Origin: Anaeromyxobacter diazotrophicus
GTDB taxonomy: Bacteria; Myxococcota; Myxococcia; Myxococcales; Anaeromyxobacteraceae
Direction: 5' to 3'
Length of the DNA: 64,000 nucleotides
NCBI RefSeq assembly: GCF_013340205.1
Contig: NZ_BJTG01000001.1
Location: 558,001-622,000 of the forward strand
Below the pieces are notes generated by a model. It was not told where the DNA came from. It worked only from the letters and a program-made list of their open reading frames with translations, and did not search any database. Shown one piece after another: positions 1 through 64,000 of the stretch. The position numbers and the translations under genes are program-made. Each line of letters starts with the position of its first letter. The stretch's first letter is position 1.

Positions 1-371
1 CCCGCGAGGGGAACCAGCCGGCGCAGGAGAAGCTCTGGAAGGTCTTCCAGACCACCACCGGCGACTGGCGCGGCATCGCGCGCGTGCCGTCGGGGAACCT
101 GGACCTCCGGCCGGAGTGGGCGCACGTGGACGCGCGCAAGCGGTTCCGCATCGACACGAGCCTGGTCGGCGGCAAGGTCGAGAACGAGCTCGCGAAGCAG
201 TGCCTCTGCGGCGACATCATGTCGGGGCTCAAGAACCCGCACGACTGCAAGCTCTTCGGCAAGGAGTGCCGCCCCGACTCGCCGGTGGGCGCGTGCATGG
301 TCTCCTCGGAGGGCGCCTGCCGCATCTGGCACCAGTACGGCGGCATCCCCGATCTTCGAGAGGTGGGCTAG
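1..371 (+). CDS. hypD: HypD, C-terminal part (hydrogenase maturation)
   Basis: This is the end of a gene that begins left of the window; the first full codon is at position 3. HypD is the iron-sulfur scaffold that works with HypC and HypE to assemble the Fe(CN)2CO group of NiFe hydrogenases in the cytoplasm. The visible 123 codons carry the family's cysteine-rich C-terminus: CLCGDIM, then a cysteine in NPHDCKLFG, one in KECRPDSP, and the closing block GACMVSSEGAC. These cysteines include the cluster ligands of the family. The stop codon at 369-371 is followed with no gap by the hypE start, so the two are surely co-transcribed. Nothing is broken in the part that is visible. Confidence 0.93.
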   Translation, partial: REGNQPAQEKLWKVFQTTTGDWRGIARVPSGNLDLRPEWAHVDARKRFRIDTSLVGGKVENELAKQCLCGDIMSGLKNPHDCKLFGKECRPDSPVGACMVSSEGACRIWHQYGGIPDLREVG

Positions 372-1391
372 ATGGCCGGTCCGGATCGCGTCGCCCTGAA
401 GCACGGAGCGGGGGGGCGCGCCATGCGCGCGCTCATCGAGGACGTCTTCCTGCCGCTGGGGGGCCCGGTGGACGGCGTCGGGCTGTCCGCCATGGACGAC
501 GGCGCCGCGCTGCGCGTCGGCGACCAGTGGCTCGTCGTCACCACCGACTCGCACGTGGTGCAGCCCATCTTCTTCCCGGGCGGCGACATCGGCCGCATCT
601 CCGTCTGCGGCACCGTCAACGACCTCGCCATGATGGGCGCCACCGAGCCGCTCGGCCTCACCTGCGCGGTGGTGATCGAGGAGGGCTTCCCGCGCGAGGC
701 GCTGGAGCGGATCCGCGACTCGATGAAGCGCGCCTGCGAGGAGGCCGGCGTCACCATCGTCACCGGCGACACCAAGGTGATGGGCAAGGGCGAGGTGGAC
801 GGGATCGTCCTCAACACGGCCGGGTTCGCGCTCGCGCGGCGGATCGTGCGGGACGACGGGCTCCGGCCCGGCGACCGGATCATCGTCACCGGCACGGTCG
901 GCGACCACGGCATGGCGGTCATGACGCGGCGCCGCGACCTCCAGATCGAGGGCGACCTGCGCTCCGACGTGGCGCCGCTGAACGGCCTCGTCCGGGCGGC
1001 GCTCCAGGCGGGCGGTGAGGCGGTGGTGGCCATGAAGGACCCCACCCGCGGCGGGCTCGCCTCGGTGCTGCACGAGTTCGCGCAGAAGGCGAAGGTCGGG
1101 GTGGTCCTCGACGGCCCGTCGGTGCCGGTCACCCACGAGGTGCAGGCCGCCGCCGAGATGCTCGGCATCGACCCGCTGGTGGTGGCGAACGAGGGCAAGG
1201 CGGTGCTGGGCGTCCGGCCGGAGGCGGTCGACCGCGTGCTGGCGGCGCTCCGGGCGCACCCGCAGGGGCGGCGGGCGGCGGTGGTGGGCACCGCCGTCGC
1301 CGAGCGCCCCGGCAACGTCATCCTCGACACCGGCCTCGGCCGGCGGCTCCTCGCCGAGAGCGACGGCGAGCCGCTGCCGCGCATCTGCTAG
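372..1391 (+). CDS. hypE: HypE, carbamoyl dehydratase (hydrogenase maturation)
   Basis: HypE dehydrates the carbamoyl group placed on its C-terminal cysteine by HypF, giving the thiocyanate that supplies cyanide ligands for the NiFe site. The 339-residue length is normal. The protein belongs to the PurM/SelD ATP-binding fold: the N-terminal LKHGAGGRAM segment, the SAMDDGAAL and TTDSHVVQP segments, GTVNDLAMMGA, and TGDTKVMGKG are all present. The last residues are PRIC, so the acceptor cysteine is residue 339, exactly at the C-terminus as required. The ATG touches the hypD stop. hypA follows after 7 bases. HypF and HypC are not in the window and may lie to the left. Confidence 0.97.
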   Translation: MAGPDRVALKHGAGGRAMRALIEDVFLPLGGPVDGVGLSAMDDGAALRVGDQWLVVTTDSHVVQPIFFPGGDIGRISVCGTVNDLAMMGATEPLGLTCAVVIEEGFPREALERIRDSMKRACEEAGVTIVTGDTKVMGKGEVDGIVLNTAGFALARRIVRDDGLRPGDRIIVTGTVGDHGMAVMTRRRDLQIEGDLRSDVAPLNGLVRAALQAGGEAVVAMKDPTRGGLASVLHEFAQKAKVGVVLDGPSVPVTHEVQAAAEMLGIDPLVVANEGKAVLGVRPEAVDRVLAALRAHPQGRRAAVVGTAVAERPGNVILDTGLGRRLLAESDGEPLPRIC

Positions 1392-1398
1392 GCCCGCC

Positions 1399-1743
1399 AT
1401 GCACGAGTACTCGCTCGTCGAGGCGCTCATCCGGCGCGTGGAGGAGGAGGCGCGGAGCCGCCGCGCCGTCGCCATCCACGGCCTCAAGGTGAGCCTGGGG
1501 GAGCTGGCCGGCGTCGACCCGGAGCTCTTCCAGACCGCCTTCGAGACCTTCCGCCAGGGCACGCTCTGCGAGCGGACCGCGCTCGAGGTGGTGCACTACC
1601 CCGCCCGCTGGGTCTGCCCCCGCTGCGGCAAGACCTTCGCGCGCGGCGACATCCTCCGCTGCGAGCCGTGCGGCGCGCCGGCCCAGCTCACCCCGCAGAG
1701 CGACGCCCTGCTCCTCGACGCCATCGACATGGAGATCCCCTGA
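1399..1743 (+). CDS. hypA: HypA, nickel-insertion zinc protein
   Basis: HypA is a small metallochaperone that, with HypB, delivers nickel to the hydrogenase large subunit. The 114-residue protein begins MHEYSL; the N-terminal amine and His2 form the nickel site of the family. Two CxxC pairs, Cys73/Cys76 and Cys88/Cys91, make the zinc ribbon. The length and the spacing of the pairs are standard. The gene sits between hypE and hypB, and its TGA stop shares its final A with the hypB ATG (TGATG at 1741-1745), so hypB is translationally coupled to it. Confidence 0.96.
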   Translation: MHEYSLVEALIRRVEEEARSRRAVAIHGLKVSLGELAGVDPELFQTAFETFRQGTLCERTALEVVHYPARWVCPRCGKTFARGDILRCEPCGAPAQLTPQSDALLLDAIDMEIP

Positions 1744-2645
1744 TGTGCACCACCTGTGGCTGCGGTGACCCCGAGCTCGTGCCGGTCGAGCTCCACGAGA
1801 AGATCCTGGCCGGCAACGACCGCATCGCGGCCCACAACCGCGAGCACTTCCGCGAGGCGGGGGTGCTGGCCCTCAACATCATGGGCTCGCCCGGCTCGGG
1901 GAAGACCGCGCTCCTCGAGGCGAGCGCCCGCGTGCTCGGCGGCGTCCGGCTGGGCGCCGTCTCGGCCGACCTCGCCACCGACAACGACGCCCAGCGCCTC
2001 TCGAGGGCCGGCATCCCGTCGAAGGCCATCACCACCGGCCAGGCCTGCCACCTCGACGCCGAGCTGGTGCACCGCTCGCTGCACGACTTCCCCTGGCGGG
2101 AGCTCGACGTCTTCTTCATCGAGAACGTCGGGAACCTCGTCTGCCCCGCCATCTACGACCTGGGGCAGGAGGCGAACGTGGTCGCGCTCTCCGTGACCGA
2201 GGGCGAGGACAAGCCGCTCAAGTACCCGGTCATGTTCCAGAAGGCCGACCTGGTGCTGGTGACGAAGGTCGACCTCGTGCCCCACCTCGACTTCGACCTG
2301 CCGCGCCTCGAGGACAACCTGCGGCGCGTCATGCCCGACCCGAAGGTCCTGCGCGTCTCGGCGCGGACCGGCGAGGGGATGCAGGCCTGGAAGGCCTGGC
2401 TGGAGGCGCGGCGGGCCCCGGTCGTGGCGGGGAGGTCGAAGGAGGCCCGCCCGCACGAGCACGCGCACGCCCACCCCCACGAGCACACGCACGAGCACGC
2501 TCACGCGCACGGGGCGACGACGCACTCGCACCCGCACGCCCACCAGCACGCCCACGCCCACGAGCACCACGGCGCCGAGGAGCGCCACCAGCACGGCGGC
2601 GGCGACCACGGGCACGAGGGCTCGGGGCACGACCACGAGCACTGA
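1743..2645 (+). CDS. hypB: HypB, nickel-delivery GTPase with C-terminal His-rich tail
   Basis: HypB is the GTPase that drives nickel insertion together with HypA. I start it at the ATG overlapping the hypA stop, because that start gives the conserved nickel-binding N-terminus MCTTCGCGD; a longer reading would bury it. The 300-residue protein has Walker A GSPGSGKT at 48-55 and the TGQACHLDA metal-site motif of the GTPase domain. Residues from about 232 to the end form a tail with about 26 histidines in HEH/HAH/HPH patterns. In most HypB proteins with a polyhistidine segment it lies between the N-terminal CxxCGC motif and the GTPase domain; here that spacer is absent and the histidines are at the C-terminus. 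Confidence 0.96.
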   Translation: MCTTCGCGDPELVPVELHEKILAGNDRIAAHNREHFREAGVLALNIMGSPGSGKTALLEASARVLGGVRLGAVSADLATDNDAQRLSRAGIPSKAITTGQACHLDAELVHRSLHDFPWRELDVFFIENVGNLVCPAIYDLGQEANVVALSVTEGEDKPLKYPVMFQKADLVLVTKVDLVPHLDFDLPRLEDNLRRVMPDPKVLRVSARTGEGMQAWKAWLEARRAPVVAGRSKEARPHEHAHAHPHEHTHEHAHAHGATTHSHPHAHQHAHAHEHHGAEERHQHGGGDHGHEGSGHDHEH

Positions 2646-2696
2646 GGGCGTGCCCGCCTGCTCGACCGCGGGCCCGAAGTTACGCGACCACTCCCG

Positions 2697-3290
2697 CTAG
2701 AACCAGCCGATAAGCCCGGCCTGGAAGCCCAGCTCGGTCACCTTGGTGTGGGTCGCGGAGAGGCCGATGTCGGCGGTCGGCCCGAGCAGGAACCCGAAGT
2801 TGCGGGTCGGGGTGACGACGAGCTGCGCCTCGAGGGCCGCCGCCAGCAGGTAGGCAGACGAGCCCAGGTCCACCATCACGTAGCTCAGGCCCGCGCGCGG
2901 CCAGAAGGTCACGGCGTCGCTCGCGCGGAGCGCCCAGCCGAGCCGCGGGTTCAGGCCCAGGATGGTGGTGTTGCTCCCGTTCTCGGGGCTGACGACGCCG
3001 ACCTCGGCGCCCAGGCCGACGGTGAGGCCCCCCGCGGCGAAGTAGTCGAGCCCGATGCGGGGGATGCTGTAGGGCGCCACGCCCGCCTCGAGCCCGCCGG
3101 GACCGAAGAGGGAGAAGCTCGTGTAGTTGGAGCCGACGCTCGGCCTGGCGTGGTGGATCCCGAACAGCCGCTCCGCCGCCAGCGACACGGAGCCCGGACC
3201 TGCGAACGACGAGCCGTCCCCGGCCCGAGCGCTCGAGCTCCAGCACAGCCCCGCCACCGCGACCGCGATCGCCACCCAGTTCTTGCGCAT
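2697..3290 (-). CDS. secreted outer-membrane-like protein, unknown function
   Basis: A 197-residue protein with a clear signal peptide (MRKNWVAIAVAVAGLCWSSSARA). The mature part is a series of short amphipathic, glycine- and aromatic-rich strands and ends in Gly-Trp-Phe. An aromatic C-terminal residue is typical of small beta-barrel outer-membrane proteins. I do not recognise a specific family; 'outer membrane protein beta-barrel domain' is the most I would say. It is transcribed alone on the minus strand. Two palindromes lie just upstream of its start (3300-3331 and 3361-3372), which suggests specific regulation. The neighbouring hyp genes run in the opposite direction and share no evident function with it. 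Confidence 0.7.
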   Translation of the reverse strand: MRKNWVAIAVAVAGLCWSSSARAGDGSSFAGPGSVSLAAERLFGIHHARPSVGSNYTSFSLFGPGGLEAGVAPYSIPRIGLDYFAAGGLTVGLGAEVGVVSPENGSNTTILGLNPRLGWALRASDAVTFWPRAGLSYVMVDLGSSAYLLAAALEAQLVVTPTRNFGFLLGPTADIGLSATHTKVTELGFQAGLIGWF

Positions 3291-3299
3291 GAGCTCCCC

Positions 3300-3331
3300 C
3301 CGCGGGAGATCGAGCTCCCGCTCTCCCGCGG
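3300..3331 (-). promoter_or_regulatory. inverted repeat in the 5' leader of the barrel-like gene
   Basis: CCGCGGGAGA at 3300-3309 and TCTCCCGCGG at 3322-3331 are perfect 10-base inverted arms separated by 12 bases. The repeat begins 10 bases upstream of the start codon at 3290, so it would fold in the mRNA leader or serve as an operator. Which of the two cannot be told from sequence. Confidence 0.4.
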
Positions 3332-3360
3332 AGGGTAGGACGGATGGGCGTGACTCACCG

Positions 3361-3372
3361 TGATCCGGATCA
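3361..3372. promoter_or_regulatory. 12-bp perfect palindrome, possible operator
   Basis: TGATCCGGATCA is a perfect 12-base palindrome lying 71 bases upstream of the minus-strand gene that starts at 3290, in a spacer that has no other function. Its size and position fit a dimeric regulator's binding site, but no regulator gene is adjacent. Confidence 0.35.
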
Positions 3373-3446
3373 GCCGCGAGGCGTCCGCCGGAGCAGGCGA
3401 CCCGACGCTCGGTGAGTGAGGGGTGAGGTGGGTGCGGCGGGCCGGT

Positions 3447-4142
3447 TCACGCCTGCGGCGGCGAGGCCTCGCCCCCGGTCACCTCGCGCACCATGGCCCG
3501 GCCCTTCTCCATCGCCGACCGGCCGGAGGCCATCGCCTTGCGGGCGCGCCCCTTCACCTCGCGCGAGCGGGACCGCGCCATCTTGCGCCCCCGGTCGGCG
3601 GCCTCGCGCAGGGCGTCCCGGCCCTTGTCGAGCAGCGCCGAGAGCGCGCCGGCGAGGAGGTTCCCGGGCGGGCTGTCGGGCGCGCCGGAATGCGGGTGCG
3701 TCGGGGCGGCCTTCTTCGCCTGCTCCAGCAGCGCCCCCAGCTCCTTGCGGTCTCGCGGCGGGAAGGCCTTGGCGAGGCGCGGCAGGAGCTCGGACTCCTC
3801 CTCCTCCACGTGGTGCCGCACGCTCTCCATGAGCACGGTCATCTTGGCGCAGTACCGCTCGTCCTCCGGGCTCATCTTCTCGAGCTCGAGGAGCGTCAGC
3901 TTCACGAGGTGGTGCTCCTCGAGCGCCTCGAGCACCTCGTCCTCGGTGGACGCGTCGCCGCGGCGCAGCGCCGGGTAGAGCACCTGCTCCTCGATCGCGG
4001 CGTGGACGGAGAGCTCCTTCACCACCTTCTCCACCACGCGCCGCATCTCGGCCGTCCTCTCGGCCTTCTCCGCGCGCTCGAACTGCTTGAAGAGCTGCTC
4101 CACCGTGCGGTGGTCCTGCTTGACGAGCTGGACGGCGTCCAT
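3447..4142 (-). CDS. hemerythrin HHE domain protein
   Basis: A 231-residue protein. Its first 130 residues form a hemerythrin-type four-helix domain with the expected di-iron ligands: His11, His47 and Glu51 (HxxxE), His77/78, and His110/111 with Glu115 (HHVEE). Such proteins bind oxygen or nitric oxide or act as oxidative-stress or iron sensors. The C-terminal 100 residues are basic and Arg/Lys/Ala-rich (MARSRSREVKGRARKAM), unlike the usual short HHE proteins, and could bind nucleic acid or polyphosphate; that is inference. I chose the ATG at 4142 because AAAGGGGGA stands 7 bases before it; an in-frame ATG 12 codons upstream has no such site. Confidence 0.88.
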   Translation of the reverse strand: MDAVQLVKQDHRTVEQLFKQFERAEKAERTAEMRRVVEKVVKELSVHAAIEEQVLYPALRRGDASTEDEVLEALEEHHLVKLTLLELEKMSPEDERYCAKMTVLMESVRHHVEEEESELLPRLAKAFPPRDRKELGALLEQAKKAAPTHPHSGAPDSPPGNLLAGALSALLDKGRDALREAADRGRKMARSRSREVKGRARKAMASGRSAMEKGRAMVREVTGGEASPPQA

Positions 4143-4216
4143 GGCAAGTCCCCCTTTGCACGAGAGGCTTGCCATCGGGCGGGCGTCCGGCAACGCCCCC
4201 GGACCCTCCGCGCCGC

Positions 4217-5491
<1,275 letters not shown>

Positions 5492-5542
5492 CGGATCCGC
5501 GAGCGTATCACCCTCGGCGGGGACGTTCGAGCGGGCGGGCGC

Positions 5543-6331
5543 TCAGGGGGCAGGCGCCGCCTGGCCGGGGGCGGCTTCGCCGGTGATGTCCGCCAGCGCC
5601 CGCTCGATCCGCCCCCGCACGTCGTCGCGGAGCTCGGCGATGCGGCGCACCTGCTCGCGCCCCTCGGCGGCGGACGCGGCGGCGGTGGAGACGGGCTCGA
5701 GGACGCGCACCACCAGCCGCGCCGGGCGAACCCAGGGCGTCCCCTTCGGCATGCCCTGCGCGCTGCCGGAGACGGCGATGGGGAGGATCGGCACGCCGGC
5801 GTCGACGGCCAGCTTGAAGGCGCCCGCCTTGAACGGGAGCATCTTGCCGTCGCGCGAGCGCGTCCCCTCGGGGAAGAGCATCACGTGCATGCCGTGGGTG
5901 AGGTAGTCCTTCGCCTTCGCCATCACGACGGCCGCGCTGGCGGCGTCGCCGCGCTCGATGGCGATGTCCCCGACCATCCAGAACGCCCAGCCGATCCACG
6001 GGATCTTGAAGAGCGAGCGCTTCGCCACCCACTTCATCTCGTGCGGGAGGTTCGAGATGAGGAAGATGTCGAGGAACGACTGGTGATTCGCGACCACCAC
6101 GTACGCCTGCCGGCCCTCCGGCCAGCGCCCCTCCAGCCGGATGCGCCAGAACGGGAAGCTGCGGGAGACGAACGCCCCGCAGAGCCGCAGGAGCCGGCCG
6201 GCGGCGGCGCGGTTCCGGTCGAACGGGAGGGTGACGAGCAGCGTCAGCGCGACGAGGGGCGGCCAGACGGCGATCGCCGCGATCGACAGCGCGTAGGCGA
6301 CGATCGCGACCAGCGGGACGAGGAGGCTCAC
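5543..6331 (-). CDS. plsC: 1-acyl-sn-glycerol-3-phosphate acyltransferase (PlsC family)
   Basis: A 262-residue membrane-associated acyltransferase that would make phosphatidic acid from lysophosphatidic acid. The catalytic motif NHQSFLD (His83, Asp88) and the acceptor-binding motif FPEGTRSR at 153-160 are both intact. Residues 1-36 contain hydrophobic segments that would anchor it to the inner membrane. The start is GTG at 6331. It diverges from the fpg-type gene across 60 bases. It could equally acylate another lysophospholipid or ornithine-type lipid; the family is certain, the exact substrate is not. Confidence 0.9.
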   Translation of the reverse strand: MSLLVPLVAIVAYALSIAAIAVWPPLVALTLLVTLPFDRNRAAAGRLLRLCGAFVSRSFPFWRIRLEGRWPEGRQAYVVVANHQSFLDIFLISNLPHEMKWVAKRSLFKIPWIGWAFWMVGDIAIERGDAASAAVVMAKAKDYLTHGMHVMLFPEGTRSRDGKMLPFKAGAFKLAVDAGVPILPIAVSGSAQGMPKGTPWVRPARLVVRVLEPVSTAAASAAEGREQVRRIAELRDDVRGRIERALADITGEAAPGQAAPAP

Positions 6332-6391
6332 GGGGCCCGTAGTCTAGAGGGCCGGCGGGCCGCGGTCGAGCGGCCCGGTTAGACTCCGCGC

Positions 6392-7330
6392 GTGCCCGAG
6401 CTGCCCGACCTCGAGAGCTACGCCGAGGCGCTGCGCGAGCGCGTCCTGGGGGAGCCGCTCGCCGCGGTGAGGCTCGCGAGCCCGTTTCTCCTCCGCACGG
6501 CCGAGCCCCCGCTGCGCGCGGTGGAGGGGCGCCGCGTCCGCGAGGTGCGGCGGGTCGGCAAGCGGCTCGTGCTGGCGCTCGACGGCGAGCTGTTCCTGGC
6601 CCTCCACCTCATGATCGCCGGCCGGCTGCGCTGGATCGACGCCGGCGGGAAGCGGCCCGCCCGCGCCGGCGCGCCGCTCGCCACCTTCGAGTTCCCGCGC
6701 GGCACGCTCCTCCTCACCGAGGCGGGCACGAAGCGGCGCGCCGCGCTCCACCTCCTCCAGGGCGAGGCGGCGCTGGCGGCGCTCGACCGCGGCGGCGCCG
6801 AGCCGCTCGCGCTCGACCGGACCGCGTTCGCCGCGGTGCTGCGGCGCGAGAACCACACACTGAAGCGCGCGCTCACCGACCCGCGCCTCTTCTCCGGCAT
6901 CGGCAACGCCTACTCGGACGAGATCCTCCACCGCGCCCGGCTCTCGCCGGTGAAGCTCACCTCGCGCCTCGCGGAGGACGAGGTGGGCCGGCTCCACGAC
7001 GCGGCGCGCGCGGTGCTGGGCGAGTGGACGGCGCGCCTGCGCGCCGAACGCCGCGGCGGCTTCCCGGAGCAGGTCACCGCCTTCCGGCCCGAGTTTGCGG
7101 TGCACGGCCGCCACCGGCAGCCCTGCCCGGTCTGCGGCGCGCCGGTGCAGCGCATCGTCCACGCCGAGCACGAGACGAACTACTGCCCGCGCTGCCAGAC
7201 CGGCGGGCAGATCCTCTCGGATCGATCGCTGGCGCGGCTGCTCAAGGAAGACTGGCCGCGCACGCTGGAGGAGCTCGAGAGCAGACCGGGGCTCGGGCTG
7301 CGGAGCGGGCCGCCGCCTGCCGGCGGCTGA
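6392..7330 (+). CDS. mutM: Fpg/Nei-family DNA glycosylase
   Basis: A bifunctional glycosylase/AP lyase of base-excision repair. After removal of the initiator Met, Pro2 is the nucleophile (start MPELPDLE, with Glu3). Lys57 in VGKRLV, the HLMIAGRL helix and GIGNAYSDEIL of the helix-two-turn-helix are all present, and a C-terminal zinc finger uses Cys245, Cys248, Cys265 and Cys268. The 312-residue length exceeds E. coli Fpg by some 40 residues, partly from a proline-rich tail. HLMIAGRL, rather than the usual HLGMSGRL, leaves room for a Nei-like or other specificity, so mutM is a family-level symbol. The start is GTG at 6392. Confidence 0.88.
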   Translation: MPELPDLESYAEALRERVLGEPLAAVRLASPFLLRTAEPPLRAVEGRRVREVRRVGKRLVLALDGELFLALHLMIAGRLRWIDAGGKRPARAGAPLATFEFPRGTLLLTEAGTKRRAALHLLQGEAALAALDRGGAEPLALDRTAFAAVLRRENHTLKRALTDPRLFSGIGNAYSDEILHRARLSPVKLTSRLAEDEVGRLHDAARAVLGEWTARLRAERRGGFPEQVTAFRPEFAVHGRHRQPCPVCGAPVQRIVHAEHETNYCPRCQTGGQILSDRSLARLLKEDWPRTLEELESRPGLGLRSGPPPAGG

Positions 7331-7375
7331 CCACGATCAAACGAGGAACCGCCCCGATTCACGACGCGCTTCGCC

Positions 7376-7404
7376 TTGACACAAAGTCGCACGGTGGGGT
7401 TTGG
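7376..7404 (+). promoter_or_regulatory. possible sigma-70 promoter of maeB
   Basis: TTGACA at 7376-7381 is a perfect -35 hexamer in the 118-base gap before maeB. The best -10 at a spacing of 17 is GTTTGG at 7399-7404, a poor match, so the call rests on the -35 alone. Confidence 0.3.
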
Positions 7405-7448
7405 TCACCGGCTCACACACACTCGAAACCGAAGCGCGAGGGTCCAGC

Positions 7449-9767
7449 ATGGCCACCGATTCGCCCAAGGGCAAGACCGCGTCCGACCAGAGCCTCGTCC
7501 CCAACAAGAAGGTCCGCCGCGAGGACGCGCTCGCGTACCACTCGACCGGGCGGAAGGGGAAGATCGAGGTCATCCCGACGAAGCCCTGCGCCACCGCGCG
7601 CGACCTCGCGCTCGCCTACAGCCCCGGCGTCGCCGAGCCCTGCCTCGAGATCGCGAAGGACCAGGACCTCAGCTACACGTACACGGCCCGCGGGAACCTG
7701 GTGGGCGTCGTCTCCAACGGCACCGCCGTGCTGGGCCTGGGCGACATCGGCTGCCACGCCGGAAAGCCGGTCATGGAGGGCAAGGGCGTCCTCTTCAAGA
7801 AGTTCGCCGACGTCGACGTCTTCGACATCGAGGTGGACGCCACCGACATCGACCACTTCTGCACGGTGGTGAAGGCGCTCGAGCCCACCTTCGGCGGGAT
7901 CAACCTGGAGGACATCAAGGCGCCGGAGTGCTTCGTCATCGAGGAGCGGCTCAAGCGCGAGATGCAGATCCCGGTCATGCACGACGACCAGCACGGGACC
8001 GCCATCATCTCCGGCGCCGCGTTGCTCAACGCCGTCGAGGTGGCGGGCAAGTCGCTCGACAAGGTGCGGGTGGTGGTGTCCGGCGCGGGCGCCTCGGCCC
8101 TCGCCTGCACGCGCTTCTACATCGCGCTCGGGGTGAAGAAGGAGAACGTGCTCCTCGTCGACACCAAGGGCGTCGTCTACAAGGGGCGCACCGAGGGCAT
8201 GAACCAGTGGAAGGCGGAGTTCGCGGCCGAGACGCGCTGCCGGACCCTCGCCGACGCGATGGAGGGGGCGGACGTCTTCCTCGGCTGCTCGGCCAAGGGG
8301 CTCGTCACCCAGCGGATGGTGCAGACGATGGCGAAGGACCCCATCGTCTTCGCGCTCGCCAACCCCGACCCCGAGATCAGCTACCCGGAGGCGAAGGAGG
8401 CGCGCCAGGACGTCATCATGGCGACCGGCCGCTCCGACTACCCGAACCAGGTCAACAACGTGCTCGGGTTCCCGTTCATCTTCCGCGGCGCGCTCGACGT
8501 CCGCGCCAAGGCGATCAACGAGGCGATGAAGATGGCGGCCGCCCGGGCCATCGCGGCGCTGGCGCGCGAGGAAGTCCCCGAGTCGGTCTCGCGCGCCTAC
8601 TCCGGCGAGAGCTTCTCCTTCGGCCGCGAATACATCATCCCCAAGCCGCTCGACCCCCGCGTGCTGCTGTGGGTCGCGCCGGCCGTGGCGCAGGCCGCCA
8701 TGGAGAGCGGCGTCGCCCGCCAGAAGATCGACCTCGCCGAGTACCGCGAGCGCCTGCGCAAGACGCAGAGCCGCACCCACGCGGTGATGAGCACCGTCTA
8801 CCAGAAGGCCAAGAAGAAGCTGGCGCGCATCGTCTTCGTGGAGGGCCACCACCCGAAGATCCAGCACGCCGCCCAGATCCTGCAGGAGGACGGGATCTGC
8901 GAGCCGATCCTGCTCGGCCCGGTGGACAAGGTGCGCGGCTCGATCGAGGAGAACCGCCTCGACGGCCTGCGCGACGTGAAGATCGTGAACCCGCTCGAGA
9001 GCGACCTCTTCGCCGGCTACGTGTCGAAGCTCTGGGACACGCGCGGCCGCAAGGGCATGACCTTCGAGGAGGCCAAGCAGCGGGTCCGGCAGCGCGCCTA
9101 CTTCGGCGCCCTGATGGTGAAGGAGGGGCAGGCCGACGGCCTGGTCACCGGGCTCACCACCGGCTACGCCGACGCCATCCGCGCCCCGCTGCAGGTGATC
9201 GGCACCCGCGCCGGCCGGCGCGCGGCCGGCGTCTACATCGTGGTGACGAAGAACGAGTTCCGCTTCTTCGCCGACTGCACGGTGAACGCCGACCCGAACG
9301 CCGAGGAGCTGGCCGACATCGCGGTCACCACCGCCGACCTGGCGCGCTACTTCGACGTGACGCCGCGGGTGGCCATGCTCTCCTACTCCACCTTCGGCTC
9401 CTCCCGCGGCGCCAGCCCGGACAAGGTGCGCGAGGCGACCGAGCTGGTGCGGCAGCGCCACCCCGAGCTGGAGGTGGACGGCGAGATCCAGGTCGACATC
9501 GCCATGTCCTCCGAGACGCGCGTGCCGGAGTTCCCGTTCACGAACCTGAAGGAGGACGCCAACGTCCTCGTCTTCCCGAACCTGGACGCGGCCAACATCG
9601 GGTACCAGCTCCTCAACCGCATCGGCGGCGCCGAGGTGATCGGCCCGGTGCTGCTCGGCATGCACAAGCCGGTGAACATCCTGCAGATGGGCACCAGCGT
9701 GCAGTCCATCGTGAACCTGGCCGCCTTCACCGCGCTCCGCGCCCAGGGCGATCAGTTCACCTTCTGA
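7449..9767 (+). CDS. maeB: NADP-type malic enzyme with phosphotransacetylase-like domain
   Basis: The enzyme oxidatively decarboxylates malate to pyruvate with reduction of NAD(P). The 772-residue length is that of MaeB: malic-enzyme N-terminal and NAD-binding domains over roughly residues 1-430, then a phosphate acetyl/butyryl-transferase-like domain to the end that is regulatory rather than catalytic in this family. Conserved blocks are [38 protein letters not shown] and [11 protein letters not shown] in the first part, and [10 protein letters not shown] and [20 protein letters not shown] in the second. I chose the ATG at 7449, preceded by GAGGG; an in-frame GTG at 7401 lies between the putative -10 and the coding start and looks non-coding. 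Confidence 0.95.
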
Positions 9768-9846
9768 CGCCTTTGCCCCCGCCGCGCCCCTCCCGGAGGT
9801 GGCGGCGTCGCCTCGGCGGGCACACCCTCTGCACGGAGGGTGTGCC

Positions 9847-10110
9847 ATGCCGTGGAAGACGACCAAGGAGCGCGCCGCCGCCGACAAGCGGCGGGGCAAG
9901 TCCGCCAGCACGCAGGCGGGCGAGTTCGTGAAGGAGCAGATGCACAAGGAGAAGCGCGGGAAGGGCCGCGCCAAGAGCGCCAAGCAGGCCGTCGCCATCG
10001 GCCTCTCCCAGGCGCGGCGGGCTGGCGTGAAGGTGCCGCGGAAGAAGGCGGCTGGGACGAAGAAGCGGTCGTCCACCGCCGGGAAGCGCGCGAAGCGCCG
10101 CTCCGCCTGA
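9847..10110 (+). CDS. small basic DUF6496-like protein
   Basis: An 87-residue, strongly basic protein beginning MPWKTTKERAAADKRRGKS and containing KSAKQAVAIGLSQARRAGV, a segment I associate with the DUF6496 family of small bacterial proteins. Its C-terminus is a run of Lys/Arg with Ala/Ser, like histone H1 tails or other DNA-compacting proteins; binding to nucleic acid is inference from charge. A strong ribosome site, GGAGGG, stands 6 bases before the ATG, which fixes the start. The gene follows maeB after 79 bases on the same strand. The function of the family is unknown to me. Confidence 0.75.
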   Translation: MPWKTTKERAAADKRRGKSASTQAGEFVKEQMHKEKRGKGRAKSAKQAVAIGLSQARRAGVKVPRKKAAGTKKRSSTAGKRAKRRSA

Positions 10111-10122
10111 CCCCGCGCCGGC

Positions 10123-11607
10123 TCAGAGGCTGACGCGGAGCGCCAGCCCGACGTCGAAGAGCTGCGCCCCGAACCCCGGCGTCACCTCGGCCCCGGCCAC
10201 CGTCTGGGCCGGGATGGCGAGGCGGAACTCGCCCGCGGCGCGCCCGTAGTGCGCCTGCCCGTACGCCTCGAGGCGCAGGTAGGTGAGGAGCAGCACGCTG
10301 TAGTCGAGGCGGGTGACGAAGCTCCGGTCGGAGAGGTTTCCCAGCGTCGAGAGGATGAAGGTGGTGTTGTTCCACGCCCCGGGGTTCGGGAGGTGGAAGT
10401 ACACGCCCGCGTAGTGCTGGCCCACGTAGAACGGCGCGAACGCGCCGTTGGCGATGAGCCACGGGTAGATGGCGGGGTCGGCGTAGCCGAGGCGGTTCCA
10501 GAAGTACTCGGCGCCCACCTCGAACATGTCCTCGTCGCTGTACTTGTGCTGCCAGCGCACCCCGCCCGTCACCTGCGGCGTGAGGCCGGACGGCTCGTAC
10601 CCCTCGTAGCGGACGGCGAGGTCCGCGCCCGCGGGCGCGGCCGGCCGGGGGCGGTACACCGGCAGCTCGCTCCCGGTCTTGAGCGCCGCCTCGGCGTAGA
10701 AGTCGAGGTCGAGAACCCCGGCCGAGGCGTCCACCGCGAAGCGGGGCTTGTGGCCGCGCTGCACCACCGCCCCCAGGCCGACCTCGGAGGGGCCGAGCAC
10801 GATCTCGGCGCGCGCCGCGCCGCCCACGCCGCCCAGGCGCTGCGAGTCGCGCGCGGAGGTGGCGGCGGCGGGCAGGCCGGAGGTGCCCGGCGCCAGCGCG
10901 CCGGTGGCGGCCGAGCTGGTGAGCGGCTCGAGGATCGCCATCCCGTAGAAGTTCCAGCCCTGCCGCTCCCACGGCAGGTGGACCTTCACCATGGTGGTGC
11001 CGGTGCGCTGGTCGAAGACGGCCAGCGGGTCGCGCCGCACCGCGTGGAGGTAGTCGGTGGGGTTCCAGAAGCGGCCCGTCCCCCACTTCACGTGCTGCCG
11101 GCCCACCGTGAAGAAGGCGGTGTGCTCGGCGTCGAAGCGCAGCCAGAGCTGGTCGAGCAGCACCTGCGGGTTCGGCGGCGGGGCCGTCCCCAGGACGCCG
11201 GGGGCGCTGGGGTCGAGGGTCGGGTCGAACTGCATGCGGCCGAGGACGAACGCCCGGACCCGGTCGTTCGGCCGGGCGTCCAGGTACACGTCGGTCAGCG
11301 CCGGCGCGGTGAAGAGCCAGCGGGAGGGCGGATCGCCCTCGCGGGCGAAGAGGAAGCTGCGCAGGTAGAGCTGGCCGCCGAGCTGCAAGGGGTTCTCGGT
11401 GCGGCCCAGCACGCCGGCCACGCGCTCCTCGGCGGGCTCGCCCGGCGCGGCGCGCGGCGCGGGGGCGGCAGGGGTGGGCTCGGCGGGCTTCGCCTCCTCG
11501 GGCGGCTTCGGCGGCGCGCCGAACAGGTCCGCCTCGCTCGGACGGTCCTGGGCGGCGGCGGGGGCGGCGAGGCTGAGAAGCAGCAGCGCGAGGCTTGCGG
11601 GTTTCAC
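10123..11607 (-). CDS. outer-membrane porin-like protein of an export operon
   Basis: A 494-residue protein with a signal peptide (start GTG at 11607; VKPASLALLLLSLAAPAAAQ) followed by a Pro/Ala-rich linker and a long region of alternating strands with many aromatic girdle residues, ending VSL. This is the look of a beta-barrel. I do not recognise the family for certain; DUF1302-like or carbohydrate-porin-like are possible. It is the last gene of the operon that begins at 16872, after two FtsX-type permeases and a LolA-like protein, so it probably forms the outer-membrane end of that system. Its ribosome site (GAGAGGGGG) is provided by a palindromic repeat, and a hexanucleotide repeat lies further upstream. 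Confidence 0.72.
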   Translation of the reverse strand: MKPASLALLLLSLAAPAAAQDRPSEADLFGAPPKPPEEAKPAEPTPAAPAPRAAPGEPAEERVAGVLGRTENPLQLGGQLYLRSFLFAREGDPPSRWLFTAPALTDVYLDARPNDRVRAFVLGRMQFDPTLDPSAPGVLGTAPPPNPQVLLDQLWLRFDAEHTAFFTVGRQHVKWGTGRFWNPTDYLHAVRRDPLAVFDQRTGTTMVKVHLPWERQGWNFYGMAILEPLTSSAATGALAPGTSGLPAAATSARDSQRLGGVGGAARAEIVLGPSEVGLGAVVQRGHKPRFAVDASAGVLDLDFYAEAALKTGSELPVYRPRPAAPAGADLAVRYEGYEPSGLTPQVTGGVRWQHKYSDEDMFEVGAEYFWNRLGYADPAIYPWLIANGAFAPFYVGQHYAGVYFHLPNPGAWNNTTFILSTLGNLSDRSFVTRLDYSVLLLTYLRLEAYGQAHYGRAAGEFRLAIPAQTVAGAEVTPGFGAQLFDVGLALRVSL

Positions 11608-11616
11608 GTGGCGACG

Positions 11617-11655
11617 CCCCCTCTCCCCGGCCCTCTCCCCCGGCGGGGGAGAGAG
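11617..11655. repeat. CCCTCTCCCC palindromic element
   Basis: CTCTCCCCC at 11633-11641 and GGGGGAGAG at 11645-11653 are perfect 9-base inverted arms around a 3-base loop, with an extra CCCTCTCCCC-like half at 11617-11629. The same motif occurs at 47481-47512 and 47630-47668, with a half copy near 45620. It lies directly in front of the GTG at 11607 and contributes that gene's purine-rich ribosome site. Confidence 0.7.
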
Positions 11656-11667
11656 AGATGAAACCCG

Positions 11668-11742
11668 GACCTCGACCTCGACTGCGACCTCGACCTCGAC
11701 CTCGACCTCGGCTGCGACCTCGGCTGCAACTGCGACTGCGAC
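11668..11742. repeat. hexanucleotide tandem repeat (GACCTC)n
   Basis: About twelve units of GACCTC with variants GACTGC, GGCTGC and GACTGC run from 11668 to 11742, starting just beyond the stop codon of the LolA-like gene. A second array of the same unit length and about the same size lies at 57996-58067, also immediately after a stop codon. Unit length six means that changes in copy number would not shift a reading frame. Confidence 0.85.
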
Positions 11743-11743
11743 G

Positions 11744-12523
11744 CTACCGGCTCTTCGATTCGAGCCAGGCCTTCGTGAACATGTTGGCATCCAGCGCGCG
11801 CAGATCGACCTGCCGGATGAGGATGAGCGTGGAGTTGGCCTTCTCCACCTCGTCGTAGAACCGCATCTCCTCCGGGAACCAGACGTCCGCGCCCTTCGAC
11901 TCGGAGAAGACCTTCTTCCACTTGGGGTAATAGCTCGTCCGCATGAGCCGGCCGGAGAGGGCCAGCTCCTGCCGCTTCAGCACGTTCCCGGTGGCGGCGT
12001 CGATCCAGAGCCGGATGCGGGGAAAGGCGACGTCCACGCCCGGCCGAACGTCGAGCAGGAGCTTGTGCGCCGTGTACGCGCCCAGCTTCTCGTCGCCCTC
12101 CCACTTCGCGGTGTACTCCTCCGCCAGGCGCGACTCGTCGAGGTCGCCGCGCCGCGTGTCGGTGCCGCCGATGCGCTCGCGCTCGGTGCGCCGCTCCCAT
12201 CGGCCGGTGGCGGGGTCGTACAACCAGAGGTTCTTGTCGAGGCGCAGGTACCCCTTCCCCGCCTCGCTCTTCGGACGCGTGAAGAGGAGCATGAGCTTCT
12301 CCTCCGCTTCGCGCCGGTAGACTACGAGATCGTAGACGACGTCCGTCTTGTCCTTCTCCTTCGCCTCCATGTAGCAGAGCGCCTTGTAGTCGCCCGAGCT
12401 GTGCTGCCGCTGGTCGACGAGCTTCACCAGCGCGTCGGTCTCCGGCTGGGTGAGGGCGGCGGCCGGCAGGCCCAGGGCCAGGGCGAGCGTGGCGGCGGCG
12501 GCGCGGAGGGTGCTGGGCGTCAT
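11744..12523 (-). CDS. outer-membrane lipoprotein-sorting (LolA/LppX-like) protein
   Basis: A 259-residue periplasmic protein with a signal peptide (cleavage near LGLPAAA). The body has the pattern of proteins annotated as outer-membrane lipoprotein-sorting proteins: YDLVVYRREAEEKLMLLFTRPKSEAGKGYLR, an aromatic LWLYDPATGRW block, and LWIDAATGNVLKRQELALSG. These fold as an unclosed barrel that carries lipids or lipoproteins across the periplasm. It lies 7 bases after an FtsX-like permease gene and ahead of an outer-membrane protein gene, so a periplasmic shuttle role between the two is a reasonable inference. Its cargo is unknown. It is not the classical LolA of the essential Lol pathway. Confidence 0.8.
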   Translation of the reverse strand: MTPSTLRAAAATLALALGLPAAALTQPETDALVKLVDQRQHSSGDYKALCYMEAKEKDKTDVVYDLVVYRREAEEKLMLLFTRPKSEAGKGYLRLDKNLWLYDPATGRWERRTERERIGGTDTRRGDLDESRLAEEYTAKWEGDEKLGAYTAHKLLLDVRPGVDVAFPRIRLWIDAATGNVLKRQELALSGRLMRTSYYPKWKKVFSESKGADVWFPEEMRFYDEVEKANSTLILIRQVDLRALDANMFTKAWLESKSR

Positions 12524-12530
12524 GGCGTGC

Positions 12531-13838
12531 TCATCCGATGTGGTGCATGGCGGTGACCGGCCGGAGCCGCGCCGCGTGGAAGGCGGGGAGGAGCGCGGCG
12601 AGCGTGGTCACCGCTGCCACGAAGAGGACGTCCTCCAGCACGGCCTTCGCCTGGACCGCCAGGGTGAGGTGCTGCTGCATGAGGAACATCTGGACGCTCT
12701 CCGGCACCGCCAGGTGCGCCGCGTCCACGGCCGCGCAGAGCGCGACGCCGGCGACCGCCCCCGCCACCGTGCCGCAGAGCCCGAGCAGCGCCGCCTCCAG
12801 CAGGAAGAGCCACAGCACCTTCCGGCGCTGCATCCCGATGGCGCGCAGGGTCCCGATCTCGCGGGTCCGCTCGCGGATGGCGATGGCGAGCGTGTTGAGG
12901 ATGCCGACCACCACGATGACGAGCAGGATGAAGATGAGCACCCCGGTGAGGCCCAGGATGGCCTTCAGGATCCAGGAGAGGAAGGTCATCTCGTCCTCCC
13001 AGGTCGTGACGTCGAGCTTCTGCCCGGTCCAGTCCTCGGCGTTGACCTTGGCGAACAGCTTCTCCCAGTAAGGGCGCGGGTCGGGGTCCATGACCCGGTA
13101 GCCGGCCTGGGCGAGGCCGCTGCGCAGCCGCGCCGCCACCTGCGAGTCCCGGGCCGGCTCCTTGAGGTAGAGATGGATGGCGCCGGTCGTGGTGTCGTTG
13201 AGCTGGTACAGCCGCCGCAGGGTCTCGGCCGGCATGAAGGCGCTGAACGAGGAGAGGATGCCGATGTTCCGCGCGACGGCCGCCACCCGCAGGTCGGCCG
13301 TGTTGTTGACGCCGCGCGCGGTCGGGGCCGAGAGCGTCACGACGTCGCCCACCTGAACCTCCAGCTTCCGCGCCTGGTCCTCGAAGAGCAAGAGCGTGTT
13401 CGGCTGCGCCAGCTCGCCCAGGTCCCCCTCCTTCACCTGGATCATCCGGCGAAAGGCGACCTCCTGGGCGATGTCGACCCCGCCCAGGACGAGGTCCATC
13501 GAGGCGCGTTCGGACACGCCCTTCGCCCAGCCGCGCACGCGCACCGTGAAGTAGTCGAGCTCCGGCACCAGCCGGCGCGTGTCCGCCAGCACTCGGGGGT
13601 AGTCGCTGACGAGCGGGGCCGAGGTGCCGGAGGTGACCTTGTAGAAGCCGCCCACGTTGACGTGGCCGGTCATGAGAGTGGTGGCCGACTCGAGCATGGC
13701 CGAGCGCATCCCCTGCGTGAGCCCGCCCATCACGACCAGCAGGAGCGTGACGGTCGCGATGGCGCCGCCGAGCAGGAGGTTGCGCTTCGTGTGCTTGAGG
13801 AGGTTGCGGCCGGCGATCTGGAGGTCGACGAGGATCAT
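12531..13838 (-). CDS. FtsX/MacB-type ABC transporter permease (second of two)
   Basis: A 435-residue inner-membrane permease. It has one transmembrane segment near the N-terminus (LLLGGAIATVTLLLVVMGGL), a periplasmic domain of about 240 residues, then three transmembrane segments in the C-terminal FtsX domain, which includes the typical IAIRERTREIGTLRAIGMQRRKV cytoplasmic loop. Family members do not move substrates through a channel but work by mechanotransmission, extracting lipoproteins or driving efflux. It starts 3 bases after the stop of the first permease, so the pair is likely a heterodimer partnered with the ATPase encoded upstream, as LolC/LolE with LolD. The substrate is unknown. 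Confidence 0.88.
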   Translation of the reverse strand: MILVDLQIAGRNLLKHTKRNLLLGGAIATVTLLLVVMGGLTQGMRSAMLESATTLMTGHVNVGGFYKVTSGTSAPLVSDYPRVLADTRRLVPELDYFTVRVRGWAKGVSERASMDLVLGGVDIAQEVAFRRMIQVKEGDLGELAQPNTLLLFEDQARKLEVQVGDVVTLSAPTARGVNNTADLRVAAVARNIGILSSFSAFMPAETLRRLYQLNDTTTGAIHLYLKEPARDSQVAARLRSGLAQAGYRVMDPDPRPYWEKLFAKVNAEDWTGQKLDVTTWEDEMTFLSWILKAILGLTGVLIFILLVIVVVGILNTLAIAIRERTREIGTLRAIGMQRRKVLWLFLLEAALLGLCGTVAGAVAGVALCAAVDAAHLAVPESVQMFLMQQHLTLAVQAKAVLEDVLFVAAVTTLAALLPAFHAARLRPVTAMHHIG

Positions 13839-13841
13839 GGG

Positions 13842-15965
13842 CTAGTCGTCCGACTGCATCGCCTCGAGCGGCGTGACGCGGGTGGCGATGAGCGCTGGGT
13901 AGATGCCGGAGAGGACGCTCACCACCATCACGATGAGGAGCGAGACGGCCAGGCTGGCGGTGCCGAGGGTGGGGACGAGGCTCGGGCCCGAGTAGAAGAA
14001 GTACAGCTGATCGTTCGTGGCCGGGATGCCACCGCGCGCCCGGATGAGCCACACCACCGCCGCCCCCAGGGCGGCGCCGGCCGCCCCGAAGGCGAGGCCG
14101 ACCACCGTCGTCTCGAGCAGCAGCATGGACAGCACGAACCGCTTCTGCGCGCCGATGGCGCGGATGGTCCCGATCTCCTTCACCCGCTGCAGGGTGGCCA
14201 TCACCATAGCGTTGTTGATGACGACGAGCGCGACCGCGAAGATGATGAAGACGGCGGTGTAGAGGATGATGCGCGCCAGCGAGACGAACTGGCCCACCAT
14301 GCCAGACGCCTGCTGCCAGTCCACCACCTTCATCTTCATGCCCGCCGCGCCCAGGGCGGCCTTCACCTCGCGCATCGTCTCGCGCAGCCGGCCCGGATCG
14401 CGCAGGGTCACCGCGGCGTTGAGCGCCACCCCTGCGTCGATCTCGGCCTGCGTGTAGACGCGGCCGAAGAGCTCGTCGTCGACCTGCTTCTTGGCCACGC
14501 CCGCCAGCTCCGGATCCTCGATGCGGACCGCCTGCGCCTGCTCGGCCTCCGCCGGCGCGGCTCCGAAGAGCTCCGCCTCGGCGGCGTCGCGCGAGATGTC
14601 GCGGGCCCCCACGCCCTGCTTGATGGCGCGGATCTCGGCCGCCTTCTCGGCGGTCACGTAGCCGTACAGGTCACGCCAGGAGACGAGGTCCATGAGGCTC
14701 ATGATCCCGGCCAGCGCCGACTTCTCCAGCCCGCGGAACTCGGCGAAGCCGTAGACCTTCACGTTGACCGAGCTCATGTAGCCCGACTTGGACGGCGCCT
14801 TGATGGTGATGGTGTCGCCCACCCGCACCATGTAGAGCTGCAGCAAGGGCGCCAGCCGGTCGTAGAAGATGGCGTAGCGCGCGTCGAAGTTGGCGTCGTC
14901 GGTCGTGAAGAGCTCGACCAGCAGGTCGTGCAGGTCGGTCTTCGAGGAGCCGAGCGCCTGCCGGAGGCGGGCCGCCGCCTCTTCGGCCTGCATGGGATCG
15001 AGCTGGAGCAGGATGTCGCGCGTCGCGGTCTGGTTCTCCTTCACCCAGCGCTGAAGCTCCTCGTCCCGGGCGATGCGTCCGTGCTGTACGTGCAGCGCGT
15101 CCCGGATCTTGTCGAGCCGGCGCGCCGTCTTGAGCTTGAGCCAGTCCTCCGCGTAGAGCTTGCCGAGGAGGATGCCGCGCTGCCCCTTCGGCACCGGCGT
15201 GCCCTCCACGATCCGCATCCGGTCGAACGCCTGCTGGTAGGCGTCGAGATCGGTGCCGGCGTAGCGGATGAACGTGAAGCCGCCCGAGAGCGACTGCGGG
15301 GCGATGCGGTTCTCGAGGAACTCGAGGGCCGCCAGCGGGTCGGCGTCGAAGCCGGCCCAGAACCGGTCGTCCACCGCGCGGGCCAGGTCCTCGGTGTCGC
15401 GGGCGCGCTCCTTGATGAGCTTCTCGTCGGCGATGGCGCGCGCCTGTCGCAGCTCCTGCTGCAGCAGCGTCGCCATGCGGCGCACGTGCGCCTTGTGCGC
15501 CTCGTACCGCGCGGCGAGCTCCGGGGTCGCCTCGCCGGCCATCCGCCGGCGCACGTCGCCGCGCAGCTTCTCCAGCGCCACGTCGAACTCGTTCCCGGAG
15601 GAGATCATGGCCTGGTCGATCCCCATGGGCACGACGCTCTTCACGTTGGGGACCTTCTCCAGCACCGCCTTGAGCGCCGCGAAGTCCTGGATCGGCTCCA
15701 GCTGCGACTCGCCCATCATCCCGCCGTAGAGCGCCAGCTCGTCCTTGGAGCGTGCGTCGTAGACCTGGAGCTGGCCGGCCAGGCTGCCCTGGATGCTGCC
15801 GCGCATGCCTCGGTCGATGGTGTCGAGGAGCGAGCTCCCCACCACCACCAGCAAGGCCCCGAAGAGGATGATGCCGCCGACGATGAACGTCTTCGCGCGC
15901 GAGGCGAAGAGGTTGCGGAAGGCGATCTGGACCAGCACGCCCGCCGCGCCGGCGCGGGAGCGCAT
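13842..15965 (-). CDS. FtsX/MacB-type ABC transporter permease with enlarged periplasmic domain
   Basis: A 707-residue permease, about 300 residues longer than its neighbour and than LolC/E. Transmembrane segment 1 is near residues 27-50 (TFIVGGIILFGALLVVVGSSL). The extra length is a helical, charged periplasmic domain of about 480 residues (rich in Glu/Arg, for example ARYEAHKAHVRRMATLLQQEL), then come three C-terminal transmembrane segments with the VKEIGTIRAIGAQKRFVL loop of the FtsX domain. The start lies 1 base after the ATPase stop codon. The large soluble insert may bind the cargo or the LolA-like partner; that is inference. No frameshift is visible. Confidence 0.87.
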   Translation of the reverse strand: MRSRAGAAGVLVQIAFRNLFASRAKTFIVGGIILFGALLVVVGSSLLDTIDRGMRGSIQGSLAGQLQVYDARSKDELALYGGMMGESQLEPIQDFAALKAVLEKVPNVKSVVPMGIDQAMISSGNEFDVALEKLRGDVRRRMAGEATPELAARYEAHKAHVRRMATLLQQELRQARAIADEKLIKERARDTEDLARAVDDRFWAGFDADPLAALEFLENRIAPQSLSGGFTFIRYAGTDLDAYQQAFDRMRIVEGTPVPKGQRGILLGKLYAEDWLKLKTARRLDKIRDALHVQHGRIARDEELQRWVKENQTATRDILLQLDPMQAEEAAARLRQALGSSKTDLHDLLVELFTTDDANFDARYAIFYDRLAPLLQLYMVRVGDTITIKAPSKSGYMSSVNVKVYGFAEFRGLEKSALAGIMSLMDLVSWRDLYGYVTAEKAAEIRAIKQGVGARDISRDAAEAELFGAAPAEAEQAQAVRIEDPELAGVAKKQVDDELFGRVYTQAEIDAGVALNAAVTLRDPGRLRETMREVKAALGAAGMKMKVVDWQQASGMVGQFVSLARIILYTAVFIIFAVALVVINNAMVMATLQRVKEIGTIRAIGAQKRFVLSMLLLETTVVGLAFGAAGAALGAAVVWLIRARGGIPATNDQLYFFYSGPSLVPTLGTASLAVSLLIVMVVSVLSGIYPALIATRVTPLEAMQSDD

Positions 15966-15966
15966 C

Positions 15967-16680
<714 letters not shown>

Positions 16681-16689
16681 GAGCCGAGC

Positions 16690-16872
16690 CTACCCGTCCT
16701 GGCGCGCCAGCGCGACCGCGAATCCGCCCGGCTCCTCCTCCACCGCGTGCACCAGCCAGGGGCGGCAGCAGACCGGGCAGTCCTCCACGTAGGACTGCGC
16801 AGGACCGCCGCCGGGGTCGACGAAGATCGTCACCCACTCGCCGCAGTACGGACACTGGACCTCGGCATCCAC
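16690..16872 (-). CDS. CPXCG-motif cysteine-rich small protein
   Basis: A 60-residue protein starting at GTG 16872, which has AAGGGAG 6 bases before it. It contains CPYCGEW near the N-terminus and CPVCCRPW in the middle, the two knuckles of the CPXCG cysteine-rich family, which presumably bind one zinc or iron. Family members are widespread in proteobacteria and have no established function that I know of. It is the first gene of the minus-strand operon with the LolD-like ATPase and two permeases. Its start is only 24 bases from the divergent Smr-domain gene at 16897, so the two promoters must overlap the coding regions. Confidence 0.85.
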   Translation of the reverse strand: MDAEVQCPYCGEWVTIFVDPGGGPAQSYVEDCPVCCRPWLVHAVEEEPGGFAVALARQDG

Positions 16873-16896
16873 GCAGCGCTCCCTTATAGTTCGGAG

Positions 16897-17571
16897 GTGG
16901 CGAAGAAGCAGCGAGACGAGCCGTTCCACGCGCCCTTCGCGAAGCTGAAGGCGCGCGCGGCCCCGGCGCCCGCGCGCGCCGCCCGGCCGGCGCCTCCCCC
17001 GCCCCCGCCGTCCGCGCCGCCGCGCGAGGCGTCCGACGACGAGCTGTGGTCGCGGGCGGTGGCCGGGGTCGAGCGCCTCGCCGCCGGGCCCGCGCTCGCC
17101 GCGCCGCGGGTGCCGGCGCCGCCGGCCCAGAAGTTCTGGCACCCGGATCTCGACGCCCTGCGCGAGCTCGAGGCGCTCGTCTCGGGCGACGCGCCCTTCG
17201 ACCTCGCCGACACCGACGAGTTCATCGAGGGCCGGGTGCCCGGGCTCGACCCCGCCATCGTCCGCCGGCTGCGCCGCGGCGAGTTCGCGGTGCAGGGGCA
17301 CCTCGACCTGCACGGCCTGACGCGGGAGGAGGCCAAGGCGGCGGTGGACGGCTACCTCAAGCAGGCGCGCAGCGCCGGCAAGCGCTGCGTGCTCCTCGTC
17401 CACGGCCGCGGGCTGCACTCGAAGGACCAGGTCCCCATCCTGAAGGAGGCCGTGAAGACCTGGTTCGCGACCGCCCGCTTCGGCCGCCACGTGCTGGCCT
17501 TCGCCAGCGCGCGGCCGGTGGACGGCGGCGCGGGCGCGCTCTACGTGCTGCTCCGGCGCGCCGGGCGGTGA
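16897..17571 (+). CDS. Smr-domain protein
   Basis: A 224-residue protein. Residues 1-110 are a low-complexity Pro/Ala linker region. The C-terminal 95 residues are a Smr (small MutS-related) domain with LDLHGLTREEAKAAVDGYL and LLVHGRGLHSKDQVPILKEAV, the two conserved blocks DxHG and HGxG. Stand-alone Smr proteins have nuclease activity on DNA or RNA in several bacteria, and some act in ribosome rescue. The start is GTG at 16897; GGAG directly abuts it, too close for a normal ribosome site, and TATAGT lies 10 bases upstream, so a leaderless transcript is possible. No earlier in-frame start exists before a stop. Confidence 0.9.
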   Translation: MAKKQRDEPFHAPFAKLKARAAPAPARAARPAPPPPPPSAPPREASDDELWSRAVAGVERLAAGPALAAPRVPAPPAQKFWHPDLDALRELEALVSGDAPFDLADTDEFIEGRVPGLDPAIVRRLRRGEFAVQGHLDLHGLTREEAKAAVDGYLKQARSAGKRCVLLVHGRGLHSKDQVPILKEAVKTWFATARFGRHVLAFASARPVDGGAGALYVLLRRAGR

Positions 17572-17583
17572 CCCCTGACGCAC

Positions 17584-17616
17584 GAGCCCCGGCCGCCGTG
17601 GGGGCGACCGGGGCTC
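17584..17616. terminator. hairpin between convergent genes
   Basis: GAGCCCCGG at 17584-17592 and CCGGGGCTC at 17608-17616 are perfect 9-base inverted arms around a 15-base loop. The hairpin lies between the ends of the convergent Smr and porin genes, so it could stop transcription from both sides. There is no T-run, so intrinsic termination is not assured. Confidence 0.5.
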
Positions 17617-17644
17617 GGCGGCGCGACGGGCGGCGGGCCGGCCG

Positions 17645-19105
17645 TCAGTTGATGTAGTACTTCGCGGAGAAGTCGAGCCGCAGGTCGGAGCCCTTCGCGC
17701 CCGACCACGTCTCGCGCTCCGCCCAGATGCCCTCCACTCCGAGGTCCACGCCCTTCATCGGCGTGAAGATCGGGCCGAGGTGCCCCTGGTAGACCCACTT
17801 GTTGATCCCGAAGCGGCCGCCGTCGAGGCCGTTCGCCCGGGCGAAGTCGACGTAGTCGTTCTGGAAGTCGTGCGTCAGGCCCCCGACGAAGTTGACGCGC
17901 ACCCAGTCGGCCGCCTTGAGCTGGTAGCCGGCGATGACGCCGACGGCGCGCTCGGTCAGGATCTTCCCGGCCGCCGCGTCGTAGAAGGCGCCCTCGATGT
18001 AGTTGAGGTAGCGGCCGATGCCGTCGCCGCCGGTCACGCCGACGGTGAGCGTGTCGCCGGCGTCGCGCACCTTGTAGAGGACGCTCGCCGCGGCGCCCCA
18101 GCCGCGGGCCGAGGCGGTCGCGCCGGCGCCGTCGTCGATCCGGAGCTCCTGGGTCATGGCGCGGACGCTGACGGCGCCCCAGTCGAAGCTACGGTCCCAG
18201 CGGAGGACCGCGTCGGGGAGGCGCGAGAGGCTGGTCGTCACGATGGCGCCGGTGTGGTCGAGCAGGTAGCTGGACGAGTTCTCCAGGGCGACCGTGAAGG
18301 TGCCCCAGGTCTGGGTCGGGTAGCTGTAGCGGATCTGGGGCTGCCGGATGAAGGTGGAGCCGATGGGGCCGTTGAAGTCGACGGTCTCCGGGTAGTTGTC
18401 GACGTCCATGAAGGTGGACCAGGTCATGCCGGCGAGCAGCCCGCCGAACTGCCCGTAGGCCTGGCGCACGCGGAAGCCGTAGCTGCTCGTCGCCTGCTGC
18501 GTGACGATGTTCCGGGGCGAGCCGTACTGCGCGGTGTCGCCGGTGCGCGGCTCGTTGTTGAAGTCGCCCTCCAGCTTGACGGCGAGGAGGCCGAACCTGG
18601 TCGGCGTGCCCGCGTCGAGGCCGAGGCGCGAGGTGCGGGCGGTGAGGTAGTCGCGGTTCTTGCGCTGCGCGTCGGCGCCGCCGTCGAGGGGGAGGTAGGG
18701 GGCGAAGGTGGAGTAGTCGATGTCCGAGTTGTCGGCCCGGAACGCGTGGACCCAGTTCAGCTCGGCGAACCCGTAGAGGCGGAGCGAGATCTCGGTGCCG
18801 GGGACCCGGAAGCTGCCCGGGAGATCGCCCGCCACCACGGCGTCCTTCTGCTTCACCTCCAGCTCGTCGAGGCGGTCCTTCAGCTCGGCCAGCGCCGGCG
18901 CGGGGGCGGCCTCCGCCGTGGCGGGCGCCGGCGCGGCCGCCGCCGCGCGGCCCTTCATCGCCTGGAGCTCCTCCCGCAGGCTCTTCACCTCGGCGCGCAG
19001 CGTCTGGAGCTGCGCGTCGGGCTGGGCCGGCTCGGCGGCGGCGGCCACGCCGCCCAGCAGCAGGGCCGCGGTGGAGATGCTCATCAACGGTCGGTACATG
19101 CTCAC
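17645..19105 (-). CDS. DcaP-like outer-membrane porin
   Basis: A 486-residue protein with a signal peptide (cleavage near GGVAAAAEP), a coiled-coil region at about 30-100 (LQTLRAEVKSLREELQAMK and LKDRLDELEVKQ), then a barrel beginning LRLYGFAELNWVHAF. The coiled coil followed by a YGF-type first strand is the architecture of DcaP-family trimeric porins, which take up small acids and peptides. It follows the amino-acid ABC transporter genes by 53 bases on the same strand. It may therefore supply the outer-membrane step for the same solute. The C-terminus KYYIN ends in Asn instead of an aromatic residue, which is unusual for a porin. Confidence 0.82.
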   Translation of the reverse strand: MSMYRPLMSISTAALLLGGVAAAAEPAQPDAQLQTLRAEVKSLREELQAMKGRAAAAAPAPATAEAAPAPALAELKDRLDELEVKQKDAVVAGDLPGSFRVPGTEISLRLYGFAELNWVHAFRADNSDIDYSTFAPYLPLDGGADAQRKNRDYLTARTSRLGLDAGTPTRFGLLAVKLEGDFNNEPRTGDTAQYGSPRNIVTQQATSSYGFRVRQAYGQFGGLLAGMTWSTFMDVDNYPETVDFNGPIGSTFIRQPQIRYSYPTQTWGTFTVALENSSSYLLDHTGAIVTTSLSRLPDAVLRWDRSFDWGAVSVRAMTQELRIDDGAGATASARGWGAAASVLYKVRDAGDTLTVGVTGGDGIGRYLNYIEGAFYDAAAGKILTERAVGVIAGYQLKAADWVRVNFVGGLTHDFQNDYVDFARANGLDGGRFGINKWVYQGHLGPIFTPMKGVDLGVEGIWAERETWSGAKGSDLRLDFSAKYYIN

Positions 19106-19158
19106 GGTGTCTTCCCCTCTCGCTGGATGCGCCGGGCCGCGCCCGGGCTCTGGAGCCG

Positions 19159-19929
19159 TCAGTGCAGGATCTGGCCGAGGAACGCCCGGATGCGGTCGTT
19201 CTCCTGCCGGTCGAAGAACGCGTCGGGCGGCGCCTCCTGGAGCAGGGCGCCGTGGTCGAAGAAGAGGATGCGATCCCCTACCTCGCGCGCGAACCGCATC
19301 TCGTGGGTGACCACGACCATGGTCATCCCGGAGCGGGCGAGGTCCTTCATCACGTCCAGCACCTCGTTGATCATCTCCGGGTCGAGCGCGCTGGTCGGCT
19401 CGTCGAAGAGCAGGACCTTGGGGTTCATGGCGAGCGAGCGCGCGATGGCGACGCGCTGCTGCTGACCGCCGGAGAGCTGGAAGGGGTGCTTGTGCGCGTG
19501 GTCGGCGAGGCCCACCCGCGTCAGGAGCTCGAGCGCGGCGCGGCGGGCCTCCGCCCGCGGCGTCCGGCGCACGCGGCGCGGGGCCAGCGCCACGTTCTCG
19601 AGGGCGGTCAGGTGGGGGAAGAGGTTGAACTGCTGGAAGACCATCCCCACCTCGCGCCGGATCGCGTCGAGGTTCCTCACGCTGTCGTTGAGCTCGATCC
19701 CGTCCACCACGATGCGCCCCGAGTCGTGCTTCTCCAGGCGGTTCAGGGTGCGCAGGAAGGTGCTCTTGCCGGAGCCCGAGGCGCCGACGATGACGGCCAC
19801 CTCGCCCTCGAAGAAGCGGGTGGACACGTCGCGCAGCACGTGGGCGGCGCCGAAGTGCTTGTTCACGCCCTCGGCCAGGATGAGCGGGCGGCGCGGCGCG
19901 GCGGGCGGGACGGGGTGCACGTGCGACAT
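19159..19929 (-). CDS. amino-acid ABC transporter ATP-binding protein
   Basis: A 256-residue ATPase of the polar amino-acid uptake family (GlnQ/HisP type). Motifs: Walker A GASGSGKST, Q-loop MVFQQFNLFPHLTALENV, signature LSGGQQQRVAIARSLAM, Walker B LLFDEPTSALDPEMINEVL and switch VVTHEMRFA. The FNLFPH and PEMINEVLDVM wording is diagnostic of this subfamily. I start at the ATG at 19929, which is 17 bases after the permease stop. It is the third gene of a set transcribed as binding protein, permease, ATPase, porin. Only one permease gene is present, so a permease homodimer is expected. Confidence 0.93.
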   Translation of the reverse strand: MSHVHPVPPAAPRRPLILAEGVNKHFGAAHVLRDVSTRFFEGEVAVIVGASGSGKSTFLRTLNRLEKHDSGRIVVDGIELNDSVRNLDAIRREVGMVFQQFNLFPHLTALENVALAPRRVRRTPRAEARRAALELLTRVGLADHAHKHPFQLSGGQQQRVAIARSLAMNPKVLLFDEPTSALDPEMINEVLDVMKDLARSGMTMVVVTHEMRFAREVGDRILFFDHGALLQEAPPDAFFDRQENDRIRAFLGQILH

Positions 19930-19946
19930 GGCGGGGTCCGCGCGGG

Positions 19947-20729
19947 TCAGCGCCGCTGTTCGACGTCGAGGCGGTGCTCGATGGCGCCCGAGATCTGGGT
20001 CAGGATGGTGGTGAGCACGAGGTAGATGGAGGCGGTCGCGATGAACACCGGCACCGGTTGGAAGGTGGCCGCCTGCACCCGGTTGCCGATGTTGGAGAGC
20101 TCCACCACCCCGATCACGTAGGCGAGCGACGAGTCCTTGAGGAGCGCCACCACGTTGTTCACGAGCGGTGGGAGCGCGATCTTGAAGCTCTGCGGGAAGA
20201 CCACGTCGGTGAAGGTCTGGAGCGGCGAGAGGCCGAGGGAGCGCGCCGCCTCGGTCTGGCCCCTGGGGACGGCCAGGATCCCGGCCCGGATGGCCTCGGC
20301 GTTGTAGGCGCCCACGTTCACCGCCAGCGCCATCGCCGCGGAGTTGAAGTCGGAGAGCCGGAGCCCCGGCGCGAGCATGGGCAGGGCGAGGAAGACGAAC
20401 AGCACCTGCACCAGCAGCGGCGTGCCCCGGACCGCCCACACGTAGAGGTCGGCCGCCCAGCGCACCGGCGGGAAGGCGGCGAGCTTGGCCACCGCGGCCA
20501 CCAGGCCGATCGCGATCCCCAGCACGCCGGCGACGAGCGTCAGCCAGACCGTGACGCGGGTCCCCTCGGCGAACTCCTGCGCCGCGGGCCCGATCGGCTC
20601 GGGCAGGAGCGCGAGCGGCCTCGCGATGAACAGCATGACGAGGACCAGCAGCGCGCTCGCCGCCGCGATGGTAGCGGTGCTGCGCTGCTGGCGCGTCCAG
20701 CCCCGGGGCCAGAGCGAGAGCACGTTCAT
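19947..20729 (-). CDS. amino-acid ABC transporter permease
   Basis: A 260-residue inner-membrane permease of the HisM/GlnP family. About five hydrophobic segments can be seen (first near residues 20-40; later LTLVAGVLGIAIGLVAAVAKL and VLFVFLALPMLAPGL). The EAA-type ATPase-contact loop reads EAARSLGLSPLQTFTDVVFPQ. The family marker RGTPLLVQVLF precedes it. The gene ends 17 bases before the ATPase gene and starts 31 bases after the binding-protein gene, so all three are one transcription unit. The amino acid transported is not determined. Confidence 0.92.
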   Translation of the reverse strand: MNVLSLWPRGWTRQQRSTATIAAASALLVLVMLFIARPLALLPEPIGPAAQEFAEGTRVTVWLTLVAGVLGIAIGLVAAVAKLAAFPPVRWAADLYVWAVRGTPLLVQVLFVFLALPMLAPGLRLSDFNSAAMALAVNVGAYNAEAIRAGILAVPRGQTEAARSLGLSPLQTFTDVVFPQSFKIALPPLVNNVVALLKDSSLAYVIGVVELSNIGNRVQAATFQPVPVFIATASIYLVLTTILTQISGAIEHRLDVEQRR

Positions 20730-20760
20730 GGCCGTCGCGGGCCGGCGTCGTGGCGTCCGC

Positions 20761-21519
20761 TCACCGGCAGCGGACGTCCTCGTTCATGTACTTCTTCGAG
20801 ATGGCCTCGTAGGTGCCGTCGGCCATGATCTCGGCCAGCGCCTTGTCGATCGCCTTCTCGAGCGAGGTGTTGCCCTTCTTCACGGCGCTCGCGATGCGCT
20901 CCACGAAGACGAAGTCGCCCATCTTGAGGCCGGCGGCCGGGTTCGACTCCAGCGCCGCCTTGGCGACGAAGCGGTCGGAGACCCACGCGTCGACGCGCCC
21001 GGCCACCAGCGCGGCGCGGGCGTCGGTGTCCTTGGGGAAGTTCTTCACCTCCTTCACGCCCGGGACCTTCTGGACGTGCTCGAGGTAGGTGGTCCCCGTC
21101 TGCACGGCGACGATCTTGCCCGCCAGGTCCTTGACCGTGCGGATGGCGGGATCCTTCGCCACGATGACCCCGCCCGAGCAGTAGTGCGGGTTCGTGAAGG
21201 TCACCGCCTTGGCGCGCTCCTCGGTGATGCCGAAGGAGGCGATCACCATGTCCCAGCGGTCCTGCCGCAGCCCGGCCAGGAGCGCGTCGAAGGAGAGGGC
21301 GCGCCACTCGATGCCCACGCCCATCTTCTTGGCCAGCGCCTCGGCCACGTCGATCTCGAAGCCGGTCAGGGTGGGGCCGCGGAAGAAGTTGAAGGGGGGG
21401 AAGGCGCCTTCGCTGGCGACGATGATCTTCCCGTCCTTCTTGATCTCCTCGAAGGTGCGGGCCTCGGCGCGCACCGCCACCAGGGCCAGGGTCAGGGCGA
21501 GGAGCTTGGTCGTCTTCAT
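20761..21519 (-). CDS. amino-acid ABC transporter substrate-binding protein
   Basis: A 252-residue periplasmic binding protein of family 3. It has a signal peptide (MKTTKLLALTLALVAVRAEA) and then GKIIVASEGAFPPFNFF, TGFEIDVAEALAKKMGV, the DMVIASFGITEERAKAVTFTNPHY hinge segment and GTTYLEHVQ. The start is the ATG at 21519, with AAGGGAA 6 bases before it. The ligand side chains I can see (aspartate in GFEIDV, arginine in ERAK) bind the alpha-carboxyl and amino groups in this family, so an amino acid is the probable ligand. It leads the transport operon. A possible promoter lies at 21670-21699. Confidence 0.92.
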   Translation of the reverse strand: MKTTKLLALTLALVAVRAEARTFEEIKKDGKIIVASEGAFPPFNFFRGPTLTGFEIDVAEALAKKMGVGIEWRALSFDALLAGLRQDRWDMVIASFGITEERAKAVTFTNPHYCSGGVIVAKDPAIRTVKDLAGKIVAVQTGTTYLEHVQKVPGVKEVKNFPKDTDARAALVAGRVDAWVSDRFVAKAALESNPAAGLKMGDFVFVERIASAVKKGNTSLEKAIDKALAEIMADGTYEAISKKYMNEDVRCR

Positions 21520-21669
21520 CGTGTTCCCTTCTCGAGCGGCGGGGATCCGGCCGTCCCTGGGCTGCGTGGTTTCGGCGACGGCGGCGCGAAGGGTTGGGAG
21601 CGCAGGCGCAGGGGAGCGCGTCGGGCCTCTTCGCGCAGCGCTTCGCCGCGCGCCCCTTCCGGGTAGCGC

Positions 21670-21699
21670 TTGGTAGCCCGCCGGGGACGCGGTTGTCAA
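21670..21699 (-). promoter_or_regulatory. possible sigma-70 promoter of the amino-acid transport operon
   Basis: Read on the minus strand, TTGACA (21699-21694) is followed after 18 bases by TACCAA (21675-21670). The -35 is perfect and the -10 weak. It would leave a leader of about 145 bases before the ATG at 21519. Confidence 0.35.
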
Positions 21700-21748
21700 T
21701 CGCTCGAGGCTTGGGCCGGGCGACGCCCAGCGGCGGTCCCCGCTCCGC

Positions 21749-22363
21749 TCAGCGCGGCTCCCCGTCGCGCGCCGCCTCGTCGAGCTGCCGGAAGGCCTCG
21801 AGCAGGGCCGCCTGCGGGTCCACCGCCACCGGGACCGCCTGCGCCACCGCGCCGTCGCCGTCGCGGCTCAACGTGAACTCGCCGTCCTCCCAGCGCACGA
21901 GCTGCTTCACCGCGTGCTGGATCTGCCGCGTCACCGCGTGCTCCACCGCCTCCGGGTCGACCAGGCCCGCGCGCACGAGCAGCTCGCCCACCGGGACGCG
22001 CGCCTCGGTCGCCCGGGCCGCCACCGCCTCCACCGCGGCGGGCGAGAGCTTCCGGTCGTAGGCGAGCACCTGGCCCAGCCGCGGCATGCCGGGGACTGTG
22101 GCGCCGACGATCTTGCCGTCGCGGAAGCGCAGCGCCGCGAGCCCGGCGCCGCCCCGGAACGCGAGCAGGCCGGAGCGGCGGCTGCCGCGCATGAACTCGA
22201 GGAGCTCCGGGACCGGCAGCGCCGAGAGCGTGCCGGCCAGGGACGCCGGCGGCCGGGGCTGCGCGGCCACCCGAGCCGATGGAGCCGAGGGGGCCGCGCC
22301 GCGCGCGGGCTGCGCGGTCACCCGGTGCAGCACGGGGATGGAGGGTTCGTCGTCGAGGCTCAT
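21749..22363 (-). CDS. DUF4388 (PATAN-type) domain protein
   Basis: A 204-residue protein. The core, GTLSALPVPELLEFMRGSRRSGLLAFR followed by AALRFRDGKIVGATVPG, is the DUF4388 domain common in deltaproteobacterial signalling and gliding-motility proteins. A helical segment follows with VGELLVRAGLVDPEAVEHAVTRQIQ, an FrzS/TipE-like repeat region, and WEDGEFTLSRDG. I prefer the ATG at 22363, because the 41 codons upstream carry many A/T third positions, unlike coding DNA here. However, a strong ribosome site (GAGGGGTGAGG) stands before another in-frame ATG at 22486, so the longer 245-residue form cannot be excluded. The specific role is unknown. Confidence 0.82.
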   Translation of the reverse strand: MSLDDEPSIPVLHRVTAQPARGAAPSAPSARVAAQPRPPASLAGTLSALPVPELLEFMRGSRRSGLLAFRGGAGLAALRFRDGKIVGATVPGMPRLGQVLAYDRKLSPAAVEAVAARATEARVPVGELLVRAGLVDPEAVEHAVTRQIQHAVKQLVRWEDGEFTLSRDGDGAVAQAVPVAVDPQAALLEAFRQLDEAARDGEPR

Positions 22364-22776
22364 GGAGCGATCGCGGGACCGCGCACCGATCGCGAGTTGC
22401 ACGTAGGATGCCGCCGGCCCACCGGCGCGAACCTCCTGCATTCGCAGCACAGTCCCGCTCGGGCGTCGCGCGATCGCGCGACGCATTGCCTCACCCCTCA
22501 GGTCGGCCAGGACTCCCGGACGGCAGCGCGGCCGCGCTTCCGTCGGGACCACCGGCTCGCGGCCACGGCCCGCGCCAGCGCCGCCGGTGCCGGCGCAACC
22601 CCGGGTTCTCGAGGGCCCTGGGACGGCGGGCCGCACCCCGCCGGCGTACCCTGCAACGCCCCGGACTCCCGGTCCTTTCCCCACCGGCGCGGGGTCGCCG
22701 GGCGCACCGCCACGGCACGTCCGCTGCAAACCCAGACGGCGCCGCTCCAGCGCGCTTCGACGCCGGCGGAGGCGCC
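22364..22776. other. divergent intergenic region
   Basis: This 413-base region separates the DUF4388 gene (minus) from the binding-protein/kinase pair (plus). It holds a sigma-54-like element at 22714-22727 and, if the longer start is right, the first 41 codons of the DUF4388 gene. Nothing else in it could be assigned. Confidence 0.6.
22713..22728 (+). promoter_or_regulatory. sigma-54-type promoter element
   Basis: CGGCACGTCCGCTGCA has GG at 22714-22715 and GC at 22726-22727 with exactly ten bases between, the invariant -24/-12 spacing, and differs from TGGCACG-N4-TTGCA at two positions. The start of transcription would be near 22739, 38 bases before the ATG at 22777. No enhancer-binding regulator gene is adjacent. 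Confidence 0.42.
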
Positions 22777-23622
22777 ATGACTTCCTGGAAGCTCGGCCTC
22801 ACGGCCACCCTGCTCGCGGCGGCCGCCGGCGCCGCTCCGGCCCCCGCCGTCGCCGGCGACGTCATCCGCGTGAACGGGTCGGGCAGCGCGCTCGACATGC
22901 TGAAGCCGCTGGTGCTGGCGTACGCCGCGTCGCACCGCCTGGAGCGGTTCCAGCTCGATCCGCCGCTCGGGAGCTCCGGCGCGATGAAGGCGCTCCTCGG
23001 CGGCGCCCTCGACGTCGCGGCCCTGAGCCGGGCCGTCCTGCCGCAGGAGGCCGCCGGCGGCGTGCGCGCCCTCGCGTACGGGCGCACGCCGCTGGTCATC
23101 GTCACCCACCGCGAGGTGGCGAGGTCCAGCGTCGACTCGGCCGAGCTGGAGCGCATCTACTCCGGCGCCACGCCCACCTGGCCCGGCGGCGAGCCGATCC
23201 GCGTCGTCCTCCGGCCGATGGCCGAGACCAAGACGGCCGTGCTGCGCGGCCTCTCCCCCGGGATGGCGCGGGCCGACGACATCGCCCGCGCGCGCCCGTG
23301 GGCGATCGTGGCCGTCACGGACCCGGAGTCGAACGAGCTGGTGGCGAGGACGCCGGGCGCCATCGGCGCGGCCACGCTGACCTCGATCCTGGTCGAGGGG
23401 CTCCCCCTGCGCCCCCTGGCGCTGGACGGCGTGCCCGGGACGGTCGAGGCCCTGGCGCAGGGCCGCTACCGGCTGGCCACCGACATCACCCTCGTCACCT
23501 CGGCGCGCTCCTCCCCCGAGGCCCTGGCCTTCGTGGAGTTCGCCTGCTCCGCCGAGGGGCGCGCCCTGGCGCGGAAGAGCGGGGTGCTCACGGAGGCGGG
23601 CGGGTGCGGGGAGCTCCGATGA
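22777..23622 (+). CDS. PstS-like phosphate-type substrate-binding protein
   Basis: A 281-residue exported protein (signal peptide ending near PAPAVAG) of the type-2 periplasmic binding fold. Phosphate-binding-protein landmarks are NGSGSALDMLKPLV at the N-terminus, GSSGAMKALLGGALDVAALSR, and ELERIYSGATPTWPGGEPIRVV. A ribosome site GGAGG precedes the ATG. No pst permease genes are nearby. The stop codon overlaps the start of a membrane hybrid histidine kinase (ATGA at 23619-23622). It therefore probably acts as the ligand-sensing partner of that kinase and not as a transporter component. The ligand, phosphate or another oxyanion or small acid, is not known. Confidence 0.82.
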   Translation: MTSWKLGLTATLLAAAAGAAPAPAVAGDVIRVNGSGSALDMLKPLVLAYAASHRLERFQLDPPLGSSGAMKALLGGALDVAALSRAVLPQEAAGGVRALAYGRTPLVIVTHREVARSSVDSAELERIYSGATPTWPGGEPIRVVLRPMAETKTAVLRGLSPGMARADDIARARPWAIVAVTDPESNELVARTPGAIGAATLTSILVEGLPLRPLALDGVPGTVEALAQGRYRLATDITLVTSARSSPEALAFVEFACSAEGRALARKSGVLTEAGGCGELR

Positions 23623-25688
23623 CCCGGCGCGCGGACGCGATCGCCTCCACGATGACGCTCCTCGCCGGCGCCGTGGCGGCCAGCGTCGTGCTCGGGATCC
23701 CCGCGCTCTGGTTCGGGGCCGGCTACCGGGGCGCCGCCGCCGCGCTCGACACGCAGGCGGAGGTGAACGCCCGGGACGCCGGCCGCCTGGTGGTGGCGAA
23801 CCCGCGGATGTGGATCTACGAGCAGGCCCGGCTCGCCGAGCTGCTCGAGCGGCGGGCGGCGTCCGGCGAGGCCGAGGCGCGGCGGATCCTCGACCTGGCG
23901 GGGAAGGTGGTGGCGGAGAGCGCCGACCCGCTGCCGCCGCCCACGCTCCAGCGCCGCCGCCCGATCTACGACGCCGGGGTCGCCGTCGCCCAGGTGGAGG
24001 TGGCGCGCTCGCTCCGGCCGCTCCTGCTCGAGACGGGCCTGGCGCTGGCGGGGGCGCTGCTGGCCGCCGCGCTCGCCTTCGCGGCGCTCCGGACCATCCC
24101 GCTGCGCGCCGTCCGCCACGCCTACGCGGCGCTCGAGGAGAGCGAGGCCCGGTACCGCACCCTCTACGGCTCGATGGCGGAGGGGCTGGCGCTGCACGGC
24201 GTCGTCCGGGACCGGGGCGGGGCCGCGGTGGGGTTCTCGGTGCTGGACGTGAACCCGGCCTTCTCGCGGATGCTCGGGGGCGACGCCGGCGCGCTCGTCG
24301 GCGCGGACGGCGCCTCGCTCCTCGGCGGCGCGCTCGCGCCGCACGTCCCGGACCTCCTGCGCGTGGCCGAGACGCAGGAGCCCCACGCCTTCGAGCTCAC
24401 CGTGGCGGAGCCCGCGCGCACGCTGCACGTCTCGGCGTTCTCGCCGCGCCGGGATCGCGTGGCGACGCTGGTCGAGGACGTCACCGACCGCCGCCAGGCG
24501 GAGGCGGCGCGGCGCCAGCTCCAGGAGCACCTCGCGCACGCCCAGCGGCTGGAGTCCGTCGGCCGCCTCGCCGGCGGCGTGGCCCACGACTTCAACAACA
24601 TCCTGACGGTCATCCTCTCCTACGCGCGGGCGCTCACCGAGGAGCTGAGGGGCGAGCAGCGGGACCACGCCGAGGAGATCGCGCGCGCGGGGCAGCGCGG
24701 CGCGGCGCTGACGCGCCAGCTCCTCACCTTCAGCCGCAAGCAGGTGCTGAGCCCGGAGGTGCTGCGAGTCGAGGACGTCCTCGCCAGCTTCTCGAGGATG
24801 ATCGGCCGGCTCCTCGGGGACGACGTCCGGCTCTCGATGGAGGTCGCGCCCGGCGTGGGCCGCGTCCGCATGGACCCGGCGCAGCTCGAGCAGGCGCTGG
24901 TGAACCTGGCGGTGAACGCGCGCGACGCCATGCCCGGCGGCGGCCAGCTCCTCATCCGGGCCGGCGACGCCGAGCTCGGCCCGGCGGAGGCGGAGCGCGC
25001 CGGCCTGCCGGCGGGTCCCTACGTCGCCATCTCCGTCACCGACACCGGCACGGGCATGGACGCCGCCACGCTGAGCCGCGTCTTCGAGCCGTTCTTCACG
25101 ACCAAGCCCAAGGGGAAGGGCACCGGCCTCGGCCTCGCCATGGTCCTCGGCGCCGTCGAGCAGGGCGGGGGCCGCGTCGGCGTGGCGAGCGCGCCGGGCG
25201 CGGGCACCACCTTCACGCTCCACCTGCCGCGCGTGCCGGGCGAGGCGGCGCGGGCGACCCCGGCGCCGGCCCGCGCCGGCGCGGTCCCCGGCGGGCACGG
25301 CGAGCGCGTCCTGCTGGTGGACGACGAGCCCCAGCTCCGCGCGGCGGTCCGGCTCTTCCTCACCGGGGGCGGCTACCAGGTGATCGAGGCGGCCAGCGGC
25401 GACGAGGGGCTGGCGGCCTTCCGGGCGAGCGGGGACGCGATCGACCTCGTGCTCACGGACCTCGTGATGCCGGGCACGAGCGGCGTGGCGCTCGGGCGCG
25501 CCGTCGCCGAGCTCCGCCCCGTGCCCGTCCTCTACATGTCGGGCTACAGCGAGGAGGTCGCGTCCGGCCAGGAGGCGCTCCCGCCCGAGCGCTTCCTGCA
25601 GAAGCCGTTCGAGCGCGAGGTCCTGCTGGAGCGGGTCCACCGCGCGCTGGCGGCGCACCGGGACGCCGCCATGGGCCGCGCCTCCTAG
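23619..25688 (+). CDS. membrane hybrid histidine kinase (PAS-HisKA-HATPase-REC)
   Basis: A 689-residue sensor. Two transmembrane segments (about 10-32 and 122-145) bracket a periplasmic domain of about 90 residues. A PAS-like region follows at about 165-290, then the HisKA box with the phospho-acceptor His323 in [11 protein letters not shown], a HATPase domain with [21 protein letters not shown] and KGTGLGLAM, and a C-terminal receiver domain with Asp614 in [10 protein letters not shown] and Lys in QKPF. The VAHDFNN type of kinase usually signals through its own receiver to a separate regulator. Its start overlaps the stop of the binding-protein gene by four bases, so the two are coupled. The stop shares CTAG with pyrF on the other strand. 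Confidence 0.93.
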
Positions 25689-26398
25689 CCCCCGGACGGC
25701 CGCGCCGTCGCGCCGGGGAGTGCGGCGGCGAGGGCCCGCGCCGCCGCCGCCGGATCGGGCGCGTCGCGCAGGGGCCTCCCCACGACGAGCACGTCGGCGC
25801 CGGCCCGCACCGCGGCCTCGGGCGTCGCCACCCGGGACTGGTCGCCCCGCGCCGCGCCGGCCGGACGGACCCCCGGGACGACCAGCAGCGGCCCGGGCCC
25901 GACGGCGGCGCGCACCGCCGCGACCTCCAGCGGCGAGCAGACGAGGCCGCCCGCGCCCGCGCCGACCGCCAGCTTCGCGAGGCGCACCACCGCCGCCTCG
26001 GGCGGACCGGCCAGGCCGACCGCGTCGAGCGCCGCCGCGTCGAGGCTCGTCAGCACCGTCACCGCGAGCACCCGCACCCCCGGCCCGGCGCCGCGCACCG
26101 CGGCGGCGATCATGTCGGCGCCGCCACCGGCGTGGACGGTGAGGAGCGCCGCCCCGCTCCGGGCCGCGCTCCGGGCCGCGCCCTCGACCGTGTTCGGGAT
26201 GTCGTGCAGCTTGAGGTCCAGGAACACCGGCCGGCCCAGCGCCGCCGCCGCGCGCACGGCCGGCGGGCCCTCGGCGGCGAACAGCTCGAGGCCCACCTTG
26301 AGCATCCCGACCTCGGGCGCCACCGCGCGGGCGAACGGCTCGGCCGCGCTCCAGCTCCCGAAGTCGAGGGCGGCGCAGAGGCGCTCGCGGCCGCTCAC
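25685..26398 (-). CDS. pyrF: orotidine-5'-phosphate decarboxylase
   Basis: This enzyme makes UMP from OMP in pyrimidine synthesis. The 237-residue protein has the catalytic [11 protein letters not shown] motif with the Lys/Asp array, [10 protein letters not shown] at the first strand, [15 protein letters not shown], and VVPGVRP with GDQSR near the phosphate site, as in the short bacterial group I enzymes. The start is GTG at 26398 inside GTGA, whose TGA ends proS, so it is translationally coupled to proS. Its stop codon overlaps that of the convergent kinase gene in the palindrome CTAG at 25685-25688, so there is no room for a terminator between them. Confidence 0.95.
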
Positions 26399-28137
26399 GC
26401 CTGCCCCACCCCGGTCTCGCGCGCCACGAGCGCGGCCGCCCTGGCCGCCACCTCGGCGAGCGGCACGAGCTCGACGTCCTTCGTGCCGCGCCGCTTCCAC
26501 TCCGCCTTCCCCTCGGCGAGGCCGCGCTTGCCGACCGCGATGCGGATGGGGATACCGAGCAGGTCGGCGTCCTTGAACTTCACCCCGGCGCGCTCGTCGC
26601 GGTCGTCGTAGAGGACGTCCACGCCGGCCTTCGCCAGCGCGGCGCAGATCTCCTCGGCCGCCTGCACCAGCTCGGGCTCCTTGCCCAGCGTGAGGACGGT
26701 GGCGCGGTAGGGCGCGATGGCGAGCGGCCAGACGATGCCGTCCTGATCGTGGTGCAGCTCGATCGCGGCCGCCATGATGCGCTCGACCCCGATGCCGTAG
26801 CTGCCCATGACGATGGGCGTCTCCGAGCCGTCGGCCTTGAGCACGTTCGCCTTCATCGACACCGAGTACTTGGTGCCGAGCTTGAAGATGTGCCCCACCT
26901 CGAGCGCCTTGAAGACGTCGAGCGTGCCGTCGCAGCGCGGGCACCCCTCGCCCGCCTTCACGGTGCGCAGCTCCGCCACCTTGCCATGGCGGAGGAGGTC
27001 GCGCTCGACGTCCACGCCCCGCAGGTGGAAGCCGTCCTCGTTCGCGCCGGTCACCATGTCCTTGCGCCCGGCCAGCGCCGGGTCGACGAAGACCGGCGCC
27101 TTCGCGAACGCGACCGCGCCGAGCGAGCCGGCCCGCGCGCCCATGAGCGGCGGGATCTCCTCGGGGTGCGCGGGCCGCAGGAGCTGGGCGCCGCTGGCCG
27201 TCTGCAGCTTCGCCTCGTTGAGCTCGTGGTCGCCCCGCACCACGGCGAGGATCGGCTTCTCGTCGGCCATGTAGACGAGGGTCTTGAGCTGCCGGCGGGC
27301 CGGCACGCCGTGCGGGGGCTGCGAGAGCGCCTCGATGGTGACGACGCCCGGGGTGGCGAACTTCTCGGGCGAGGGCAGGCCCGGCCCGTCCTGCTCGGCC
27401 GCGATGCGCGAGGTGGCGGTCTCGGTGTTGGCGGCGTAGCGGCACTTCGGGCAGGCGGCGACGAGGTCCTCGCCGGCCTCGGTGCGGACCATGAACTCCT
27501 GCGAGGCGGAGCCGCCCATGGCGCCCGAGTGCGCCTGGACGGCGACGAAGTCGAGCCCGCAGCGCGTGAAGATCTTCTCGTACGCCCGGCGCTCGTCCTC
27601 GTAGCTCTTGTCCAGCCCGGCCTGGTCCACGTCGAAGGAGTAGGCGTCCTTCATGGTGAACTGGCGCACGCGGAGCAGGCCCGACTTGGGCCGCGGCTCG
27701 TCTCGGAACTTGGTCTGGATCTGGTACCAGACCTGCGGCAGCTGGCGGTAGCTGCGCAGCTCGTCGCGCGCGATGGCGGTGAAGATCTCCTCGTGGGTCA
27801 TGCCGAGGCAGTACTCGCCGTTCTTGCGGTCGCGCAGGCGGAACATGTTGTCGCCCATGACCTCCCAGCGGCCCGACTCCTTCCAGATCTCGGCCGGGTG
27901 GAGCGCGGGGAGGAAGAACTCCTGACCGCCGATGGCGTCCATCTCCTCGCGGACGATGGCCTCGATCTTGGTGAGCGCGCGCTTGGCGAGCGGCAGGTAG
28001 TCGTAGATCCCGGCGCCGAGCTGCCGGATGAAGCCGGCGCGCACGAGCAGCTTGTGGGAGGCGACCTGCGCGTCGGCCGGCGCCTCCTTGAGCGTGGGGA
28101 TGAAGAGCTGGCTGAAGCGGGCGACGGTCGTCGTCAT
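26395..28137 (-). CDS. proS: prolyl-tRNA synthetase
   Basis: A 580-residue class II aminoacyl-tRNA synthetase that charges tRNA-Pro. Motif 2/3 elements of class II ([26 protein letters not shown] and [13 protein letters not shown]) and the bacterial-type editing (INS) domain between about residues 225 and 385 are present, as is the C-terminal anticodon-binding domain ([27 protein letters not shown]). The length is typical of the long bacterial ProS. It is followed by pyrF with a four-base overlap. A TATAAA sequence lies just before the start, within a short 81-base upstream gap. Confidence 0.97.
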
Positions 28138-28218
28138 GGCCGGGCTTTATACCGCAGCCCACGCCGCCGCACAGCGCCCGCGGCGGCGACGGCGCTCACC
28201 GTCGCCGCCGCCGGCCCG

Positions 28219-28542
28219 CTACGGGCCGGTCCAGGTCCGCTGCTGGAAGAGGAGCGGGTCGATCGACTCGGCCCCGGCGCTCTCCGGCGGGGCGGCCAGG
28301 GCGCGGGCGGTGGCCGCGCCGTCGGCGGGGCGCGGGCGGCGCGCCTGGACGCGCGCGGGCGCGGGGTCGGTCGCGTCGCCCCGCTCCCAGGTCATGGGGG
28401 AGGCCTCCTCGCCGCCGGGGGCCACCGCGGCGGCCCCGGGGTCCTGGCCCGGCGCCCCGGTCGCCTCGGGGCCGTACTGAGGGTCGGTGGGGACCGTCGC
28501 GCGCAGGAGCGCGGAGGCGGCGTACAGCGCGAGCGTCGTCAT
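28219..28542 (-). CDS. small secreted-looking protein, unknown, with ECF-type promoter
   Basis: A 107-residue protein with a short hydrophobic N-terminus (TTLALYAASALLRATV) and then a Pro/Ala/Gly-rich low-complexity body ending FQQRTWTGP. I recognise no domain. The reading frame keeps the high G/C third-position bias of real genes, and AAAGGAG stands 12 bases before the ATG. The main reason to take it seriously is an upstream element (28618-28643) closely resembling the putative ECF promoters of the neighbouring sigma-factor cluster, which would make it a member of the same regulon. Whether it is exported is uncertain. Confidence 0.5.
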   Translation of the reverse strand: MTTLALYAASALLRATVPTDPQYGPEATGAPGQDPGAAAVAPGGEEASPMTWERGDATDPAPARVQARRPRPADGAATARALAAPPESAGAESIDPLLFQQRTWTGP

Positions 28543-28617
28543 GAGGGTGCTGCTCCTTTCGATTCGGTGGACGGGCGCCGGAGGGCGGCGTGACCGCCGC
28601 GGCGCCTCGCCGGTCCC

Positions 28618-28643
28618 GACGCCCGGCGGCGCCGGACCGTTCC
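28618..28643 (-). promoter_or_regulatory. ECF-type promoter element C
   Basis: On the minus strand GGAAC (28643-28639) and CGTC (28621-28618) are separated by 17 bases. The first nine bases GGAACGGTC are identical to the element at 30662. It points at the small gene starting at 28542 and lies in the 105-base gap after the anti-sigma gene. Confidence 0.45.
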
Positions 28644-28647
28644 ACGA

Positions 28648-29325
28648 TCAGTGCGCGCCGCGGGGGGCGGCGCCGGCGCCCAGCGCCGCGGCCACCTCGG
28701 CCAGCTCCGGCGCGGGGAGATCCGAGACGAGCGCGTGCCCGAGATCGCCCGAGCGCCACAGCACGATCTGGAAGCCCACCCGCGAGGCCGCGCGCGCCTC
28801 GGGCCACGGCCGCCCCCCCGCCCTGAAGACGAGCAGCGTGGCGGCGTGCCCGCGCGCCGCGTACTCGAGCACGGCGGCCTTGCGATCGAAGACGTAGCCG
28901 ACCGAGCCGCCCTTCAGGCGGACGTCGTCGCCCGGCGGCGAGGGCACGTCCGGCGCGAAGTCGAGCCTCCCCTCGAACCAGGGCTTCACCTGGTGCGGGC
29001 CGCCGCTGGCGATGTCGGGCGGCTGCTGCCGCGCCAGGACGCGCAGGTGGTCGTTCACCGCCTCGGCCACCAGCGCGCCCGCCTCGCCGCCCTCCCGGCC
29101 CGCGCGCCCGACGAGCAGCCCGCCCGCGACCAGCACGAGCCCCGCCGCCAGCGCCGGCGCCAGCGCGGCCCACGCGCGCGGCCGCGGCGCCGGGCGGGCG
29201 GCGGGCCCGACGAGCAGCCGCAGGCGCGCCCGCAGCGCGGGGGGCGCGGGGTGTCGCGGCGCCCGGAGGAGCAGCTCGTCGAGGATCCGCTCGGCGGGAT
29301 CGGCGCTGCGGGGCGGGCGGGTCAA
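28648..29325 (-). CDS. anti-sigma factor-like membrane protein
   Basis: A 225-residue protein with one transmembrane segment near residues 50-75 (AWAALAPALAAGLVLVAGGLLVG) and an extracytoplasmic domain containing VNDHLRVLA, VKPWFEGRLDFAPDV, GGSVGYVFDRKAAVLEYAAR and ATLLVFRAGG. This is the pattern of the COG5662 anti-sigma family that partners ECF sigma factors. No zinc-finger cysteines are present in the short cytoplasmic part. The start codon is TTG at 29325; it overlaps the sigma gene's TGA stop (TTGA), and GGGAG lies 5 bases upstream. A paralogue with the same domain lies on the other side of the sigma gene. Confidence 0.8.
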   Translation of the reverse strand: MTRPPRSADPAERILDELLLRAPRHPAPPALRARLRLLVGPAARPAPRPRAWAALAPALAAGLVLVAGGLLVGRAGREGGEAGALVAEAVNDHLRVLARQQPPDIASGGPHQVKPWFEGRLDFAPDVPSPPGDDVRLKGGSVGYVFDRKAAVLEYAARGHAATLLVFRAGGRPWPEARAASRVGFQIVLWRSGDLGHALVSDLPAPELAEVAAALGAGAAPRGAH

Positions 29326-29891
29326 GGGGTCTCCCGGGAGGCGTAGTCGGCGAGCAGCAGGCGCAGCTCGGCGCGCGCGCGGGACAGGCGCGACTTCACC
29401 GTGCCGATCGCGCAGCCGAGGACGCCGGCCAGCTCACCTTCGGTGAAGCCTTCGGCGTCGAGCAGCACGACGGTGCGCGCCGGCTCGGAGAGCTGGCCCA
29501 GCGCGGCCTCGATGTCGGCGCCGACCAGGCGGCGCATCCGGTCGAGCTCCCGGTCGCCCATGAGCGAGGGCTCGAGGCCCGGCGCGGCGGCGGCGGGCTC
29601 CGTGGTGTCGTACGGCTCGTCGCCGGCGTGGACGTGGTCGCGCCGGTACCGGCTCAGGAACGCGTTCCGCAGGATCCGGAAGAGCCAGGCCTTCACGTTG
29701 CTGCCGGGCTCGAGGCGGTCCCAGGCCGCGATGGCGCGCGCATAGGTCTCCTGCACGAGGTCCTCCGCGTCCCCCGGGTGGCGGGTCAGGTACCGGGCGA
29801 GGTTGTAGAGGGCGTCGGCGTGCTCGAGCGCCTGCTCGGGCCCGCTGGCCGGCGCGGCCCGCGCCCTCCTCGCCCAGGACCGTAGGCTCAT
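29322..29891 (-). CDS. ECF RNA polymerase sigma factor
   Basis: A 189-residue extracytoplasmic-function sigma factor. Region 2 reads LYNLARYLTRHPGDAEDLVQETYARAI then KAWLFRILRNAFLSRYRR; region 4 reads LGQLSEPARTVVLLDAEGFTEGELAGVLGCAIGTVKSRLSRARAELR. The linker between them is short and acidic, as usual. It is encoded between two paralogous anti-sigma-like proteins, overlapping the downstream one by four bases. An element GGAAC-N16-CGTT at 29934-29958 upstream suggests autoregulation. The stimulus is not evident; co-located copper-protein genes hint at a metal or redox signal, which is inference. Confidence 0.93.
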   Translation of the reverse strand: MSLRSWARRARAAPASGPEQALEHADALYNLARYLTRHPGDAEDLVQETYARAIAAWDRLEPGSNVKAWLFRILRNAFLSRYRRDHVHAGDEPYDTTEPAAAAPGLEPSLMGDRELDRMRRLVGADIEAALGQLSEPARTVVLLDAEGFTEGELAGVLGCAIGTVKSRLSRARAELRLLLADYASRETP

Positions 29892-29933
29892 CTCCCGCGC
29901 CGCCCTCCGGACGCCTGCGCCTGCTCCCGTGCC

Positions 29934-29958
29934 AACGCGGGCGCCCGCCGATCGTTCC
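29934..29958 (-). promoter_or_regulatory. ECF-type promoter element B, upstream of the sigma gene
   Basis: On the minus strand GGAAC (29958-29954) is followed after 16 bases by CGTT (29937-29934). The spacer shares CGGCGGGCGCC with the element at 30662-30688. It lies 43 bases before the sigma factor's ATG, where an autoregulated promoter would be. Confidence 0.5.
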
Positions 29959-29979
29959 CACCCGGGCAGGGGAGCCTGC

Positions 29980-30546
29980 TCACTCGCCCGCCCCTCCGGC
30001 CGTGGCCGCGGCGAGCCGCCGCGCGAGCCGCGCGAGCTCCTCCGGGTTCGAGTCGGAGACGAGCGCGTACCCGAGGTCGCCCACCCTCCACAGCACGGCG
30101 CGGAACCCGCGCTCGCCCGCCTGGTCGAGCCGCGGCGGCCCGGCGTCCGACGCCCCGCCCGGCCAGGCCAGCCCCCCGGCCGGGAAGGCGAGGAGCGTCA
30201 GCTGGTGCAGCCGCAGCCGGTAGACGAGCACGGCCGCCTTGCGGTCGAACACGTACCCCACCGCCGCGCCGCGCAGGTGCAGCTCGCCTCCGTCCGCGGG
30301 CACGGCCGGCGCGAACTCGAGCCTCCCCGCCAGCCACGGCTTCAGCGCGTGCGCGTCGCCGCTCTCCAGCTCGACCGGCCGCGCGGCCGCGAGGACGCGC
30401 AGGTGGTCGTTCACGAGCTCGGTGACGAGGCGGGCCGGGGCGGCCCGCCGCTCCGCGCCCTGGCGCTGGAGCGCGGCCCCCGCCACCACCACCGCCGCCG
30501 CGGCCAGCGCCGCGAGCGCCATCGGGAGGATCGCGGGCCGGCTCAT
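29980..30546 (-). CDS. anti-sigma-like membrane protein, paralogue
   Basis: A 188-residue protein with an N-terminal transmembrane segment (AILPMALAALAAAAVVVAGAAL) and the same outer domain as the anti-sigma protein at 28648: LVTELVNDHLRVLAA, LKPWLAGRLEFAPAV, GAAVGYVFDRKAAVLVYRLR, LTLLAFPAGGLAWPGG, then FRAVLWRVGDLGYALVSD. It lacks the roughly 45-residue cytoplasmic segment that precedes the membrane helix in the other copy. It may therefore be a sensor or decoy and not a sigma-binding protein. It is encoded 88 bases upstream of the sigma gene, under a symmetrical ECF-like promoter that it shares with the divergent phosphoesterase gene. Confidence 0.75.
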   Translation of the reverse strand: MSRPAILPMALAALAAAAVVVAGAALQRQGAERRAAPARLVTELVNDHLRVLAAARPVELESGDAHALKPWLAGRLEFAPAVPADGGELHLRGAAVGYVFDRKAAVLVYRLRLHQLTLLAFPAGGLAWPGGASDAGPPRLDQAGERGFRAVLWRVGDLGYALVSDSNPEELARLARRLAAATAGGAGE

Positions 30547-30661
30547 CCACTCCCTTGTACGGCGCCGCCCGGCCCGCCGCCGCGCGCTCGCAGGGCCTGG
30601 TGGGTTGCCCCTTCCCGGCGTTCGAGGGCCCGGGGCCGCGCGCACTCCGCACCGGCCGCCG

Positions 30662-30688
30662 GGAACGGTCGGCGCCCGCCGGCGTTCC
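30662..30688. promoter_or_regulatory. symmetrical, bidirectional ECF-type promoter element A
   Basis: GGAAC at 30662-30666 and GTTCC at 30684-30688 are inverted repeats. Read in either direction the element gives GGAAC-N16-CGTT, a plausible -35/-10 pair for an ECF sigma factor. It lies between the divergent genes at 30546 (minus) and 30778 (plus) and could drive both. Confidence 0.5.
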
Positions 30689-30777
30689 GGTCGGTGAAGG
30701 GCGCCGCAGCTCCGCCGCTGTCCGGCCGAGGACCTCGGCCCCCGAACCCCGGCGCTCGTGCGCCGACCGGAGGAACC

Positions 30778-31782
30778 GTGCGCCACCCCATCGACCGCAG
30801 GAGCTTCCTCAGGATCGCGGGCCTGTCGCTCGGCGCCGGTGCCCTCTACCGCGTCGCGCCCGCGCTCGCGGCGGGACCGGGCGGGCGCGACACCGCGCGC
30901 CGCCTCGCCCGCGCCAACGGCGAGGGGGTGACCCCGTTCTCGTTCGTGCAGCTGAGCGACACCCACGTCGGCTTTCGCGGCCCGCCCAACCCCACCGGCA
31001 CCCTGGCCTTCGAGCGCGCGGTCGAGGTGGTGAACGGCCTCCGGGAGCAGCCGGAGCTCGTCCTCTTCACCGGCGATCTCACGCACGACGCGGAGGGGCG
31101 GGCCGAGCGCCTCGCGAGGATGCGGCGGTTCCAGCAGCTCGCGAGCGGGCTGCGGGCCAAGGCGCGGCACGCCGTCCCCGGCGAGCACGACGCGGCCATC
31201 GACGGCGGCGCGCTCTACCGCGAGGTCTTCGGCGAGACGAGCTACGCCTTCGACCACCGCGGGGTCCACTTCGTCGCGCTCGACAACGTCTCCAGGCCGA
31301 AGCCGGAGATCGGCGCCGAGCGGCTCGCCTGGCTGCGCCAGGACCTCGCGCGCTACCCGGTCACCGCCCCCATCGTCGTCTTCACGCACCGCCCGCTCTT
31401 CGACCTGAAGCCCGAGTGGGAGTGGTTCACCCGCGACGGCGCCGAGGCGATGAAGCTGCTCGCGCCCTACGAGAACGTCACCGTGCTCTACGGCCACATC
31501 CACCGCGAGCACGTCCACCAGGAGCCGAACGGTCGGCACGTCGCGGCGCGCTCGCTCATCTTCGCCTTCCCGGACCCCGCCGCGGCGGCCGAGAAGAAGC
31601 CGGCGCCCTTCGACCCGCAGCGCCCGTTCCGGAACCTGGGGCCGCGGCTGCTGCACGCCGGCCCGGGCGCCTCCTCCCGGACGCTGGCGCTCGGGATGGA
31701 GGAGGTGGAGCTCACCCTGCGCGAGCACTCGGGCACCGAGGGCTTCCAGCAGCTGCTCCGGCCGTCCACGCTCGAAGGCTGA
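30778..31782 (+). CDS. Tat-exported metallophosphoesterase
   Basis: A 334-residue calcineurin-like phosphoesterase. The N-terminus IDRRSFLRIAGLSLGAGAL is a twin-arginine signal, so the folded enzyme acts outside the cytoplasm. Metal-binding motifs: Asp61 and His63 in SDTHVG, Asp100 in GDLTHD, GEHD at 135-138, the histidine in FTHRPLF, and GHIHRE. The third motif is GEHD in place of the usual GNHD/E, a substitution that I believe recurs in relatives found beside cupredoxin genes. The start is GTG at 30778 with GGAGGA before it. The CuA-protein gene follows after 14 bases. The substrate is unknown. Confidence 0.88.
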   Translation: MRHPIDRRSFLRIAGLSLGAGALYRVAPALAAGPGGRDTARRLARANGEGVTPFSFVQLSDTHVGFRGPPNPTGTLAFERAVEVVNGLREQPELVLFTGDLTHDAEGRAERLARMRRFQQLASGLRAKARHAVPGEHDAAIDGGALYREVFGETSYAFDHRGVHFVALDNVSRPKPEIGAERLAWLRQDLARYPVTAPIVVFTHRPLFDLKPEWEWFTRDGAEAMKLLAPYENVTVLYGHIHREHVHQEPNGRHVAARSLIFAFPDPAAAAEKKPAPFDPQRPFRNLGPRLLHAGPGASSRTLALGMEEVELTLREHSGTEGFQQLLRPSTLEG

Positions 31783-31796
31783 AAGGGGAGACCGAC

Positions 31797-32150
31797 ATGA
31801 CGACGACGGGTTGGAGGTGGGCGCGCGCGGCCGCCGCCGCGGCGCTGCTGGCGTTCGGCGGCGGGGCCTCGGCGGCGGGGCGGGTGATCGAGGTGAAGGC
31901 CAAGCGCTTCGAGTTCAGCCCCGCGGAGCTGAGGCTGAAGCTCGGCGAGCCGGTCACCCTGCGCGTCACCAGCGCCGACGTGACGCACGGCTTCTACCAG
32001 AAGGAGCTCGGCATCGACGCCGAGATCGAGCCGGGCCGCGCCACGGAGGTGGCCCTCACCCCGACCAGGGCGGGCCGGTTCACGCTCATCTGCGACCACT
32101 TCTGCGGCGCCGGCCACGGGAACATGCGCCTCGTCCTCGTCGTGGAGTGA
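31797..32150 (+). CDS. stand-alone CuA-type cupredoxin
   Basis: A 117-residue secreted protein: signal peptide to about residue 27, then one cupredoxin domain. His64 (VTHGF), Cys99, Cys103, His107 and Met110 in the loop CDHFCGAGHGNM reproduce the binuclear copper (CuA) ligand set of cytochrome oxidase subunit II and nitrous-oxide reductase. No other oxidase subunit is encoded nearby and the protein has no membrane anchor beyond the signal. It would be a soluble periplasmic electron carrier or copper chaperone. It lies 14 bases after the phosphoesterase gene, with AAAGGGGAG as ribosome site, so the two are co-translated from one mRNA. Confidence 0.88.
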   Translation: MTTTGWRWARAAAAAALLAFGGGASAAGRVIEVKAKRFEFSPAELRLKLGEPVTLRVTSADVTHGFYQKELGIDAEIEPGRATEVALTPTRAGRFTLICDHFCGAGHGNMRLVLVVE

Positions 32151-32231
32151 CGGTCGCCTGCCCGCTGCTCCCTCGGGGCGCCGCGGCCGATCGGCGCGCC
32201 CTCGGGTGTGGATCGAGCGGGAGGAAGAACC

Positions 32232-32747
32232 ATGGACCAGGGCAGATTCGCAGTGGTGGCCGCGGCGGCGCTCGCGGCGGCGTGCGGCGGCAGCTACAGC
32301 GCGCCCAGTGGAGGGACCGACGCCGGCACGGTCACCACCACCGGCGCCGACGGGGGCACGACCCCGACCTCGTTCGAGCTGCACATCAAGGGCATGGCCT
32401 TCTCGCCCGAGAACCTGACGGTGCCGGCGGGCGCCACCGTCCAGGTGGTGAACGACGACGGCTCGGTGCCGCACTCGGTGACGAGCGAGGCGACGGCGGG
32501 CGCCTACGTGCCGGGCAGCGTGGCCGGGATCTCCTTCGACACCGGGATCTTCACCGGGACGCGGAGCTTCACCCTCCCCGCCAGCGCCGCCACCGGCACG
32601 GTCATCCCCTACTTCTGCCGGGTGCACGGCGCGATGATGGTGGACGCGGCCAAGGTGCAGCTCACCATCGGACCGGCCGGCACGGCGCCGGTGACGCCGA
32701 CCACGACCCCCGCCCCCACCATGCCGCCGAGCCCGGGCGGCTACTGA
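32232..32747 (+). CDS. plastocyanin-like copper lipoprotein
   Basis: A 171-residue lipoprotein: signal with lipobox LAAAC (Cys18), a Ser/Thr/Gly linker, then a blue-copper domain, then a Thr/Pro tail. The domain begins FELHIKGMAFSPENLTVPAGATVQV. The type 1 copper ligands are His81 (VPHSVTSE), Cys129 and His132 (YFCRVHG), and Met135 or Met136. It would sit on the outer side of a membrane and pass electrons. I chose the ATG at 32232, which follows GGAGG; an ATG-like start 8 codons earlier would spoil the signal peptide. It is 81 bases from the CuA gene, most likely in the same operon. Confidence 0.88.
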   Translation: MDQGRFAVVAAAALAAACGGSYSAPSGGTDAGTVTTTGADGGTTPTSFELHIKGMAFSPENLTVPAGATVQVVNDDGSVPHSVTSEATAGAYVPGSVAGISFDTGIFTGTRSFTLPASAATGTVIPYFCRVHGAMMVDAAKVQLTIGPAGTAPVTPTTTPAPTMPPSPGGY

Positions 32748-32754
32748 GCGCGGG

Positions 32755-33858
32755 CTACTTCCGCTCGTTGGCGATGCGGGTGGCCTCCTCGACCAGCGCG
32801 TCCTCGAGCTCCTCGGCCTTCATGCGCTTCACGATCTTGCCGGCCTTGAAGAGGAGCCCGACGCCGTTGTGGCCATAGGCGACGCCGACGTCGGCGGCGC
32901 TCGCCTCGCCGGGGCCGTTCACCTCGCACCCCATGACCGCCACGTTCACCTCGCCCTTGAGCTGGCCGAGGCGCTGCTCGACCCGCTCGGCGATGGGGAT
33001 CATCCCCACCGAGCAGCGGCCGCAGGTGGGGCAGGCGGTGAGGCTGGCGCCCCCGAACTTGAGCCCGAGCGACTTGAGGAGGACCCGGGCCACCCTGGGC
33101 TCCTCCACCGGGTCGGCCGCGAGCGAGACGCGGAGGGTGTCGCCGATCCCGCCGGCGAGCAGGATGCCGAGGCCGGCGGCGCTCTTCACGGCGCCCGAGA
33201 GCAGCGTGCCCGCCTCGGTGATGCCGAGGTGGAGCGGGTACTCGAAGCGCTCGGCGAAGAGGCGGTTGGCCTGCACCGTCATGGCGATGTCGTGCGCCTT
33301 CAGGGACACCTTGATCTCGCGGTACCCCTCGTCCTCCAGGAACTGGATGTGGCGGGCGGCGCTCTCCACCATGCCCTCGGCGGTGGGCCAGCCGTGCTTC
33401 GCGACGATGTCGTCCTCGAGCGAGCCGGCGTTGACGCCGATGCGGATGGGGACCTGCCGCTCGCGCGCCGCCTTCACGACCTCGCGGACGCGCTCGCGCG
33501 AGCCGATGTTGCCCGGGTTGAGGCGGATGCAGTGCATGCCGGCCTCGAGCGCCGCCAGCGCCAGCCGGTAGTCGAAGTGGATGTCGGCCACGAGCGGCAC
33601 GGGCGTGCCGCGCACGATCTCGCGCAGCGCCGCCGCCGCGTCCCGGTCCGGCACGGCCAGCCGCACGATGTCGGCGCCCGCGTCGGCGAGCGCCCGGATC
33701 TGCGCCAGCGTCCCCGCCACGTCGGTCGTGTCGGTGGTGGTCATCGACTGGACCGAGATGGGGGCGCCGCCGCCCACCTGCACCCCGCCGACCCGGACCG
33801 GCCGCGTCTTGCGGCGCGGCGAGATGGCCGAGATCCCCTGGTGGTCGTAGGCGCCCAT
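32755..33858 (-). CDS. ispG: 4-hydroxy-3-methylbut-2-enyl diphosphate synthase
   Basis: IspG (GcpE) carries out the reductive step before last of the MEP isoprenoid pathway. The 367-residue length is that of the short bacterial form. The 4Fe-4S ligands Cys276, Cys279, Cys311 and Glu318 (motifs CPTCGRCS and GCEVNGPGE) match the E. coli enzyme with a constant offset of six. N-terminal TIM-barrel motifs RRKTRPVRVGGVQVGG, SVQSMTTTDT and CIRLNPGNIG are intact. The gene converges with the cupredoxin operon, ending 7 bases from it. A strong hairpin (33885-33908) lies upstream of its start and probably ends the preceding gene's transcript. Confidence 0.97.
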   Translation of the reverse strand: MGAYDHQGISAISPRRKTRPVRVGGVQVGGGAPISVQSMTTTDTTDVAGTLAQIRALADAGADIVRLAVPDRDAAAALREIVRGTPVPLVADIHFDYRLALAALEAGMHCIRLNPGNIGSRERVREVVKAARERQVPIRIGVNAGSLEDDIVAKHGWPTAEGMVESAARHIQFLEDEGYREIKVSLKAHDIAMTVQANRLFAERFEYPLHLGITEAGTLLSGAVKSAAGLGILLAGGIGDTLRVSLAADPVEEPRVARVLLKSLGLKFGGASLTACPTCGRCSVGMIPIAERVEQRLGQLKGEVNVAVMGCEVNGPGEASAADVGVAYGHNGVGLLFKAGKIVKRMKAEELEDALVEEATRIANERK

Positions 33859-33884
33859 GCGTGCCGTCCCCCGAAAAGCGAAGA

Positions 33885-33908
33885 GCCCGCCGCGGCTGCG
33901 CGGCGGGC
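33885..33908 (-). terminator. rho-independent terminator after the DsbA-like gene
   Basis: GCCCGCCGCG at 33885-33894 and CGCGGCGGGC at 33899-33908 pair perfectly over 10 bases with a 4-base loop. Read on the minus strand the stem is followed by TCTTCGCTTTT, a T-rich stretch. It stands 83 bases past the stop of the minus-strand gene at 33991 and just upstream of ispG. Confidence 0.75.
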
Positions 33909-33990
33909 CCTTCCTGTTAACGCGATCGCCGGGGCGATGCCAACCCGAGCGGCCGGCCGCGGAGGGGGCAGGGCCCCCCGCCCTCGCCGG

Positions 33991-34980
33991 CTACCGCTTC
34001 GCCAGCTCCTGGTCGATGAGGTTCTTGAACTCCTCGAACGGCTGCGCGCCGGTGAGCTGGTAGCCGTTGATGAAGAAGGCCGGCGTGCCGGTCACCCCCA
34101 CCTTGGACCCGGCCGCCTTGTTCGCCTCGACCACCTTGGCCTTGTCGCCGCCGTCGAGGCACTTGTCGAACTTGGCCTGGTCGAGGCCGAGGTCCTTCGC
34201 GTAGCCCTTGAGCGCCGGGGCCTCGAGCTTCTGCTGGTTCGCGAAGAGCTTCTCGTGCATCTCCCAGTACTTCCCCTGGTCGGCCGCGCACTGCGCCGCC
34301 TCGGCGGCCTTCTCGGCGTGCGGGTGGAAGGGGAGCGGGAAGTCGCGGTACACGAGGCGGATCTTGCCGTCGTAGGCCTTCATCACCTGCTTCACCGTGT
34401 CCTCGGCCTTGGAGCAGTACGGGCACTCGAAGTCGGAGAACTCGACGATGGTGACGGGCGCGCTGGCCGGCCCCTTCGACGGGCCCTCGGCGGCGACCTC
34501 GACGCGCGGCGGCTTCAGGTTCACCTCGACCTTGAGCTCCTTCTTGAGCTGGTCGACGTAGGCGGTCTGCGCGGCCTGCAGGGCGGGCCGTTCCATGTAC
34601 TGGGCGATCTGCTCCTTCACCTGCTCGAAGGGCGGCAGCGGCTGGCGCTTCGACTGCTCGTCGTAGAACTGCTTCATGTCGGCGTCGGTCGGCTTCTTGA
34701 CCTTGTCCGTCACCTCGCGCTTCCAGAGCGCCTCGGGGGTGAGGTTCTCCGCCTTCGCCTTCTGCTCGACGAGCTTGCGCACCAGCATCTGGTCCAGCGC
34801 CTGCTTGCGCTGGTCGAACATCTGCGCGTCGAGCTCGGCGGCGCTGATGCTGCCGCCGGTCCACTTCGCGACCGGCGCGCCGGAGTCGCCGCCCGCGGCG
34901 GTCTTGGCCTCGGTGGTGGTGGGCTTCTGGCAGGCCACCGCCAGGGTGAGCGTGAAGAGGCCGAGGACGAAGCGTTTCAT
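33991..34980 (-). CDS. DsbA-family thioredoxin-fold lipoprotein
   Basis: A 329-residue lipoprotein (lipobox LAVAC, Cys17). Residues 40-150 resemble the helical N-domain of SurA-type chaperones (AAELDAQMFDQRKQALDQMLVRKLVEQKA), and residues 165-329 are a DsbA-type thioredoxin domain with the redox pair Cys186-Pro-Tyr-Cys189, a cis-proline loop GVTGTPAFFING and the helical insert of DsbA. It probably oxidises, reduces or isomerises disulfides in envelope proteins. The combination of a chaperone-like domain with DsbA is seen in deltaproteobacteria. The start at 34980 gives the only sensible signal peptide. It ends at a clear terminator. Confidence 0.9.
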   Translation of the reverse strand: MKRFVLGLFTLTLAVACQKPTTTEAKTAAGGDSGAPVAKWTGGSISAAELDAQMFDQRKQALDQMLVRKLVEQKAKAENLTPEALWKREVTDKVKKPTDADMKQFYDEQSKRQPLPPFEQVKEQIAQYMERPALQAAQTAYVDQLKKELKVEVNLKPPRVEVAAEGPSKGPASAPVTIVEFSDFECPYCSKAEDTVKQVMKAYDGKIRLVYRDFPLPFHPHAEKAAEAAQCAADQGKYWEMHEKLFANQQKLEAPALKGYAKDLGLDQAKFDKCLDGGDKAKVVEANKAAGSKVGVTGTPAFFINGYQLTGAQPFEEFKNLIDQELAKR

Positions 34981-35246
34981 GGTGCTCCCGTGGACAGGTG
35001 GACCGCGCGATGCGAGGCGCGGGATTCTGTCGAGGAACACCCGGACCGTCAATCCATTTCCGGGCCGAAGCCCGCGCGCCCTCGGGCTTTTCCGGCGGAG
35101 CGCGCCCCGCGCGCCGGCGCGCGCTCGGGCCCGCGCGACCCCGGGGGCGCCGCGACCCCCCGGCCAGCGCTGCGCCGCGAGCCGCCCGCGCGCGCGCGGA
35201 GGTGGCACGCTCCTCGCTTGGCGAGGGGGATGGCCCGAGGAGAGCG

Positions 35247-36122
35247 ATGACCGCGTCCAGCTGCGACAGATCGGCGGTGCACGTCCGGCTCCTGCGCCTG
35301 TTCGCTTCACCCACCTACCAGCCCCCCAGGCTGCCGCAGGTGGCGCTCGAGATCATGGAGCTCTCGCAGCGCCCCGAGGTGAGCTTCGCCCAGGTGGGCG
35401 CGGTGCTGGAGAAGGATCCGCTCCTCGCCGCCAAGGTGCTCTCCATCGCGCAGTCGGCGATGTACGCGCCCCGCTCGCCCATCCTCTCGTTGCGCCAGGC
35501 GGGGGTCCGGCTGGGCCTGAAGACGCTGCGCGACCTCGTCCTCGAGGCGGCCGTGAGCATGCGCGTGTTCCGCGCGCCCGGGTACGGCGACGCCATGGAG
35601 CGGCTGTCGCGCCACAGCACCGCCACCGCCTACCTGCTGCGCGCGCTCTGCCGCCGCACCGGCCTCGACGCCGACTACGCCTTCCTGTGCGGGCTGCTCC
35701 ACGACGTGGGGCTCGCCGCCTGCCTGCTCGCGCTCTCCGACGAGCCTCGCGGCGGCGTGGTGCCGTTCGACGCGCTCGGCCCGGCGCTCCACGACCTGCA
35801 CGAGGAGGCGTCCGGCCTCGTGACGCGGCTGTGGGGCCTGCCGGCCGAGGTCCAGCAGCTCGCCGCGACCCACCACCAGCTCGCGGTGGGCGGCCGGCCC
35901 GACCCGCTCCACGCCGCGCTCATCGTGGCGGAGGCGCTCGCCGCCGACCAGGGCGCCGGCATGGAGCCCGCGGGCGTCCAGGGCGGCCTCGACCAGAACG
36001 GCCCGGAGCTGCGGGAGCAGGCGTGCGCCGCGCTCGGGCTGGACGCCCCGGCCCTGGCCGCGGCGCGGGTCGAGGCGAGCGAGATCCTGGGGGCCCTGGG
36101 CGGCGTCGCCCCCGCGGCGTGA
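35247..36122 (+). CDS. HDOD-domain signalling protein
   Basis: A 291-residue single-domain HDOD protein. The domain starts at about residue 25 (PPRLPQVALEIMELSQRPEVSFAQVGAVLEKDPLLAAKVLSIAQSA) and contains SLRQAGVRLGLKTLRDLVLEAA and LCGLLHDVGL, a degenerate HD motif. HDOD proteins lack obvious enzyme activity and act in signal transduction, often with c-di-GMP, chemotaxis or stress systems. The ATG at 35247 is preceded by GAGGAG. It diverges from the DsbA-like gene across 266 bases, in which I see no other gene. A GC-rich hairpin follows its stop. Confidence 0.88.
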   Translation: MTASSCDRSAVHVRLLRLFASPTYQPPRLPQVALEIMELSQRPEVSFAQVGAVLEKDPLLAAKVLSIAQSAMYAPRSPILSLRQAGVRLGLKTLRDLVLEAAVSMRVFRAPGYGDAMERLSRHSTATAYLLRALCRRTGLDADYAFLCGLLHDVGLAACLLALSDEPRGGVVPFDALGPALHDLHEEASGLVTRLWGLPAEVQQLAATHHQLAVGGRPDPLHAALIVAEALAADQGAGMEPAGVQGGLDQNGPELREQACAALGLDAPALAAARVEASEILGALGGVAPAA

Positions 36123-36124
36123 TC

Positions 36125-36156
36125 GCGCGCGGCGACGGCGCCGCGGCGCCGCGCGC
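36125..36156 (+). terminator. hairpin after the HDOD gene
   Basis: GCGCGCGGCG at 36125-36134 and CGCCGCGCGC at 36147-36156 are perfect 10-base inverted arms with a 12-base loop, just after the stop codon. There is no T-run, so its role as a terminator is a guess. Confidence 0.35.
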
Positions 36157-36216
36157 GCATGACAAGCGCCGGGGGACGGGCTAAACAGACCGGGCACCTT
36201 CCACCCCGGGGGAGAG

Positions 36217-37161
36217 ATGGCCCAGCACGAGCGCCTCGTCGTCATCGGAGCCGGTCCGGCCGGCTACACCGCCGCCCTCTACGCCTCGCGCGCCAGCCTC
36301 TCGCCGCTCGTGTTCGAGGGGCTGCAGCCGGGCGGGCAGCTCACCATCACCACCGACGTCGACAACTACCCGGGCTTCCCGGCGGGCATCCTCGGCCCCG
36401 AGCTCATGGAGAAGATGCGGCGCCAGGCGGAGCGCTTCGGCACGCGCTTCGTGCTCGGCGAGATCACCCGGGTCGACCTGTCGCGCCGCCCGTTCCAGCT
36501 CTGGCAGGACGACCAGCTCTTCACCGCCGACGCCGTGATCGTGGCCACCGGCGCGTCGGCCAAGTGGCTCGGCATCGCCAGCGAGCAGGCGTACCGCGGC
36601 AAGGGCGTCTCGGCTTGCGCCACCTGCGACGGCTTCTTCTTCCGCGGCGTCGAGCTGGCGGTGGTGGGCGGCGGGGACACCGCCGTCGAGGAGGCGACCT
36701 TCCTCACCAAGTTCGCCACGAAGGTGACGATCGTCCACCGGCGCGGCGAGCTGCGGGCCTCGAAGATCATGCAGGACCGCGCCCGCGCGAACCCCAAGAT
36801 CGAATACGCCTGGAACAGCGTGGTGGACGAGGTGCTCGGCGACGGGAAGACCGTCACCGGGCTCAAGCTCCGGAGCACCACCGACGGCGCCACCCGCGTC
36901 CTGCCGGTGAGCGGGCTCTTCATGGGCATCGGGCACGAGCCGAACACCGCCGTCTTCAAGGGGCAGCTCGAGATGAACGAGGTGGGCTACCTCAAGACGC
37001 GCGCGCCCTCCTCGGCCACCAGCGTGAAGGGCGTCTTCGCCGCCGGCGACGTGGCCGACCCCAGCTACCGCCAGGCGGTGAGCGCCGCCGGCTCGGGCTG
37101 CGTGGCCGCCATCGACGCCGAGCGGTTCCTCGGCGAGCACGCCACCGAGAACTGGGACTGA
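36217..37161 (+). CDS. trxB: thioredoxin reductase
   Basis: A 314-residue NADPH-dependent flavoprotein that reduces thioredoxin. It has the FAD-binding GAGPAGYTAALYASRA near the N-terminus, the redox centre Cys134-Ala-Thr-Cys137 followed by DG, the NADPH site VVGGGDTAVEEATFLTKFATKV, and the C-terminal FAD motif GVFAAGDVADPSYRQAV. Length and order of motifs are standard. GGGGGAGAG precedes the ATG as ribosome site. moaC begins 9 bases after the stop, so the two genes are probably co-transcribed although no functional link is obvious. Confidence 0.96.
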   Translation: MAQHERLVVIGAGPAGYTAALYASRASLSPLVFEGLQPGGQLTITTDVDNYPGFPAGILGPELMEKMRRQAERFGTRFVLGEITRVDLSRRPFQLWQDDQLFTADAVIVATGASAKWLGIASEQAYRGKGVSACATCDGFFFRGVELAVVGGGDTAVEEATFLTKFATKVTIVHRRGELRASKIMQDRARANPKIEYAWNSVVDEVLGDGKTVTGLKLRSTTDGATRVLPVSGLFMGIGHEPNTAVFKGQLEMNEVGYLKTRAPSSATSVKGVFAAGDVADPSYRQAVSAAGSGCVAAIDAERFLGEHATENWD

Positions 37162-37169
37162 CCCGCGCC

Positions 37170-37658
37170 ATGAAGATGATCGACGTCGGCGACAAGGAGC
37201 GCACCGAGCGGGTCGCGGTGGCCCGCGGCTTCGTCGCCATGGCCCCGGCGACGGTCGGCATCGTCCGCCGCGGCGAGTCCGAGAAGGGGGACGTGCTGGC
37301 CGCGGCGCGGCTGGCCGGCATCCTGGCGGCGAAGAAGACGCCCGAGCTCGTGCCGCTGTGCCACCCCATCGCGCTCACCGGGGTGGACGTCCTGGCGGTG
37401 CCGCGGCCGCGCGGCGTCGAGGTGACGGCCACGGTCCGCACCACCGACCGCACCGGGGTCGAGATGGAGGCGCTCTCGGCCGTCTCGGCCGCCTGCCTCA
37501 CCGTCTACGACATGCTGAAGCGGTACGAGCGCGGCATGCGCATCGAGGCGCTCGAGCTCATCGAGAAGAAGGGCGGCCGGTCCGGGCACTGGCGGCGGCC
37601 GGCTCCGGCGCGAGCCCCAGCAGCGCCCGCGCGTTCGCGCCGCACACGCGCCGGATGA
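37170..37658 (+). CDS. moaC: cyclic pyranopterin monophosphate synthase MoaC, with extended tail
   Basis: MoaC converts the MoaA product to cPMP in molybdenum-cofactor synthesis. Conserved blocks: MIDVGDKERTERVAVARG, KKTPELVPLCHPI, VRTTDRTGVEMEALSAVSAACLTVYDMLK and the final LIEKKGGRSGHWRR. The normal family end is right after GHWRR, but here the frame runs on for 19 more codons with Ala/Pro/Arg content and relaxed third positions. This tail lies opposite the 3' end of the TatD-like gene (overlap 37558-37658), so an ancestral stop was probably lost. Enzyme function should not be affected. Confidence 0.93.
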   Translation: MKMIDVGDKERTERVAVARGFVAMAPATVGIVRRGESEKGDVLAAARLAGILAAKKTPELVPLCHPIALTGVDVLAVPRPRGVEVTATVRTTDRTGVEMEALSAVSAACLTVYDMLKRYERGMRIEALELIEKKGGRSGHWRRPAPARAPAAPARSRRTRAG

Positions 37659-38379
37659 CCGCCGGCGAGAGGCCCGCCTTGGCGAGCCGCCCCGCCGCCC
37701 GCGGCAGCGCCAGCAGATCCCCCGCGCCCTCCCCGGCGCCGGAGCCGAGCGCGATCCCGTCCGGCCCGAGCGAGGCCACGAGCCGCACCGCCTCGTCGAG
37801 CGCGTCGCCCGCGCCGGCCGAGAGCGACAGCCCCGCCGCGTAGCCGCAGGCGCGGATCATCCTCACCGTGCGGGCGTCGGCGCGCTGGACCAGCACGCGC
37901 GCGGGGTCGAGCTCGTGCTCGCGCAGCAGCGCCAGCGCCCGCCGGGTCACGCGCTCCTTGTCCCGCCACGGCGTGTGCACCACCACCGGGCGGCGCAGCT
38001 CGCGCGCGAGCTCCAGCTGGCGCACGAACAGCGCCTCCTCGCGCGGGCCGCCCTCCTCCAGCCCGATGGCGCCCACCGCCAGGACGTGCCGCCGGCCCAG
38101 GTAGTCGGGCAGCTCGGCGAGGAGCGCCTCCAGGCCGCGCCAGGGGATGCGGCGCGGGTGCAGCCCGAGCGCCGCGTACCCGGCGATCCCGGCCCGGCGC
38201 AGCCGCCGCAGCGCGCCCGGCGCGAGCGCGTCCCAGGCGCGCCGCAGCGCCGCGCCGGTCGCCGGCACGCCCGCGTCCCCGGCGGCGGCGAGCGCGCCGG
38301 CCACCCCGAAGAAGGCGAGGTCCTCGAGGTCGCCGCGCCGGAGCGCCACCGGGTGCAGCTCGGCGTCGAACCAGCTCAC
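37558..38379 (-). CDS. TatD-like metal-dependent hydrolase, incomplete active site
   Basis: A 273-residue TIM-barrel protein related to TatD nucleases. The first metal motif reads FDAELHP (usual DxHxH), the bridging glutamate is in GAIGLEEG, and the histidine in VVVHTPWRDKE is kept. However, the usual second histidine region reads VLVQRADART, and the conserved C-terminal aspartate motif (SDxP/SDAG) reads GSGAGEG, with no aspartate. Two or three of the usual metal ligands are therefore missing, and catalysis is doubtful or altered. Its last 33 codons lie antisense to the end of moaC. The start overlaps the ggt stop (ATGA), so it is translated with ggt. Confidence 0.8.
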   Translation of the reverse strand: MSWFDAELHPVALRRGDLEDLAFFGVAGALAAAGDAGVPATGAALRRAWDALAPGALRRLRRAGIAGYAALGLHPRRIPWRGLEALLAELPDYLGRRHVLAVGAIGLEEGGPREEALFVRQLELARELRRPVVVHTPWRDKERVTRRALALLREHELDPARVLVQRADARTVRMIRACGYAAGLSLSAGAGDALDEAVRLVASLGPDGIALGSGAGEGAGDLLALPRAAGRLAKAGLSPAVIRRVCGANARALLGLAPEPAAASARTGRPSSR

Positions 38380-40043
38380 GGCACCGCCGGGGCGCCCTCG
38401 TACCGCGGATCGCAGGCGGCCTCGAAGAGGCCGCCGGGGCCGCGGCCGGCCGCCTGGGCGTTGGGCCAGCGCGAGGGCGCGAACGAGAGCTGGTGGCCGC
38501 GCGCCGCCAGCGCGTGCGCGGTGGCGGCCTCGAGCCCGTTCGGCTCCACCTGCACCACGTCGGGCGTGTGCTGGTGGTGCAGCCGCGGCGCCGCCAGCGC
38601 CTCGTCGAGGCGCATCCCGTCGTCCACCACGTGCAGGATGGCCTGCGCCACCGCGGTCGGGATGCGCGCGCCACCGGCCGCGCCCACCGCCAGCGCCACC
38701 TGCCCCCGCCCGTCGAGCACGAGCGTGGGGGTCATGGAGGAGAGCGGGATCTTCCCGGGCGCGATCGCGTTCGGGCCCCGGCCGACCAGGCCGTAAGCGT
38801 TGGGGGTCCCCGGCGCGCTGTCGAAGTCGTCCATCTCGTCGTTCATGAGCAGCCCCGTCCCCGGCACGACCAGGCAGCTCCCGAAGTAGTAGTTGACGGT
38901 GGTCGTGAGCGCGACCGCGTTCCCCTCCCCGTCCACGACCGAGAGGTGGCTCGTCTCGCCGCGCTCGCGATCGACCGTCACCTCAGCGGCCGGCGTGGCG
39001 CGCTCCCCGATGGCGGCGTGGAGCGCGGCGGCGAAGGCCGGGCTCGCCATCTCGGCGGCCGCGGCGGCGGCGCCGGGCACCTGCTCCGGATCGCCGAGGA
39101 GCGCGCCGCGGCGCGCGTAGAGCCGCTTCTCCGCCTCGATCATGACGTGCAGGAACCGCTCGGGGCGGTAGCCGCCGGCGCGCGGGTCCTCCGGCTCGAG
39201 CGCGCCGACGAGGCCGAGGAGGAGCGCCCCCCCGGCCGAGGGCAGCGGCATGGTGAGGATGCGGTGTCCCCGGTACGCGCCCTCGAGCGGCGCGCGCTCG
39301 CGCACGCGGTAGCGGGCGAGGTCCTGCTCGGAGAGGATCCCGCCGCGCGCCCGCACCGCGTCCGCGATCCGGCGCGCCAGCGGCCCGCGGTAGAACGCGT
39401 CGGGGTCCTTCCCCAGGAGCCGCAGCGTCCGGGCCAGGTCCCGGCGCCAGACGCGCGCGCCCGGCGCCGGCGCCACGCGCGCCCCGCCCTCGTCCGGCTG
39501 GACCAGGAACTCGCGGGCGGCGCCCGCGTCCGCGCGCAGGCACGCGAGGCGCTCCTCGACCCGGGTGGCGTAGACGTGGCCGGCGCGGAACCCGCGCTCG
39601 GCGAGCCGCGCCGCCGGCTCGACCAGCCTCGCCAGCGGCTTCGTCCCGAAGCGGCGGGCCAGCTCGGCGTAGCCCTTCACCGCCCCCGGCACCGCCACCG
39701 CGAGCGCACCGTCGAGCGAGGCGCGGGGCGGGGCGCCGGGGCGGCTGAAGAGGTCGGCGGTGGCCGCCGCCGGCGCGACCTCGCGGAAGTCGAGCGCATA
39801 GGCGCGCCGCTCGCGCGCCAGCCACACCAGCGCGAACCCGCCGCCGCCGAGCCCGGAGCTCTGCGGCTCGACGACCGACAGCGCGAACGCCGCCGCCACC
39901 GCCGCGTCCACCGCGTTCCCGCCGCGCCGGAGCACCTGCGCCCCCGCCTCGCTGGCGAGCGGGTGCGAGGCGGCGACGGCGCCCCCGCCGGAGACGGCGA
40001 GGGTCGAGAGCGCGATCGAGAGGAGGGAGGCGAGCCCAGGCAT
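38376..40043 (-). CDS. ggt: gamma-glutamyltransferase
   Basis: A 555-residue exported Ntn-hydrolase that cleaves glutathione and gamma-glutamyl peptides. After a signal peptide (ending near LAVSGGGAV) come GGNAVDAAVAAAFALSVVEPQSSGLGGGGF, the autoprocessing site ETSHLSVVD whose threonine becomes the nucleophile of the small subunit, the lid/binding sequence GLLMNDEMDDF and the oxyanion segment PLSSMTPTLVLD. Length and motif order are normal. It is the first gene of a two-gene unit with the TatD-like protein, overlapping by 4 bases. It would act in the periplasm in glutathione or peptide use. Confidence 0.95.
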   Translation of the reverse strand: MPGLASLLSIALSTLAVSGGGAVAASHPLASEAGAQVLRRGGNAVDAAVAAAFALSVVEPQSSGLGGGGFALVWLARERRAYALDFREVAPAAATADLFSRPGAPPRASLDGALAVAVPGAVKGYAELARRFGTKPLARLVEPAARLAERGFRAGHVYATRVEERLACLRADAGAAREFLVQPDEGGARVAPAPGARVWRRDLARTLRLLGKDPDAFYRGPLARRIADAVRARGGILSEQDLARYRVRERAPLEGAYRGHRILTMPLPSAGGALLLGLVGALEPEDPRAGGYRPERFLHVMIEAEKRLYARRGALLGDPEQVPGAAAAAAEMASPAFAAALHAAIGERATPAAEVTVDRERGETSHLSVVDGEGNAVALTTTVNYYFGSCLVVPGTGLLMNDEMDDFDSAPGTPNAYGLVGRGPNAIAPGKIPLSSMTPTLVLDGRGQVALAVGAAGGARIPTAVAQAILHVVDDGMRLDEALAAPRLHHQHTPDVVQVEPNGLEAATAHALAARGHQLSFAPSRWPNAQAAGRGPGGLFEAACDPRYEGAPAVP

Positions 40044-40434
40044 GGCGCCCTTCTACTTCGGCCGCGCAGGCGACGCCTCCGCCCGTCGGTCCTGACCCCC
40101 TCAGCCCCGGATTTTCTGAGGGTGGAGGACCAGCAACTGATCCCTCGAAGGAATGAACCTCGTGGGGCCCAAAAGCGAAAGTTACCGTTTCAACGGGCAC
40201 CTTCACGGTCTCGCACCTCGAGCCAGGTTGTCGTGAAATGTGCCCTGGTTCCGCCCATGTCCGGCTTGACCCGGCTATCCGTCTGGAGATAAGCCGCTCG
40301 GCAGGCTGTCCCCTGTTCATGGGACGGTCGTCGGCCGAGGTAGAGCGTGACCCGGATCCCCCTCCCGGGCGCGCGCAGGCGGGCGCAGAGCCCGCCGGAA
40401 GCCCCGGCCGCTCACCCGAGCAGAAGGAGGAGCC
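40044..40434. other. 391-base gene-free region with a likely promoter
   Basis: Between the divergent ggt and lipoprotein genes. The stretch around 40130-40320 is clearly less GC-rich than its surroundings. I see no coding frame or RNA gene in it. It contains the promoter candidate at 40266-40293. Confidence 0.6.
40266..40293 (+). promoter_or_regulatory. sigma-70-type promoter of the repeat lipoprotein gene
   Basis: TTGACC at 40266-40271 and GATAAG at 40288-40293 are separated by 16 bases, in locally AT-richer DNA. The leader to the ATG at 40435 would be about 135 bases; GGAGGAG stands just before that ATG. Confidence 0.45.
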
Positions 40435-41793
40435 GTGAAGCAGAGAACGAGCAGGACCGTGCTGGCGAGCGTCGTCGTGGGTCTCGCCCTGGCGGGCTGT
40501 GGCTCGAGCGGAGGCAACGCCTCGACCGCGTCGACGCTCTCGGGCGTCGCCGCCGCCGAGGCGCCGCTCGGCGGCGCCAGGTTGACCCTGAAGGACTCGT
40601 CCACGGCGCAGCAGCAGAAGACCGTCACCGCCTCCGGCGACGGGAGCTTCTCGTTCGACGTGACCGGCCTCACCCCGCCGTACCGGCTCCAGGCCGACTG
40701 GAGCGACGGCGGGGGCGAGCACCAGCTCCACGCGATCACGGAGGACGCCGGGGAGACCCACGTCGACCCGCTCACCGACTCGGCGCTCACCGCCGCCTCC
40801 ACCGCCCAGGGCGACGGCGGCGCCGAGGTCGAGGACCACGACGGCAACGAGCGCACCGCCGCCCGCGCCGGCGCCTTCCTGCAGCAGCTCCGGACGGCGC
40901 TCGCGCCGCTCTTCGACCTGTACGGCCTCGGGACCGACCTGCTCCACGCCGACCGCACCGCCCTCCAGGCGCTGCTGAAGGACGTGCGGTTCCAGGTCGA
41001 GGACGGCACGCTCACGGTCACGAACCGGGCGACCGGCGCCGTCATCTTCACCGGCCCGGTGGCGAACCTCGCGGCCGGCGTGTTCCACCAGGAGAACCTG
41101 CCCGCCGGGCCCGGGACCACGCCCACGCCGCCGCCTCCTCCGCCTCCCGCCGCCTGTACCTACGCGTACGGCGCCTGGGGCGCCTGCCAGTCGAACGGCA
41201 CGCAGACGCGCGCCGTCGTCTCCTCCACGCCGGCCGGCTGCACCGGGACCCCGGTCCTCTCGCAGGCCTGCACGTACACGCCGCCCGGTCCGGGCGCCTG
41301 CTCGTACACGTACAGCGCCTGGGGCGCCTGCCAGTCGAACGGCACGCAGGCGCGCACCGTCCTCGCCTCGACGCCCTCGGGCTGCACCGGGACCCCGGTC
41401 CTCACCCAGGCCTGCACCTACGTCCCGCCGGTGACGACCTGCACCTCGTTCACCTACTCGGCCTGGAGCGCCTGCTCCGCGAGCGGCACGCAGACCCGCA
41501 CCGTCGTCTCCTCGTCGCCGGCCGGCTGCACGGGCGGCGCGCCGGTGCTCTCGCAGGCCTGTACGCCTCCGGTGACGAACCCGGTCACGACCGCCAACGT
41601 CGTCTCGTCCTGCACCGGCTGCCACGGCCTCACCTCGAACACGACCGTGTTCCGGAGCGGCGGCTACACGGTGAGCGGACGGTCCGCCGCCCAGTGGCTC
41701 TCGACCGTGAACAGCATGGTCGGGCTGGGCGCCTCGCTGGCCCCAGGCACCACCGCGCAGAACTACGCCGACTTCCTCGCCAACGCGCCGTAA
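40435..41793 (+). CDS. lipoprotein with three thrombospondin-1-like repeats and a C-terminal c-type haem motif
   Basis: A 452-residue lipoprotein (lipobox LALAGC, Cys22). Residues 35-225 are a carboxypeptidase-regulatory-like or unassigned domain. A Pro-rich linker leads to three repeats starting at Cys241, Cys289 and Cys336, each with Cys, Tyr/Trp, WxxC, GTQxR, PxGC and QxC at fixed spacing, the pattern of bacterial thrombospondin type 1-like domains. At the C-terminus CTGCH (Cys393, Cys396, His397) is a covalent haem site, and Met in NSMVGLG could be the distal ligand; the haem segment is only about 60 residues. It is likely displayed on the outer membrane, with the repeats binding a surface or partner and the haem passing electrons. 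Function is inferred. Confidence 0.82.
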   Translation: MKQRTSRTVLASVVVGLALAGCGSSGGNASTASTLSGVAAAEAPLGGARLTLKDSSTAQQQKTVTASGDGSFSFDVTGLTPPYRLQADWSDGGGEHQLHAITEDAGETHVDPLTDSALTAASTAQGDGGAEVEDHDGNERTAARAGAFLQQLRTALAPLFDLYGLGTDLLHADRTALQALLKDVRFQVEDGTLTVTNRATGAVIFTGPVANLAAGVFHQENLPAGPGTTPTPPPPPPPAACTYAYGAWGACQSNGTQTRAVVSSTPAGCTGTPVLSQACTYTPPGPGACSYTYSAWGACQSNGTQARTVLASTPSGCTGTPVLTQACTYVPPVTTCTSFTYSAWSACSASGTQTRTVVSSSPAGCTGGAPVLSQACTPPVTNPVTTANVVSSCTGCHGLTSNTTVFRSGGYTVSGRSAAQWLSTVNSMVGLGASLAPGTTAQNYADFLANAP

Positions 41794-41818
41794 GTCCGCG
41801 CGTCTGCAGGAGCCGCCC

Positions 41819-41860
41819 GCGGGGACGCTCGCCTCGATCCGTCGAGGGGGGCGTCCCCGC
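41819..41860 (+). terminator. branched hairpin after the repeat lipoprotein gene
   Basis: GCGGGGACGC at 41819-41828 pairs with GCGTCCCCGC at 41851-41860; between them CTCGA (41833-41837) and TCGAG (41842-41846) form a second small stem. It begins 25 bases after the stop codon. No T-run follows. Confidence 0.5.
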
Positions 41861-41899
41861 GCCGCTTCGCGGGCCCCGATCGCCGTCCCAGCTCGGCCC

Positions 41900-41929
41900 T
41901 TGACCGCTCTCCGGCCGAGCGCCTAGCGT
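41900..41929 (+). promoter_or_regulatory. possible promoter of glmU with almost no leader
   Basis: TTGACC at 41900-41905 and TAGCGT at 41924-41929 are 18 bases apart, but the -10 matches only half the consensus. Transcription would start only a few bases before the ATG at 41940, and no ribosome site is visible there. Confidence 0.25.
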
Positions 41930-41939
41930 CGTCGCACCT

Positions 41940-43394
41940 ATGGCTACCCCTCGCCGCCGCACGCCCGTCGCCGCCATCGTCCTCGCCGCCGGCAAGGGCA
42001 CCCGCATGAAGACCCGCCGCGCCAAGGTCTTGCACGAGGTGTGTGGCCGGCCGCTCGTCTACTATCCGGTGAAGCGCGCGCTGGAGGCCGGCGCCGACCC
42101 GGTGGTGGTGGTGGTCGGGCACCAGGCCGAGGAGGTCGAGGCGGCGCTCCGCGCCCACCTCCCGGGCGCGCCGCTGCGCTTCGCGGTCCAGAAGGAGCAG
42201 CTCGGGACGGCGCACGCGGTGCTCTCGGCGCGCCCGTCCTTGCGCGGCTTCGACGGCGAGGTGCTCATCCTGTCCGGCGACACGCCGCTGCTCACCACCG
42301 AGACCCTGCGCGCGGTGCTCCGCCGGCGCGGGCGGGCAGCGCTCGCCTTCGCGACGATGACGCTCGAGAACCCCACCGGCTACGGGCGGGTGGTCCACGC
42401 GCCGCACGGGGGGCCGGCGCTGGTGGTGGAGGAGAAGGACGCCACCGACCAGGAGCGGCTCATCCGCGAGGTGAACGCCGGGCTCTACTGCGCCGAGGCG
42501 GCGTTCCTGTGGAAGACGCTGTCGCGCGTCGGCTCGAAGAACGCGCAGCGCGAGTTCTACCTCACCGACCTCGTCGCCCTGGCGGCGGAGGGGCCGGGCG
42601 CGGTGGCGGCGCGCGTCCCGCCCTTCGAGGCGGCGGGGGTGAACGACCAGGAGGAGCTGTCGCTCGCGGCGCGCGCGCTCACCCGCCGCCTGGCCGAGCG
42701 GCTCATGCGGGCCGGGGTCACCCTGGAGGATCCCGAGCGCTTCGACTGCGACGAGGGGGTCGAGGTCGGGCCGGACACCGTGCTCGAGCCGAGCGTCCGG
42801 CTGCGCGGCGCGACGCGCGTCGGCGCCGGCTGCCGCGTCGGCCAGGGCTCGATCCTGACCGACACCACCGTCGCCGACGGCGCGGTGGTGAAGCCGTACT
42901 GCGTGTTCGAGCAGGCCGTGGTCGGCCCGGCCGCCCTCGTGGGCCCCTTCTCGCGGCTGCGCCCCGGCGCCGACGTGGGGGCGGGCGCGCACGTCGGCAA
43001 CTTCGTCGAGCTCAAGAAGACGCGCCTCGGCGCGGGCGCCAAGGCGAACCACCTCACCTACCTCGGCGACGCCACCATCGGCGCGGGCACGAACGTCGGC
43101 TGCGGGACCGTCACTTGCAACTACGACGGCGAGAAGAAGCACCCGACCACCATCGGGGAACGCGCCTTCATCGGCTCGGACGCGATCCTCGTCGCCCCCA
43201 TCACGATCGGTGACGGCGCCTACGTGGCGGCCGGGTCCACGCTCACCGAGGACGTGCCCGCCGGCGCGCTGGCGCTCGGGCGCTCGCGGCAGGTCAACAA
43301 GGAGGGGTGGGTGGCGGCGCACCAGGCGGCCCAGCCCGCCGCCCCGGCCGCCAGGCGGGCGGGCGCCCGCAGGCCGCGCCGCGCCGCCGGCTAG
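41940..43394 (+). CDS. glmU: bifunctional UDP-N-acetylglucosamine pyrophosphorylase / glucosamine-1-phosphate acetyltransferase
   Basis: GlmU performs the last two steps to UDP-GlcNAc, the precursor of peptidoglycan and lipopolysaccharide. The 484-residue protein has the nucleotidyltransferase signature LAAGKGTRMKTRRAKVLHEVCGRP, LSGDTPLLT and NAGLYC in the N-terminal half. In the C-terminal half there is a left-handed beta-helix with hexapeptide repeats, including FSRLRPGADVGAGAHVGNFVELKK, NHLTYLGDATIG and CNYDGEKKHPTTIG, the acetyltransferase active-site region. A basic Ala/Arg tail of some 30 residues is extra. glmS, the first enzyme of the pathway, follows after 54 bases, so the two form a pathway operon. 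Confidence 0.96.
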   Translation: MATPRRRTPVAAIVLAAGKGTRMKTRRAKVLHEVCGRPLVYYPVKRALEAGADPVVVVVGHQAEEVEAALRAHLPGAPLRFAVQKEQLGTAHAVLSARPSLRGFDGEVLILSGDTPLLTTETLRAVLRRRGRAALAFATMTLENPTGYGRVVHAPHGGPALVVEEKDATDQERLIREVNAGLYCAEAAFLWKTLSRVGSKNAQREFYLTDLVALAAEGPGAVAARVPPFEAAGVNDQEELSLAARALTRRLAERLMRAGVTLEDPERFDCDEGVEVGPDTVLEPSVRLRGATRVGAGCRVGQGSILTDTTVADGAVVKPYCVFEQAVVGPAALVGPFSRLRPGADVGAGAHVGNFVELKKTRLGAGAKANHLTYLGDATIGAGTNVGCGTVTCNYDGEKKHPTTIGERAFIGSDAILVAPITIGDGAYVAAGSTLTEDVPAGALALGRSRQVNKEGWVAAHQAAQPAAPAARRAGARRPRRAAG

Positions 43395-43448
43395 GGCGAC
43401 GGGGCGCGGGTTCGGCCCGCGCACGGCCCCGTGGTATGACGCTCGGCC

Positions 43449-45308
<1,860 letters not shown>

Positions 45309-45322
45309 GGCCTGCGAGCGCA

Positions 45323-45346
45323 GGGGCAGCCGGAGGAGGCTGCCCC
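45323..45346 (+). terminator. likely glmS terminator hairpin
   Basis: GGGGCAGCC at 45323-45331 and GGCTGCCCC at 45338-45346 pair perfectly with a 6-base loop, 15 bases after the glmS stop. A second stem (CCTGCG/CGCAGG, 45311-45324) and a large palindrome at 45362-45390 adjoin it. The first two are repeated in the second unit near 45442-45478. Confidence 0.5.
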
Positions 45347-45573
45347 GGAGCGAGCGGGGGCATGGGGGGACGCCGCAGGCGACCCCCCATCCAGAATGAC
45401 CAGCCCCGGAACCTGGCGAAGAGCGTGACGGTGGAGTGAGGTCTGCGAGCGCAGGGGCAGCCGGAGGAGGCTGCCCCGGAGCGAGCGGGGGGCATGGGGG
45501 GACGCCGCAGGCGACCCCCTATCCAGAATGACCAGCCCCGGAACCTGGCGAAGAGCGTGACGGTGGAGTGAGG

Positions 45574-45807
45574 CGAGCGCGCGGAGCGCAAAAGCTCCGG
45601 GCTCGACCGTTCGAGTGCTGCCCCTCTCCCCCGGCCCCTCCCGCTTCGCGGCTCATGATTCGCCACAAGTCGCCCTAGGCACGTCCCAGCGGGCCGAGAG
45701 GTGCGTGGCCGTCCAGCGGTCGCCGCCTCGTCGAGCCAGGCGGCACCGTCCGGCGAGCGCCGGCGAGGCGCCGCCCCCACGTCCGCGGCGCCGTCCGCGA
45801 GATCGGC
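45574..45807. other. gene-free spacer after the glmS repeats
   Basis: No convincing gene. It contains a half copy of the CCCCTCTCCCCCGGCCCCTCCC element at about 45620-45642. Together with 45309-45573 it makes a 499-base stretch without a gene between glmS and the HNH gene. Confidence 0.55.
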
Positions 45808-46947
45808 TCACGATCCGGTACCGCGCTGTCGCTGCGTCCGCGTCGAGCCAGCGGCCTCAGCGCCCTCGCCGCACGCCCCTGAAGTGCATCCGCCAGCGGC
45901 GGTGGATGGAGCGCTCCGGTCCGCGTCCTTCCGGAACTGTTCCATGTGCTCCCTGCCGAAGACGTGCTCCGCGTGCAGGGAGTTGTGATCCCAGCAAGCC
46001 ACTCTCAGGTTGTCGGCGGTGCTGCGCCCGCCGAGCGCCACCGGGTGGATGTGGTCGAGCTCGAGCCGCTTCGTCGAGCCGCAGACGCTCCCGTCCGGCA
46101 GGCGGAAGGCACACCGGCCGCCGTCCCGCTTCCACACCTCCCGAGCCACCGCCGCCGGGACGTGGCGCGGGTCGGCGGAGGGCTTCTGAGGCGCCGGCCG
46201 CGGCTTCTTCACGAGGCCGCGCCGGCGGTCGGCCTTCTCGAGGAGGAGGTCGAGCGCGGCGGAGAGCACCGCCTCGGTGTCGCCGTCGGGGATGGCGTGG
46301 GAGAGCGCGTCCTTGGCCGCGTCGAGCTTGGCGAGGAACGCCTTCGAGACGGTGACGTGGTAGCGGCGGAGCTCGGCGTCGAGGGGCACCACCTCGTCGC
46401 GCGGGCGAGCCGGCGCGGAGAAGAGGTCTGCGTCTGGCTGTACCCTTTCGGACTTCGCCGGCGAAGTCCGTTCGGGTACAGGCGGCTCCGCCGCTGCGGG
46501 CGCACGCGGCGGCGGAGCGGTGCGCGCGAGCGCCGTGACCACCTCGCGGCGCGGCGGATTCGCGACCGGCCTCAGCTCCGCGACGAGCGCCTCCGCCTCG
46601 CGCTTCGAGAGGCCGTAGAAGCGCGGCAGCACCTCGCCCGCGTTCTCCGGGGTGAGCGCCTTCGAGAGCTCGTACACGACCGACATGCAGACGCGCCCGT
46701 CGCGGAGCGGCTCCACCACGGCCGGGAAGCGCTGGACGAGCGCGGCGGCCGTCATGCGTCGGGCAGCGGCGCTGCTCGTGAGCCGGAGCTCGCGCTCGAG
46801 GTACTGGAAGAGCGAGGCGTAGCCGAGCGTGCCCCACCCGCGCTGACGGTCGAAGTCCGCCAGGGCGACGAGAAAGTCGGCGAGTCGGCTCCGCTCCTCG
46901 GCGAGGAGCGAGGCGATGCGGCGGGAGAGCGCGCGGGCGTCGGTCAT
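45808..46947 (-). CDS. HNH endonuclease-domain protein
   Basis: A 379-residue protein. Residues 1-120 form a helical region (LADFLVALADFDRQRGWGTLGYASLFQYLERELRLT, then LSKALTPENAGEVLPRFYGLSKREAEALV) like the N-terminal part of DUF222-type HNH proteins. Residues about 270-345 carry the HNH nuclease: CAFRLPDGSVC, KRLELDHIHPVALGG, TADNLRVACWDHN. The cysteine pairs and the two histidines are intact. Such proteins are often multicopy and mobile; this one sits in the accessory spacer behind glmS. The middle of the gene (46440-46479) carries a 40-bp palindrome translated in frame. The last 40 residues are low-complexity and probably unfolded. Confidence 0.85.
   Translation of the reverse strand: MTDARALSRRIASLLAEERSRLADFLVALADFDRQRGWGTLGYASLFQYLERELRLTSSAAARRMTAAALVQRFPAVVEPLRDGRVCMSVVYELSKALTPENAGEVLPRFYGLSKREAEALVAELRPVANPPRREVVTALARTAPPPRAPAAAEPPVPERTSPAKSERVQPDADLFSAPARPRDEVVPLDAELRRYHVTVSKAFLAKLDAAKDALSHAIPDGDTEAVLSAALDLLLEKADRRRGLVKKPRPAPQKPSADPRHVPAAVAREVWKRDGGRCAFRLPDGSVCGSTKRLELDHIHPVALGGRSTADNLRVACWDHNSLHAEHVFGREHMEQFRKDADRSAPSTAAGGCTSGACGEGAEAAGSTRTQRQRGTGS
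46440..46479. repeat. 40-bp palindrome inside the HNH gene
   Basis: The arms GTACCC/GGGTAC (46440-46445, 46474-46479) and GGACTTCGCC/GGCGAAGTCC (46450-46459, 46460-46469) are perfectly complementary about the centre at 46459/46460; three bases between them mismatch on each side. It is translated in frame as part of the linker between the N-terminal domain and the nuclease. Confidence 0.85.
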
Positions 46948-47480
46948 ACCGAGAGTGTCTCATGCGTCTTCGCGGCCTCCCCGGACGCACGAGGTTCGCG
47001 CTGGGACCGCTCGGCGACCACACTCGGCGAGAACGGGTTCGGCCGGTCGCCGCGCCCCTGAGCGGCCCGGCGCGACCGCGGGAGAGGCCTCCTCGCGCCT
47101 TCGCGTCCGCCGAAGCGCGAGCCGCGCGGGAACGCGTCAAGCTCCCATGTGGGACGACCCAGACGATAGTTACGTTATGTGAAATACAGGTCCCCGGTTC
47201 GCATCCGCTGCCGACCCCGCGTGTTCACCCTCAGCAACCGCCTGTGAGCCGGGCCACGCCCGGCCGCGTCGGACGCGCGGCACCGCCTCGCGCGCGACGC
47301 TCCAACATCCAGGAGCGCCCGCGGCCGCGGCTCCGCCCGCGCAACTGCCGCGCCCCTCCCTGCCGAACCCCGCCCGCTCGCGCGAAACCGCTCCGAGCTG
47401 CGGGCGGGGTTGCGGGGCCACTTGTATGTCGGGGGCCCATGACAAACCGCTTGGTCGCACGGCAGATCGCTAGCCCCCGT

Positions 47481-47512
47481 CCCTCTCCCCGCTCCGCGGG
47501 GCGAGGGAGAGG
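47481..47512. repeat. CCCTCTCCCC palindromic element
   Basis: CCCTCTCCCCGC then, after TCC, GCGGGGCGAGGGAGAGG: inverted arms of about 14 bases with one or two bulged positions. Same family as the elements at 11617-11655 and 47630-47668. Confidence 0.65.
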
Positions 47513-47629
47513 AGTGAGCCCGCGGGGATACCGCGAGCTCGACTGCGAAGATGTGATGAATCGTCAGCGGCTGCGCGGGGCGAGGGGAGAGCGTGGAGCA
47601 GGACTCGCGGGCCGCCTCCCTGTGCCATT

Positions 47630-47668
47630 CCCCTCTCCCCCGCCGGGGGAAGGGCCAGGGAGAGGGGG
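47630..47668. repeat. CCCTCTCCCC palindromic element
   Basis: CCCCTCTCCC at 47630-47639 and GGGAGAGGGG at 47658-47667 are perfect 10-base inverted arms; inside them CCCC-CGCC-GGGG makes a second stem. It lies 30 bases beyond the stop of the minus-strand gene at 47698 and may act as its terminator. Confidence 0.65.
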
Positions 47669-47697
47669 CCACACCGCGGGTCACGAGGCCCGCCTCG

Positions 47698-48498
47698 CTA
47701 CCCCGGCGCGAGCGCGAGCGGCAGGATCCGGTCGGAGAGGTGCCGGAAGACCTTGCTCGGCCGACCGAATCCGATGGCGTCGAAGCCGGCCGAGATCGCG
47801 CGCCACCCCTCCGGCTCCGCCTCCGGCGTGACCTCCTCGGTCTGACCGTAGATCGCGTACCCCTCGAGCTTCGCGAGGTCGAAGATCACCCGCACCGACG
47901 TCCGGTTGACCTGCAGGTTGCGCAGCGTCTTCATGGTCAGGCCGTCGCCGTGGAAGGTGGCGAGCCGGCCGTTCCGGAGCTCCCGGTGCCACACGAAGCG
48001 CGGGGTGACGTTCGCCTGCGGCCCCATCGCGAGCAGGCCGTGGGTGGCGCTGCTCACCGTCCGCGCCACGTCCTCGAAGGGCACCCGCTCGAAGAAGTTC
48101 AGGTCGTACGGACCGTGGTGGACGGTGAAGGTCTGGCGCGCGTGGAGGAGGAGCTCGCCGCGCCCGGGCACCTCGTAGGCCTCCGCCTCCGCGCCGCACG
48201 CCCGCAGGGCGGGCGTCTTGAGCTGGAAGCCGTGCACCGACCGGTAGTCGCTGACCGACACGGTCACGTTCTCGCCCGCCAGGAGGGGGCGGGGCAGCGC
48301 GCCGCGCACGTGGACGTCCACGTCGGTGGGCGCGCCGCCGGGCGTGACGCGGGCGACGCGCACCAGCGCCACCTCGGGGTGCGTGCCCGGCTGCCCGGTA
48401 GTGACGAGGAAGGTGAGCAGGGTCGGGTGCTCGATCCAGGTCACCTGCCGCGGCAGGAGTTCCTCGCAGAACTGCATGACATCGGCCGCCTCGATCAT
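47698..48498 (-). CDS. PNPOx-like FMN-binding split-barrel protein
   Basis: A 266-residue protein. The second half, HGLLAMGPQANVTPRFVWHRELRNGRLATFHGD then MKTLRNLQVNRTSVRVIFDLAKLEGYAIYGQTEEV, reads like a pyridoxamine-phosphate-oxidase split barrel. The first half (VALVRVARVTPGG, VTVSVSDYRSVHGFQLKTPALR) may be a second, degenerate copy. The cofactor could be FMN, but F420 or haem are possible in this superfamily. I begin at the ATG at 48498; a GTG 4 codons upstream is an alternative. It is 80 bases downstream of a MocR-type regulator gene on the same strand, so it may be linked to that regulator's control, perhaps vitamin B6 metabolism. Identification is tentative. Confidence 0.55.
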   Translation of the reverse strand: MIEAADVMQFCEELLPRQVTWIEHPTLLTFLVTTGQPGTHPEVALVRVARVTPGGAPTDVDVHVRGALPRPLLAGENVTVSVSDYRSVHGFQLKTPALRACGAEAEAYEVPGRGELLLHARQTFTVHHGPYDLNFFERVPFEDVARTVSSATHGLLAMGPQANVTPRFVWHRELRNGRLATFHGDGLTMKTLRNLQVNRTSVRVIFDLAKLEGYAIYGQTEEVTPEAEPEGWRAISAGFDAIGFGRPSKVFRHLSDRILPLALAPG

Positions 48499-48578
48499 GA
48501 GGCCACGCACTTCAACAAGGGTGCCAAGCCCGCACGCAGGGATCACGGCCGCGGCGCCGGGTGGCGCGTCACCCTGGG

Positions 48579-50051
48579 CTAACTCGCCTCCAGCAGGCGC
48601 CGGGCCAGCCGGCCCACCAGCCGGATGGCGCCGTCGATGCGCTCGCTCCAGGGGTCGCCGCACGAGATGCGGAGGCTGCTGGCGTGGGCGCCCGAGGCGG
48701 AGAAGATGTGCCCCGGCGCGATCGAGACGCCCATCTCCAGGGCGCGCCCGTGCAGCTCGAGCGCGTCCACCTCGGCCGGCATCTCGATCCACAGGAAGCA
48801 GCCGCCGCGGGGGCGCGACACGCGCGTGCCGGCCGGGAACTCGGCCGCCACCGCCGCCGCCGCGCGCGCCACGTTGTGCTCGAGCCGGGCGCGCAGCGCG
48901 CGCAGGTGCCGGTCGTAGCCGCCCTCGGCGAGGAAGCGCGCCAGGGCGCGCTGCGTGAGCGTGGCGGTCGCCACGCTGGTCGCGAACTTGAGCACCTCGA
49001 CCCGGTCGTGCCAGCGGCCCGGCGCGACGTAGCCGAGCCGGAACCCGGGGGCGAGCGTCTTCGAGAAGGACCCGCAGTAGATGACCGTGCCGTCGCGGTC
49101 GAACGCCTTGGCCGGCCGCGGGCGCGCCGGGCCGAAGGCGAGGTCGCCGTAGACGTCGTCCTCGAGCAGCGGCACGGCGCGGTCGGCGAGCAGCTCGACC
49201 AGCCGCCGCTTCGACTCGTCCGGCATGCAGCTCCCGAGGGGGTTCGAGAAGCTCGGCACCGCCAGCACCGCCGCCACCCGCCGCTCGAGCATCCGGCGCG
49301 CCAGCTCGTCCACGTCCATCCCGGTCTCGGGGTGGCAGGGCACCTCCATCACCCGCAGGCCCAGCGCCTCCACGGCGAGCAGCGTGCCGTAGTAGGCGGG
49401 CGACTCGACGGCGACGGTGTCGCCGCGTGACGTCACCGCGAGCAGCGCCAGCTGGAGCGCCTCGGTGGCGCCGTTCGTGACGATGAGGTCGTCCTCGGAC
49501 AGCTCGCAGCCGGCGGCCACGGCGCGCTGCGCGACGAGCCGCCGGAGGGCGTGCAGCCCCGGCGGATAGGTCACCTCGATCCCCCCGGTGACCGACCGCC
49601 GCGCCTCGGCCGCCACCGCCCGCGCGAGCGCCCGGGTGGGGAGGAGCGCTGGCGCCGGCGTGGCGGTCCCGAGGTGGATGAGCCCCGGATCGGCCGCGGC
49701 CCGGTAGATGCCGGCCACGAGCGCGCTCACGCCGTCGAGCGAGGTGGCCGCGTGGGGCGCCGGCGCGGAGGGCCGCGGCACCGGGAGCACGGCGCGCACC
49801 TTCACGTAGTAGCCCGAGCGCGGGCGCGCCTCGACCAGGCCGGCCGCCTCCAGCTGCGCCAGGGCCTGCAGCACGGTGGAGGCCGAGACGCCTTCGTCCA
49901 CGCGCATCTTCCTGACGGAAGGGAGCTTTTCGCCCGGCGCGAGCGTGCCGTCCTCCACCGCCCGCGCGAACCGGCGCGCGATCGCCTCGTAGCGCGGGAG
50001 CCCGCGCTCCACCCCCACCTCATCCCCCGATGTGCGCTCCACCTGCGCCAT
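48579..50051 (-). CDS. MocR-family transcriptional regulator (GntR domain fused to aminotransferase)
   Basis: A 490-residue regulator. Residues about 12-85 are a GntR winged helix (RYEAIARRFARAVEDGTLAPGEKLPSVRKM, EGVSASTVLQALAQLEAAGLVEARPRSGYYV). The rest is a fold-type I aminotransferase domain with VTNGATEALQLAL, ESPAYYG, SFSNPLG, LLEDDVYGDL and the PLP lysine in GSFSKTLAPGFRLGY. MocR proteins sense PLP or its amino-acid adducts and control divergent or adjacent genes. The ATG at 50051 has GGAGGG 8 bases before it, better placed than the GTG at 50060. Two direct repeats at 50074 and 50105 in the gap to the divergent DUF2917 gene are its probable operator. Confidence 0.92.
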   Translation of the reverse strand: MAQVERTSGDEVGVERGLPRYEAIARRFARAVEDGTLAPGEKLPSVRKMRVDEGVSASTVLQALAQLEAAGLVEARPRSGYYVKVRAVLPVPRPSAPAPHAATSLDGVSALVAGIYRAAADPGLIHLGTATPAPALLPTRALARAVAAEARRSVTGGIEVTYPPGLHALRRLVAQRAVAAGCELSEDDLIVTNGATEALQLALLAVTSRGDTVAVESPAYYGTLLAVEALGLRVMEVPCHPETGMDVDELARRMLERRVAAVLAVPSFSNPLGSCMPDESKRRLVELLADRAVPLLEDDVYGDLAFGPARPRPAKAFDRDGTVIYCGSFSKTLAPGFRLGYVAPGRWHDRVEVLKFATSVATATLTQRALARFLAEGGYDRHLRALRARLEHNVARAAAAVAAEFPAGTRVSRPRGGCFLWIEMPAEVDALELHGRALEMGVSIAPGHIFSASGAHASSLRISCGDPWSERIDGAIRLVGRLARRLLEAS

Positions 50052-50073
50052 ATAGCACACCCTCCGTCGAGCC

Positions 50074-50114
50074 GTATCTGTACCGGTATCAGAACGTAGT
50101 TGCTGTGTCTGTAC
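50074..50114. promoter_or_regulatory. MocR-type operator: two direct repeats
   Basis: GTATCTGTAC at 50074-50083 and GTGTCTGTAC at 50105-50114 differ at one base and are 31 bp apart, three helical turns, so both face the same side of the DNA. The first is followed by CGGTATCAG, giving an overlapping palindrome TACCGGTA at 50081-50088. This lies midway between the divergent starts at 50051 and 50144, as expected for a MocR dimer site. Confidence 0.65.
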
Positions 50115-50143
50115 TTATTCGCTGGCTGAGCTAGGTTCGCGGC

Positions 50144-50464
50144 ATGGAAACGAGCACCTGGCTCATGCAGCGCAACGCGCCTCCCGCCCGGGAGACTCAC
50201 CTGCGGCTCCCCTTCGTGCACCGCGCCGCGACCCAGACGCTGTCGCTGGCCGAGGGCGCCGCCTGGAGCGTGCACTCGCCTCGCGCGGGGCTCGTGGTGC
50301 AGTGCGAGACGGGCAAGCTGTGGCTGACGGTGGAGGGCGACCCGGAGGACCACATCCTGCTCGCCCCCGACCGCTTCTGCGTGCCGACCCGCGGGCGCGT
50401 GGCGGTGCTGGCCCTCGCGCCGAGCTCCATCGAGGTCACCTCCGCTCCGAACCTGGCGCACTGA
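50144..50464 (+). CDS. DUF2917 protein
   Basis: A 106-residue protein with the DUF2917 pattern: a tryptophan near the start of the domain (GAAWSVHSPRAGLVVQCETGKLWLTVEGDPEDHILLAPDRFCVP), then a strand-rich end VAVLALAPSSIEV. It looks like a small cupin-type all-beta domain. The family has no established function that I know of. It diverges from the MocR gene with their operator between them, so it is the likely main target of that regulator. The hairpin at 50469-50487 follows its stop. No signal peptide is seen. Confidence 0.82.
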   Translation: METSTWLMQRNAPPARETHLRLPFVHRAATQTLSLAEGAAWSVHSPRAGLVVQCETGKLWLTVEGDPEDHILLAPDRFCVPTRGRVAVLALAPSSIEVTSAPNLAH

Positions 50465-50468
50465 AGGA

Positions 50469-50487
50469 CCGCCCCCTTGCGGGGCGG
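50469..50487 (+). terminator. hairpin after the DUF2917 gene
   Basis: CCGCCCC at 50469-50475 and GGGGCGG at 50481-50487 are perfect 7-base arms with a 5-base loop, 5 bases after the stop. No T-run follows. Confidence 0.45.
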
Positions 50488-50558
50488 CGAGCCGGGGGCG
50501 CCCGCGGCGCATCGCGCGCGGCGCCCGCGCCCCGGCAGGTCGCGGTACCATCCTCGGC

Positions 50559-51137
50559 GTGAACCTCCGCCTGTTCGTGGCGCTCGAGCCGTCCGAGCTC
50601 ATCCACCGGCGCCTGGCTGCGCTGCAGGGCGAGCTGCGGCGGGCGGCCGGCGGCGCCGCCGAGCAGGTGAAGTGGGTCTCGCCGGAGGGCGTCCACCTCA
50701 CCCTGCAGTTCCTCGGGGCGGTGCCCGAGGAGCGGCTCCCGGCCATCCAGGGAGCCGTGGGGCGGGCCGCCGCCGGGAGCGCGCCGCTCGAGCTGGCGGT
50801 GGCCGGCGCGGGCGCCTTCCCCAGCGCGCGCCGCGCGCGCGTGCTGTGGGCGGCGGTCGCGGGCGACGTCGCGCCGCTGGCCGCGCTCGTCGCCGCGCTC
50901 GGGCGCGAGCTCGCGCCGCTCGGCTTCACCCCGGAGGAGCGGCCCTTCGCGGCGCACCTCACCCTGGGGAGAGCGCGCGACGCCCGCGGCCTGCCGGGGC
51001 TCGCCGCCGCGCTGGCCCACGCCGGCGGCGGTACCGAGGCGCGCTGGCGCGCCGCCGAGGTGGTCCTGTTCCGGTCCCACCTTTCCCCTCACGGCGCGCG
51101 CTACGAGGCGCTGTACCGGGCGCCCCTCGGCCGCTGA
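50559..51137 (+). CDS. thpR: RNA 2',3'-cyclic phosphodiesterase (ThpR/LigT)
   Basis: A 192-residue 2H phosphoesterase. The two signature tetrapeptides are HLTL at 46 and HLTL at 133, with LQFLG and GRAR after them. The N-terminus NLRLFVALEPSELIHRRLAALQ is typical of the ThpR group. It hydrolyses 2',3'-cyclic phosphate ends of RNA to 2'-phosphate and was first noted as a 2'-5' RNA ligase. The start is GTG at 50559. It is preceded by a hairpin and followed by a long leader, so it is probably expressed alone. Its length is normal. Confidence 0.92.
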   Translation: MNLRLFVALEPSELIHRRLAALQGELRRAAGGAAEQVKWVSPEGVHLTLQFLGAVPEERLPAIQGAVGRAAAGSAPLELAVAGAGAFPSARRARVLWAAVAGDVAPLAALVAALGRELAPLGFTPEERPFAAHLTLGRARDARGLPGLAAALAHAGGGTEARWRAAEVVLFRSHLSPHGARYEALYRAPLGR

Positions 51138-51259
51138 GCGCCGCGCCTGGGTCCGCAAATCCGCGCGCGGATCCGCTCATTGACGACGCTCAAGTGGTCC
51201 CCCGGGTCAACGACAGGCCGCAAGCGCCCGCGCTCACGGGCCGATCCGTGATGTGTGTG

Positions 51260-51305
51260 GAGGTAAACCTTTACGTGTACCTCGGCTCAGGGGAGCATGT
51301 CCCCT
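51260..51305. promoter_or_regulatory. two adjacent inverted repeats upstream of the methyltransferase gene
   Basis: GAGGTAAAC at 51260-51268 pairs with GTGTACCTC at 51275-51283 at 8 of 9 positions. AGGGGA at 51289-51294 and TCCCCT at 51300-51305 pair perfectly around GCATG. Both lie within 95 bases of the ATG at 51352. They could be an operator and a leader hairpin. Confidence 0.4.
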
Positions 51306-51351
51306 ACATCGGCGCCAGACAGGCGCGCAGCGGGGACAAAGGACCACCACC

Positions 51352-52338
51352 ATGGACGCAGGGATCTCGAGCCACCTCGGCGCGTTCTACCAGGACGTGG
51401 CCGCCTTCCAGTCGCTCGTGGACGGCCTCGAGCACGAGACCGGCGCGCCCCCGCGCGCGCAGGCCGCGATGCTCGGCCACGGCCTCCAGACGCTGATGCT
51501 CTCCGCGGGCGAGCTCGAGTCGCACCTCGCGCCGAGCGCGCCGGAGCTCCTGCGCGACACCCAGCACACCTTCCGGCGCCTCACCTCCGCCTTCTTCTGC
51601 AAGAGCCCCAACATCGAGCGCGCGCTCACGAAGCCGCGCGGGTACGCCGGCGATCACGCGCTGCTCGACATGTACTACACCGACTCGCGGGTGAGCTCCG
51701 GCGTCGGGCGCGCGCTCGACGAGGTGCTCTACGGCACGCCGGCGGTGCGGGCCGTGGTGAACCGCAAGGAGTACGTGAAGCGCTGGCTCGCCGCGCGCGT
51801 GAGCCGCCGCTCCTGCGCGAAGGTCATCGACCTCGCCTGCGGCCCGTGCCGCGTCGAGCGCGACCTCTTCGACGCCGGCCGCGTGGCCGACGCCCAGCTG
51901 ACGGTCGTGGACCAGGATCCCGAGGCGCTCGCCTACGCCCGCCGCGTGCTCGGGCCCTACGCCGACCTGGTGAACTTCGTCCAGGCGAACGCGATCCAGA
52001 TGGCGCGCGCGAAGGCCGTCCCCGCCGCCCTGGCCGGCGCCAGCCTCACCGTCTCGCTCGGCCTCTTCGACTACCTGCCGCGCGCCATCGCGGTGAACCT
52101 GCTCCGGGCCCTGCGAGCGGGCAGCGCGCCGGGCGGTGAGCTGCTCGTCGGCAACTTCGCGCGGGGCAACCCCACCCGGACGTTCATGGAGTGGGCGGCC
52201 GACTGGGTGCTCATCCACCGCACCGACGAGGAGTTCCTGCAGCTCTTCCTCGACGCGGGGTTCGCCCCCGAGGACCTCCGCTGCGAGCGCGAGGCCGAGG
52301 GCGGCCTCGTCCTCATGGTGACGGCGCGGGTGACCTAG
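51352..52338 (+). CDS. class I SAM-dependent methyltransferase (3-OH palmitate methyl ester-type family)
   Basis: A 328-residue protein. Residues 1-140 are helical and include [16 protein letters not shown], a phrase I associate with proteins annotated as extracellular-factor (3-hydroxypalmitate methyl ester) biosynthesis methyltransferases. The C-terminal half is a Rossmann methyltransferase: [16 protein letters not shown] (SAM-binding loop), [14 protein letters not shown] (acidic residue for ribose), then [20 protein letters not shown]. The family includes enzymes that make quorum-signal fatty-acid methyl esters, but others are of unknown substrate, so the role here is inferred. The ATG at 51352 follows a long leader with two inverted repeats. 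It is monocistronic. Confidence 0.82.
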
Positions 52339-52349
52339 CGCGCGTTTCC

Positions 52350-52391
52350 TTGACTTGCCCTGCTCGTCCGTTCAGGATGCGTCCGTTCAGG
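52350..52391 (+). promoter_or_regulatory. recA promoter with two tandem LexA boxes
   Basis: TTGACT at 52350-52355 is a -35; the -10 would fall near 52373-52378. Two LexA-type boxes overlap this core: CTGCTCGTCCGTTCAGG at 52360-52376 matches the Myxococcus motif CTRHAMRYBYGTTCAGS at 16 of 17 positions, and a second at 52375-52391 matches at 14 of 17. The shared core CGTCCGTTCAGG repeats with a 15-bp period, so two dimers could not easily bind at once. Confidence 0.8.
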
Positions 52392-52481
52392 TCGGCGGGC
52401 GCGCCTGTCAGCCCCCGCTGCTAGATCGAGGGCACACGTCGAGAACGGCCGCCGCGCGCGCGCCGCAAAGGGAGACCCGAG

Positions 52482-53564
<1,083 letters not shown>

Positions 53565-53596
53565 GCACTCTCGCCGGAGGATTTTCGGCTCGGCGG

Positions 53597-53617
53597 GGCG
53601 GGGGCTCGTCCCCCGCC
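53597..53617 (+). terminator. hairpin after recA
   Basis: GGCGGGGG and CCCCCGCC (53597-53604, 53610-53617) pair over 8 bases with a 5-base loop, some 30 bases after the recA stop and 31 bases before the next start. No T-run follows it. Confidence 0.45.
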
Positions 53618-53647
53618 GCCGCCCCCTGCGGTACACTCCGGCCTTCC

Positions 53648-55045
53648 GTGCCCATCGACCTCTCGCTCAAGACCTGGCTCTCCGGCCTCGTCGACGCCGC
53701 CCTCGCCGGCTACGACCCGGCCGCCGCGCTGCTCCGGCTCCCGCCCGAGCTGCGCGGCTCCGATCCCGACGGCCCCAGCCTCGAAGGCCGCGCCCGCATG
53801 CTGCTCGTGCGCTCGCTGCGGCGGAAGCTGCTCGATCCCAGCCAGGGCCGGACCGAGCGCGAGCCCGGCGAGGCGGCGTGCGCGAGCGAGGAGGACGCCT
53901 TCCTCGGCCCCATCAGCTGCCACATCGGCCTGCTCCTCGACATCGCGCTCGTGCACGGCGTCCCCTTCGAGCCGGCGCGCCGCCGCGCCGAGCTCGCCAC
54001 GCTGTTCGCCGCGTTCGCCGGCGCGCCCGACCTGGCCCGCGCCGCCGACCCGGCGCGCCCCGGCGGCGGCAAACCCGCGGCCGTGACCAAGGCGTTCGCC
54101 CGCGCCGGCGCGGTGCTGGCCCAGCACGGCTACCCGGCCGGCGATCCCAAGGACGGCCTCCCGCTCCACGTCGGGGTGCTGTGCGTGCAGCGGCGGCACC
54201 TCGCCCGGCTGGCCATCGCCTACTACCCGCGCGGTCCGCTCGACCTGGGCCTGGCGCAGAAGCTGCTCGACCAGGCCCAGGACGACATCGCGCGGCTGGC
54301 CGAGGTGCTCGCGGCGCTGGCGGCGGCGCCCGCCCCGCTCGACGTCCGCCGGCGCCGCGTGGCCGCCGCCCAGATCGACCGGCTGGGCCTGCCGCGCGAG
54401 CTGGCGCGCGGCGCGCGCGCGGCGCTCCGCGCCTCGCGCGGCATGGGCGAGCTGGCCCGCGGCGCTCCGGTGCGGCTGCGCGCCTTCCTGCTCCAGCAGC
54501 TGCTCCTGTCCGAGCTGGCCCAGCCCGAGCCGTCGGCGGCGCGCGCCGAGGCGGTGAGCGCCTTCGCCGAGGAGGCGCGCATCCCGCCCGAGCAGGTGGC
54601 GGCGCTGCAGGCCGACGCGGCCGAGCTCTACGCCGCGCAGCAGCGCTGGCTGGAGGCGGCGCCGGGCGAGCCGGCCGAGTGGGAGACGCTGAGCGAGGAG
54701 TGGGAGGACGCCGCCGACCAGATGATGGAGAAGGTCGCGGCCATCGTCTCCGACAACCTCGAGGCGATCGTCACCGAGATCAAGCAGACCGGGGAGCTCG
54801 GGCAGCTGCTCGCCAAGGCGGCGGCGGGAAAGCCGCTGTCGGCCGAGGAGAAGACCAAGGTGAAGGCGCAGCTCATCGACCTCGCCAAGGCGGTCCCCGC
54901 GCTCGCCATCTTCGCGGCGCCGGGCGGCATGCTGCTCCTGCCGCTCCTGGCGAAGGTCCTCCCCTTCAACGTCCTGCCCTCGGCCTGGGAGGGCAAGGAC
55001 AAGAAGAAGGCGCTCCCCCCGGCCCGCAAGAAGACGGGCGGGTGA
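53648..55045 (+). CDS. LETM1-like domain protein
   Basis: A 465-residue, mainly helical protein. The C-terminus [39 protein letters not shown] is a close match to the hydrophobic pore/membrane motif of LETM1-like proteins, which in mitochondria take part in cation exchange and ribosome association; bacterial members are poorly known. The rest has amphipathic helices and an acidic segment ([30 protein letters not shown]). The N-terminal region resembles TerB-type helical domains only loosely. The start is GTG at 53648. It follows recA by 83 bases and a hairpin. Calling it an ion transporter would go beyond the evidence. Confidence 0.68.
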
Positions 55046-55083
55046 GCCGGGGCGGCGGGGCCCGCGGGCGAGCCGGGAGGGCG

Positions 55084-55710
55084 CTAGCCCGCGGCGCGGG
55101 TGGGCTTCTTCGCGGCGCCGGCGAGCGGCAGCGGGAGCGGCGTCGCCAGGGTCTCCTCGACCGCCGAGGTGCGCTCGCGCAGCTCGGCCTCCAGCGCGGC
55201 GACCGCCGGCAGGAGCTCCGGCGCCCGCGCCGCGGCGGCGCGCATGCGCTCGATGGCGTCGGTGAGGCGCGCCAGCTGGACCCGCTCGCGGTCCTTCATC
55301 GCCTCGATGGTCTCCAGGAACTGAGCGTGGAAGCGCTGCAGCTCGTCGTGCTTGCGCAGCGACCGGCGCGAGGGGTAGCGCCCCTGCGAGAGCAGCGACA
55401 GGAAGTTGCCCATGACGTAGACCGGCCCGGCCACCCGGTACGTCATGAGGAAGCCGATGAGCCCGAGCGCCGCCGCCGAGAGCAGCGCGATGGCGCCGAG
55501 CACCCAGAGCAGCTGGTGGCTGGCGTGATCGACGAGCGCGCGCTGCGCGCCGTCCCGCACGAGCAGCTCGATCGCCTGCTCGTGCGCCTGGTAGGCCCAC
55601 AGGCCGAACAGTGCGGCCAGGGCGAGGCCCCAGCCCATGAGCAGCAGGATGTACTTGAGCTGGAAGGACCGATCGACGAGATAGGTGCGGCGGTGGCGCT
55701 GCGTCGGCAT
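55084..55710 (-). CDS. two-pass membrane protein with HAMP-like region
   Basis: A 208-residue protein starting MPTQRHRRTYLVDRSFQLKYI. It has two transmembrane segments (about 20-42 and 68-92) around a short periplasmic loop, then VAGPVYVMGNFLSLLSQGRYPSRRSLRKHDELQRFHAQFLETIEAM, which reads as a HAMP-like linker and coiled coil, then an Ala-rich tail. Proteins with this RRxYLVDRxFQLKY opening are common in deltaproteobacteria and are usually annotated as HAMP-domain or methyl-accepting-type signal proteins; no output domain is present. Its ATG is 29 bases from the divergent fmt start. Confidence 0.68.
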   Translation of the reverse strand: MPTQRHRRTYLVDRSFQLKYILLLMGWGLALAALFGLWAYQAHEQAIELLVRDGAQRALVDHASHQLLWVLGAIALLSAAALGLIGFLMTYRVAGPVYVMGNFLSLLSQGRYPSRRSLRKHDELQRFHAQFLETIEAMKDRERVQLARLTDAIERMRAAAARAPELLPAVAALEAELRERTSAVEETLATPLPLPLAGAAKKPTRAAG

Positions 55711-55739
55711 GTCACCCCTCCAGGAAGGTGGATTGTAGC

Positions 55740-56672
55740 GTGAAGATCGCGTTCCTCGGCACGCCGGAGTTCGCCGTGGCGCCGCTCGACGGCGTCGCGC
55801 GGGCCGGCCACGAGGTGGTGTGCGTCGTCGCCCAGCCGGATCGCCCGGCCGGCCGTGGGCAGGAGCTGCGCGAGCCCGCCACCAAGGTGTGGGCGCGCGC
55901 CCACGGAATCCCCGTGCTGCAGCCGGAGAAGGTGCGCGACGGGCGGCTCGCGCGCGAGCTCGCCGCGCTCCGGCCGGACGTGCTGGTGGTGGTGGCCTAC
56001 GGTCGCATCCTGGGGGAGGACCTCCTCACCCTGGCGCCGCTCGGCGCGGTGAACGTACACGCCTCGCTCCTGCCGCGCTGGCGCGGCGCCGCCCCCATCC
56101 AGTGGGCGCTGGCGGAGGGCGACCGCGAGACAGGCGTCACCGTCATGCGGATGGACGTCGGGCTCGACACCGGGGACATCCTCCTGCAGCGCGCGCTCAC
56201 GGTCGCCCCCGGCGAGACCTCCGCGGCGCTGCACGACCGGCTCTCCGCCCTCGGGGCGGCGGCGCTGGTCGAGGCGCTGCCGCTCCTGGCCGAGGGGCGC
56301 CTCGTGCCGGTGCGCCAGGACGGCGCGCGCGCCACGCACGCCCGCATCCTCGAGAAGGAGGACGGCCGGCTCGACTTCGCGCTGCCCGCCGCGCGCCTCG
56401 CGCAGCGCGTGCGCGCCTTCACGCCGTGGCCGGGCGCGTTCACCTCGCTCGGCGGGAAGCTGCTCAAGGTGCACGCCGCCCGACCCCTGCCCGAGGGCGC
56501 CGGGCTCGCCCCGGGCGAGGCGCGGGCCGCCGCCGGCGGGATCGCGGTCGGCTGCGGCGAGGGCAGCGCGCTCCTCCTCGAGGAGGTGCAGCTCGAAGGC
56601 AAGCGGCGCGCCGCCGCCGCCGAGTTCGTGAAGGGCCAGCCGCTCGCCGCCGGCACGGTGCTCGGCCGATGA
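55740..56672 (+). CDS. fmt: methionyl-tRNA formyltransferase
   Basis: Fmt formylates initiator Met-tRNA with 10-formyl-THF. The 310-residue protein has KIAFLGTPEFAVAPLDGV at the start, VVVAYGRIL, the catalytic region NVHASLLPRWRGAAPIQWAL (Asn/His/Asp triad, with HxSLLPxxRG), TGVTVMRMDVGLDTGDIL, and a C-terminal OB-like domain. I start at the GTG at 55740, which gives the KIAFLGTPEFA opening; an in-frame GTG four codons earlier has its purine stretch too close. rsmB starts inside its TGA stop, the frequent fmt-rsmB pairing. Confidence 0.96.
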   Translation: MKIAFLGTPEFAVAPLDGVARAGHEVVCVVAQPDRPAGRGQELREPATKVWARAHGIPVLQPEKVRDGRLARELAALRPDVLVVVAYGRILGEDLLTLAPLGAVNVHASLLPRWRGAAPIQWALAEGDRETGVTVMRMDVGLDTGDILLQRALTVAPGETSAALHDRLSALGAAALVEALPLLAEGRLVPVRQDGARATHARILEKEDGRLDFALPAARLAQRVRAFTPWPGAFTSLGGKLLKVHAARPLPEGAGLAPGEARAAAGGIAVGCGEGSALLLEEVQLEGKRRAAAAEFVKGQPLAAGTVLGR

Positions 56673-57997
56673 CGGGGCGCGAGCTCGCGTTCCAGGTGCT
56701 CCGGCGGGTCGAGGAGGGCGGCGCCTTCGCCTCGCGCGCCCTCGACGCCGCGCTGGCGCAGGCCGGGGCGCTCGACCCGCGCGAGGCGGGGCTCGCCACC
56801 GAGCTCGTCTACGGCACGCTCCGGCGCGCGCTCTCGCTCGACGCCGCCCTGGCCCGCCACGCCTCCCGCCCGCTCGCCGAGGTCGATCCGGCGGCGCGCG
56901 TGGCGCTCCGGCTCGGCGCCTACCAGCTCCTCCACCTCGGCACGCCGCCGCACGCGGCGGTGAGCGAGGCGGTCTCGCTGGCGCGCTCGGCCGAGCACGG
57001 CCGCGCCGCGGGGTTCGTGAACGCGGTGCTGCGGGCGCTGGCGCGCGACCCGCGCCCGGCCCCGGCGCCGGCGCTCGCCGAGGACCCGGCCGGCCACGTC
57101 GCCCTCGCCGAGGCCCTGCCGCGCTGGCTGGCCGAGGAGTGGGTGGCCTGGCTCGGGCCGGAGGAGGCGCTCCTGCTCGCCCGCGCCATGAACCAGCCGG
57201 CGCCCCTCACCCTGCGCGCGCAGGACCGGGCCGCCCTGGCGACCCGGCTCGCGGCGGCGCGCCTCGACGTCCGGCCGGCCCTCCACGCGCCGGAGGGGCT
57301 GGTGGTGACGGGCGCGTCGGTCTCGGCGGTCGCGCGCGCCGCCGCCGGCGCGCCGTTCCAGGTGCAGGACGAGGCCGCGCAGCTCGTCTCGCTGCTCGCC
57401 GCCGGCGAGCTCCGCGGGCGGGACGCCCGGGTGCTCGACGCCTGCGCCGCGCCGGGCGGCAAGACCTTCCACCTCGCCGAGCTGCTCGGCCCCGGCGGCG
57501 AGGTGGTCGCCCTCGAGGTCCACCCGCGCAAGGCGGAGGAGCTGCGCAAGGAGGCGGAGCGGCGGGGCCTCGGCGGCCGGGTGCGGGTGGTCTGCGCCGA
57601 CGCGTCGAAGCCCGTGCCCGGCCTCGCCGCCGGGAGCTTCGACGCGGTGCTGGTGGACGCGCCGTGCACCGGCACCGGCACGCTGCGCCGCCACCCCGAG
57701 CTGAAGCTCCGCCGCGCCGCCGGCGACCCGGCGCGCATGGCCGGCCCGCAGCGCGCGCTGCTCGCCGCCTGCGCCGGCTACGCCCGCGCCGGCGCGCCCG
57801 TGACCTACTCGGTGTGCGCGCTCTCCCGCGCCGAGGGGCCGGAGATCGCCGCCTGGGCCGCCGGGCAGGGGCTCCGGCGCGCGCCGCCGCCCCCGGGGTT
57901 TCCGTCCGCCGTGCTGGACGCGGCGGGCGACCTCCTCACCCTGCCGCACCGGCACGGGTGCGACGGGTTCTACGGGGTGAGGTTCACGGCGGGGTGA
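56669..57997 (+). CDS. rsmB: 16S rRNA (cytosine-967-C5)-methyltransferase
   Basis: RsmB (Sun/Fmu) methylates C967 of 16S rRNA with SAM. The 442-residue protein has a NusB-like RNA-binding domain (1-140: ATELVYGTLRRALSLDAAL, AYQLLHLGTPPHAAVSEAV, GFVNAVLRAL). The catalytic domain then has the SAM motif VLDACAAPGGKTFHLAELL, Cys333 in DAPCTGTGTLRRHPE and Cys383 in YSVCALSRAEG, the two cysteines of the m5C enzymes. Its start overlaps the fmt stop by four bases, ATGA at 56669-56672. A hexanucleotide array begins at its own stop codon. Confidence 0.95.
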   Translation: MTGRELAFQVLRRVEEGGAFASRALDAALAQAGALDPREAGLATELVYGTLRRALSLDAALARHASRPLAEVDPAARVALRLGAYQLLHLGTPPHAAVSEAVSLARSAEHGRAAGFVNAVLRALARDPRPAPAPALAEDPAGHVALAEALPRWLAEEWVAWLGPEEALLLARAMNQPAPLTLRAQDRAALATRLAAARLDVRPALHAPEGLVVTGASVSAVARAAAGAPFQVQDEAAQLVSLLAAGELRGRDARVLDACAAPGGKTFHLAELLGPGGEVVALEVHPRKAEELRKEAERRGLGGRVRVVCADASKPVPGLAAGSFDAVLVDAPCTGTGTLRRHPELKLRRAAGDPARMAGPQRALLAACAGYARAGAPVTYSVCALSRAEGPEIAAWAAGQGLRRAPPPPGFPSAVLDAAGDLLTLPHRHGCDGFYGVRFTAG

Positions 57998-58067
57998 CCT
58001 CGACCTCGACCTCGACCGCGAGCGCGACCGCGAGCGCGAGCGCGACCGCGAGCGCGACCGCGACCGC
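57996..58067. repeat. hexanucleotide tandem repeat (GACCTC/GACCGC/GAGCGC)n
   Basis: Twelve hexamers, first GACCTC and then alternating GACCGC and GAGCGC, start with the last two bases of the rsmB stop codon and end 22 bases before the rpe start. The earlier array at 11668-11742 has the same unit length, a similar copy number and the same position behind a stop codon. Confidence 0.85.
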
Positions 58068-58089
58068 CCTTCCCGGTTAAGCTCCACCC

Positions 58090-58761
58090 ATGCCGCTGCC
58101 CATCCGCATCGCGCCCTCCATCCTCTCCGCCGACTTCGGCCGCCTGGCCGAGGAGGTGCGCGCGGCGGAGGCCGCCGGCGCGGACTGGATCCACGTCGAC
58201 GTCATGGACGGCCGGTTCGTGCCGAACATCACCATCGGGCCGCTGGTGGTGGAGGCGGTCCGGCGCGTGACGAAGCTGCCCATCGACGCGCACCTCATGA
58301 TCGTGGAGCCGGAGCGGTACGTGGAGGCGTTCGCCAAGGCGGGCGCCGACCTGGTGTCGGTCCACGCCGAGGTCTCGCCGCACCTGCACCGGACCCTGCA
58401 GGCCATCCGCGCCGCGGGCGCGCGCCCGGCGGTGGCCCTCAACCCGTCCACCCCGCTCTCGGCCGTCGAGTGGGTGCTCTCCGACTGCGAGATGGTGCTG
58501 CTCATGACGGTGAACCCGGGCTTCGGCGGCCAGCGCTACATCGCGGCCTGCACCGACAAGGTGCGGCAGCTGCGGGCGCTCGCGGACGCGCGCGGCCTGG
58601 CGCTCGAGATCGAGGTGGACGGCGGCATCAAGGCCGACACCATCGGCGAGGTGGCCGCGGCCGGCGCCAACGCCTTCGTGGCCGGGACGGCGGTCTTCGG
58701 GGCGAAGGACTACGCCGGCGCGATCCGCGCTCTGCGCGAGGGCGCGGCGCGCGCGCGCTGA
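58090..58761 (+). CDS. rpe: ribulose-phosphate 3-epimerase
   Basis: This enzyme interconverts ribulose-5-phosphate and xylulose-5-phosphate in the pentose phosphate pathway. The 223-residue TIM barrel has RIAPSILSADFGRLAEEV, the metal-site motifs DWIHVDVMDGRFVPN and PIDAHLMIVEPERY, the VNPGFGGQRYI loop, and the EVDGGIKADT motif with the catalytic aspartate. The metal-binding histidines and aspartates are all in place. The ATG at 58090 is preceded by the hexanucleotide array, and only the short TTCCCGG stretch is available as ribosome site, so its initiation region is unusual. Confidence 0.96.
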   Translation: MPLPIRIAPSILSADFGRLAEEVRAAEAAGADWIHVDVMDGRFVPNITIGPLVVEAVRRVTKLPIDAHLMIVEPERYVEAFAKAGADLVSVHAEVSPHLHRTLQAIRAAGARPAVALNPSTPLSAVEWVLSDCEMVLLMTVNPGFGGQRYIAACTDKVRQLRALADARGLALEIEVDGGIKADTIGEVAAAGANAFVAGTAVFGAKDYAGAIRALREGAARAR

Positions 58762-58767
58762 CCGCGC

Positions 58768-59187
58768 CTAGCGCGCCAGCTCGATCGCGACCCGCGCCAG
58801 GCCGCGCTCCAGCATCCCGAGAGCGCGCGCCGCCGCATAGGACAGGTCGACGATCCGGCCCTCCGCGAAGGGACCGCGGTCGGTCACCCGCACCACCACG
58901 CTGCGGCCGCTCTCGAGGTCGGTGACCCGCAGCAGGGTCCCGAACGGATAGCGGCGGTGGGCACAGGTCAGGGCGTGGCGGTCGTAGCGCTCCCCGCTCG
59001 CGGTGAGGCGGCCGTGCAGCCCGCGCGCGTAGTAGCTGGCGAGGCCGGTCTCGCCGCGCGGTGCCTCGGGGCGCGCCGGCTTCGGCGAGGGCGGCGGCTC
59101 CTCCGCCGACGGCCGCGGCCCCGCGTGCGAGCACGCCGCGGCGGCGAGCGCCGCCGCCAGCGCCAGGAGCCGCGCCGGCCGCGTCAT
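58768..59187 (-). CDS. rlpA: RlpA-type septal ring lytic lipoprotein
   Basis: A 139-residue lipoprotein (lipobox AAAAC, Cys near residue 19) with a double-psi beta-barrel: GLASYYARGLHGRLTASGERYDRHALTCAHRRYPFGTLLRVT, then VVVRVTDRGPFAEGRIVDLSYAAARALGM. The conserved histidine and aspartates match RlpA, a lytic transglycosylase acting on denuded peptidoglycan at the septum. The C-terminal SPOR domain present in many RlpA is absent, so it is a short form. Its ATG overlaps the stop of the UDG-family gene by four bases, making it the last gene of a three-gene unit. Confidence 0.9.
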   Translation of the reverse strand: MTRPARLLALAAALAAAACSHAGPRPSAEEPPPSPKPARPEAPRGETGLASYYARGLHGRLTASGERYDRHALTCAHRRYPFGTLLRVTDLESGRSVVVRVTDRGPFAEGRIVDLSYAAARALGMLERGLARVAIELAR

Positions 59188-59828
59188 CCGCCCGCCGCCC
59201 TCCGCCGCGGAAAGGCGCGGCGGATCTCGGGGTGGCGCGCCAGCTGCCGGAGCGCGCGCGCCAGCAGGGTCTTGCCCGGCTCCAGCTTGAACCAGGTCGA
59301 GGCGCCGCTCGGGTGCGGGAGGCAGATCACGTCGAGCTCCTGGCCGTGGAACTGTGCACGGATCGTGCGGCCGACCACCTCCGCCAGGGGGCCGGTCTCG
59401 CCCAGCACCTCGGCGATGGCGAGCCGCCCCACCGCGATCACCAGCCCCGGGCGGAGGGCGGCGATCTCGCGCTCGATGAAGGGGCGCGAGGCCAGGATCT
59501 CCTCCGGGGACGGCACCCGGTCCCCGCCGGAGCGGGTCTTCCCGGGAAAGCAGCGCACCACCGCCGCGATGTAGATCCGCGCCCGCGCCTCCTCCTCGGT
59601 CGCGCCGAAAGCGCGCTCGAACCAGGCGAAGAGCGTCTTCCCGGCGGTCCACGCGAACGGCCGCCCGAAGCGCGCCTCGTGCGGCCCGGGCGCCTGACCG
59701 AGGAGGAAGATGCGGCTCGCCACGGCGGGCCCGTGCACCGGTGGGCCGCAGAACCCGGGGAGTCGCAGCGCCCGGATGTCCTCGTGGACGCGCCGGAGGT
59801 CCGCGACGACCTGCGCCTCGCTCTTCAC
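59184..59828 (-). CDS. uracil-DNA glycosylase superfamily protein
   Basis: A 214-residue protein with the motif I region LLGQAPGPHEARFGRPF and the family-4/5-type motif II HPSGAS, plus a middle motif FPGKTRSGGDRVPSPEEI. This places it in the uracil-DNA glycosylase superfamily, which removes uracil or related bases from DNA. The N-terminal CxxC of iron-sulfur family 4 enzymes is missing: only single cysteines (GFCGP, RCFPG, VICLP) are seen. The subfamily and specificity therefore remain open. The start is GTG at 59828, within GTGA overlapping the previous gene's stop. Confidence 0.85.
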   Translation of the reverse strand: MKSEAQVVADLRRVHEDIRALRLPGFCGPPVHGPAVASRIFLLGQAPGPHEARFGRPFAWTAGKTLFAWFERAFGATEEEARARIYIAAVVRCFPGKTRSGGDRVPSPEEILASRPFIEREIAALRPGLVIAVGRLAIAEVLGETGPLAEVVGRTIRAQFHGQELDVICLPHPSGASTWFKLEPGKTLLARALRQLARHPEIRRAFPRRRAAGG

Positions 59829-60766
59829 ACGTCCCGCCACGGCTCCTCGCGGACGGAGTAGATCCAGCCCTCGCTGCGCGGGACGTTGGAGGGCACGCCC
59901 TGGAACCCGTCCTCCTGCGCCGCGGCCGCGCCGGCGGCCGAGAGCACCGCGTCGAGGACGAGGCCCTTCTCGTCCTCCACCACCTTGGCCGCCAGCTCCA
60001 TCTCGAACTCGAGCCCGGCCGAGGTCCGCAAGGTCCGCAGGAGCGCCGCCCGCGCGCCCGACCGGTTGACGCCGTCGCGCGCGTCGTCGCGGTAGGCGCA
60101 GGTGCCGCTCAGCACGCGCGACACGTGCTCCGGCCGCACCTCCACCAGCGACGGCCGCCCGGCCTTGGGCGGATCCCAGGGGAGGAAGGAGACCTCGGCC
60201 AGCCGGGCCAGCGTGACCAGCCCGAAGAAGGTCTGCCGGTAGAGGCGCAGGTGCGAGGGCGGGAAGAGCGCCGCCCGGTAGCAGTCGGCCAGCCTGAGCC
60301 GATCCTTCCCGAGCTGGCCCTTGAAGCTCTCGGCCGCCTCGGAGAAGTCGGCGCCCGAGGGGAGGAACCGCTCCTCCAGGCCGCGGCCGAGCGTGGCGGG
60401 GCCGCGCAGCGCCTGCCGCAAGAGCCCGAGCTGGCGCAGGTGGGTCTCGGACAGGCTGAACGGAGAGTCGAGGCCGACGGTGAGCTTCCCCTCGGCCCAG
60501 CGCGCCTCCTCGGCCAGCCACCCCGCGAACTGCTCGCGGACGTCGCGCCGGCCCGGCGCGTCCTGGAACGGCCGCCACACCTGCGTCAGCTTCGGCTTGC
60601 CGCGCGTGCACTCGATCTTGGCGGCGACGATCTGGTTCCCCGCGCCCTCGAGCCCGCTCCACGCGAGCCCGAGCACGATGCCGCGCTGCGGCAGCGTCAC
60701 CTTGGCCGCGGGGGCTCGCCCGTAGACCGCCGACGCGCTGCCCGTCCCGTCGCTCTCGCTCGCCAT
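59825..60766 (-). CDS. DUF429-like predicted RNase H-fold protein
   Basis: A 313-residue protein. IVLGLAWSGLEGAGNQIVAAKIE near the N-terminus, TVGLDSPFSLSETHL, DAVLSAAGAAAA and EGWIYSV near the end follow the pattern of DUF429-type proteins that have a ribonuclease H-like fold. The first acidic residue expected of an active site is replaced: GLAWSG stands where a GxDxS motif is usual. Activity is therefore uncertain. It is the first gene of an overlapping unit with the UDG-family protein and RlpA; linkage to the glycosylase might indicate a DNA-related role, which is inference. Confidence 0.6.
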   Translation of the reverse strand: MASESDGTGSASAVYGRAPAAKVTLPQRGIVLGLAWSGLEGAGNQIVAAKIECTRGKPKLTQVWRPFQDAPGRRDVREQFAGWLAEEARWAEGKLTVGLDSPFSLSETHLRQLGLLRQALRGPATLGRGLEERFLPSGADFSEAAESFKGQLGKDRLRLADCYRAALFPPSHLRLYRQTFFGLVTLARLAEVSFLPWDPPKAGRPSLVEVRPEHVSRVLSGTCAYRDDARDGVNRSGARAALLRTLRTSAGLEFEMELAAKVVEDEKGLVLDAVLSAAGAAAAQEDGFQGVPSNVPRSEGWIYSVREEPWRDV

Positions 60767-60990
60767 GCCCCGCCGCGCTCCCTCGAACCGCCGTGGAGGA
60801 TCAGGGAGGCGTTTTGGTGCGATCCTCGCGGGAAGTCAACGTCAGACGACGCGCCGGGCCGCGCCGCGGGTCGCGCGTGCCCCGCGCACCCGGGACCCGC
60901 CCCGACGATGCATCCCTGTCGGGTATGCGAGCGCCCGCCCGGATGACGCCACGCCCGGCACGACCCATGTTGTGTCACATGGCGGTCGCA

Positions 60991-61398
60991 ATGACATCGG
61001 GTGAAGTGCTCCTCGTCGAGGACGACCGGGCAATCCGCGATACCCTCCGCGAGCTGCTCGAGGACGAGGGCTATCGCGTCCAGTGGGCCGAGCACGGCCT
61101 CGACGCGCTGAAGCAGCTCCGCGCCGGCCTGCGCGCCGGGCAGCGGCCGCGGCTCATCCTGCTCGACCTCATGATGCCGGTGATGAACGGCTGGGAGTTC
61201 CGCGAGGCGCAACGCAGGGACCCGGCCCTGTCGCAGATCCCGGTCATCGTCCTCTCGGCCGACGACCCGCTGCGCGAGAAGGTCGTCGGGATGTCGGTGG
61301 CGGGCTGGTTCTCGAAGCCGTTCGCGATCTCGGCGCTGCTCGAGGCCATCCACCGCTGCGCCGGCGCCGCGCCCCCTCAGCGCGCCTTGGCGCGGTAG
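60991..61398 (+). CDS. single-domain response regulator
   Basis: A 135-residue receiver with no output domain. The acidic pocket is Asp11-Asp12, the phospho-acceptor Asp59 in LILLDLMMPVMNG, Ser89 in VLSAD, and Lys109 in SKPF. Single-domain receivers act in phosphorelays or on protein partners such as motors. I use the ATG at 60991; in-frame ATGs at 60979 and 60967 are possible, and none has a good ribosome site. Its last 22 bases overlap the 3' end of the convergent dctP gene. No kinase gene is adjacent. Confidence 0.85.
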   Translation: MTSGEVLLVEDDRAIRDTLRELLEDEGYRVQWAEHGLDALKQLRAGLRAGQRPRLILLDLMMPVMNGWEFREAQRRDPALSQIPVIVLSADDPLREKVVGMSVAGWFSKPFAISALLEAIHRCAGAAPPQRALAR

Positions 61399-62363
61399 GC
61401 GTCGCGCGCCTTCACCACCTCGTCGAAGAACGGCGCCGGGACGACCTTGCCGCGCACGACCGGCCACGCCTTCTCGGCGGCGGCGAGCCAGGGCTTCGGG
61501 TCCACCTGGACCACGTCCAGCCCCTGCTTCTTCATGGCCACGATGGCGTCGTCGTTGAGCTTCTTCACGTCCGCGTCGACGCGCGCCCCGATCTCCTGGG
61601 CGATGGCGAGCAGCTTCGGGCGCAGGTCGGCCGGGATCTTGTTCCAGGCGTCCTTCTTCACCAGCGTCGCGCCGATGAGGTAGCCCCAGCGCACGTCCAC
61701 CATGTGGCTCGCGCGCTCGAACAGGCGCGCGGTGAGGAAGTAGAGCGGCACGTTGGCGACGCAGTTGATCATCCCGGTCTGCAGCGACGGCACGACGTCG
61801 GTGGACGACAGCACCACCGGGCGGAAGCCGGCCGCCTTCCACGCCTCGACGCTGGCGGGGTCCCCGTCCCAGGCGAACATCTTGGCGTCGCTCATCTCGG
61901 CCGGCGTCCGGTACGGCTTGGTGCAGAAGATCCGGATGAAGCCGATCTGGGACCAGTGCAGGGCCACGTACCCGCGCTGATCGAGCATGGCGTCGAGCTG
62001 CGGCGCGACCTTGGGGAAGACGGCGTTGAACTCGGCCTCGCTCTGGATCATCCCCGGCGCCGAGAGCGCCTGCGGCTCCTTCACGATGTCGTGCATGCCG
62101 ACGTTGGTGATGGCGGCGGCCTGGAGCTGGCCCACCGCCATCTTGCGCACCATGTCGCCCTCGCTGCCCTGGGTCCCGCCGGCGTAGATGCGCAGCTTCA
62201 CGCGCCCGCCGGACGCCTGGGCCCAGCGCTCCCCCATCTCCTTGAGCAGGTTGTGCCAGGTGGAGCCGTTGGGGGCGAGCGTGCCGAGCTTCACCACCAC
62301 CTCCTGGGCGGAGGCGGTGGAGGCGAGCGCGGCGAGCGCCACGGCGAGGAGGAGCTTACGCAT
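61377..62363 (-). CDS. TRAP transporter substrate-binding protein (DctP family)
   Basis: A 328-residue periplasmic protein: signal peptide ending near ASTASAQ, then VVKLGTLAPNGSTWHNLLKEMGERWAQASGGRVKLRIYAGGTQGSEGDMVRKM, the DctP opening. Later come GFIRIFCTKP, STDVVPSLQTGMINCVANVP (the usual VxxALQTGxVDG region) and the long helix near the C-terminus. TRAP systems use an ion gradient to take up carboxylates or related solutes. The TatT gene precedes it by 45 bases, and the permease gene diverges. Its 3' end overlaps the response-regulator gene by 22 bases. Confidence 0.93.
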   Translation of the reverse strand: MRKLLLAVALAALASTASAQEVVVKLGTLAPNGSTWHNLLKEMGERWAQASGGRVKLRIYAGGTQGSEGDMVRKMAVGQLQAAAITNVGMHDIVKEPQALSAPGMIQSEAEFNAVFPKVAPQLDAMLDQRGYVALHWSQIGFIRIFCTKPYRTPAEMSDAKMFAWDGDPASVEAWKAAGFRPVVLSSTDVVPSLQTGMINCVANVPLYFLTARLFERASHMVDVRWGYLIGATLVKKDAWNKIPADLRPKLLAIAQEIGARVDADVKKLNDDAIVAMKKQGLDVVQVDPKPWLAAAEKAWPVVRGKVVPAPFFDEVVKARDAYRAKAR

Positions 62364-62408
62364 GGTTTCTCCTGGCGGGGGACGAGCCCCCGCCCTACGT
62401 CGAGCGTT

Positions 62409-63320
62409 TCACGAGAAGAGGTCGTCGGCGCGGGCGAGCAGGAGGCGCGCGCGGCGCTGCGCCAGGACGTTGGCGAGCCGGTGGAGCCGGTCCGCCTCGA
62501 CGTCCGCCGAGAGGACGTGCTGCAGGAGGCGGTTGAACTCGGCGCGGTCCTGGCGCGGCACCGCGACCGCCTCGGCGTAGGCCACGTACGCGCCGAGCTT
62601 GCGCCCGCGGGAGAGCACCAGCGCCCGGTCGAAGTGCTCCCGGGCCCGCTGGAAGGCCGCCTCGCCACCCCCCTGCGCCGGCTCCCAGCTGATGAAGAAC
62701 TCGTGCAGCGCGCCCTCGTCGAAGGACTCGTCGAGCGCGAGCGCGCGGCGCATCAGGGCGCCCGGTGCGGGGAGCTGAGCCACGAGCGCCATGTCCTCCT
62801 TCCCGTCGGCGATGGCGAGCGCCCAGCTCGCCGCCGTCCAGTAGACGAGCGGGACGTCGTCCCTGTTCAACGCGGCGACCGCGCCGTCCAGGTCGCGCGC
62901 CCCCTCCAGCTTCGCGGCCATGCCGCGGTGGCGCAGCTCGAGGCCGCGCAGCCCGTAGTCGCGCGCGCGGAGGAAGAGGTGGCGCGCGCGGTCGATCGAA
63001 GCGCGCGCGGCCGCCGCCTTGCCGGCCGCCTCGGCCTCGTCCGCGTCGGCCTGTACGAAGGCGTAGGCGTACTGGGTGAAGCCGCCGGCGAGGGCGGTGA
63101 GCAGCCCCTCGTGATCCGGGTGGCGCTCCAGCAGGCCCTCCATCGTCTTCAGGCCGAACGGCACGGCCTGTCGGACGAGCTCCGGGTCGTCGTCCTCCGC
63201 GTACGTCCGGGAGGAGCCGCTGGAGAGCGCGTCGGCGACGACCTTGGAGGCCGCCGCGCCGCACCCGGCGGCGGCGAACGCGAACGTCGCGAAGGTGACG
63301 AGGAGGCTCTTCTTCAACAC
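62409..63320 (-). CDS. TatT-family lipoprotein of a TRAP transporter
   Basis: A 303-residue lipoprotein (lipobox FAAAGC) with an all-helical body of TPR-like repeats: LKTMEGLLERHPDHEGLLTALAGGFTQYAYAFVQADADEAE, then RHLFLRARDYGLRGLELR, and MRRALALDESFDEGALHEFFISW. This matches the TatT proteins that, with a TRAP binding protein, form TRAP-T systems. The lipobox-containing start is GTG at 63320, or a TTG one codon later. It is located 45 bases before dctP and 56 bases from the divergent permease gene. The partner protein and ligand are not known. Confidence 0.85.
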   Translation of the reverse strand: MLKKSLLVTFATFAFAAAGCGAAASKVVADALSSGSSRTYAEDDDPELVRQAVPFGLKTMEGLLERHPDHEGLLTALAGGFTQYAYAFVQADADEAEAAGKAAAARASIDRARHLFLRARDYGLRGLELRHRGMAAKLEGARDLDGAVAALNRDDVPLVYWTAASWALAIADGKEDMALVAQLPAPGALMRRALALDESFDEGALHEFFISWEPAQGGGEAAFQRAREHFDRALVLSRGRKLGAYVAYAEAVAVPRQDRAEFNRLLQHVLSADVEADRLHRLANVLAQRRARLLLARADDLFS

Positions 63321-63376
63321 GGTCCCGTGGAAAAAGTTCGTGCTTAGTGATAGACGCGCGACCGCGAAAGTCAACG

Positions 63377-64000
63377 GTGAACCCCTCCCTCCCCGACCTG
63401 CCCGCGACGGGCGAACCCGCTCCGGCCCCGCCCGCCGAGGGCCGCCTGGCGCGCCTCGAGGGCGCCGCGGTGGGGGTGCTCCTGCTCGCCATGGTGGCCA
63501 TCCCGGCCGGCGAGACGCTGTGGCGGCGCTTCCTCGGGCGCGGCCTGCCCGGCTCGGCGATCCTCGTCCAGCACCTCACGCTGTGGGTCGGGTTCCTGGG
63601 CGCGCTGCTCGCCACCGGCGCCGGGAAGCACCTCGCGCTCTCCACCGCCGAGGCGATCCCGGCCGGCTGGCCGCGGCGCGCCGCCGGCCTCCTCCAGCGG
63701 ATGATCTCGACCGCGGTGTGCGGCCTGCTCGCCTACGCCGCGTGGGAGCTCGTGTGGGCCGAGCGCGCCTCCGACCGGACGCTTCCGCTCGGGATCCCGT
63801 TCTGGTGGAGCGAGCTCATCATGCCGGTGGCCTCCGGGCTGATGGCGCTCCGCTTCGCCTGGAGCGGCGCCGCGGGGCCCCGGCGCTGGGCCGACCGCGG
63901 CCTCGCGCTCCTGGCGGCGGCGGCCGCGTTTGCGCTCGGCGCGGCGGCGCCGCACCCGGCGCTGGTGCAGGCCCTCCTGGCGGTGCTGGCGGTCGGGTTC
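63377..64000 (+). CDS. TRAP transporter small (DctQ-type) permease subunit, partial, possibly fused to DctM
   Basis: The gene runs off the right edge; 208 codons are visible from the GTG at 63377. Segments AVGVLLLAMVAIPAGETLW, HLTLWVGFLGALLATGAGKHLAL, MISTAVCGLLAYAAWELVW and FWWSELIMPVASGLMAL are the four membrane helices of the DctQ subunit, including the LxxWxxFLGA motif. After that, RGLALLAAAAAFALGAAA and a further hydrophobic stretch continue past the usual end of DctQ, so the protein is probably a DctQ-DctM fusion. It diverges from the TatT gene. It needs the sequence beyond 64000 to be defined. Confidence 0.85.
   Translation, partial: MNPSLPDLPATGEPAPAPPAEGRLARLEGAAVGVLLLAMVAIPAGETLWRRFLGRGLPGSAILVQHLTLWVGFLGALLATGAGKHLALSTAEAIPAGWPRRAAGLLQRMISTAVCGLLAYAAWELVWAERASDRTLPLGIPFWWSELIMPVASGLMALRFAWSGAAGPRRWADRGLALLAAAAAFALGAAAPHPALVQALLAVLAVGF

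Follow-up and report, generated by a model that had tools for sequence, protein, structure and literature searches.

The operon at 30778-32747 of the window (the whole stretch of 64,000 nucleotides analysed) is best read, with medium confidence, as an extracytoplasmic redox module under the control of an ECF sigma factor. In this module, a dinuclear-metal protein of the calcineurin fold (PHO) would exchange electrons with a carrier protein of its own, whose type can be swapped. Comparison of related loci makes it very probable that the GEHD-bearing PHO and an electron carrier form a co-inherited, ECF-linked pair. Passage of electrons between the two, directly or via the product of PHO, is the most plausible reason for this pairing, and we consider it likely. 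That the GEHD protein is itself the oxidoreductase can be put forward tentatively. The sequences themselves show which genes are present, that the metal and copper ligands are invariant, that the linkage is conserved and the carriers are exchanged, and that one gene fusion and a promoter motif exist.

The genes for PHO, a CuA protein, and a blue-copper protein share one strand and are separated by gaps of 14 and 81 bp (Table 1). The initial annotation had described three consecutive genes for a GEHD phosphoesterase, a CuA domain, and a type 1 copper lipoprotein, facing an ECF sigma cluster, and this layout was recovered. The ECF gene opposite the operon has an anti-sigma-like gene on each side, and no gene for an oxidase or N2O reductase adjoins the operon. 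In the proposed reading, CuA is the carrier in this genome, with the blue-copper protein as a likely second one.

Table 1. Features of the PHO operon and the facing ECF cluster (window positions)
Feature	Position	Strand	Basis or remark
Second anti-sigma-like protein	28648..29325	-	53% identical to P0002
ECF sigma factor	29322..29891	-	PF04542 and PF08281 (regions 2 and 4)
Weaker match to ECF-type promoter, upstream of sigma gene	29934..29958	-	loose pattern
Anti-sigma-like sensor protein P0002, 188 aa	29980..30546	-	homologous to anti-sigma C-terminal domain at related loci
Palindromic ECF-type promoter GGAAC-N16-CGTTCC	30662..30688	both	faces PHO (+) and P0002 (-)
PHO, Tat-type GEHD calcineurin-fold metalloprotein, 334 aa	30778..31782	+	PF00149; invariant ligands in alignment
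Stand-alone CuA protein P0003, signal-like N-terminus, 117 aa	31797..32150	+	PF00116; invariant ligands
Type 1 copper (plastocyanin-like) probable lipoprotein P0004, 171 aa	32232..32747	+	PF00127

PHO begins with a GTG start codon and carries the twin-arginine motif RRSFLRIAG. Its match to PF00149 (E 1.9e-12; 48.5 bits) lies above the gathering score of 21.5. The class III motifs DxH, GD, H, and GHxH are present (D61, H63, D100, H204, H240, and H242), but motif III reads GEHD (residues 135-138) instead of the GNH[DE] of the class III cyclic-nucleotide phosphodiesterases (CpdA/SpdA). The six residues named and E136 are invariant across the PHO alignment and coincide with the usual ligand positions of a dinuclear site, with the asparagine of motif III changed to glutamate. 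GEHD occurs in every PHO copy read, including those from Proteobacteria, Actinomycetota, and Gemmatimonadota; in the window genome, the motif can be read in eight further Metallophos genes, all of which encode GNHD or GNHE. With 33 bits against 225 and 26 against 400, PHO also remains below the NCBIfam equivalog cut-offs for class III phosphodiesterases. The complete ligand set argues for a functional metal site, and the constant glutamate may point to an altered chemistry or metal preference. We infer this chemistry because the AF2 model of PHO is too poor to use (pLDDT 52; 7 usable rows, all from close relatives). The same model yields weak fold matches to purple acid phosphatase, Mre11, and a zebrafish dimetal phosphatase.

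By profile comparison, Rv0805, GpdQ, and purple acid phosphatase are among the solved structures nearest to PHO. This set of relatives would suit a redox-regulated phosphoesterase, in which the carrier holds a di-iron or Fe-M site in the active, mixed-valent state in the manner of purple acid phosphatase. Such a task would be open to one-electron carriers of several kinds. Nothing points to iron in PHO, however, and to our knowledge the change from Asn to Glu has no counterpart among the purple acid phosphatases. We regard this explanation as improbable.

PHO profile matches were obtained in 14 of 195 Myxococcota genomes and in 42 of 396 Acidobacteriota genomes. A search with CuA and a separate one with PHO among 60 relatives retrieved identical genomes, with both genes side by side. 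In total, 54 PHO loci were read in these two phyla. ECF or anti-sigma genes were located within three genes of PHO in 49 loci, and an electron carrier directly adjoined PHO in 52. The 3' neighbour of PHO was a CuA protein in 31 of the 54 loci, followed by a c-type cytochrome in 7 of the 31; three of the 31 CuA genes are either damaged or truncated where a contig stops. The CuA genes at L109, L116, L117, and L122 were identified by frame-by-frame reading. Elsewhere the 3' neighbour was a Haem_bd-cytochrome c (10 loci), a Rieske protein (8), or a plastocyanin-like protein (2). The remaining three loci had, respectively, a DUF2231-like membrane protein and then a cytochrome, a plastocyanin-like gene on the 5' side, and no carrier. 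Most pairs of PHO and carrier genes overlap by 4 bp or nearly abut.

A subset of 37 loci (L107-L143) was picked by PHO alone, with neighbours ignored. Here, a redox carrier was found directly 3' of PHO in 34 loci, directly 5' in one, and one gene away in one, while one locus had none. Since the carrier adjoins PHO in 35 of these 37 loci, the linkage does not stem from the way in which the loci were selected. In a control, no carrier motif was found within 1.5 kb of any of the other 11 Metallophos genes in the window genome. The initial annotation had suggested surveying neighbourhoods for ECF factors and had named a lack of conserved co-occurrence as the result speaking against its proposal. 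The survey revealed conserved co-occurrence not only in the two phyla sampled widely but also in relatives from several others. Because the linkage is kept across phyla, the reading as an envelope unit is not overturned on this ground.

In a maximum-likelihood tree of PHO, whose deeper forks are only moderately supported, three groupings were seen: a clade paired with Haem_bd-cytochromes or plastocyanins, a CuA clade including the window copy, and a mixed clade of Rieske- and CuA-paired copies. Carrier types follow clades, which indicates few independent exchanges, probably three or four. The switch of the Rieske group differs as well, with the ECF factor fused to an RskA-like C-terminus. Thus, the enzyme is the constant component, and carrier and switch are the replaceable ones. 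The window PHO falls within the Acidobacteriota copies, and few members of the bacterium's own family have the operon; this placement and patchy presence suggest horizontal transfer of the operon. The Planctomycete genome of L062 contains no PHO, and its CuA match is situated in an ordinary oxidase cluster.

Two further arrangements were observed. At L050 9766-11319 (G045), PHO continues without a break into the C-terminal half of CuA, which bears the ligands, and the N-terminal half is missing; this could reflect a deletion, a fusion, or an assembly fault. The Myxococcota loci of family f7 (L046 9010-9501 and 12239-12661, and relatives) encode two additional conserved proteins without a Pfam match, one a small membrane protein with several helices, the other small and cupredoxin-like.

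Carrier exchange also bears on the copper-handling function, or protection from copper stress, that was initially considered for the set. The presence of two copper proteins in the window operon and of SCO close to the rhizobial PHO copies agrees with such a function. Yet eight loci with a Rieske protein and ten with a haem protein do without copper carriers, although their PHO is of the same kind. Among the genes flanking the loci read, most of which are unannotated, neither a copper-export ATPase nor any other copper-resistance gene was recognised. As the Rieske and cytochrome partners are copper-free, copper handling is quite unlikely. The copper half of the earlier proposal is not supported, with sister lineages replacing the CuA partner by a copper-free Rieske protein or c-type cytochrome. 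Its other half, a single envelope redox unit, is upheld by the conserved co-occurrence, the ECF-type promoter motif, and a natural gene fusion, and so more firmly than one locus would permit. The action of PHO on an exported phospho-compound, also part of that proposal, would be a putative activity.

Additional GEHD proteins were found by tblastn searches against plasmids and chromids. These relatives belong to Beta- and Alphaproteobacteria and Actinomycetota, and most of them have carrier-type neighbours. The gene order is anti-sigma, PHO, CuA-like in Cupriavidus; ECF, anti-sigma, PHO, plastocyanin-like in Burkholderia stagnalis and Caballeronia; ECF, Rieske protein, cupredoxin, PHO in Mycobacteroides; cupredoxin, PHO in Streptomyces; and MauG-like peroxidase, PHO, CXXCH protein in Methylocystis sp. 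MJC1. No recognised carrier lies immediately beside PHO in Methylocystis bryophila (L216) and Burkholderia vietnamiensis (L205), so the association is weaker in some distant copies. In a Mycobacteroides abscessus plasmid (L206 2709-3413), the genes for the Rieske [2Fe-2S] protein and the ECF sigma factor overlap by 4 bp. The N-terminal part of this Rieske protein could be an anti-sigma domain, so that the protein may be an anti-sigma factor that senses redox state by its iron-sulfur cluster.

A single uninterrupted ORF of 437 aa encodes PHO together with a cupredoxin in Gemmatirosa kalamazoonensis (L209 3932-5245). Both PF00149 and PF00127 match above cut-off, the copper ligands of the cupredoxin part are complete, and an ECF/anti-sigma pair is located opposite the fusion gene. 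Of all the evidence that enzyme and carrier work as partners, this fusion is the strongest single item.

The rhizobial copies display a different order: SCO, beta-sandwich protein, PHO, and SoxA/TsdA-type cytochrome, followed by cbb3 or SoxYZ genes (Sinorhizobium and Phyllobacterium). They are relevant to the possibility that PHO is not redox active itself but acts like SoxB, as a hydrolase that yields a product for the carriers to oxidise. The rhizobial gene 3' of PHO codes for a SoxA/TsdA-type cytochrome c, SoxYZ and an FAD/cytochrome pair are encoded nearby with soxB not in view, and the fold and metal ligands of PHO would suit a hydrolase. However, SoxY (PF13501) was present in one of the 21 PHO genomes tested and not in the window genome, and the Asn-to-Glu change is absent in the ordinary relatives from the same genome. 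Because SoxY is missing from 20 of 21 genomes, a SoxYZ-bound substrate cannot be general, and a SoxYZ link as a general feature of PHO was rejected. We consider a SoxB-like role to be unlikely.

The cluster of Sinorhizobium meliloti pSymA (L217 7318-13334) comprises SCO, the beta-sandwich protein, a GEHD PHO, the SoxA/TsdA-type cytochrome, the FAD/cytochrome pair, and SoxYZ. It is located near hemA and a cbb3 oxidase and may be a sulfur-linked version of the module.

The ECF factor of the window shares 56% and 52% identity with those of the G017 and G003 loci. The HxxxCxxC zinc-finger motif of anti-sigma factors is absent from both anti-sigma-like proteins of the window and present, for example, in L044_6 and at L054-L061. 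Homologues of P0002 conserve three histidines (48, 66, and 114 of P0002) and an HTVKPWF-like motif. These residues suggest that the P0002-type sensor domain, which has no Pfam family, may sense a metal or haem.

The strict form of the window promoter has two matches in the window, one per strand, as compared to 0.02 expected. In the whole window genome it occurs at 30662-30688 and in one other place only. A loose pattern was found six times in the window (3.5 expected), four of these within the ECF/PHO cluster. The variant GGAAC-N16/17-CGT[TC] is that of the window and its two nearest relatives. The form GGAAT-N15..17-[GC][AG]GT[TC] precedes PHO in 25 of the 54 loci; in 200 sets of dinucleotide shuffles, the mean was 0.29 and the maximum 3, for patterns that had been written after inspecting the sequences. 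A tight form of the motif occurs one to nine times per genome in 18 Acidobacteriota genomes, repeatedly at the PHO locus. A similar element, GGGAATA, was recognised by eye before the PHO copies of Burkholderia stagnalis, Gemmatirosa, and Caballeronia. The rarity and position of the motif may be taken as strong evidence despite its post hoc definition.

A search for a wider ECF regulon by means of the promoter pattern gave, except for G284, off-locus sites that are mostly intragenic or precede unrelated genes and therefore offer no functional hint. In G284 (L186 6465-15984), four ECF-type promoter matches occur within 7 kb, which is the sole sign of a wider local regulon. One match each precedes the ECF gene, PHO, and two other genes, which encode a repeat protein and an unrelated envelope protein.

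The CuA protein matches PF00116 (COX2) above cut-off. Its ligand set H...CxxxCxxxHxxM is complete and consists of exactly the residues named at the outset (His64, Cys99, Cys103, His107, and Met110), all invariant in ten aligned relatives. When superposed on the CuA domain of Thermus ba3 oxidase (2cua), the AF2 model (mean pLDDT 81) shows an rmsd of 1.3 A over 88 alignment columns, and a Greek-key cupredoxin fold of the CuA type is predicted. The same Thermus domain is the nearest solved relative (34% identity). The score of 59 bits is below the CoxB equivalog cut-off of 147.7, and the operon includes no coxA.

It could still be supposed that this protein belongs, as a subunit that has become detached or as an assembly factor, to an oxidase or N2O reductase whose genes lie elsewhere. 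The known sequences closest to it are oxidase CuA domains, and one rhizobial PHO copy is located near cbb3 genes. On the other hand, the window genome encodes elsewhere two CuA-type oxidases, one of them adjoined by an SCO gene, and nosZ. As both oxidases and NosZ possess CuA domains of their own, P0003 is not obviously a missing subunit. Genes of the P0003 type accompany PHO, and not oxidase genes, in the loci read. This makes a detached subunit the least credible of the explanations considered, with very little chance of being correct. The window genome encodes two more small, cupredoxin-like exported proteins without CuA ligands (L005 1339-1818 and L006 1396-1815).

The blue-copper protein P0004 matches PF00127 marginally (22.9 versus 21.2 bits). 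It has type 1 copper ligands, a histidine in PHSV and C-x2-H-x2-M in CRVHGAM, and a weak lipobox. No BLAST relative of P0004 was detected in the first nineteen loci compared (L044-L062), so this protein is a local addition. Plastocyanin-like carriers as such recur at other PHO loci.

In the proposed electron-exchange module, an envelope signal would cause the anti-sigma partner(s) in the membrane to release the ECF factor. RNA polymerase would then start at 30662-30688, and PHO, CuA, and the blue-copper protein would be produced together. PHO would fold with its metals before Tat export. Its dinuclear site, with the Asn-to-Glu change in motif III, would trade electrons with the carrier, directly or through its product, and the carrier would connect PHO to the respiratory chain. 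We infer the reading of the promoter by the ECF factor, the contact between PHO and carrier, and the flow of electrons together with its direction and substrate. What gene neighbourhood and one fusion show is a partnership, short of electron flow.

Each single domain of the set belongs to a known superfamily. Neither a description of the combination of PHO with a carrier nor an assay of any family member was found in the family libraries and openly readable papers searched, and no known system can be named to file the set under. Calcineurin-fold enzymes are regarded, and annotated in genomes, as hydrolases, and we know of none that is an oxidoreductase. With due reserve, the GEHD clade may be proposed as a new class of extracytoplasmic oxidoreductases with the calcineurin phosphoesterase fold, present in at least five phyla and served by four interchangeable kinds of single-electron carriers. 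A clade of this kind would either extend one of the most frequent metalloenzyme folds to redox chemistry or reveal an overlooked, hydrolysis-linked input to respiration. The module also places CuA in a context other than oxidases and N2O reductase, and it provides a short, testable list of targets for several ECF factors of Acidobacteriota.

Among known systems, SoxB is an extracytoplasmic calcineurin-fold enzyme that works beside electron carriers, the Sox cytochromes. PHO differs from it by a smaller size, the GEHD motif, and the absence of SoxY from nearly all PHO genomes tested. The CuA domain of Thermus thermophilus ba3 subunit II has the same ligands and the same predicted fold as the window CuA protein, but the latter lacks the oxidase anchor and an adjoining subunit I gene, and has PHO as its neighbour. 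A CuA site that belongs neither to an oxidase nor to N2O reductase has a precedent in PmoD/AmoD (PMC6189053). In PmoD, however, a different ligand set is arranged across a homodimer, whereas the window CuA protein has the classical set inside one chain. The class III cyclic-nucleotide phosphodiesterases (CpdA/Icc, Rv0805, SpdA, and GpdQ) share with PHO the calcineurin fold and six of seven metal-ligand positions, and give the best profile matches. Unlike these enzymes, PHO is of the Tat type, has GEHD in place of GNHD, falls far under the equivalog cut-offs, and has a redox carrier as its constant neighbour.
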